A DNA stretch of 34,517 bases from an uncultured Clostridia bacterium (GTDB lineage: Bacteria; Bacillota; Clostridia; Christensenellales; Borkfalkiaceae). The notes below the pieces were generated by a model. The model saw only the letters and a list, made by a program, of their open reading frames with translations, did not search any database and was not told the origin of the DNA. The position numbers and the translations under genes are program-made. The stretch lies in assembly GCA_947626305.1 (NCBI GenBank), contig CANQRP010000007.1:1-34517 (forward strand), read 5' to 3'. Shown piece after piece: positions 1 to 34,517 of the stretch (position 1 is the stretch's first letter; each line of letters opens with the position of its first letter).

Positions 1-2655
1 GAGGATGAGGCGGAGGTCTTCGGGGGAATATTTGCACAGGAGGCTGATGAGCATGGCGTTGAGGCACACCGATTTGCCCGAGCCCGTGGCGCCCGCGACG
101 AGGATATGCTTCATCTTGGCGATGTTTCCGCACACGCTCCTGCCCTCGAGGTCCTTGCCGATGGTGAACATGAGGGCGCCCGGCTTATCCTGAAGGTATT
201 CTTCGGACTGCAAAATGGAGCGCACGCCGACGATGGCGGGTTTCTTGTTGGGGACTTCGATGGAGATGAAGCCCGATTCGTTGTTGGAATACATGTTCAC
301 GCCGTCGCGTGCATGCAGGCGCATGGCGACGTCTTCGTCCCGCTTGGTGACGGCGCCGACGGAGATGTTTTTGGGAATATCGATGTCGTACCGCGTAACG
401 GAGGGTCCCACGGCAACGCGCATGATCTCGGCGTCTACGCGGAAGCCCGCGAGCGTTTCGATGATGATCTGCGAATTTTGTTCGATCTCCTCTCTGCCCA
501 CCGTAACGCTCTCGTCGTACTTGTGGAAAATTTCGATGGAGGGGCGCACATAGGGGCGGTAGACGTGCCGCTCGGGCTTGGGCGCGGGCGTCGAAGGAAC
601 GGGGTGCGTCTCTTCCCGCTTGCCGCGGGAACTCCCGCGCACGGGGGGAGCGGGCTCGTCGAAGCTGTCGTCGTCAAAGAGGTCGGCGCGGGAGAGCCCC
701 TCCGCGGCGCGGCTGCCGAGCGCTTCGTCCTCCTCGGGTTCTCTGCCGAAGTCGCGGGAAGTATCCCGTCCGAAGTCGCGGGAAGTATCTCTGCCGAGGT
801 CGGGTTCTCTTCCGAAGTCGCGGGAAGTATCCCGTCCGAAATCGCGGGAATTATCTCTGCCGAGGTCGGGTTCTCTTCCGAAGTCGCGGGAAGTATCTCT
901 GCCGAGGTCGGGTTCTCTTCCGAAATCGCGGGAAGCGTCTCTTCCGAGGTCGCGGGAAGCGTCTCTTCCGAGGTCGGGTTCTCTTCCGAAGTCGCGGGAA
1001 GTATCCCGTCCGAAATCACGGGGCTCCCGATCGAAGTTGTAATCCGCCAATTTGCCGCGGTCCACGCTGAACAGGCTGCGCAGGTTGGCTCTGCCCTCAT
1101 CGCGGGGGGCGGGCGGCTCCTCGGAGACCGTCTGTTCGGCGCGGGGCTCGCTCTTGACGGGCTCGGGTTCCGGTTCGAGGCTCGCCCTCTTCAACGGCAC
1201 GTCCCGCGCGGGGGCGGGAGCGGGCAGATCGTCCACATTGGGCGCCGAGGAGAACTCCTCTTCGTAGGGCACGTCCTTTTCGTAAAAATTCGCGTCCGGG
1301 CGGATGTCCGGCGAGTCGGGCGCCTTGTAGGAGGGCAGGCGGGAATAATTGAGGTCCGCCGCCGACTGCGCCCGCTGTTCCACGATCTTGCGGGGCATTG
1401 CGGGGTGGGAAGCCTCCGCCTCCGCGGTGTACCGCTCGCCGTACCGCGGCGGTTCGTACTTGGGAGGATCGTACTTGGGAGGCTCGTACTTGGGCGTGCG
1501 GCTCTCCTCCCTCCCGAAGCTGACGGGGATCTCCCGCGGGGAGGTGCGGAGGGGCGAATCGTCCGGAAGGACGCTGCTCCTGCGCTTTTGGGTGTTGTAG
1601 CGGGAATCCTTGTTGAAAATGAGATTGTTGCGATAGCTGCTCGCGGGGTCGCCGTAGAGGATGTCCATCGAATCGATCGGCTTCGTCTGCTCCATGGGCG
1701 GAGTGTAGCGGTCGAAATCGTTCATGTAGGGAGCGTTGTAGGCGCCGCCCCTCCCCTGCGGCTGCTGCGGCTGCTCGTAGGGCTGCGCGGGCGTTTCGTA
1801 CCGCCCGTAAGGCTGCTGCGGCGCATAGGGCTGTTGTCCCCCATACGGCTGCTGTCCCCCATACGGTTGCTGCGGCTGATAGGGCTGCGCGGGCTGTTCA
1901 TATCCCCCGTAGGGCTGCTGTGACCCGTAAGGCTGTTGCGGCTGCTCGTAAGGCTGTTGCGGCTGCTCGTAGCGGCGGGGCTGCGGAGCGCTCCCCGTGG
2001 AGCGGGCGGGTGCGGGACGGGCGGGCGCGGGACGGGCGGGTGCCTCGTCCTCGGGGGTAGCCGTCTCCACGGCGCGACCCTTGGGCGCACGCGCTTTTTT
2101 CAGCATGTCTTTGAGGGGGGTCGTCCAAAGGAAGAAGAACACGGTAAGAGCGATGAGCAGGGAGAACAGCAGATAGGCGCCCACCTTGGAGAGGAGCGCC
2201 TGCGTGGGATAGACGAGGACGGCAAATACCACGCCGCCGCCCGTTGCCTGCGCGGCGGAAGTCTCCGCGGCGTTCCAGCAGCCGCCGAGGTATGCGCCGA
2301 AGCCCTTTCCGAGATACTCGCCGCTCGTAGCGAGATGGACGACGAGGAAGACGGCGACAAGCACCGCCATGGTGAGCAACACCCGCTTGCCCGCGAACAC
2401 CTTTTTCCCCGTGATCATGCGCAGGGAAAGCCCGATGCAGAAGAGCAGGAAGGGATAGAGAAAAAACCCGAAAACGCCCATGAGGAAGGCGGTGATGGCA
2501 ACGCCGATCTCTCCGAGCATGTAGGAACCGAGGATGGATATGAAGAGCAAGACGATGGAAAAGAGCAGCATCGTCATGCCGAATGTTTCTCTTGTGATGA
2601 CGGAGGACAGCTTTTCTTTCTGCCGATTGTCCTCTCCGCGACCGTAACCGTTCAA
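1..2655 (-). CDS. ftsK: DNA translocase FtsK/SpoIIIE, 3' part beyond the window edge
   Basis: Frame is open from TTG (2655) to base 1, so it is absent from the ORF track. N-terminus has about four TM segments (ETFGMTMLLFSIVLLFISILGSYMLGEIG...), then a long disordered linker, then the FtsK Walker A region KHILVAGATGSGKSVCLNAMLISLLCKYSPEDLRLIL at the left edge. AAGGAG ribosome-binding site upstream of the TTG. Confidence 0.93.
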   Translation of the reverse strand, partial: MNGYGRGEDNRQKEKLSSVITRETFGMTMLLFSIVLLFISILGSYMLGEIGVAITAFLMGVFGFFLYPFLLFCIGLSLRMITGKKVFAGKRVLLTMAVLVAVFLVVHLATSGEYLGKGFGAYLGGCWNAAETSAAQATGGGVVFAVLVYPTQALLSKVGAYLLFSLLIALTVFFFLWTTPLKDMLKKARAPKGRAVETATPEDEAPARPAPARPAPARSTGSAPQPRRYEQPQQPYEQPQQPYGSQQPYGGYEQPAQPYQPQQPYGGQQPYGGQQPYAPQQPYGRYETPAQPYEQPQQPQGRGGAYNAPYMNDFDRYTPPMEQTKPIDSMDILYGDPASSYRNNLIFNKDSRYNTQKRRSSVLPDDSPLRTSPREIPVSFGREESRTPKYEPPKYDPPKYEPPRYGERYTAEAEASHPAMPRKIVEQRAQSAADLNYSRLPSYKAPDSPDIRPDANFYEKDVPYEEEFSSAPNVDDLPAPAPARDVPLKRASLEPEPEPVKSEPRAEQTVSEEPPAPRDEGRANLRSLFSVDRGKLADYNFDREPRDFGRDTSRDFGREPDLGRDASRDLGRDASRDFGREPDLGRDTSRDFGREPDLGRDNSRDFGRDTSRDFGREPDLGRDTSRDFGRDTSRDFGREPEEDEALGSRAAEGLSRADLFDDDSFDEPAPPVRGSSRGKREETHPVPSTPAPKPERHVYRPYVRPSIEIFHKYDESVTVGREEIEQNSQIIIETLAGFRVDAEIMRVAVGPSVTRYDIDIPKNISVGAVTKRDEDVAMRLHARDGVNMYSNNESGFISIEVPNKKPAIVGVRSILQSEEYLQDKPGALMFTIGKDLEGRSVCGNIAKMKHILVAGATGSGKSVCLNAMLISLLCKYSPEDLRLIL
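755..1020 (-). repeat. In-frame tandem repeats in the FtsK linker (GRDTSRDF / GREPDL units)
   Basis: Translation reads RDFGRDTSRDFGREPDLGRDASRDLGRDASRDFGREPDLGRDTSRDFGREPDLGRDNSRDFGRDTSRDFGREPDLGRDTSRDFGRDTSRDFGREPE, a mix of 24-nt and 18-nt units. Confidence 0.9.
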
Positions 2656-2699
2656 AATCGTTCTCCTTGTCCCCCGTGGAGGGGGGTCTCTCACGGTAC

Positions 2700-2728
2700 A
2701 TTATAGCATTTTTGCCCGAACTTTTCAA
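2700..2728 (-). promoter_or_regulatory. Sigma-A-like promoter for ftsK
   Basis: Minus strand TTGAAA-N17-TATAAT, about 45 nt upstream of the TTG start. Confidence 0.7.
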
Positions 2729-2920
2729 CAATATAAAGGGGGAAAATTGCGTTCCTCGGCGATTTTTTCGGTTTGAGGGGGCAAAAAGCGCCCATATCTC
2801 CTCTTCCGCGCCTTCGGTTTCGGGACCCGTACCGTTTTTCCGACCCCCGCATTCTCGTTTCCATTATACCACGGATTCCCCGCAAAAGGCGCATGAGGTG
2901 CCACTTTTTTTGATGCTAAG

Positions 2921-3073
2921 GATGAGATGTCTCCACTTCGGCTGACGCCTTCGGTCGACATGACAATTTTTATACTGTCATTTCGACCAAGCGTAGCGCG
3001 TGGAGAAATCTCAACATTATTCCCTCCCGTCATACCGAGGGCGTAAGCCCGAGTGTATCCCCATGGTCGATGA
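2921..3073 (+). repeat. Composite intergenic repeat, copy A
   Basis: Shares long blocks in inverted orientation with 15841-15992: GACATGACA(A/T)TTTTTATACTGTCATTTCGACC, GTGGAGAAATCTCAACA, GTCATACCGAGGGCGTAAGCCCGAGTGTATCCC. Confidence 0.85.
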
Positions 3074-3127
3074 CGGCTCCCGCGGAGCGGGTGGTGGGGT
3101 GCTTCAAAGTCATCCCGAAATGAAAAA

Positions 3128-3167
3128 AGCGGCGCCGCCGCGGACAAATGTCCGCGGCGGCGCCGCT
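3128..3167 (-). terminator. Rho-independent terminator of spo0A
   Basis: Perfect 19-bp GC-rich stem AGCGGCGCCGCCGCGGACA/TGTCCGCGGCGGCGCCGCT, followed on the minus strand by TTTTTT. Confidence 0.9.
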
Positions 3168-3180
3168 TCCGAAACCGTTG

Positions 3181-3942
3181 CTATGCCATGTTTTCGAGGA
3201 GAAGTTTATCCGCGACGAGCGCGATGAATTCGCTGTTCGTCGGTTTTTCCGTGCCAATGTAGACCCGCGCGCCGAAGATGGCGTTGACCGCGTCGATGCG
3301 CCCTCTGTTCCACGCCACTTCGATGGCATGGCGGATGGCGCGCTCCACCTTGCTCGCGGTGGTGCCGAACTTTTCGCCGATGACGGGATAGAGCCCCTTC
3401 GTGACGTTGTTGATGACGTGCGGGTCGGCGACCGCCATCTTGATGCCCTCGCGCAGATAGTTGTACCCCTTGATGTGGGGCGGGATGCCGATGGAGATGA
3501 AAATGCCCGAGATGCGCTCGTCGAGCGAGCCCGCGCGGCGGCGCTCCACGTTCTCGTGTACGACGGGGAGCTCCTCCCCCACCGCTTCCGTTACGCGGTC
3601 GGCAACGACGTCCGCCGAGACCGGCTTCATGAGATAGTAGCGTGCGCCCAGCGCAATGGCGCGGTTGATGATCTTGTCGTCCGAAAAGTTCCCCATTACG
3701 ATGAATTCCGTCTTCTTCCCCTCCCGTTTCACCGTCTCCATCACGTGGAAACCGTCCAGGTTTTTGAGCAGGAGACTGAGCACGATGACCGCGGGGTTGA
3801 AGCTCTTGATCAGCTCGATCGCTTCGGAGCCGTCCCCCGTGACGCCGCACACTTTCAACCCATCCCGCGAAGCGATCGCGGTCTTCAATTCCTCCGCAAA
3901 ACCCGGGTTGCTCTCAAGTATAAGCACGGAAAGTTGTTTCAT
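3181..3942 (-). CDS. spo0A: Spo0A-family response regulator with degenerate receiver domain
   Basis: C-terminal half matches Spo0A: IPPHIKGYNYLREGIKMAV...TASKVERAIRHAIEVAWNRGRIDAVNAIFG...KPTNSEFIALVADKL. ATG at 3942 preceded by AAGAGG. Receiver positions equivalent to B. subtilis D10/D11/D56 read E10/S11/S56. Confidence 0.93.
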   Translation of the reverse strand: MKQLSVLILESNPGFAEELKTAIASRDGLKVCGVTGDGSEAIELIKSFNPAVIVLSLLLKNLDGFHVMETVKREGKKTEFIVMGNFSDDKIINRAIALGARYYLMKPVSADVVADRVTEAVGEELPVVHENVERRRAGSLDERISGIFISIGIPPHIKGYNYLREGIKMAVADPHVINNVTKGLYPVIGEKFGTTASKVERAIRHAIEVAWNRGRIDAVNAIFGARVYIGTEKPTNSEFIALVADKLLLENMA

Positions 3943-3982
3943 AACATTACCTCTTGGCAGTTCGCCGATTGACAGTGAAATC

Positions 3983-4012
3983 ATTATACAATAATTCGGC
4001 TCGATTTGTAAA
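3983..4012 (-). promoter_or_regulatory. Putative promoter for spo0A
   Basis: Minus strand TTTACA-N18-TATAAT, about 40 nt upstream of the start codon. Confidence 0.5.
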
Positions 4013-4180
4013 GGCAATTTTTGTAAAAAATTAAAAGAATTTTTTACATAATTCTTCGAATTATGAAAATAAATGCCGAATCGCGTCGAAAATGAAAATA
4101 TTCTTTCATTTTTTCGCGAAAATTGTCTGTTTTTCGGGGTTTTGACGTTGAAACGAAAAAAATTTTTCAAAAAGTGCAAA

Positions 4181-4205
4181 AGGCGGCGGAGTCTGTCCGC
4201 CGCCT
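4181..4205 (-). terminator. Terminator of aspS
   Basis: Stem AGGCGGCGGA/TCCGCCGCCT with 5-nt loop just downstream of the aspS stop, followed on the minus strand by TTTG. Confidence 0.75.
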
Positions 4206-4244
4206 CTTTCGAAAACGGTTGCACGCCGCGACGGAGCCGCGACC

Positions 4245-6008
4245 TTATTTTGCGGTGGTCTTTTTGGGGGGGACGACGGCGATATGCACCTCGTCGAGCT
4301 GCTTTTGTTCCACGGGCGAGGGCGCGTTCATGAGAAGATCGCGCGCCTTGGCGTTCATGGGGAAGGCGATGACTTCGCGGATGTTCACCGTGTCGCAGAT
4401 GAGCATCACCATGCGGTCGACGCCGGGCGCAACGCCCGCGTGCGGGGGAGCGCCGTACTCGAAGGCGTTGTAGAGGGCGGGGAACTTGCTCACGACCGCC
4501 TCCCGGTCGAGCCCGACGAGGGAGAAGGCTTTGAGCATGATCTCGGGGTCGTGGTTGCGCACCGCGCCCGAGGAGAGCTCCACGCCGTTGCACACGATGT
4601 CGTACTGGTAAGCGAGAATTTCGAGCGGGTCCTTTTCGAACGCCTTCATCCCGCCCTGCGGCATGGAGAAGGGATTGTGGCAGAATTCGAGCTGCCCACT
4701 CTCCTCGCCGATCTCGTACATGGGGAAGTCGACGATCCAGCAGAAGCGGTACACGTTCTTTTCGAGAAGGTCGAGCCCCGTGCCGAGCATCGTCCTCAAA
4801 ATGCCCGCGCGCTTCTGCACGTCCTGCAATTTGTCCTCGGCGACGAGGGCGACGAACGCGTCCTTTTCCACGCCGAGAAGATTTTTCCATGCGCCGACGT
4901 TCTCCGCAACGAACTTCGAGATCCCGCCCGCGGGAACGCCGTTTTCATCGAGCTTGAACCAATACACGGAGCCGCCCTCCGTCTTGACCTTGAACTCTTC
5001 GCAGGTCTTGTCGATCCACTTCCGCGGCACGTTCACGCCCCGAACGCAGATCGCTTTGACGTGTTTCAACATGATGGGATCGAACCCGCAATTCACGCAA
5101 AGCTCCGTCACATCTTTGATGAGGAGGGGGTTGCGGAGGTCGGGCTTATCGGTACCGTAGTCTTCGAGCGCCGTGAGGTAGGGAATGCGGCGGAACGGGG
5201 GCTTGTCCGCGTCCCAACCGCTGTATTTCGCAAAGACGGGCGGAAGCACTCCTTCGAGCACTTCGAACACGTCCTCCTGCGTGGCGTACGCCATTTCGAT
5301 ATCGAGCTGGTAGAACTCCCCGGGGGAGCGGTCCGCACGGGCGTCTTCGTCGCGGAAGCAGGGCGCGATCTGGAAGTATCTGTCGAACCCCGAGCACATG
5401 AGGAGCTGCTTGTACTGCTGCGGCGCCTGCGGAAGGGCGTAAAATTCCCCGGGATAGAGGCGGGAGGGCACGATGTAGTCCCGTGCGCCCTCGGGGGAAG
5501 AGCTGGTGAGGATGGGGGTGGAAATTTCGTAAAATCCCCGCTCCGTCATGAGGCTTCTGAGGTCGGCGACGATCTTGGAGCGCAAGATGATCTTGTCCTT
5601 GACGGCGGGGTTGCGAAGGTCGAGGAAGCGGTAGCGAAGACGGGCGTCCTCCCCCGCCTCGGTGGAGTGGGAGACCTCGAAGGGCAGGGCGGGCACCGTT
5701 CTTCTGCCGAGCACTTCCACCCGTTCGGGGATGATCTCGATGAGCCCCGTGGGCAGTTTGTCGTTGGGGGCGGAGCGGAACACGACGACGCCCTCGACGG
5801 AGACGGTGGACTCGGTGGGGATCTCGCGGAGCAGGCTGAGGCAGGGTTCCTCCTGCGCAACGACCTGCGTCACGCCGTAAAAATCGCGGAGGACGGCAAA
5901 GAGCAGCCCTCCCTTGTCGCGCTTGCCGTCGAGCCAGCCGGAGAGTTTGACTTTTTTGCCCACGTCCTCTTTGCGCAGCTCGCCGCAAGTATGAGTTCTG
6001 TAATACAT
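4245..6008 (-). CDS. aspS: Aspartyl-tRNA synthetase
   Basis: MYYRTHTCGELRKEDVGKKVKLSGWLDGKRDKGGLLFAVLRDFYGVTQVV...; class II motifs RYRFLDLRNP, FYQLDIEMAYA, GAPPHAGVAPGVDRMVML. RBS GAGAAGG upstream. Confidence 0.96.
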   Translation of the reverse strand: MYYRTHTCGELRKEDVGKKVKLSGWLDGKRDKGGLLFAVLRDFYGVTQVVAQEEPCLSLLREIPTESTVSVEGVVVFRSAPNDKLPTGLIEIIPERVEVLGRRTVPALPFEVSHSTEAGEDARLRYRFLDLRNPAVKDKIILRSKIVADLRSLMTERGFYEISTPILTSSSPEGARDYIVPSRLYPGEFYALPQAPQQYKQLLMCSGFDRYFQIAPCFRDEDARADRSPGEFYQLDIEMAYATQEDVFEVLEGVLPPVFAKYSGWDADKPPFRRIPYLTALEDYGTDKPDLRNPLLIKDVTELCVNCGFDPIMLKHVKAICVRGVNVPRKWIDKTCEEFKVKTEGGSVYWFKLDENGVPAGGISKFVAENVGAWKNLLGVEKDAFVALVAEDKLQDVQKRAGILRTMLGTGLDLLEKNVYRFCWIVDFPMYEIGEESGQLEFCHNPFSMPQGGMKAFEKDPLEILAYQYDIVCNGVELSSGAVRNHDPEIMLKAFSLVGLDREAVVSKFPALYNAFEYGAPPHAGVAPGVDRMVMLICDTVNIREVIAFPMNAKARDLLMNAPSPVEQKQLDEVHIAVVPPKKTTAK

Positions 6009-6036
6009 AGCGTACCTTCTCGGAATTTTTTCTCCT

Positions 6037-6065
6037 ATTGTAGGCGCTTTCGCGAAAAATGTCAA
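6037..6065 (-). promoter_or_regulatory. Sigma-A promoter for aspS
   Basis: Minus strand TTGACA-N17-TACAAT, 28 nt upstream of the aspS start. Confidence 0.8.
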
Positions 6066-6116
6066 GTTTTCCGTGGGGGGACAAGCGAAAAAAAGAGCGC
6101 CTCCTCTGAAAAGACA

Positions 6117-6200
<84 letters not shown>

Positions 6201-6237
6201 AAAGAAAATAAAAAAGAAAAAGAGAATGAGAAAACAA

Positions 6238-6253
6238 GCAAGCAAATGCTTGC
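6238..6253 (-). terminator. Putative terminator after tetR-like gene
   Basis: GCAAGCA-TT-TGCTTGC on the minus strand, followed by TTGTTTTC. Confidence 0.5.
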
Positions 6254-6286
6254 GGGCCGTGAGCGCGCGCGGGCAATGCGGCGCGC

Positions 6287-6772
6287 TTACAGCCCCACGG
6301 GACTAAGGGCGCGAATGAGGCGCATGACCTCCTCCGAGGGAGCGAGGCGGGGCGCCGAGAGCCAATCTACCGTGACTTCGGTGACGGTGCGCGCAAAGAC
6401 GCGCATCACCCGCTCGTCGCCGCTGCGGGACTCCTTGCGCAAAAAAGTGCACAGAAGTCCGCAGTGATAGTCGAACAGCCCGTTCGGGTCCTCGCGCGGC
6501 ATGGCGTGGAGCACCACCTTCGGGGTCTTGCGGAATGCCGCCAGCGAGAGCGAGACAAATTGCTCGAAGTTCTCCGCATGGGCGAGGATCTCCGCATAGT
6601 AGGCGGTTTGAAAGCTCTTTTGCAGGAGGTCGTACTTATCGCAGCAGTGCTTGTAGAACGTCGCTTTGCAAACGCCCACTTCGGCGAGGATGTCCGAGAC
6701 GAAGATCTGCGTCACCGGTTTTGTTTTCAGCATGTCGAGGAGGGCACGCTCGAGGTAACGGCGGGTATTCAT
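6287..6772 (-). CDS. TetR/AcrR-family transcriptional regulator
   Basis: MNTRRYLERALLDMLKTKPVTQIFVSDILAEVGVCKATFYKHCCDKYDLL is a TetR-type N-terminal HTH. Start overlaps the upstream GH5 stop (ATGA). Confidence 0.8.
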   Translation of the reverse strand: MNTRRYLERALLDMLKTKPVTQIFVSDILAEVGVCKATFYKHCCDKYDLLQKSFQTAYYAEILAHAENFEQFVSLSLAAFRKTPKVVLHAMPREDPNGLFDYHCGLLCTFLRKESRSGDERVMRVFARTVTEVTVDWLSAPRLAPSEEVMRLIRALSPVGL

Positions 6773-8067
6773 ACGCCCTCCGCCCCTTTCGGCGCATACT
6801 TGCGGATGACGGAAGCGAGGGTGTTGCCCGAGGGGAAGACGAAGGGGCGCCCGTCCGTTGCGGTGCGCAGCTGCAACAGCTTTTCGTCGATCTCCTCGAA
6901 GGACTCCGTGTTGACGTTGACCTTTTGCTCGCCGAAGACGCCGATGTTGTAGACGCCCCAGCCCATATTCCCCCAAACTTTATAGGTCCAGCTCACCCAA
7001 TTCCAACCGCGGGAATTGAGCAGCCCGAGGGTATCTTCCCACTGTTTTTCGATGCCGTAGGCGGTAAACTCCCCCATCTGGAGGGGCACGCCGAACTTCC
7101 GCTGTTCCACCTCCGACAGGCGGGCAAGAAAGCTCGTAAAGTGCTCTTCCTCCCTGCCCGGATCGGAGCAATTCGTGTAATGGTGGAAGGAATACATGCA
7201 GTTCTCCCAGCCGTACACCGAGGGCGCGGGGATGTCCGCCCCGGTCCAACAGGACTCGAAGATGACGATGTGCTCGTCCCCCTCGGCGCGGATGGCGCGG
7301 TAGAAGCGGTCCATCGCGTCGAAATGGGGTTTGGAGGTAGTGCCCGCCTTCTCGCCCGGTTCGTTGAGAAGGTCGTACCCCGCGACGGCGGGGTTGTCCT
7401 TGAAGTGCTTCGCGATCGCCCTCCACAGTTTTTCGGTGAGCGAGAGCTTTTGCTCGTCGGAATAGAAGTCGACGTCCGCGACGTCGTCGATCACTTCGCC
7501 GCTGTGGTCCTGCCCGTTCTGCGAGCCGTACGCCCCGTGCAGGTCCAAAACAGTGTAGAGCCCGTACTCCTCCGCGGTGTTCACAAACTCATCGAGGAAG
7601 GCAAAATCGTACCCCATTCCCGCATTTTGCAATCCCGTCACCGCGGCAAAGTCCACATTCATATAGGTGAAGGGCAGGCGGATGACGTTGATGCCCATCG
7701 CCGCGCAGTTGGCAAAATCCTCCTCCGTCCACCAGCTGCCGCGGTAGTTGTACCAGAGGTCCTGCGTCGGTTCGTACCCGAAACGTTCGATAAAAATTTT
7801 GCTGATCCCGAGAAAATCCCGCGCGCCCGTAAAGCCGCACATCCAGTTTTCGGTGACGCCGAGCCCCCCCGCGTTCACGCCGCGGAGCACGATCTCGTCC
7901 CCCTCCTCCGTTACGATCTTCTCCCCTTCCGCTCTGAGCGCGGGAAGAACATGCTCCACGGGCGGTTCCTCGGGCGGTGCTTCCCGAAGCGCGCAGCCTC
8001 CGGATACCGAAAAAAGCAGCAGCGCGACCGACGCGAACGCAAGCTGAGAAATCCCCTTTCTTTTCAC
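6769..8067 (-). CDS. Glycoside hydrolase family 5 (cellulase-like) lipoprotein
   Basis: Lipoprotein signal LLLFSVSGGCALREAPP; GH5 motifs GINVIRLPFTYMNV, VAGYDLLNEP (acid/base region), GVPLQMGEFTAYG (nucleophile region). GTG start after GGGAGG. Confidence 0.85.
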   Translation of the reverse strand: MKRKGISQLAFASVALLLFSVSGGCALREAPPEEPPVEHVLPALRAEGEKIVTEEGDEIVLRGVNAGGLGVTENWMCGFTGARDFLGISKIFIERFGYEPTQDLWYNYRGSWWTEEDFANCAAMGINVIRLPFTYMNVDFAAVTGLQNAGMGYDFAFLDEFVNTAEEYGLYTVLDLHGAYGSQNGQDHSGEVIDDVADVDFYSDEQKLSLTEKLWRAIAKHFKDNPAVAGYDLLNEPGEKAGTTSKPHFDAMDRFYRAIRAEGDEHIVIFESCWTGADIPAPSVYGWENCMYSFHHYTNCSDPGREEEHFTSFLARLSEVEQRKFGVPLQMGEFTAYGIEKQWEDTLGLLNSRGWNWVSWTYKVWGNMGWGVYNIGVFGEQKVNVNTESFEEIDEKLLQLRTATDGRPFVFPSGNTLASVIRKYAPKGAEGV

Positions 8068-8096
8068 AACGTTTTTCCTCCCACGGTTTATATTTT

Positions 8097-8125
8097 ATTG
8101 TAACACTTTTCGGCGGCGGCGTCAA
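8097..8125 (-). promoter_or_regulatory. Sigma-A promoter for the GH5-tetR pair
   Basis: Minus strand TTGACG-N17-TACAAT. Confidence 0.75.
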
Positions 8126-8240
8126 GTTTTCTCACAATAAATTAACGAAATTAAGGCATAACTTGAATATACCGTTCATTTTTCCGCCCGCGTTTTGAAT
8201 TTTTCGGCGGTTTTGTTAAAAAAAATAACAGTGTACTACT

Positions 8241-8258
8241 TTCCATATCGGTATGGAA
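8241..8258. promoter_or_regulatory. Candidate operator (inverted repeat) in the divergent GH5/GH3 intergenic region
   Basis: TTCCATA-TCGG-TATGGAA, perfect 7-bp arms. Confidence 0.45.
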
Positions 8259-8283
8259 TATACCCTTTTTCGAAAACAGACTC

Positions 8284-8310
8284 TTGCAAACGTACGGCAA
8301 ATCATATAAT
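8284..8310 (+). promoter_or_regulatory. Putative promoter for the permuted GH3 gene
   Basis: TATAAT at 8305-8310 with TTGCAA at 8284-8289; the 15-nt spacer is short. Confidence 0.4.
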
Positions 8311-8373
8311 ATGGAAAGGTGAAAGCAATGCTTTCGGACGGGGCGCACGCCCCACCATTACGGGAGGTCAGGA

Positions 8374-11300
8374 ATGAAGAAAAAAAGAATCGTTTGTTTT
8401 TCCGTCAGCGCGGTGATCCTTGCGATCGTGCTCGTGCTGAATGTCGCGGTCGGCGTGTTGCACGATACGATCGACCGCTGGGTCGTCGGCTATAAGTCGG
8501 GCGCCGAAAACACCGCGGTGCGCGCGGCGGGCGAAGCGCTCGTGGAGCAGATCCAGGAGGAGGGCACCGTGCTCGTGCGCAACGAGGCAAACGCGGAGGG
8601 CGGCACGCCCGTGCTTCCCCTCGGCGAGGAAGTCACGAAGGTCAACGTGTTCGGCTGGGCGTCCGTAGATTGGGTGTACAGCGGCTCGGGTTCGGGTACC
8701 GTGGCGGGCACCAAGAACCGCAACGACGCCACGCAGACCCAGCTCTACGACCTCTATGACGCGCTCGACGAATACGGCGTCGAATACAACACCGAGCTCA
8801 AAGAAATGTACACAAAGTACAAGAACCGCCGCGACAAGGCGAATTCCCTGGAAGAGGGCAACTCGCAGACCGCAGGCGCCCTGCACTCCTTCAACTATGA
8901 GTTCAGCATGCTGTACGAGCCGAGCGTCACCGACGAGAGCTATTATTCCCAGGCGGTCAAGACGAACGCGCAGAACTATTCGGATACCGCCCTCGTCGTG
9001 TTGGGCAGGATCACGGGCGAGAGCAACGACTGCCCCAAGGTCCAATATAAGTACAGAGGAACGACGGACACTGCGCGCACCTACCTCGAAATTTCGCAGG
9101 AGGAAGAGGCGCTTCTCAAATACGTGGGCGAAAACTTCGGGAACGTCGTGGTGCTCATCAACTCCACCAACGCGATGGAGCTCGGCTTCCTCGAAGAGAT
9201 CCCCGGGCTCGACGCCTGCCTCATCGTGGGCGCAACGGGCAGCGCGGGCGCCAAGGCGATCCCCGAACTCCTTTGGGGAAAGACGCTGCGCATCGAACGG
9301 GACGAAAACGGGGAGGAGATCTCCCGCAGTTCCGAGCCCTTCAGCCCCTCGGGCAGAACGGCGGACACCTACGCCTATGACTTTACCACCAACCCCACCT
9401 ATGTGAACACGGGCGCGGGCATCAAGGGCACGGGCGGACAGGGCGACGACACCACCGCCTTCTACACCAACAGCACGGGGCTCTACCCCATGATGACGCA
9501 GTACGGCAACGGCAGCTCCAAAGTCAACTATACGGGCGTTGCTTACACCGACTATCAGGAGAGCATCTACGTCGGCTATAAGTGGTACGAAACGGCGGAC
9601 GCGGCGGGCTTCTGGGCGAGCGACAAGGCAAAGGCGCAGTGGGGCATTGCGGACGGCTACAAGGACGTGGTGCAGTATCCCTTCGGCTTCGGGCTCTCCT
9701 ACACCTCTTTTGCGTGGGAAGTGCGCGATGTGAAGATCGAAAACGGCTCCGCCTCCGATCTCACCGCAGAGAGCGTGATCACCTTCGAAGTCGCCGTCAC
9801 CAACACGGGGACCGTCCCCGGGCAGGACGTCGTGGAGCTCTACTACACCGCTCCCTACACGGAAGGCGGCATCGAGAAGGCGTCGGTCAACCTCATCGCC
9901 TTCGGCAAGACCCAGCAGGTGTTGAAGCCGGGCGACACCGAATCGGTCCTTCTCGAAGTCAAAGCCGACGACATGAAGAGTTACGACTGCTACGACGCCA
10001 ACGGAAACGGCTTTGCGGGCTATGAGCTCGAAGGGGGCAAATACGTCCTCTCGCTGAGAACGGACGCCCACACCCTCGCGACCGACCGCCTCGGCAAAGA
10101 GGACGCGGAGTACACCTACACGGTGAAGGACACCATTCTCATCGAGAACGACAGCGCGACGGGCGAACCCGTGGAGAACCGCTTTACGGCGGGCGCGGGC
10201 GTCACTCTCAAAGACGAAGTGGCGATCGACGGCAACAGCGACGAGACGGCGGAGATCACCTATCTCTCCCGCGAAAACTTCGAGGGCACCTTCCCCTACG
10301 AACGGGCGGCAAAACGCGCGATGGCGGACACGGTGAAGAAGTACAATACCTACACCAAGGCGCTCGCGGACGAGTGGCTGGAACGCAACGGCGACGCGAA
10401 GGAGCCCACGATGGGCGCGGACGGCGGTCTGCTTGTCTATGACACCACCAAGGGCGCGGACGGAAAGCCGATCGGCATCACCGATTTGGGCAGACAACTC
10501 GGGCAGGAAGAGAACTACGACAACGACGATCTTTGGGATCCCGTCCTCGACCAGCTCACGCAGAGCGAGTTGCAGGCGCTCGTGCTCCACGGCTATACCA
10601 AGACGGAGGACCTCGCCTCGGTGGGCAAGCCCGAATCGTTGGACCTCGACGGTCCCAACCAGATCGGCAGCTTCGATAACGGGGTCAAGGGCACCACGGG
10701 CTTCAACTCCGTCGTGCTCGCGCAGACGTGGAACACCCAGCTCGCATACAGCATGGGGCTCGCCGTTGCGCAGGACTCCGCAACCAAGGGCATCAACGGG
10801 TGGTACGGTCCCGCGATGAATTTGCACCGTTCCCCCTTCGGCGGCAGAAATTACGAGTATTATTCCGAGGACGCGTACCTCTCGGGCATCATGGCGGCGA
10901 ACGAAGTGGAGGCGGCGAAGAACGGCGGCGTGTTCTGCTATCTGAAACACCTCTGCCTCTATGAGAGCGAGAGCGGAAGAGACGGCATGTACAACTGGCT
11001 CACCGAGCAGGCGCTCCGCGAGGCGTACATCAAGCCGTTTGAGATCTGCGTGAAGGAAGGCGGCGCAACGGGCATCATGACCTCCTACGGGCGCATCGGC
11101 GCCATCTGGACGGGCGGCAGCGAAGCGCTCCTTCAGGACGTTGTACGCGGCGAATGGGGCTTTAAGGGCGCCATTCTCACCGACTATGCGGACTTCCACC
11201 AGTTCATGAGCGGCGACCATATGATCCGTTCGGGCGGCGACCTTTGGATGGCGGGCTATCTGAACAACAGCAATTTCTCGCAGGAGACGAACAGCGCAGC

Positions 11301-11622
11301 GTTCAAACAGGCGCTCAGAAGCGCAGGCAAGCACGTGCTGTATATGTATCTGAACGCGCTCGACACGCAGGCTTCCTACAACGAGGCGATCGCAAACGGC
11401 GCCACCGACGGCGTTACGATCCACACGAGTTCGCTGGAACTCAACTTCCGGTGGTACATTCCGGTGCTCATCGCGGTAGACGTGTTGGCGCTCGGCGGCT
11501 GCGGGGCATGGATCTTTATGGTGCTCCGTAAGAAGGACGCCGCGCCCGCGGAAGCGGACGGCGGCAGTGGCGACCCCGGCAATGGCGACGCCGGCAATGG
11601 CGACGCCCCCTCGCAAGAGTAA
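8374..11622 (+). CDS. GH3 beta-glucosidase-like enzyme with reversed domain order and TM segments at both ends
   Basis: N-terminal TM (VCFSVSAVILAIVLVLNVAVGVL); GH3 C-domain (EEGTVLVRNEA..VNVFGWASVDWVYSGSGSG); FnIII-like (VTNTGTVPGQDVVELYYTAPY); then the GH3 barrel (GWYGPAMNLHRSPFGGRNYEYYSEDAYLSG..KHL..FKGAILTDYADF); C-terminal TM (YIPVLIAVDVLALGGCGAWIFMVLRKK). Confidence 0.9.
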   Translation: MKKKRIVCFSVSAVILAIVLVLNVAVGVLHDTIDRWVVGYKSGAENTAVRAAGEALVEQIQEEGTVLVRNEANAEGGTPVLPLGEEVTKVNVFGWASVDWVYSGSGSGTVAGTKNRNDATQTQLYDLYDALDEYGVEYNTELKEMYTKYKNRRDKANSLEEGNSQTAGALHSFNYEFSMLYEPSVTDESYYSQAVKTNAQNYSDTALVVLGRITGESNDCPKVQYKYRGTTDTARTYLEISQEEEALLKYVGENFGNVVVLINSTNAMELGFLEEIPGLDACLIVGATGSAGAKAIPELLWGKTLRIERDENGEEISRSSEPFSPSGRTADTYAYDFTTNPTYVNTGAGIKGTGGQGDDTTAFYTNSTGLYPMMTQYGNGSSKVNYTGVAYTDYQESIYVGYKWYETADAAGFWASDKAKAQWGIADGYKDVVQYPFGFGLSYTSFAWEVRDVKIENGSASDLTAESVITFEVAVTNTGTVPGQDVVELYYTAPYTEGGIEKASVNLIAFGKTQQVLKPGDTESVLLEVKADDMKSYDCYDANGNGFAGYELEGGKYVLSLRTDAHTLATDRLGKEDAEYTYTVKDTILIENDSATGEPVENRFTAGAGVTLKDEVAIDGNSDETAEITYLSRENFEGTFPYERAAKRAMADTVKKYNTYTKALADEWLERNGDAKEPTMGADGGLLVYDTTKGADGKPIGITDLGRQLGQEENYDNDDLWDPVLDQLTQSELQALVLHGYTKTEDLASVGKPESLDLDGPNQIGSFDNGVKGTTGFNSVVLAQTWNTQLAYSMGLAVAQDSATKGINGWYGPAMNLHRSPFGGRNYEYYSEDAYLSGIMAANEVEAAKNGGVFCYLKHLCLYESESGRDGMYNWLTEQALREAYIKPFEICVKEGGATGIMTSYGRIGAIWTGGSEALLQDVVRGEWGFKGAILTDYADFHQFMSGDHMIRSGGDLWMAGYLNNSNFSQETNSAAFKQALRSAGKHVLYMYLNALDTQASYNEAIANGATDGVTIHTSSLELNFRWYIPVLIAVDVLALGGCGAWIFMVLRKKDAAPAEADGGSGDPGNGDAGNGDAPSQE

Positions 11623-11636
11623 ATCGAATGGAAAAG

Positions 11637-11665
11637 AGCCTTCCCGTACGGGAAGGCTTTTTTTT
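11637..11665 (+). terminator. Rho-independent terminator of the GH3 gene
   Basis: AGCCTTCCC-GTA-CGGGAAGGCT-type hairpin followed by a T8 tract. Confidence 0.9.
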
Positions 11666-11705
11666 ATAGTCCCGCTTTATGACCCGCCCCCGCCCCCTCC
11701 CCTAC

Positions 11706-11741
11706 CCCTCCCCCGCGCGAATGCGCGGGGGAGGGCTTTTT
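11706..11741 (+). terminator. Second tandem terminator-like hairpin
   Basis: CCCTCCCCCGCGC-GAAT-GCGCGGGGGAGGG followed by CTTTTTA. Confidence 0.75.
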
Positions 11742-11758
11742 ATTGTCGTTCCGAGCTT

Positions 11759-11817
11759 GTCGAAACATCGCCTTGGTTTTAATACTGCGGCGACCCTTCG
11801 ACTGCGCTCAGGGTGAC
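11759..11817 (+). repeat. 59-bp exact direct repeat, copy 1
   Basis: GTCGAAACATCGCCTTGGTTTTAATACTGCGGCGACCCTTCGACTGCGCTCAGGGTGAC, identical to 12143-12201. Confidence 0.95.
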
Positions 11818-12142
11818 GAGTGGGGGCTCCTCTGTCATTCCGACGACCGAGCAAAGCAGGTGACTGAGGTGGTAAGGCGCCTCCTCAGGAGGAGCTGTCA
11901 CCGCAGGTGACTGAGGTGGTGATGATTCGGAAGCAAAGGACACCACCCCCCTACCCGTTACGGCGGTAGCGCCCGCCGTAACCCCGCCTCGCTACCGGCT
12001 CGGCTGTCGCGGCGCAGTTCACAGCGCACCGCGCTGTTGAATAGAATTGCGCCGCTCCACCCCTTGGAGGGGGGCTCCTTATTGCGCCGCTTCACCCCCG
12101 ACGCGTTCTTAGAATGTCATGTTGAGCGGAGGCGCAGCCGTA

Positions 12143-12201
12143 GTCGAAACATCGCCTTGGTTTTAATACTGCGGCGACCCTTCGACTGCGCTCAGGGTGA
12201 C
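12143..12201 (+). repeat. 59-bp exact direct repeat, copy 2
   Basis: Identical to 11759-11817. Confidence 0.95.
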
Positions 12202-12248
12202 AATTAGGAGCACGCGGGGAGGACGGTATTGTAAGGGCAAAAGAAGAA

Positions 12249-12272
12249 CTGCCGCGCATTTCTGCGCGGCAG
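12249..12272 (-). terminator. Terminator of the 1066-aa lipoprotein gene (possibly bidirectional)
   Basis: CTGCCGCGCA-GAAA-TGCGCGGCAG followed on the minus strand by TTCTTCTTTT; the plus strand has CCCATTTTTT after it. Confidence 0.75.
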
Positions 12273-12281
12273 CCCATTTTT

Positions 12282-12341
12282 TAGCGTACTCAGCGTACTT
12301 GCCGTACTTGCCGTACTGTACGTTTCGTACCGTACGTACGG
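12282..12341. repeat. GTAC-rich iterated segment
   Basis: Four 9-bp units (TAGCGTACT, CAGCGTACT, TGCCGTACT, TGCCGTACT), then GTACGTTTCGTA and the 12-bp palindrome CCGTACGTACGG; eight GTAC sites. Confidence 0.9.
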
Positions 12342-12368
12342 ACTTACTTCCCTTGCGGTTTAGCTTGC

Positions 12369-15300
12369 TTATGCCTCGTTCGACACGATGAGGTTCGACA
12401 TGCCCCAAGTGCCGCCATCTTTAGGATCGCCCTCAACACACTTGATCGAATACGTCTTGCTGCCGAGTGTGACCTTTTTACCGTTAGCGGTAGCGTCCTT
12501 TACATCTTTGCTTGCGGTGTAAACAAAGAGGTGTGCATAGAGCATATCGCCGCTAACCGGTCTATCGGTGATGTCAAAGTAGAACTTGTAAGTGTTCGCC
12601 TGTCCGTCTACCGTTTCATGCTTGGCGGATTTATACATGTCGGTCTCCTTGCCGCTGTCGCCGAATTGAACGATCTCATCGAGCTTTGCAAGTTCGTCCG
12701 CCGTGAAGCCCGTGAGGGTCACGACCGCCGTATAATAGACCTTGGAACCATCCACCACCAAGTCGGCAGTGCCGACAGTGTAATCTTTTCCTTCCATTCT
12801 CTGGTCTTTTACCATCAAGCCGACGTTGCCCCAGAAATTATGATCTGCATCATGCGCCTTGTCGGTACATTCGGGTTTGTTGAACAGCTTGTATTCAAAT
12901 CCGCCGACGGTAATGGCTTTGTCGTGCACGGCATGCGTGGTATCAAGTTTGATGTCGCCATAAGAGTTGTCGCCCGTCTTGGTGAAGTGCGGGGTAGCAG
13001 GCTGCGTCAAAGAAGACACATCGACCTTGATCGTCCAGCCGGTATCCGTCGTTTCCACCTTTCTCGGGTAATCGCTCTTTCTGTTCCAACCGTTTGCGCC
13101 CATGTTCGCATTCGTTTCGAAGTCAAACCACACAGTTTCAAGTTCGGCTTTCAGCTGCTCTTGGGTGCAACCCGTATAGGTACCTTTCAACACGAAGTAA
13201 GGCTTCCCGTCCTCTTCTACCAAGTCGACATCGGTGAGAGTGTACGACGCGTCCTTAGGGAATTCGGGCTTGGGTTCGGGTTTGACGAGCTCTTCGAACT
13301 TGGTAGGATCGGCGCTTTCGGGGTTGGTTTCGCCCGCGGCTGCCGTTCCGTAAACAATGCAAGGTCCGCTGTATTCGACCTTGATGCTCCACTTCTCCGT
13401 ACCGACGATCACGTAGAGCGCTTCCGTATCGCTGCCGGCAGTGGCATTTCTGATGTCGAACGCCTTGGTGTAGGTCTGCGTTGCGCCTTCCGCCACTTCG
13501 TCCTTGTAGTAGACGTTGGACCAAAGCTGGCTGCCCTTGTACTCGATGATGTTATACCACATACGATAAATGCCGTCGCCCATGTCGTCGATCTTATCGC
13601 AAGGATACACTTGGGTTTCGCTATCGATATTGCCGAAGTACAGGATGTCCTTGAGCTCGGCTGCGCTGTAAGGGTTGGAGCCCTTTGCTCTCACATAGAA
13701 CACATAGTAGACCTTGGTGGGGTTCGTCATGTTGTCGACTTTGAGAGAGATCTGCATTTCGTTTACGAATTCGAGCGATCTGTTCTCGTTGACGCCGTAG
13801 ATGATGAAGCCGCCCCACGCGCCCGCGCCGATATAGTAGACGGCGGAATCGTCTGCATTGGCGATACGGAGCGTTTTTCCGCTCAGCAGATAGCCGTTGT
13901 TCCCGTCGAGCGCGAAGTCGCCGTAGTCCTCCATATCGGTGTTCTTGCAGGCTTCATTGTCGAGGTTGTTGTCGCTGTTGCTCTGATAGCCCGAGCCCTT
14001 GCCGTCCGTTTCCTTTTCAACAATGTTGAAGTGCATATAGCCGACGGTGTTGAGCGCGAGATTTGCGGGACCGAGCACAAAGGTCATCGACCACTTGTCG
14101 TTTTCAACCAAGGCGTACTGCGCTTCGGTCATGCTCTCGATGTCGATACGGACATATTGACCGTTGAATTGACCCTTCTTCGCCGTGCCTTCGATAATGA
14201 GGGTAGGCAGACCGTCGTCGGTCAGACCGCCCTTGACGGTGAAGGTGAAGGCGGGAGACGCCTTGAACACGGTTTTCAGGTTCTTCGCCGTCGTTCCGTT
14301 GGGCGTGTGAGTCTTAAACGTGAAGACATATTCCTCCTCTTCGGAGATCGTCCATCTGAGGGAAGAGCTCGTATCTACGAGGCTATCGGGATAGCGGGTA
14401 ATATCGATATCCATTACCTGCCGCTCTTCACCCTCGCCGGAGACGATCTTGATGTCCATCCACTTGCCGCTGAAATTTTTGCCGTCGTCCGTTCTCGCAT
14501 CCACGAGATTGCGCAGATCGAACTCGTAGGTGAATTCCTGCCCGCGTGTACCGGTGATCTCGCCCGCTTCATCCGAGACTTCGACAACGTCGTTGCCTTC
14601 ATAGAGATAGAGGAAGAAGTTATCCGCAAGTTGGAATCTTCCTTCGAGAATGAGGTAAGGGACGTTTTCCTTCATTTCGTAACGGACGTTGGTGAGCCGC
14701 ACAAGGTTGGGAGCGAAGGAGGCTTTCAGATGATAACTCGTGTTGGAGCCGACGGCAAGCGTGGTAACGCCGTCCGACCAACCCGTAAAGTCGTAATCGC
14801 CTTCGTGTTCGCCCTTGGAAATGTCGCTTGCGGTGGGCAGTGCGACCGCCTTGGTGAGCTGCGCTTCGTAATGGAAGGAAAGAACGCCGTTCTCGGTTTT
14901 TACGTCCTTCAACTCGGTGTTGGCTTTGAGCCCGTTGACATAGGCATCGGTAAGAGTGCCGCCGTCAAGATCAAGTTCTACGACCGCCACGACCTTGCTG
15001 TCCAAGTCCACTTGATCGGATTCCTTTCCGCCGTAGGAGACTTTGAACCAGGTGTCGCCGAGAGAGAAGCTCATTGCCGCCGCGCCGCCCTGATAGACAA
15101 TGCGGTAATCGGCGTCTTTCAACGTCTCGGAGACATCGCCTGCGTACACCACCTTTACTTCCATGCCCGTTTTATCGAGCACATCGCCCGCAAAATAGGT
15201 GAGCTTGGTGGGATTTTTGGTGACGTCGATCGATTGGATCGTCCGCTTCGTGGTAACGGTGATCGTGGTGTCGCCGGAAACCTTGACGGTGTATTGGCCG

Positions 15301-15569
15301 TCCTTTGCGGTCACGTTGCGCGTGCCGCTCTTGACGGAGTCCACCTCATAGCCGCTTGCGCAGGTGACGGTAAAGACAAGCGAAGTGTCTTTCTCCACCG
15401 TTGCGGGCAGTTCGGTGTAGCCCTCAACGGCAACGGTAGCATGTTCATCAACAGTCCATGTGATGGCGACTTCGTCCGTCTTTTTGCAGCCGACAAAACA
15501 GAAGACTGCACAAGCAACGGTGAGCATTGCCAACATGAAATACCGCATGACGGATGCTTTGTGTTTCAT
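12369..15569 (-). CDS. Large secreted lipoprotein with bacterial Ig-like and repeated beta-sandwich-like modules; no recognised catalytic domain
   Basis: Lipobox-type signal (LTVACAVFCFVGCKKTD). Ig-like segment KNPTKLTYFAGDVLDKTGMEVKVVYAGD. Related segments RLTNVRYEMKENVPYLILEGRF, YTLTDVDLVEEDGKPYFVLKGTYTGCTQEQLKAEL, YTVGTADLVVDGSKVYYTAVVTLTGFTADELAKLD. RBS AGAGGAGG. Confidence 0.85.
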   Translation of the reverse strand: MKHKASVMRYFMLAMLTVACAVFCFVGCKKTDEVAITWTVDEHATVAVEGYTELPATVEKDTSLVFTVTCASGYEVDSVKSGTRNVTAKDGQYTVKVSGDTTITVTTKRTIQSIDVTKNPTKLTYFAGDVLDKTGMEVKVVYAGDVSETLKDADYRIVYQGGAAAMSFSLGDTWFKVSYGGKESDQVDLDSKVVAVVELDLDGGTLTDAYVNGLKANTELKDVKTENGVLSFHYEAQLTKAVALPTASDISKGEHEGDYDFTGWSDGVTTLAVGSNTSYHLKASFAPNLVRLTNVRYEMKENVPYLILEGRFQLADNFFLYLYEGNDVVEVSDEAGEITGTRGQEFTYEFDLRNLVDARTDDGKNFSGKWMDIKIVSGEGEERQVMDIDITRYPDSLVDTSSSLRWTISEEEEYVFTFKTHTPNGTTAKNLKTVFKASPAFTFTVKGGLTDDGLPTLIIEGTAKKGQFNGQYVRIDIESMTEAQYALVENDKWSMTFVLGPANLALNTVGYMHFNIVEKETDGKGSGYQSNSDNNLDNEACKNTDMEDYGDFALDGNNGYLLSGKTLRIANADDSAVYYIGAGAWGGFIIYGVNENRSLEFVNEMQISLKVDNMTNPTKVYYVFYVRAKGSNPYSAAELKDILYFGNIDSETQVYPCDKIDDMGDGIYRMWYNIIEYKGSQLWSNVYYKDEVAEGATQTYTKAFDIRNATAGSDTEALYVIVGTEKWSIKVEYSGPCIVYGTAAAGETNPESADPTKFEELVKPEPKPEFPKDASYTLTDVDLVEEDGKPYFVLKGTYTGCTQEQLKAELETVWFDFETNANMGANGWNRKSDYPRKVETTDTGWTIKVDVSSLTQPATPHFTKTGDNSYGDIKLDTTHAVHDKAITVGGFEYKLFNKPECTDKAHDADHNFWGNVGLMVKDQRMEGKDYTVGTADLVVDGSKVYYTAVVTLTGFTADELAKLDEIVQFGDSGKETDMYKSAKHETVDGQANTYKFYFDITDRPVSGDMLYAHLFVYTASKDVKDATANGKKVTLGSKTYSIKCVEGDPKDGGTWGMSNLIVSNEA

Positions 15570-15648
15570 TGTTCTTCCTCCTCTAATTTTTTTTGGATTT
15601 ATTCATCTCGCCGACAATTGCCGGACGGAGACTTCGGTTAATGTTTTT

Positions 15649-15670
15649 GCTGTCCACCATGGTGGACAGC
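15649..15670. repeat. 22-bp perfect palindrome centred on CCATGG
   Basis: GCTGTCCACCATGGTGGACAGC, followed by CGCCTTTGGCG and a T7 tract. Confidence 0.95.
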
Positions 15671-15840
15671 GCCTTTGGCGTAGCAAAAGGCTTTTTTTGT
15701 GGCGATTTGTCATGTCGAGCCGCCCTTGCTGTCCCCCGCTTTGCGGGGGAAAGTGGCGAACGCAGTGAGCCGAAAGGGGGCTCCTCTGTCATTCCGACGA
15801 CCGAGCAACGCGAGGGAGGAGAGAATCCCACGGGGCATTC

Positions 15841-15992
15841 ATCGACCAATGGGATACACTCGGGCTTACGCCCTCGGTATGACAGCGGGGAATGTTGTTG
15901 AGATTTCTCCACTCCGCTCATTGCATTCGCTACGGTCGAAATGACAGTATAAAAAATGTCATGTCGAGCGTTAGTCGAGACATCTCTACCTC
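15841..15992 (-). repeat. Composite intergenic repeat, copy C (inverted relative to 2921-3073)
   Basis: Reverse complement aligns with copy A over about 150 bp. Confidence 0.85.
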
Positions 15993-16023
15993 TTTTTCTT
16001 GTCATTCCGCAACGCTTTCTGTT

Positions 16024-18075
16024 TCATCTCGGGTATTTGTCTACCAGCCGGCGGAAAGAGTTTAAGCCGACCCCGCCGCCGTAGTCGTTCACGACGTTCG
16101 CGATCGAGCTCTTGTTCTGCGTGAATGCGCAGATCACGAGATGTTCCAACCCGATGCCGCTCCCCTCGGGCGCTTCGATCGCCGAAGAAAGCTCCACACC
16201 GCTGTAATTTACCAGATAGATCCCGATGCCGTAGGCGCGGTGGGCTTTTACCCCCTCCCCCACCTTGTAGCTCGCACAGCCGTTCTTTTCGCCGCTCATC
16301 CACTTTTCCTGCGAGGGCACGCGATAGGGCGTTTCGCTCTGATACATCACCGTCGTCCCCCGCTCGCCGAGCCACTCTGTTTGATACCCCTCGCAATGCT
16401 CCACCATGAGCGCGTAACAGGTGACGTCGTCCCCCGTGACGAGAAGACCCGTCTTTACGGGATTGCCGTAACTTGTTACCTGTTCGCCTCGCTCGTTTTC
16501 GTAGGTGACGTCTTCCCACTCGACGCCCGCGGAATGATCGGCGCGCCAGATCCAAAAATTGTCGCCCACGGTGCCGTCCGCATGAATGGCGAGCGCGACG
16601 TCCGTTTGGGTATGTACGTTTTTTACCCCGCCGATGCGAAGGAAGAGATCGCTCATCACAATGGGCTCTTCATGAGGGGTATGCACCCCCTCTTCCCCCA
16701 CAACGACCATGTTTTTGCTGTATGCGCCGGCGTCCACGAGAACGCCCGCAAGCCGCACGCCCTCCGTATCCGCAATGCGGAGCGCGCAATCTTTGTTCGT
16801 ATCGGAAATTTCGAGGGTGGCGTACCCCGAACCGAGCAGCACCGTTTCGGGAAGTTCCACGCAGAGCGGCGCGTCCAACCGATAGCGCCCGGCGGGGAAA
16901 AAGAGATGCTTCCCCTCCGCAAGCGCTTTGTTCAGCTCCGAAGCGGCGTCCCCGCCGTGGGCGATGCGGAATTCGTCCAACGAGTAGTACGTCCCCTCTT
17001 CGGCGCCGAGCCAGCTCAACCCGACGGCATTTTTCCGCACGGAGGGCACAAACACGCGGTAGCCCGCCGCGGGGTCGTAGACGAGATAGGGCTTTTCGGC
17101 GATCTTTCCGGTGGCGGGAAGCACGGTGGAGCGCATGCCGCTCTCCGTCCATTCGCCCGTGGGAATGCTGCCTTCGCAGCCCGAAAAAACATAATTATGG
17201 GAGGTGCAATGCTCCCAGCGGCTCCATTTGTCGTTGCGGGAGAACCATTGCTGCTGCGTTCCGGGAGAGACGGTGCCCGTCACTTCGCTGTCCGCAAGGA
17301 AGCCGCCCGAGGACCAGCCGTCCCGATAGGAGAGGGCAAGATCCCCCTCGATGCGCATCCGCCTGAGGCTCGTCGCCTGCGACACCGCCCAGACGACGCT
17401 GCTCTTTACGGTGAGGTTTTCGGCGCTCCGCCAGAAGGTGCATGTGGCGTTGTTGTTCGACAGGACGTCGGTGGGAACGGTCAGCGCGGAGACCTTCACT
17501 TCGTCGGGCGTGTTGCCCAGCCCCGACACGGAGGTGTAGTAGCCGATTTTGAGGTCGAGGTCGTATTCCCCCGGGAAGAGGAAGACGGAAAACCGCTCGG
17601 AGGAGAACTGCCCGCGGTCCGCCGTGCGGAGGCGGGAAAATTTTTCGTCGATGCAGGCTTGCACCTTTTGCATGTCGTCCGTGGGGGAGACGATGAGCGT
17701 TTCCTCCGAAAAGACGCTTACGCTGCCGAGCTCGGTCTCCTCCCCTCCCTCGACGGCAACGACGGTATATACGTCATAGAGATGTTCGGTCGTCTCATAG
17801 CGGCACGTTCGGAGCCCTTCCGCCACTTTTTCGCGCATGCCGAAAGTGCTCGCCGAGCGGTAGAGATCGTAACGGGCGCCCTCGCGTTCCGCCCAGCGGA
17901 TATACGCGACGCCCTGCGAGACATCCACCCGCATGCGCTCCACTTCCTCTCCGAAGGGAGGGGCGGGGAGCTTGCAGCCGGCGAGGCAGGATATAAGAAA
18001 TACCGAAAGGAGGAAAAGGCACGGAAAAAATGTTCCGACTTTTCTTCTTTTTCCTCCGTTTTTACAAAAAGACAT
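16024..18075 (-). CDS. GH55-like right-handed beta-helix lipoprotein (putative exo-beta-1,3-glucanase)
   Basis: Lipobox LISCLAGC. C-terminal half DLFLRIGGVKNVHTQTDVALAIHADGTVGDNFWIWRADHSAGVEWED...TGLLVTGDDVTCYALMVEHCEGYQTEWLGERGTTVMYQSETPYRVPSQEKWM resembles the GH55-like proteins of actinobacteria. Start at 18075 chosen because the promoter lies immediately upstream. Confidence 0.65.
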   Translation of the reverse strand: MSFCKNGGKRRKVGTFFPCLFLLSVFLISCLAGCKLPAPPFGEEVERMRVDVSQGVAYIRWAEREGARYDLYRSASTFGMREKVAEGLRTCRYETTEHLYDVYTVVAVEGGEETELGSVSVFSEETLIVSPTDDMQKVQACIDEKFSRLRTADRGQFSSERFSVFLFPGEYDLDLKIGYYTSVSGLGNTPDEVKVSALTVPTDVLSNNNATCTFWRSAENLTVKSSVVWAVSQATSLRRMRIEGDLALSYRDGWSSGGFLADSEVTGTVSPGTQQQWFSRNDKWSRWEHCTSHNYVFSGCEGSIPTGEWTESGMRSTVLPATGKIAEKPYLVYDPAAGYRVFVPSVRKNAVGLSWLGAEEGTYYSLDEFRIAHGGDAASELNKALAEGKHLFFPAGRYRLDAPLCVELPETVLLGSGYATLEISDTNKDCALRIADTEGVRLAGVLVDAGAYSKNMVVVGEEGVHTPHEEPIVMSDLFLRIGGVKNVHTQTDVALAIHADGTVGDNFWIWRADHSAGVEWEDVTYENERGEQVTSYGNPVKTGLLVTGDDVTCYALMVEHCEGYQTEWLGERGTTVMYQSETPYRVPSQEKWMSGEKNGCASYKVGEGVKAHRAYGIGIYLVNYSGVELSSAIEAPEGSGIGLEHLVICAFTQNKSSIANVVNDYGGGVGLNSFRRLVDKYPR

Positions 18076-18091
18076 AGCTCTCAATGATACT

Positions 18092-18120
18092 ATTATACAC
18101 TTTTTTCGAAAAAAACGCAA
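18092..18120 (-). promoter_or_regulatory. Sigma-A promoter for the GH55-like gene
   Basis: Minus strand TTGCGT-N17-TATAAT; the spacer contains TTTTTTCGAAAAAA. Confidence 0.75.
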
Positions 18121-18170
18121 AGGTTTTCGGCATAACCTGTAAAAAAACATACACAAACTACGAAGACGGA

Positions 18171-18200
18171 AAAAGAGACGGGGAAACCCCCGTCTCTTTT
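18171..18200 (-). terminator. Terminator of the second permuted GH3 gene
   Basis: AAAAGAGACGGGG/CCCCGTCTCTTTT stem, with a minus-strand T tract. Confidence 0.85.
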
Positions 18201-18210
18201 GTTCAGCGTC

Positions 18211-21200
18211 TTACGATTCCGCGGTCTCTTCCTTCTTCTCCTTCGGGAGGAACATGAAGAGCACGCAGGCTCCGATGCCGAGAATGAGCGCGACGTCGAC
18301 GATCGCCCAGAGCGCCGTGAACAGCGGCGACTTGACCGCCTCGGTAACGCTCGGTCCGAGCGTCACGTTGTACTTGTCCTCGATCTCGCCGCTTTCGACC
18401 TTGTCCTGATATTGCTTTGCGGACATGATCGTATCGAGATAGGTGTAGAGGAGCCCCTTGGCGGACTGCCGTGCGGCATACGCCTGACCTGCATCGGTAA
18501 AATTGATGTTTGCCGTCGAATTGTTGGGGTTGAGCCAGAGGTTGTTGCCCGCCTTCACGCCCTTGCCGTGCGTGTTCATGTAGCCCTGATCCCAGTCGGT
18601 GATGACCGAGCCGTGGAAGCCCCACTCCGTTCTGAGGATGTCGGTGAGGAGCGCGTGGTTGTAGCCGCACCATACCGCGCCGAGCTTGTTGAAGGCGCTC
18701 ATCATGGCGTTGGCGCCGCCCTCTTTGACGACGATCTCGAACGCTTTGAGGTAGTTTTCGCGGAGGCTCTGCTCGGTGAGCCATTCGTACCAGTCTCCCG
18801 CGTTCTGCCCGTTGTCACTGATGACGAAGTGCTTCACATAGCAGTAAAGTCCCTTCTCCTTGGCGCCGCGCACCGTCTCCGCCGCGAGCTTGCCCGAGAG
18901 GACGCCGTCCTCGCTGTAATACTCGTAGTTGCGGGAGTTGTACACCGAGCGGTGCAGATTGACGCCGGGGGCATACCAGCCCTGTACTTTGGTGGCGTTG
19001 CCGATCTGCCCCTGCGACTGACCGATGTTGTAGGTGAGACGCTGGCTCCACGAGCAGCCCGTCAAGGTTTCGGCGGGGAATACCGTCCATGCCGAGGGAT
19101 CATCGGGCGCGACGACGGAGTTGTTGAAGCCCGCGGGACCGTCCGTATCGAGGCAGTTCGTCTTGCCGACGCTTACCAGTTCGAAAGTCTGGAACCCGCC
19201 CATCCCGATGAGGTCTTTGATCTCGTTCTGCGTGAGCTGGTCGAGGAAGGCTTCCCACGTGGGGCTGTTCCAATTTTGCAGGTCCTCCATGAGCGCGTAG
19301 TTATATTGCAGGTCGGCGTCCTTGTTGGTGCCGTTCAGATCCTCTTTCTTCGCCTTTTCGCCGCCGTTCGTGACGAGATAGAGCCCGCCGTCTACGCCGT
19401 ATTGGATGGAGGAGACGTCCTCGCCGTTGTAGCCCGCATAGTCGAATCCCGCCGCGGAAGACGCCGCCGACGTGGGAGAGCTCCCTCTCTTCACCTGAGG
19501 GAAGTTGGCAAAGGCGTTCGCCCGCGAGAGGTAAACAACGCCGCCGTTCACGCCCGTGTTCCCGTCGATGGGCATCCCCGCGTAAGCGTTCGCGCCCGTG
19601 AAGCGGTTCTCCACCTTTTCGCCCGTTTCGGGGTCGTTTTCGAAGGTGATGCCGGCGCAATTGAGGGAGATGGCGTTCACCGCGCCGTTTGTCACGGGGA
19701 AGGACTCGTGGGCATTCGCCATGAGCTTGACGGTGTGCGTGCCCGCGTCGAGCTCGTAGCCCATAAACCCGTTGCCGTTCTTGTCGTAGTCGTCGTAAGA
19801 CGCCAGGTTATAGGCGGTGAAGGTGAGGGTGACGTCCTGCACGCTCTCCGTCTCCGATTCGGACTGCGGCTTCAAAACCGCCGTCTTATCGAAGGCGAGG
19901 AGGTTGACGCTCGCTTTTTCGATGCCGCCCTCGGTGTAGGGCGCGGTGTAGTAGAGCTGCACGACGTCGCGCCCGGGATAGTCCCCGGTGTTCTGCACGC
20001 GCACCGTGACTTCGTACTCTCTGCCGTCCACAAGGTCGGCGCCGTCTTTGAGTTCGACGAAAGTTTCTCCGTCGTGATATCCGAATTGCACGATCTCCTG
20101 CGTGAATTCGGTATAAGAAAGTCCATAGCCGAAAGGAAATTGCACGACATTCCCGTAAGAAGTGCCCTGCGCTTCGAAGTAGCCCGCTTCGTCGGCGGTC
20201 TCATACCATTTATAGCCGATATAGATGCCCTCCGCATAGGTGATGCTGGTGCCGTTCGGCGTCGCGTTGATGAAGGAGGGGTTGTGCTCCTGCCAGCTGT
20301 AAGCGTAGGTATCGGACAGTCTGCCCGAAGGGCTGATGGGTTCGTACTCGCGGGAGACTTCCTCGCCGCTGTCGTCCCGTTCGATGCGCAGCGCCTGTCC
20401 GTAGAGAAGTTCGGGAATGGCGCGCGCGCCCGACTGCCCGGGGATGCCGATGTACATGCACGCTTCGATGCAATCGTCGTACTCTTCGAGGAAGGAGAGC
20501 TCGATGGGGTTGGTGGTGTTGAGCAGCACGATGACTTTGAAGCCGTTTTCATCCAACTTGTCGAGCATGACCTTTTCCTGCGAGGTGAGTTCGAGGTAGG
20601 CGCCGTTTTTGAAGCTGCCGATGGAGACAAGTTCGTTGGAACCGCCGTTTTCCTTCCCCCAACGGGAGAGGACGACGATCGCCGTATCCGAAAAGCTCTT
20701 GGCGTTCTGCATGAGGTCGGCGGTGTAGAAGTCCTCCGACGGGTTCTTCACGACGGTATCGGAATTGCCCGCACGGTCGGCGTCCGTTCTGCTGTCGAAG
20801 TCCTTGAACTTTTGAGCGAGGTCGTAGTTATAGAGCCCCTCGCCGTATTCGTCGAACGCCTCGGTGAGGGTGATCTGGTAGGGGTTGGAGGCGTCGATGG
20901 GCGAGCCGCCGCTGCCGCCGCCGATCTGCAAAAAGCCGAGGTCGGTGGACGCCCAACCGAAGAGGTTGACCTTGGTCCCCTCTTTGAGAGGGAGGAAGTC
21001 GTCGTCGTTTTTGAGGAGCACCATGCTCTCCTCCGCGATCTCGCCGACGAGTTCATCGGCGGAGCCGAGCGCATTCTGTGCCTCCTGCGTATCGGTGGAG
21101 CCGCCGAAGCCGCCCGCAAAGTTGGCGTGGATGATGGGTGCAAACAGGTTCAACACGATGTTGCCCGCAATGAGCACCGCGATCAGAACGACCGCAACGA

Positions 21201-21252
21201 TCAAGAGGACGATCCGCTTGACGCCCTTGCTCCCCGCAAAGAAATTCGCCAT
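18211..21252 (-). CDS. Second GH3 enzyme with reversed domain order and TM segments at both ends
   Basis: N-terminal TM (IVLLIVAVVLIAVLIAGNIVLNLF), GH3 C-domain (EESMVLLKNDDDFLPLKEGTKVNLFGWASTDLGFLQIGGGSGG), FnIII-like, then barrel (GWYAPGVNLHRSVYNSRNYEYYSEDGVLSG..YVKHF..WGFHGSVITDWDQG), C-terminal TM (LFTALWAIVDVALILGIGACVLFMFLPKEKKEE). RBS AAGGAGAA. Confidence 0.9.
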   Translation of the reverse strand: MANFFAGSKGVKRIVLLIVAVVLIAVLIAGNIVLNLFAPIIHANFAGGFGGSTDTQEAQNALGSADELVGEIAEESMVLLKNDDDFLPLKEGTKVNLFGWASTDLGFLQIGGGSGGSPIDASNPYQITLTEAFDEYGEGLYNYDLAQKFKDFDSRTDADRAGNSDTVVKNPSEDFYTADLMQNAKSFSDTAIVVLSRWGKENGGSNELVSIGSFKNGAYLELTSQEKVMLDKLDENGFKVIVLLNTTNPIELSFLEEYDDCIEACMYIGIPGQSGARAIPELLYGQALRIERDDSGEEVSREYEPISPSGRLSDTYAYSWQEHNPSFINATPNGTSITYAEGIYIGYKWYETADEAGYFEAQGTSYGNVVQFPFGYGLSYTEFTQEIVQFGYHDGETFVELKDGADLVDGREYEVTVRVQNTGDYPGRDVVQLYYTAPYTEGGIEKASVNLLAFDKTAVLKPQSESETESVQDVTLTFTAYNLASYDDYDKNGNGFMGYELDAGTHTVKLMANAHESFPVTNGAVNAISLNCAGITFENDPETGEKVENRFTGANAYAGMPIDGNTGVNGGVVYLSRANAFANFPQVKRGSSPTSAASSAAGFDYAGYNGEDVSSIQYGVDGGLYLVTNGGEKAKKEDLNGTNKDADLQYNYALMEDLQNWNSPTWEAFLDQLTQNEIKDLIGMGGFQTFELVSVGKTNCLDTDGPAGFNNSVVAPDDPSAWTVFPAETLTGCSWSQRLTYNIGQSQGQIGNATKVQGWYAPGVNLHRSVYNSRNYEYYSEDGVLSGKLAAETVRGAKEKGLYCYVKHFVISDNGQNAGDWYEWLTEQSLRENYLKAFEIVVKEGGANAMMSAFNKLGAVWCGYNHALLTDILRTEWGFHGSVITDWDQGYMNTHGKGVKAGNNLWLNPNNSTANINFTDAGQAYAARQSAKGLLYTYLDTIMSAKQYQDKVESGEIEDKYNVTLGPSVTEAVKSPLFTALWAIVDVALILGIGACVLFMFLPKEKKEETAES

Positions 21253-21323
21253 AATAAGTTCTCCTTGCCCGTTGAATTTTTTCGGGACGCCTCATTCAGG
21301 GGCAGGCGAAGCGCCCGCAAGAG

Positions 21324-21347
21324 GGGGCGGCGGCAAGCCGCCGCCCC
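21324..21347 (-). other. Intergenic GC hairpin without U tract (candidate RNA-stability element)
   Basis: GGGGCGGCGGC-TT-GCCGCCGCCCC on the minus strand, between the 1308-aa lipoprotein gene and the GH3 gene. Confidence 0.7.
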
Positions 21348-21357
21348 GCACGGTTTG

Positions 21358-24300
21358 TTATTCCGAATAGGAGAAAGTTGCATGCGCAATGGCGTTGCCC
21401 TGCGCGTCGTACCAAACCACGGAATAGGTCTTGCCCGCACCGTAAGGCTCGGGGAGCTGGACCTGCAAAACGGTCCCGTCTACCAAGAAGCCCGTATTGC
21501 CGCCGTGAGGCTGCACCTCGGCGTCGTTGACTCTGCAATTTGCCGCCGTCTTGACGAGCGCGAAGTCCTCATCGGACATGGAGAGCTTGACGAAGGAATT
21601 GCCGTACCACTCGGTGTGCGTAACGGTGATCGCCTTGTCTCCCGCGGGCGTCTCGGGCTGCGTGCCGCCGGTGGTGTCCCCCGCGGTCCATTCGACTTCG
21701 GAGATCTTCAAGGTGATCGCTTGGGTCTGTTTGGGGAATTGGAAATCGATCGCGCTCGTGCCGTGGTTTGCGGCACCCGCCCCATTGAGGACAAAGGCAA
21801 CGGTAACGGTGTTATCGCCCGCGTTGAGGGTGAGTTCCTTTCCGTTGATGATCGCCTTGGTCTCAACGGAAGCATTGATCTTGCAGGCGAGGGTATAGGT
21901 CTGCCCCGCAACAAGCGCGCTGTTCTTGTAGAAGACCTGCACGGAATAATCGACTTCGCCGTCCTTGTAGGTCACGACAAAGGCATTGCCTTCGAATTTC
22001 GCTACGAATCCGGTAACGGGTGCGCCTTGGTTCCAAGTTGCGTCCGCAACGTACCAGTAGACCCACGTGTCGGGGTTGTTATCCGTGCCGACGGCGTCAT
22101 ACTGCCCTGTCATTTCGGCACCCTGTACCGATTTCTCGTAGTTGGGCGTGTACTTTGTGCCGGGTGTGGGAGGCTCGGGCTCTTCGCCGCCCTTGATCTC
22201 CTGCCACTTCACGTTCGAGACCTTGACGGTGGTCGCTTCGGTGACGGCGTCGAACTGAATGGAGAGCGAGGTTGCACCCGCAGCCTTGATCGCGGTGAGG
22301 TTATGTGTACCCGCGGTGAGCTGATAAATCTCGCCGTTGACCTTTACGTTGACAGCCTTATCCGTCTCGATCGTGACGGTGAGGAAGTACTGCTTCGCCG
22401 CGTCGAGGTTGGACGCCTTGTAGAAGAGCTGGGTGCAGTAGTCCACGCTGCCGCCGTTGTAGGTGATGGAGAACACGCCGTTCGCAAACGAGGGGTTGGT
22501 CACGGTGACGACGCTGCCGCAATCCCAGACTGTGTCCTCAACATACCAATAGTACCATTTATCGAAATTTTCTTTGATGTCCTGTTCGCCGCCCTTCACG
22601 AGTTCGGTCCCCGTGGGGGTAATCGCCTCGCCGAGGTCATAGTCGGCTGCATTGGGATGCACGGGCGCGGGAGCTTCCGCCTTCTCAAACTTGATATGTT
22701 CGAGGGTAAGCTCATAGTCCTTGCCCGCCTCGCAATTTATGCTCATCGCAAAGAGGGTAGCGCCCTGCCAGTCGCCCGTGTATTTGACGGTACGGGTCAC
22801 TTCGAGCTGCTGCGCTTCACCCGCTTTCATCGCAAAGGTCTTTCCGCAGAGGGAAATGCTGCCGTCGATATTCAGCGTCGCCGTGAGCGTTACCTTCACG
22901 CTCGTGCCGTTGGGGAAGTTCGACGCGTCGTTGTGGAAGAGCTGGAAGCCGTAACCCAGCGTTGCGCCCGATACGGAGAATTTCGCGGAAACGTCGATCG
23001 TCTCGTCCTCGTTGATCGAGTACTTCGCCTCGGAGACGGAGACGGTGCAGCCCCCTTCGCCGTTGGACGACCAGTACACCCAGTCGTCCTCGCAGGTACC
23101 CTCTTCGCCCGCACCGAGGTCGAGGTCGGCGGTGCCGTGTTCGACTTTGAATGCGCTCACGAGAATGTCGGAAGCATCGGAATCGAGATAATCGGTCCCG
23201 TCCCCCGCGGCAACGATTTTCAGATAGTACGTGCCGTTGGCAATGGAGTTGAGGTTGATCTTGCTGCTGCTCTCTTTTACGAGTTTGGTGTACTTCACGT
23301 TGCTCTCTGCGTCACAGAAGAGGACCTTATACCCGCTGACTTTGCCGGTGTTGCTTGCCGCGTCGGTGATCGTCACGGTGCCGTCTTCGGCGATCGTGAG
23401 CCCTGTGGGAGTTGCGAGTTTTTCCGCGGTCGCCGCATCAAACGAGAAGCCCTTCAACGTGAACGTGCCCTTCTCCACCGAGGAGACGGTGCTCTGATAG
23501 CCCTCGTCGGGTTCGCCCATCTGGATGCTGACCGTGGTGACGCCGACGTTTTGCTCGACGCGGTATTCGATGGCGTTGTCGCCGTTCTCGATCGTATAGA
23601 TCTTTCCGTTGATGTGGACCTTGCCTGCGCCCTCCATTCCGGAAGCCGCGAGCGTGAACTTGACGACATATCTGCCCGCAGCGAGGCGGGAGTTGACGAA
23701 GAAGAGCTGGTTGGAATGCCAGTTTCCGCCGTTCGTGATTTCAAAGGAGACTTCGCCGTAAGGAGTGTTCGAAGCGGAGCTTGCATACTTCACATTCGTC
23801 ATTCCGCCGAATTCGGAGCTGTAATACCAAAGTCCGGGGAGTGCCTTCGCCTGATTTTCGTCGCCTTCGATCACGTCGTACTCCGTCTTGCCGCCGTGGA
23901 CGACGTTGATCGTTGCCCCGCCTTCCGACCAAGGGGAGTCGGTATAGCGCGCGTCGGTGCCGACCGCCTGCGCCTTGACGGCATATTCGGCCTCTTCGTA
24001 CTTGGAGAGGTCGCCGAGGGAGTTTTCGCCCTTCTTCGCGTCGGGGATGACATACACCTGCCGATCGCCGACAAAGAGCCCGAGATTGTAGCCTGCAACG
24101 CCCTCGGTGTTGACGTCGTCCGCGATCGTCGCATTGTTGCCCGAAAGGGTGACGGTGGGAGCTTTCAACTGCTCTGCGGTGAATTCGTCCCAATGCACGT
24201 TCTCGATCCTGAAATCGATGGTGTCGCCCGCTTCGCCGAGGTTGCCGAGGAGCAGGAACACGCCCGTATAATAGATATTCTTCCAGTCGCCTTCCTCGTG

Positions 24301-25284
24301 GATCGCGCCGTCGTCGGCGTGCAGGAAGTAAGAGGTGATCGTCGTCTTCTTGCCCGCTTCGATGGTGAAGTCCATTCCGTTGAGGGTAATGGACCCTGCC
24401 ATGGAGGAGGTGACATCCATGCTGAGCGCGTACTGCTTGCCCGTTTCGAGCTTGCCGTCCTTGCCCGCGGAACGATAAACGACCTGAAGGTCTGCCCCCG
24501 CAAGGGTACCGTGCGCGTCAACGGTGAAGTTGAACGTCGCGATCCCCGCTTCGGAATCCGCGGAATCCTGATACTCCGAGATATTCATATCGATGTCGCC
24601 GCCGCCTTCCCAATTCTGGTTCGCCCAGCGTCCCCAGGTGTTTACGGGAACTTTGTTCTGTTCGTAATGCCCGATCTCATAATATCCCGCGGGGGCGTTG
24701 AGATAGGTGACGGTAAGAGGAAGGTCTCCCCGACCGGAGCCGCTCGTGGCGGTCACGGAGACGGGCGCGTCGGCGGGAGTCTGGAACTTCGCCGTGATCT
24801 TCGCGGTGTTTTCCGCCGTCTCCTCGACGGTGGCGTACTTGGGATCCGCGATCCCCCAACTCACCTTGGAACCGTTGGACGTTGTCGCCTTCACCGTGAC
24901 GGACTCGCCCCGTTCCAGCGTGAGCGCTTCGAGGCCCTTGCCGCTCTCGTCGGTGAAGGTGATCTTGACGACTTCCTTCGCCTTGACGGTGACGGTGCAG
25001 GCGAGGGACGAACTTTTGTAGCTCCCCTTTACGGTAGCCTCGCCCGCGCTCTTTGCGGTGACTTTGCCCTTGTCGACGGTGACGATCTTCGTATCGCTCG
25101 ATTCCCATTCGGCGTCCTTGGTGACGTCGGTCTCGCCGTCTTTGAGGGTGAGTTGTTTGGTGTCTCCGGCAGTGAGCGTGAGGCTCGTGTCGGAAATGGT
25201 GAGATTGCCGCCGCAGGCAACAAGCGCAAGCGCCAGTACCGCGGAGAACAGGCACACCAAAAGTGCACTCAGTTTCTTTTTCAT
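21358..25284 (-). CDS. Giant multimodular lipoprotein with Ig-like domains and about five carbohydrate-binding-module-like repeats; non-catalytic
   Basis: Lipobox LALALVACGG. Big_2-like domain (LTISDTSLTLTAGDTKQLTLKDGETDVTKDAEWESSDTKIVTVDKGKVTAKSAGEATV). Repeated pattern as in VDYCTQLFYKASNLDAAKQYFLTVTIETDKAVNVKVNGEIYQLTAGTHN and VDYSVQVFYKNSALVAGQTYTLACKINASVETKAIINGKELTLNAGDNT. RBS GGGAGG. Confidence 0.85.
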   Translation of the reverse strand: MKKKLSALLVCLFSAVLALALVACGGNLTISDTSLTLTAGDTKQLTLKDGETDVTKDAEWESSDTKIVTVDKGKVTAKSAGEATVKGSYKSSSLACTVTVKAKEVVKITFTDESGKGLEALTLERGESVTVKATTSNGSKVSWGIADPKYATVEETAENTAKITAKFQTPADAPVSVTATSGSGRGDLPLTVTYLNAPAGYYEIGHYEQNKVPVNTWGRWANQNWEGGGDIDMNISEYQDSADSEAGIATFNFTVDAHGTLAGADLQVVYRSAGKDGKLETGKQYALSMDVTSSMAGSITLNGMDFTIEAGKKTTITSYFLHADDGAIHEEGDWKNIYYTGVFLLLGNLGEAGDTIDFRIENVHWDEFTAEQLKAPTVTLSGNNATIADDVNTEGVAGYNLGLFVGDRQVYVIPDAKKGENSLGDLSKYEEAEYAVKAQAVGTDARYTDSPWSEGGATINVVHGGKTEYDVIEGDENQAKALPGLWYYSSEFGGMTNVKYASSASNTPYGEVSFEITNGGNWHSNQLFFVNSRLAAGRYVVKFTLAASGMEGAGKVHINGKIYTIENGDNAIEYRVEQNVGVTTVSIQMGEPDEGYQSTVSSVEKGTFTLKGFSFDAATAEKLATPTGLTIAEDGTVTITDAASNTGKVSGYKVLFCDAESNVKYTKLVKESSSKINLNSIANGTYYLKIVAAGDGTDYLDSDASDILVSAFKVEHGTADLDLGAGEEGTCEDDWVYWSSNGEGGCTVSVSEAKYSINEDETIDVSAKFSVSGATLGYGFQLFHNDASNFPNGTSVKVTLTATLNIDGSISLCGKTFAMKAGEAQQLEVTRTVKYTGDWQGATLFAMSINCEAGKDYELTLEHIKFEKAEAPAPVHPNAADYDLGEAITPTGTELVKGGEQDIKENFDKWYYWYVEDTVWDCGSVVTVTNPSFANGVFSITYNGGSVDYCTQLFYKASNLDAAKQYFLTVTIETDKAVNVKVNGEIYQLTAGTHNLTAIKAAGATSLSIQFDAVTEATTVKVSNVKWQEIKGGEEPEPPTPGTKYTPNYEKSVQGAEMTGQYDAVGTDNNPDTWVYWYVADATWNQGAPVTGFVAKFEGNAFVVTYKDGEVDYSVQVFYKNSALVAGQTYTLACKINASVETKAIINGKELTLNAGDNTVTVAFVLNGAGAANHGTSAIDFQFPKQTQAITLKISEVEWTAGDTTGGTQPETPAGDKAITVTHTEWYGNSFVKLSMSDEDFALVKTAANCRVNDAEVQPHGGNTGFLVDGTVLQVQLPEPYGAGKTYSVVWYDAQGNAIAHATFSYSE

Positions 25285-25388
25285 AATTTCCTCCCGAATT
25301 TTTTATTTTTTACACGGTTTCCCGTGCTTTTCACGTTCTGAATGAGGTGCCCCCTCCCCCGCTGACGCGAGGGCGGGCAAAAACAAGC

Positions 25389-25447
25389 TGTCCCTCGCGA
25401 AGCGGGGGAAAGTACCCGAGTGCAACGAGGGGGAAAGGGGGGTCTCC
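25389..25447 (+). repeat. GGGGGAAAG-type intergenic repeat module, related to 15728-15785
   Basis: GCTGTCCCTCGCGAAGCGGGGGAAAGTACCCGAGTGCAACGAGGGGGAAAGGGGGG versus GCTGTCCCCCGCTTTGCGGGGGAAAGTGGCGAACGCAGTGAGCCGAAAGGGGG. Confidence 0.7.
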
Positions 25448-25469
25448 ATTGTCGCCCCACGGGGCAGGC

Positions 25470-26591
25470 TCATCGCGGGCGGTATACCCGCACATAGTCC
25501 ACATACATGGCGGCGGATACAAACTCCTCGGGCGGCTCTCTCCCGCCGTCGTAGTTCCCCCCCACCGCCAAATTCAACAGAAGATAGAAGGGAACGTCAA
25601 ACGGCGCGTCGGGGTTCTCCTCCTTGCTCACCGCGCCCGTCCAATAGTCCTTTTTGTCCACGCGGAACACTTCCCGCCGATCGATATACCACACGATCCC
25701 CTCTTCCTTCCGTTCCACGCCGTAGGTGTGCCATTCCTCGGTACTCGACGAAAGCACGGTGTCGCGGGTAAGATAGGTGTGCCGGTTGCCCGCTCCGCCG
25801 CCGAAGTGCAGCGTGGTGCCCACCACGTTTTTGCGCCTGCCCTGCGCCTCCATGATGTCGATCTCCCCGCTGTACGGCCATCCGCCGTATTCGTTGCGGG
25901 TGGAAGTGCGGTCGGTCGGCTGCGGCAACGCCCAAAAAGCGGGCCACATCCCCTCGATCGCGGGGGTCTTCATGCGCGCCTCGGCATAGCCGTAGGTGAA
26001 GGAAAACGCATCCCTCGTGACGATGCGCGCGGAGGAATAGCTCCTGCCCTCGGGCATCTCCTCCCGCGTTGCGGTGATCCTGAGCGCGCCGTCCTCCAAG
26101 GAGACGGCATCCTCCGTATAATATTGTTGCTCTTCGTTGCCCCAATATACGGGACCCTTCGTGCCGAAATAATCGTCCCGCACGCCGAGCTGAAAATTCC
26201 ACTTTGCGGGGTCGAGACGGTCGCCGTCGAATTCCTCCGAGAAGGCGAGGACGTAGGGACCTTCCACCGTGACCGCACACGCCGCGCGCGCCGCGCCGCA
26301 AGAGGCGTAGATCGTCGCCTCCCCCACGGAAAGCGCCGTCACCGTGCCTCCTTCGTTCACCGCGGCGACTTCGGCGTTGTCCGAACTCCACTCCACGGGG
26401 GAACCGTCGGACGCGACCGCCGAGAACGTGCGGGTCTCCCCCACTTCCAGCACCGCGCTGTGAGGGGTGAGATCGACGGTGACGCGCTCCGCTCCGCAGC
26501 CCGCAAGCGCAAACGCGAGCACGGCGGCGAACGCTCCAACTTGTACCAAACTTCTTCTCTTCACGTTCCGATTACTGTTTTTTGTCTGCAC
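25470..26591 (-). CDS. GH16 laminarinase-type endo-beta-1,3-glucanase lipoprotein with N-terminal Ig-like domain
   Basis: GEIDIMEAQG catalytic motif (ExDxME form), GMWPAFWALP, WGNEEQQYYT; lipobox AFALAGCGAE. Start uncertain: GTG at 26591 or in-frame GTG at 26564 (VKRRSLVQVG...). Confidence 0.9.
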   Translation of the reverse strand: MQTKNSNRNVKRRSLVQVGAFAAVLAFALAGCGAERVTVDLTPHSAVLEVGETRTFSAVASDGSPVEWSSDNAEVAAVNEGGTVTALSVGEATIYASCGAARAACAVTVEGPYVLAFSEEFDGDRLDPAKWNFQLGVRDDYFGTKGPVYWGNEEQQYYTEDAVSLEDGALRITATREEMPEGRSYSSARIVTRDAFSFTYGYAEARMKTPAIEGMWPAFWALPQPTDRTSTRNEYGGWPYSGEIDIMEAQGRRKNVVGTTLHFGGGAGNRHTYLTRDTVLSSSTEEWHTYGVERKEEGIVWYIDRREVFRVDKKDYWTGAVSKEENPDAPFDVPFYLLLNLAVGGNYDGGREPPEEFVSAAMYVDYVRVYRPR

Positions 26592-26653
26592 ACCATGTGT
26601 GCAGACAGGGACGCGTCCCTGTTTTTTTCCGTCTGCGGGAGAGCTTCTCCCGC
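26584..26653 (-). promoter_or_regulatory. Triple-hairpin 5' leader of the GH16 gene
   Basis: Three perfect inverted repeats: 26584-26606 (GTCTGCACAC-CAT-GTGTGCAGAC), 26605-26622 (ACAGGGA-CGCG-TCCCTGT), 26635-26653 (GCGGGAGA-GCT-TCTCCCGC). Confidence 0.8.
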
Positions 26654-26675
26654 CCCGATCCGTTCGACTTGCCCT

Positions 26676-26704
26676 ATTATAATCTCTTTTTCAACAAATT
26701 TCAA
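26676..26704 (-). promoter_or_regulatory. Sigma-A promoter for the GH16 gene
   Basis: Minus strand TTGAAA-N17-TATAAT, upstream of the triple hairpin. Confidence 0.75.
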
Positions 26705-26768
26705 GTACCTTTTTGAATTTTCCGTAAAAAAAACACAATTTCGCGTTTTCGACTCACACTTTAAGAAA

Positions 26769-26798
26769 ACCCTTTGCCATGATATGACGGCAAAGGGT
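26769..26798 (-). terminator. Terminator of the GHKL kinase gene / run of genes
   Basis: ACCCTTTGCC-N10-GGCAAAGGGT followed by TTTTCTT on the minus strand. Confidence 0.8.
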
Positions 26799-26828
26799 GA
26801 GAAATGTTCAACGAATGCGGAACGAACG

Positions 26829-28124
26829 TTACATCGCTTGGGGAAGCGGCAGCAAAATATTCAGGTTGAAAATGCCCCGTTCCGCCCGCACGGTGACGGA
26901 ACCGCGGTACTTTTCGGCTACCATTTTGATGGAGCGCATGCCGAACCCGTGGTTGACGGGGTCCCCCTTGGTGGTGCGGGGCAGCCCGTCCTCGAAGGTG
27001 AGCTCGGAGGAAAAGATGTTCTCCATGTGGATGACCGCCATATCCAGCCGCCGCTTGACGGAAAGGGTGAAGATCCTGTCCTCCTCCGGGACGGCGGAGA
27101 GGGCTTCGATGGCGTTGTCGCAGGCGTTGCCGAAGAGGGCGTAGATCTCCGAAGGTTTGAGAAAATCGATGCAGGCGCCGTCTACGATGCAGTTGAACTG
27201 CACCTTGTTCTTCTCGAAGAGAAGGCTCTTTTCGGCGAGGAAGACGTCGAGCACCTCGTTGCCCGTGTGGTAGCTCGTCTCGTACACCTTGATCTTGCTC
27301 GTGATCTCTTTGAGCTCCTCCGGTTCGAGGCGGCTTTCGAGGAGGGCGATGTGCCGCTTCATGTCGTGACACTTTACGTTGATGATGTCGATCGTCTCCT
27401 TGGAGCGCTCGTATTGCTCCTTCTGCTTTTCCACGAGATGTTCGAGCACCGCCTTTTCCACGGCGAGCGCCTTGTTGCGGATGAGGCTGTATTCGAGCCC
27501 GAGGGTGAACAGGCAGCACAGGATGCCGTAACAGGAGAAGGCGGACAGAAGGGAGGGGTCGGTGGTGAGGAAGTCGTGCGAGTTCTCGTACAAGTGCAAA
27601 ATGATGGCGACGATGATGATGGCGAGCCCGAGAAAGAGGCTGGTCCGATCCGCCCGCTTGCCTCCCCGCGCCCATTCGCGGATGGGGTTTTTGAAGAGGA
27701 AGAAGACCGAACTGTACACGACGAAAAAGAAGACGATCGTGATGATCATGCGGAATACGCTCTCGTAGCCGAAGCGGGTGAAGGAGAGCACGAGAGAAAT
27801 GCAGCGGAAGTAGAGGTGCTGGGTGGCGACGCCCCCCACCGTGCAGAAGAGGGCGTCCCATACGCTCGTCTCGGTGCACAGCAGCACCCCGCCCCCCGCA
27901 ATGGCGATCATGACGATGTATTTGAATGCAAGCCAGAGCGCCTCGGCGTGGATGAGCGCCCAGATCATGGACGCGGCGAGGAGCAGGAAAAACACGAGAA
28001 GATAGCGCAGGACGAAAAACCGTCTGCGCTTGTAGTGACAGGCGAACACGGAAAACGCCGCGAGCAGCTCGAGCGCGTACCCGTTTTCGTAGATGAAATT
28101 GAGAATGGCTTCCGATGCGTTCAT
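26829..28124 (-). CDS. AgrC-like GHKL-domain sensor histidine kinase
   Basis: Multiple TM segments, CHDMKRHIALLES (H box), LFGNACDNAIEAL (N box), HGFGMRSIKMVAEKY (G box). Confidence 0.88.
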   Translation of the reverse strand: MNASEAILNFIYENGYALELLAAFSVFACHYKRRRFFVLRYLLVFFLLLAASMIWALIHAEALWLAFKYIVMIAIAGGGVLLCTETSVWDALFCTVGGVATQHLYFRCISLVLSFTRFGYESVFRMIITIVFFFVVYSSVFFLFKNPIREWARGGKRADRTSLFLGLAIIIVAIILHLYENSHDFLTTDPSLLSAFSCYGILCCLFTLGLEYSLIRNKALAVEKAVLEHLVEKQKEQYERSKETIDIINVKCHDMKRHIALLESRLEPEELKEITSKIKVYETSYHTGNEVLDVFLAEKSLLFEKNKVQFNCIVDGACIDFLKPSEIYALFGNACDNAIEALSAVPEEDRIFTLSVKRRLDMAVIHMENIFSSELTFEDGLPRTTKGDPVNHGFGMRSIKMVAEKYRGSVTVRAERGIFNLNILLPLPQAM

Positions 28125-28831
28125 TTCCCCTGTCCCAAATAGTTGGCAAGGTCGTTCATGAATTCCTTGCGCTTGGGTTGACTGATCTTGAGTTCGTCCC
28201 CGTTCTGCATGGTGAGGAAGAATCCCTTTACGCGGAAGATGTATTTGAGGTTGACGAGGTAGCAGGCGTTGCAGCAGGAGAAGTTATAGGGCGCAAGCTC
28301 CTCCCGAAGCCCTTTGAGAGAGCCGATCTCGGCGTACTCCCCCCGCGCGGTGTGATAGGTGAGCTTGTGCTTGCGGATCTCGATGTAATAAATGTCGCCC
28401 GAGGAGATCTGCACGGGACCCTGCTTGTCGCGGATGAGGAGGAACTTCCCCTCGTTGGCGCTGACGATGGAGAGCGCCTTGCGCAGCTTGAACACCACCC
28501 GCTTGTAAGAGAGGGGCTTTACGATATAGTCGAGCGCGTCCACCTCGTAGCTCTTGATGGCATAGGACGTCATGTTGGTGACGAAGATGAGCACCGTCTG
28601 GCGATTGGCTTTCCGCATGCGCTGGGCGGCTTCCATGCCGTTGACGCCGGGCAGCATGATGTCCATGAACACGATGTCGAAGGTCTTTTCCTTCTCTTCG
28701 AGAAAGGCGTTCGCCTCCGGAAAACGGGTATAGGAAAACCGCTCGCCGGTTTCCGATTCGTAGCGTTTGAGACAGTCGAGAAGAGCGGCAGCTTCTTCGT
28801 CGCTGTCCTCGACGATCGCGATATTCACCAT
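28121..28831 (-). CDS. LytTR-family response regulator
   Basis: MVNIAIVEDSDEEAAALL..DIVFMDIMLPGVNGMEAA..DYIVKPL receiver with intact Asp; LytTR domain DIYYIEIRKHKLTYHTARGEY..GSLKGLREEL..FSCCNACYLVNLKYI. ATGA overlap with the kinase gene. Confidence 0.9.
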   Translation of the reverse strand: MVNIAIVEDSDEEAAALLDCLKRYESETGERFSYTRFPEANAFLEEKEKTFDIVFMDIMLPGVNGMEAAQRMRKANRQTVLIFVTNMTSYAIKSYEVDALDYIVKPLSYKRVVFKLRKALSIVSANEGKFLLIRDKQGPVQISSGDIYYIEIRKHKLTYHTARGEYAEIGSLKGLREELAPYNFSCCNACYLVNLKYIFRVKGFFLTMQNGDELKISQPKRKEFMNDLANYLGQGK

Positions 28832-28910
28832 AACATTCTCCCCCGAAACGTTTGCGCTCTTCCACGGCACTCCCCGTCGGGGAGCCGCAAACCGCCGTAC
28901 CTTTGTAAAG

Positions 28911-29873
28911 TTACAGTCCGCTCCGCTCCATGGCGTAGGCGCAGGCGCCGTACAGCCCCGCGTCGTTGCCGAGGGAGGCGCGCACGATGTCGAGCGCGGC
29001 ATATGCCTCGGACGCATAGATGTTCTTCACCACGAACTGCCGCACGCGGGAGATGAGGTACTCCCCTTCGTTGGAGACCCCGCCCCCCAAAATGATGACT
29101 TGCGGGCGAAGCAGATTGACGATGTTCGCGATCCCCTCGCCGAGATTCTCGACATAGTCCCTGACGATGCGCTTGCCGTACTTGTCCCCCGCGCGCGCCG
29201 CGTCGAAGGGGGTCCTGCCGTTGACGTCTTCGAGCCGCGGCGTGATCTTCCACATGAGGGATTCGGGATGCTTTTCCATGGCGACGCGCGTCTCCCGTTT
29301 GAGCGCCGTTGCCGAAGCGTAGCACTCGAAGCACCCCTTTCTGCCGCAGGTGCACAGCCTGCCGCCCTTATGGATGACGGTGTGCCCGAGTTCGCCGCCC
29401 GCCGAGCGGTAGCCCTCGAAGAGCTTCCCCCCGAAGACGATGCCGCCGCCCACCCCCGTGCCGAGGGTGATCATCACGCTGTCGCCGTAGCCCTTGCCGC
29501 TGCCGTACTTCGCCTCGCCGAGCGCCGCCGCGTTTGCGTCGTTGGTGACGTAGACGGGCAGTTTTGCGTGCGTGGATACGAGACGGGCGAGCGGGACGTT
29601 CGTCCAGTGGAAATTGGACCAGATGACGACGCTCCCGCTCTCGCTGTTGATGACGCCGGGCGAGCCGATGCCGATCGCCGCGACTTCCTCGCGGTCGATC
29701 TCCTGATCCTCGATGAGTTGGTCGGCAAGTTCGGCAAGGTGCCGCGCCGTCACTTCGGGCGCGTCCTCCGCGCACGTTTCGCAGCGCGCCATGCAGAGCA
29801 CGTTCCCTTCTTCGTTCATGAGCCCCGCCTTGGCGCTCATGCCCCCGAGGTCGATCCCGATATAATACTTCAT
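28911..29873 (-). CDS. ROK-family sugar kinase (glucokinase-like)
   Basis: MKYYIGIDLGGMSAKAGLM, GIGSPGVI, NDANAAALGEA, GTGVGGGIV, and the ROK zinc motif CTCGRKGCFECYAS. Confidence 0.92.
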   Translation of the reverse strand: MKYYIGIDLGGMSAKAGLMNEEGNVLCMARCETCAEDAPEVTARHLAELADQLIEDQEIDREEVAAIGIGSPGVINSESGSVVIWSNFHWTNVPLARLVSTHAKLPVYVTNDANAAALGEAKYGSGKGYGDSVMITLGTGVGGGIVFGGKLFEGYRSAGGELGHTVIHKGGRLCTCGRKGCFECYASATALKRETRVAMEKHPESLMWKITPRLEDVNGRTPFDAARAGDKYGKRIVRDYVENLGEGIANIVNLLRPQVIILGGGVSNEGEYLISRVRQFVVKNIYASEAYAALDIVRASLGNDAGLYGACAYAMERSGL

Positions 29874-29887
29874 ATCATCCTCCCCTA

Positions 29888-30913
29888 TTATCCCAATTTC
29901 ATCCGCCGACAGAGCATACGGTACCCGTTGACGAGATAAATGCCTCTCAGCTTCCAAGGCAGCAGCGTTGCCGAAAGCACATAGGTCCGGTAGCGCAGTT
30001 TGCGGCAGAGCGCCGCGTCCTTTGCCTTGATGTGCGCCCACATGTCGCGGTAGATCTCCCGCCGCTCGCGGGTGTCCTCCGCGCAGATGAAGAGCTGCGT
30101 CGTCATCATATAGTTCGCAAGCGCATGGTACATGTACCGCCGAAGCCCCCGCGTTTGGTCCTTGATCTCCCGATAGGTCCAGCGGTCGGTCATTTCGAGC
30201 ATTACGCGCACCATCTGTTTATAGCGGAGCACCATGTTGGAGATGTTCACCGACTGGTCCGCCCTGCCGATGAAGTAGCGGTAAAAATCGATGTCGAGAT
30301 AGAAGATCGTATTCACATAGGGAAGCGGGACATAGGAAAAGATGTCGTCCACATAGAAGGTATGCTCGGGCAGGACGAGCCCGCTCTTTCTCAGCACGTC
30401 CGTCTTATAGACGAGGGAGTGCATGAGCAGCATGTGCGCATAGTGGAATCTTTTTACCTTCTTCCAATCGGTGAGTTTGCCGGTGGACAACTGCCTCCCG
30501 TATCGGTTCACGTGCGACGTGTTGTCCGCAGCGTGTTCATACACATAGTTCACGATGTAAAGGTCGGGCAGGGACTTGGAGGCGGAATGGGTGCGGATGG
30601 CGCCGAGCAGCGTTCTGAGCGCCCGCTCGTCCACCCAGTCGTCCGAGTCCACGACCTTGTAATACAGTCCGCGGGCGAGTTTGAGCCCCATGTTCACACC
30701 CGAACCGTGCCCGCCGTTCTCCTTGTCGACGACCCGCACGATGTCGGGATAGTTCGCTTCGTACTCCCGCGCGATCTTCAAAGTATCGTCCTTGGAGCCG
30801 TCGTTCACGATGACGATCTCCACGTCCTCTCCCCCTTTCAGGAGGCTGTCCACGCATTTTTTCATGTAGTGCTCCGAATTGTAACAGGGCACGGCAAAAG
30901 TTAGTATCTTCAT
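29888..30913 (-). CDS. Glycosyltransferase family 2
   Basis: MKILTFAVPCYNSEHYMKKCVDSLL..EIVIVNDGSKDDT..DKENGGHGSGVNMGL..YYKVVDSDDWVDE. Confidence 0.92.
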   Translation of the reverse strand: MKILTFAVPCYNSEHYMKKCVDSLLKGGEDVEIVIVNDGSKDDTLKIAREYEANYPDIVRVVDKENGGHGSGVNMGLKLARGLYYKVVDSDDWVDERALRTLLGAIRTHSASKSLPDLYIVNYVYEHAADNTSHVNRYGRQLSTGKLTDWKKVKRFHYAHMLLMHSLVYKTDVLRKSGLVLPEHTFYVDDIFSYVPLPYVNTIFYLDIDFYRYFIGRADQSVNISNMVLRYKQMVRVMLEMTDRWTYREIKDQTRGLRRYMYHALANYMMTTQLFICAEDTRERREIYRDMWAHIKAKDAALCRKLRYRTYVLSATLLPWKLRGIYLVNGYRMLCRRMKLG

Positions 30914-30916
30914 AAG

Positions 30917-31735
30917 TCAAACCAAATATTTTTTTCTCAACAGAAGGATGTCTGCGTCCGTGATGCCGAGGCATTCTTTGCAGTAGCCGACGATGCTTCC
31001 GTAGCGTTGTTTCATTTCCGCGATGAGGCAGGAAAGATATTCCCGCCTGGTGCGCATGAGCCCGAAGAGGATGCGCTTCAAACGCATGCTGGTGGGCACG
31101 AGCACGAGCGCCGTGCGGTTGACAAAATAGCGGCGCCGCAAAAATTTTCCCGAGAGCAGATAGTCGCCGAGGATCGTCTCCTCGTCCACGCCGAGCAGCG
31201 CTTCGATGAGCATGGCGCAGATGCCCGCGCGGTCCTTCCCGCTCATGCAGTGCCAGAGCACGCACCCCTCGCTCTCCGCGAGCACGGTGAGGAACCCCTT
31301 CAAGCCCTCCTGTCCCTCCGCGGTGAAGGCGATGCTGCGGTAGACTTCCTTCATGTAGGCGTCGATGCTGCCGAATTCCCGCTTGATACGCTCGCCCTCT
31401 TTTTTGACGCGCACCCGCTCCTTTTCGGTCGATCTCAGGGGGTCGTACTCCCAGGTGATGCCGATGGTGGGAACACACAAAACGGGCAGATGGATATACC
31501 GGCTGCCCTCGATCGCGACATCGGGATGGGCGCTGCGCTCGCTCTCGATGCGCAGGTCCACCACCGTCGTTACACCTCTCTCCCGAAGGGCGGAGGCGGT
31601 CTTTTTCGAAATTTTGCTCAGATCGCCGCTGCGGATGAGTTTTCCGTATGCGACGCTCTTCCCGTCTGCCGCCGCCATCCCTCCGAGATCGCGTGTGTTA
31701 TTGAGTTTTCCGAGCTTTATCCGGTCGACGTTCAT
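30917..31735 (-). CDS. Tyrosine-protein phosphatase (Y_phosphatase3-type)
   Basis: NTRDLGGMAAADGKSVAYGKLIRSGDLS and the P-loop LWHCMSGKDRAGI. Confidence 0.85.
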   Translation of the reverse strand: MNVDRIKLGKLNNTRDLGGMAAADGKSVAYGKLIRSGDLSKISKKTASALRERGVTTVVDLRIESERSAHPDVAIEGSRYIHLPVLCVPTIGITWEYDPLRSTEKERVRVKKEGERIKREFGSIDAYMKEVYRSIAFTAEGQEGLKGFLTVLAESEGCVLWHCMSGKDRAGICAMLIEALLGVDEETILGDYLLSGKFLRRRYFVNRTALVLVPTSMRLKRILFGLMRTRREYLSCLIAEMKQRYGSIVGYCKECLGITDADILLLRKKYLV

Positions 31736-31762
31736 CGAGGAAAAAGCCTCCCGCTTTGTCGG

Positions 31763-32875
31763 TTATTTGATCGTAAGTCCGAGCCGCGCCATCACTTCGG
31801 TGTAGACGCGGGTCTTTTCCGTCTTGACGTCGATCGCGGTGCAAGCCGCCTCGAAGTTGTGCTCGATCCGCTCTTTGAGTTCCTCTTCGCTCTTCTGCGC
31901 TTCGGCGAGCTCTGCGACCTTTTGGGCGAGCTTCTTTTCGGGAAGTTTTGCCTTGCGCGCGTCTTCGAGCGCCTTTCGGGCAGCCTTGGTCTCCGCTTCC
32001 GCCGCGCCCGCCTTCTTGACGGTGGCGAAATATTTGAGCACTTTGGAGTTCACCTGCGTCAGGGACTGGTGGTATTCCTTTTCGGAATTGGAGCGGTCCG
32101 CCTTGTCCTGCGCCGCCTTGTAAGCCTTTTCCGCCTTGGCGATCTTCGCCGCGGGGGCCTTCGCCGCCACGAGCTTTTCGTACTTCGCCTTCGCCTTTCT
32201 TGCGACCTTGTTGTTGTCGGGGAAGATGACGAGGAAGATGAAGAAGAAGATCACCATCGAGATCCCGCCCTGCGCGATCATGACGAGGATGCTGTACAGC
32301 CAGGGAGCCATTATCTTCGATGCGGGCGGGATCCAAAGCCCGTTGATCGCATTGCAGAACAGCGAAACGAGCACCCAGCCGATGAAGTACCACATCGCCT
32401 GGTACCACGGGTTGCCGTGGGAGCGGTAGGTGATGTTGCGTTGGAGCGGGAAGTTGATGCACTGCGCCGTGAAGGTGGCGAGTTCAAATGCGATAAAATA
32501 TCCCAAGCCGCCCCCGATCATAACGGCGCCCGCCTTATCGTACACGATGTCGTAGCCGAGGATATTCCAATTATAGTCCACGCCGAACAGCGAGATCGGG
32601 ATCTTGGGCCACATGAAATCGGTCCCCGCAAGCCCGATCCCGAACAGTTCGGGCAGGAAGATGAGAACGAGCATCTGATAGATTGTGACGCCCTCGGAGA
32701 ACACGATGAAGAAGAACACCATGTAGAGGATGTTGGAGAAGGTGGGATGCTTATCGGCAAAGCCGTACCAAGCGGAGAGCCACCCGCGCCAGATCTTCTG
32801 GAAGAAGGCGACAAAGCCGTTCTTCGAATAGGGTCTGAGCTGTAATTGCAGATCTTTTTCGGTATATTTACTCAT
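31763..32875 (-). CDS. GtrA-like polytopic membrane protein with charged coiled-coil C-terminal tail
   Basis: Several TM segments including AQCINFPLQRNITYRSHGNPWYQAMWYFIGWVLVSLF, reminiscent of the GtrA family; tail RKAKAKYEKLVAAKAPAAKIAKAEKAYKAAQDKADRSN... is Lys/Ala/Glu-rich. Confidence 0.6.
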   Translation of the reverse strand: MSKYTEKDLQLQLRPYSKNGFVAFFQKIWRGWLSAWYGFADKHPTFSNILYMVFFFIVFSEGVTIYQMLVLIFLPELFGIGLAGTDFMWPKIPISLFGVDYNWNILGYDIVYDKAGAVMIGGGLGYFIAFELATFTAQCINFPLQRNITYRSHGNPWYQAMWYFIGWVLVSLFCNAINGLWIPPASKIMAPWLYSILVMIAQGGISMVIFFFIFLVIFPDNNKVARKAKAKYEKLVAAKAPAAKIAKAEKAYKAAQDKADRSNSEKEYHQSLTQVNSKVLKYFATVKKAGAAEAETKAARKALEDARKAKLPEKKLAQKVAELAEAQKSEEELKERIEHNFEAACTAIDVKTEKTRVYTEVMARLGLTIK

Positions 32876-32892
32876 CTTATTCTCTCCTTATC

Positions 32893-34517
32893 TTATTTCT
32901 CTTTCTTGAAGAACAGCCCCACGCCCTTGAAGAAGTGCCCGTTGAACATCGTGATGAGCCCCTCCATCTGGTTGCGCGAAAAACCGCTGAACTTCGCCAT
33001 GCCGCGGATGGGCTGATGGACCATGCCCATGATGAGAGTGTTTTCAAGCGCGCGGTTGCCCGTCATCTTGCACCAGCCGATCGCCGCGGAGCAGATGACC
33101 CACGCAAAGAAACGACCCGTCCAACCTCTCGCACGCTTCAGATCCTGTACGGTGGTGTTTTCCCCCACCACGATCTTTTTCTTCTTGCCGGTGTTCTCCT
33201 TTTCGGGAACATAGCCGAGACGGGCATAATATTCCTCGTCTGGGATATGCTTCACGTCGCCGCTTGCATACACGGGATACTTTTCCTTCTCGTTTGCGGG
33301 AACGACGCCCTCGACCTCGACGGGCGCGGTGAGACGGATGTCCTCGGAGGAGGCGCCCACCTCGATCTCATAGGTGCCCCGCTCGACCTGCCAGCATGCG
33401 CCGTCGACATCGTAATAGGCGAAGGTGCGGTCGTTGAACGCCACCTCCACTTGCTTGCTCTCGCCCGGCTGCAAACGGACCCGCTTGAAGCCTTTGAGTT
33501 CGCGCGCGGGACGCACGATGCGGCTCTCCTTCAAGGAGACGTACACCTCGGCGATCTCGTCGCCCGCGACCTTGCCCGTGTTCTTCACGGTGAAGCGGAC
33601 GCCCTCCTTCGTTGCCTCGATGTCCGAATATTCGAAGGTGGTGTAGCTCAGCCCGTGACCGAAGGGATAGCGCGGCAGGATGCCCGCCGTCGTAAAGTAG
33701 CGGTAGCCCACGAACAGCCCTTCGCGGTATTCCACATTGTCTCTCCCCGCGGGGAAGAGTTCCTTGGGTGCGGTGGAGAAATCGGCAAAGTCCTTCGCCC
33801 AGCTCTCGGCGAGCTTGCCGGAGGGATTCACCTTGCCGTAGAGGATGTTCGCCACGGCGTCGGCGCCCGCCTGTCCCGAAAGACCGGCATAGAGCACCGC
33901 GGACGCCCCTTGCAGCCAACCCGTTTCGACGACGGAGCCGCAGGAGAGCACGACGACCACCTTTTTGCCCGTTGCGAGCAATGCGCGGAAGAGGTCCTTC
34001 TGGTTCTCGGAGACGGCGATGCCCTCACGGTCGATGCCCTCCGCTTCGGAGAATTCGTCGAGCCCCGCAAAGAAGAGCACGACGTCCGCTTTGAGCGCGC
34101 CCTCGATCGCCTGCATGTAGAGTTTGTTTTTCTTCTTGCCGAAGCGGTCGAAGCCCTGGCACTTTGCCACCACGTTGGCTTTGAGCGCCGAGATCGACTT
34201 CTCCGCCGTGGGGAACTCCCCTTTCTCGATGTCCTTGGAGGGATTGACGATGGAAGAGCCCGCGCCCTGATAGCGGGGATGGAACGCAAAGTCGCCCACG
34301 ATCGCCACTTTCGTTGCGGCAGCGAGCGGGAGCACGCCGTCGTTTTCGAGCAGGACGATGCTCTTTTCCGCGGCTTCCCGCGCGAGGGCGTGGTTGGCTT
34401 CTAGGAGGGCGAGCCGCTCCTTGCTGTCGAGCTTGCTCCTGCCCTTTTCGTCCTTGGGGAACGCGGGCTTCTTGTCGCTGAACTCGATGAGTTCGAGGAT
34501 GCGCACGATGCTCTCGT
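32893..34517 (-). CDS. GH3 beta-glucosidase, canonical order, C-terminal part; N-terminal barrel beyond the window edge
   Basis: Frame open to the right edge. GH3 C-domain AAEKSIVLLENDGVLPL..VAIVGDFAFHPRYQGAGSS; LYPFGHGLSYTTFEYS equivalent RYPFGHGLSYTTFEYSD; FnIII-like TVKNTGKVAGDEIAEVYVS; C-terminal extension of about 140 aa. Confidence 0.92.
   Translation of the reverse strand, partial: ESIVRILELIEFSDKKPAFPKDEKGRSKLDSKERLALLEANHALAREAAEKSIVLLENDGVLPLAAATKVAIVGDFAFHPRYQGAGSSIVNPSKDIEKGEFPTAEKSISALKANVVAKCQGFDRFGKKKNKLYMQAIEGALKADVVLFFAGLDEFSEAEGIDREGIAVSENQKDLFRALLATGKKVVVVLSCGSVVETGWLQGASAVLYAGLSGQAGADAVANILYGKVNPSGKLAESWAKDFADFSTAPKELFPAGRDNVEYREGLFVGYRYFTTAGILPRYPFGHGLSYTTFEYSDIEATKEGVRFTVKNTGKVAGDEIAEVYVSLKESRIVRPARELKGFKRVRLQPGESKQVEVAFNDRTFAYYDVDGACWQVERGTYEIEVGASSEDIRLTAPVEVEGVVPANEKEKYPVYASGDVKHIPDEEYYARLGYVPEKENTGKKKKIVVGENTTVQDLKRARGWTGRFFAWVICSAAIGWCKMTGNRALENTLIMGMVHQPIRGMAKFSGFSRNQMEGLITMFNGHFFKGVGLFFKKEK

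Follow-up and report, generated by a model that had tools for sequence, protein, structure and literature searches.

Described Spo0A proteins are activated at a conserved aspartate, and it is in this way that endospore formers start sporulation (reviewed in PMC11210211). The window analyzed here, a 34,517-nucleotide stretch of a contig from an uncultured Clostridia bacterium, encodes a Spo0A in which that aspartate is a serine, raising the questions of whether the protein is still a Spo0A and how it could be controlled. The gene is transcribed leftward and its 253-aa product matches the Spo0A equivalog model TIGR02875 over its full length (residues 3-252) with 243.2 bits, the cut-off being 200 bits; the Pfam scores are 60 bits for Response_reg and 133.5 bits for Spo0A_C (Table 1). 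AlphaFold2 predicts a complete (beta-alpha)5 receiver with block-mean pLDDT values of 90-96, plus a Spo0A effector, and Foldseek matches the effector to 1fc3 and 1lq1, and the receiver to the Spo0A receivers 5wq0 and 1qmp. Averaged over the genus group, identity to Bacillus subtilis Spo0A is 57% in the effector and 27% in the receiver. The 0A-box-reading helix, VERAIRH, is invariant across a 93-sequence alignment that has canonical families among its members. At the sequence level, a Spo0A effector with an unchanged 0A-box-reading helix has been kept, and we consider it likely, with some confidence, that the window protein acts as a functional DNA-binding regulator.

Residues 10, 11, 56, 84, and 106 of the window Spo0A (own numbering) are E, S, S, G, and K, and the receiver motifs in the translation read VIVLSLLLKNLDG, LILES, and VMGNF; because of a 2-residue gap after position 56, the Thr and Lys sites correspond to B. 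subtilis positions 86 and 108. The original prediction had described this pocket (S56, E10/S11, and G84, with K106 kept) alongside an effector closely matching Spo0A, and had pointed to an intact receiver in the nearby LytTR regulator. The translation confirms the pocket in every detail, the Spo0A_C score and effector identity given above agree with the second claim, and the LytTR pocket is indeed intact, reading IVEDS / IVFMDIMLPG / IFVTNM / LDYIVKP. The protein thus has the equivalog-model match, the Spo0A_C domain, and the conserved helix of a Spo0A, and lacks Asp56, the acidic pair, and the Thr/Ser; because of S56, E10-S11, and G84, its descent and architecture are those of a Spo0A but its activation chemistry is not. 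Loss of the acceptor, disruption of the acidic pair, and replacement of Thr by Gly together make the usual phosphorylation chemistry very unlikely, and it is highly probable that there is no phosphorylation at residue 56.

Table 1. Features of the spo0A locus, in window coordinates.
Feature	Positions	Strand	Basis
ftsK/spoIIIE-type DNA translocase, downstream neighbor (in L033 too), runs off the window	1..2694	-	by eye
G+C-rich strong hairpin then T run just 3' of spo0A, probable intrinsic terminator	3123..3166	-	by eye
spo0A reading frame (253 aa), start codon ATG 3942-3940	3181..3942	-	translation and profile matches
Spo0A_C DNA-binding effector domain, residues 144-247	3202..3513	-	Pfam and Foldseek
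Linker, residues 119-143; predicted confidence low at residues 123-137	3514..3588	-	alignment and AlphaFold2
Receiver domain (residues 1-118), (beta-alpha)5 fold predicted to be intact	3589..3942	-	Pfam, AlphaFold2, and Foldseek
Codon 106, conserved pocket Lys kept	3625..3627	-	residue numbering and orthologue alignment
Codon 84, Gly replacing conserved Thr/Ser	3691..3693	-	translation and orthologue alignment
Codon 56, AGT (Ser); phosphoacceptor Asp in canonical Spo0A	3775..3777	-	translation and orthologue alignment
Codons 10-11, Glu-Ser replacing acidic pair	3910..3915	-	translation and residue numbering
Ribosome-binding-site-like AAGAGG	3950..3955	-	by eye
Sigma-A-type promoter of spo0A, TTTACA-N18-TATAAT, unique in window	3983..4012	-	motif match
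Operator array abutting -35, conserved; 0A-like units, ~21-bp pitch	4018..4073	-	motif and alignment
Array units: TTTTTTACAAAA 4030-4019; TTATGTAAAAAA 4051-4040; TTTTCATAA then TTCGAA	within 4018..4073	-	
TTCGAC, reverse of 0A-box core GTCGAA, conserved position near -77 from -35	4085..4090	-	motif
aspS, aspartyl-tRNA synthetase, upstream neighbor of spo0A (in L033 too)	4245..6008	-	neighborhood comparison

The data throughout are from metagenome-assembled genomes (MAGs); the close orthologues come from gut MAGs, some of them named Candidatus Gallimonas, the family is probably Borkfalkiaceae (GTDB; order Christensenellales), and the altered pocket is conserved in this lineage. In 82 genus-group orthologues, a set that takes in a few near relatives (L110 groups with genus g39, and L107 lies outside the main group), E10, N12, D63-G64, G84, and K106 are present in 100%, S56 in 95%, and S11 in 91%. 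Ser56 is found in 78/82 sequences and is always specified by AGY codons (50 AGC, 28 AGT); the exceptions are Asp (GAT) in L034, Asn in L057 and in one L088 copy, and Gly in L110. The L088 contig carries two copies of spo0A (133-912 and 5001-5750), which differ at residue 56 (Ser in one, Asn in the other). L034 (2520-3278) is the nearest neighbor of the window protein on the tree, and the rest of its altered pocket is unchanged; its Asp56 is possibly a natural regain or an assembly error, and its presence within an otherwise altered pocket suggests that Asp56 can be regained.

Loss of the aspartate extends across the family, where residue 56 in 130 sequences from 18 genera is S (86), G (15), D (13), E (9), N (6), or A (1), such that Asp56 is absent in 117/130. 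Thirteen genera are without Asp56 (L034 aside), g41 is mixed, and g44, g48, g50, and g54 keep it. The family forms one clade in a tree of 155 sequences (SH-aLRT 99); among order relatives outside this clade, 22/24 have Asp56 and 2/24 have Glu, and 30/30 sequences of f32, a canonical family within the order, have the full pocket, with an acid at position 10, Asp11, Asp56, the Lys, and Ser where the Thr would be. This is the reverse of what a lone decayed copy among canonical relatives would look like: the altered state is common to the genus and the family, and the canonical family is intact. The distribution of Asp and non-Asp at residue 56 needs at least 8 changes on the tree, a number that is soft as this is a quick tree with long branches, and a link between the loss of Asp and that of Thr/Ser, the acidic pair, or Pro60 was dropped, as four independent contrasts give no statistical power. 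Glu56 occurs in genera g45, g51, g52, and g55 (L164, L165, L148, L151, L122, L137, and L138-L140) and in the order loci L012 and L019, and is a possible built-in phosphomimic.

The five pocket columns (10, 11, 56, 84, and 106) have a mean conservation of 97%, versus 73% over all receiver columns, and 81 of 20,000 random 5-column sets were equally conserved. Because the altered columns are among the most conserved in the genus, the pocket appears to be kept in a new form and is not drifting. Such conservation would suit a ligand- or partner-gated pseudo-receiver, with the re-set pocket binding a metabolite, ion, or protein that gates dimerization, and other inputs have been proposed for some aspartate-less receivers (PMC4395418). 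However, sister genera differ at residue 56 (G, N, E, or A), which disfavors one shared ligand, and a candidate ligand or partner gene was not identified; we regard gating of this kind as unlikely.

Receivers with a changed Asp are known to be phosphorylated at an alternative site in vitro, and Spo0A could likewise still be phosphorylated elsewhere, either on Ser56 by a Ser/Thr kinase or on a neighboring residue by a histidine kinase. The 95% conservation of Ser56 and the retention of K106 and E10 favor this explanation, but sister genera have Gly, Ala, Asn, and Glu at residue 56, the second acid is lost, and the usual coupling Thr/Ser is Gly in 93/130 family members, all of which make it quite improbable.

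A third explanation is that the receiver is losing function and that Spo0A is kept for its DNA-binding domain only, as could be read from the variability of residue 56 across the family, the lack of detectable alpha/beta small acid-soluble proteins (SASPs; see below), and the rates of substitution, with median dN/dS values of 0.25 in the receiver, 0.34 in the linker, and 0.09 in the effector. The receiver also outpaces the effector in the canonical family (f32; 11 usable pairs), however, and we dropped dN/dS as a sign of relaxation. At effector identities of 0.88-0.95, receiver identity is 64-66% among Ser56 proteins versus 48-50% in canonical f32, a relative-rate argument and not a formal test, as the two sets were not sampled to equal depth. 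Because it is more conserved at matched effector divergence, the Ser56 receiver is at least as constrained as the canonical one and is under purifying selection, not decayed; as the altered pocket also shows almost no variation within the genus and the predicted fold is intact, we find drift very hard to sustain. The receiver lacks Asp56, has a changed acidic pair and Thr, and retains its predicted fold under strong constraint. An error in sequencing or assembly, or misbinning of the contig, is a negligible prospect even though the window derives from a single fragmented MAG (74% complete), as about 80 other assemblies share the altered state, the aspS and ftsK-type neighbors recur in L033, and the 78/82 orthologues with Ser56 exclude a sequencing error at codon 56.

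A canonical Spo0A elsewhere in the genome could supply the missing function, but none was found in the source MAG (1.54 Mb in 127 contigs, 74% complete), which has a single Spo0A_C match, or seen among 60 other, incomplete genomes of the genus. Spo0A_C is present in 53 of these 60, with one match each except in G019, which has a second match that is weak and divergent; spo0A is thus nearly always single-copy in the genus. Genomes of family f32 encode many short receiver-less Spo0A_C proteins each, possibly of phage or mobile-element origin. The source genome has 14 receiver domains including that of Spo0A, and 12 of the other 13 have both an Asp acceptor and a Ser/Thr coupling site; only Spo0A has Ser at the acceptor site. 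An OmpR-like receiver (G000:C9:12583-12888; L215) has Glu rather than Asp at the acceptor position (VVSELRLPD) and is a second aspartate-less receiver in this genome. No stand-alone Spo0F-like receiver was found among the open frames of the incomplete source MAG. Contigs C1 and C4 of the same small genome (G000; L203, L204, L207-L210, and L212) encode several long histidine kinases of the hybrid type, each carrying two receivers.

The region upstream of spo0A suggests how a Spo0A of this type could be controlled. A sigma-A-type promoter lies upstream of spo0A in 83/86 genus-group loci, the window included (0.65 in shuffled sequences), with a spacing of 17 in 79 of them; the same promoter type is present at 20/48 other family spo0A genes, 2/24 order relatives, and 0/30 f32 loci. 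A sigma-H-type spo0A promoter was rejected, with matches not above chance in any set. In the genus-group loci, conservation extends ~65 bases upstream of -35 and not beyond, with 0A-like units (TTGTNNAA or TTNNACAA) at -15, -36, and -57 (2.05 per promoter versus 0.15 shuffled), and TTYGAC cores at -47, -67/-68, and -77, in steps of ~10 bp. There are 41 exact TTGTCRAA sequences in the 86 upstream regions versus 2.5 in shuffled ones; the shuffles for both promoter and 0A boxes preserve base composition alone. Compared with the genus consensus, the array in this window is more degenerate, and it contains no exact TTGTCRAA.

Spo0A recognizes TGTCGAA as the core 0A box and makes specific contacts there with G2, C4, and G5 (PMC3485338). 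Because the C4-G5 pair is absent from the TTTTGTACAAAA units, we only infer that these are degenerate 0A boxes, and a regulator other than Spo0A could bind them. As an exact palindrome, TTTTGTACAAAA is found in 4/13 genomes searched, always upstream of spo0A, and we ruled out a role as a global regulon operator because the exact 12-mer is found only at this position in the 13 genomes. Binding of Spo0A to its own promoter has precedent (PMC3485338, PMC12090719), and the spo0A upstream region of Clostridioides difficile gave the tightest Spo0A binding among the C. difficile DNAs tested (PMC3485338). With 0A boxes upstream of spo0A in 13/30 canonical relatives too, Spo0A autoregulation is not itself new, and because the promoter array is also present in g41 members with Asp56, the array and the loss of Asp are not tightly linked. 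The 0A boxes at B. subtilis spo0A act mainly repressively (PMC12090719), so the sign of the feedback here could be either activation or repression.

Phosphorylation of canonical Spo0A drives dimerization and lifts inhibition of the effector (PMC3485338), and a constitutively active Spo0A allele can support sporulation given a second condition (PMC4689505). We propose that the receiver described here is an aspartate-less pseudo-receiver, such that the usual Asp phosphorylation could not switch Spo0A on, and that the re-set pocket (E10, N12, S56, G84, and K106) would fix the receiver in one state, most likely a dimerization-competent one. Input would then move to the amount of Spo0A made. Because the near-consensus sigma-A promoter has an array of 0A and 0A-like boxes upstream of -35, cooperative binding of Spo0A to its own promoter is probable, and the outcome would be a concentration-thresholded, autoregulated switch with the box array as its feedback element. 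On balance, we lean slightly toward reading the protein as an aspartate-less, phosphorylation-independent Spo0A whose activity would be set chiefly by its own abundance, by way of cooperative autoregulation. That abundance with autoregulation is the main mode of control is, as a claim on its own, tentative, and we would put it a little short of an even chance. The original prediction of a pseudo-receiver that works without phosphorelay input is supported, and level control, one of the modes it offered, draws circumstantial support from the promoter. More speculatively, the family as a whole may have uncoupled the master regulator of sporulation from two-component phosphorylation, with a concentration-thresholded, self-regulated switch in its place and several solutions at residue 56 (Ser, Gly, Asn, and Glu); this is a fair distance from established, and we hold it as a possibility.

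The sporulation program that Spo0A would govern is represented in the source genome by SpoIVA, SpoIIGA, and sigma-F/G-like factors. SpoIVA was found in 57/61 genus members and SpoIIGA in 54/57 family genomes tested, and the sigma-F model has matches in 56/56 genomes (best E-value < 1e-70 in 54), the source genome being included in each set; there are mostly two strong matches per genome, as expected for sigma-F plus sigma-G, and none reaches the strict cut-off. The alpha/beta SASP model (PF00269) has no match in 56/56 family genomes, the source genome included, with B. subtilis positive. The program may accordingly not end in normal spores, and the family may make unusual spores or put the sporulation program to another use. 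Exact 0A boxes before spoIIGA number 6 in 39 family loci versus 0.6 shuffled, with none in the genus-group loci read, so that Spo0A may or may not control spoIIGA directly in the genus. Just ahead of the spoIIGA promoter, loci of the genus (e.g. L193, L195, and L247-L250) have a conserved hairpin like GGCATATTCCGACGGGATATGCC with a T run, which probably terminates transcription of the gene before it. Detection of spo0A has served as an initial indicator of sporulation potential in gut MAGs (PMC11536998); spo0A in a gut MAG does not imply a phosphorelay-driven, or even complete, sporulation pathway.

We found no report of an aspartate-less or pseudo-receiver Spo0A in the open-licence literature; aspartate-less receivers are already known, and it is a clade-wide aspartate-less Spo0A that is without report in the literature searched. 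If our reading is correct, conservation of an aspartate-less Spo0A over ~13 genera would be a natural exception to the rule of Asp phosphorylation, and would mean that the best-studied phosphorelay in development can be dispensed with and its output kept. With D, S, G, N, and E all represented at residue 56, the family also offers a natural series of receivers in which the real role of the phosphate can be examined.

The window protein resembles the Spo0A proteins of B. subtilis and C. difficile (TIGR02875) in domain order, fold, ~57% effector identity, recognition helix, and 0A boxes at its own promoter, but differs from described Spo0A in being without the phosphoacceptor Asp, in its changed acidic pair and Thr/Ser, and in having a sigma-A promoter abutted by a box array. 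It is also like the aspartate-less receivers (ALRs; RitR, ChxR, HP1043, and FrzS), which have the Asp replaced and the fold kept, and usually keep the first acid and Lys; Ser replaces Asp in 15% of ALRs, and some are active without phosphate (PMC4395418). The window Spo0A likewise has a receiver fold with the Asp replaced and the first acid and Lys in place (E10 and K106, both 100% in the genus group). The Thr/Ser is retained by most ALRs, whereas the window Spo0A has Gly there, and Spo0A is not named as an ALR in the parts of the ALR survey consulted (PMC4395418). Phage Spo0A_C proteins similarly have the Spo0A DNA-binding domain uncoupled from phosphorelay input, but they are without a receiver, whereas that of the window Spo0A is complete and conserved (PMC10294663). 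In the direct-phosphorylation Spo0 pathways of clostridia, as here, the input side of Spo0A has been remodeled; in those pathways the kinases and intermediates differ and phosphorylation of Spo0A is still the endpoint, whereas in the lineage described here the acceptor itself is gone (PMC6136694).
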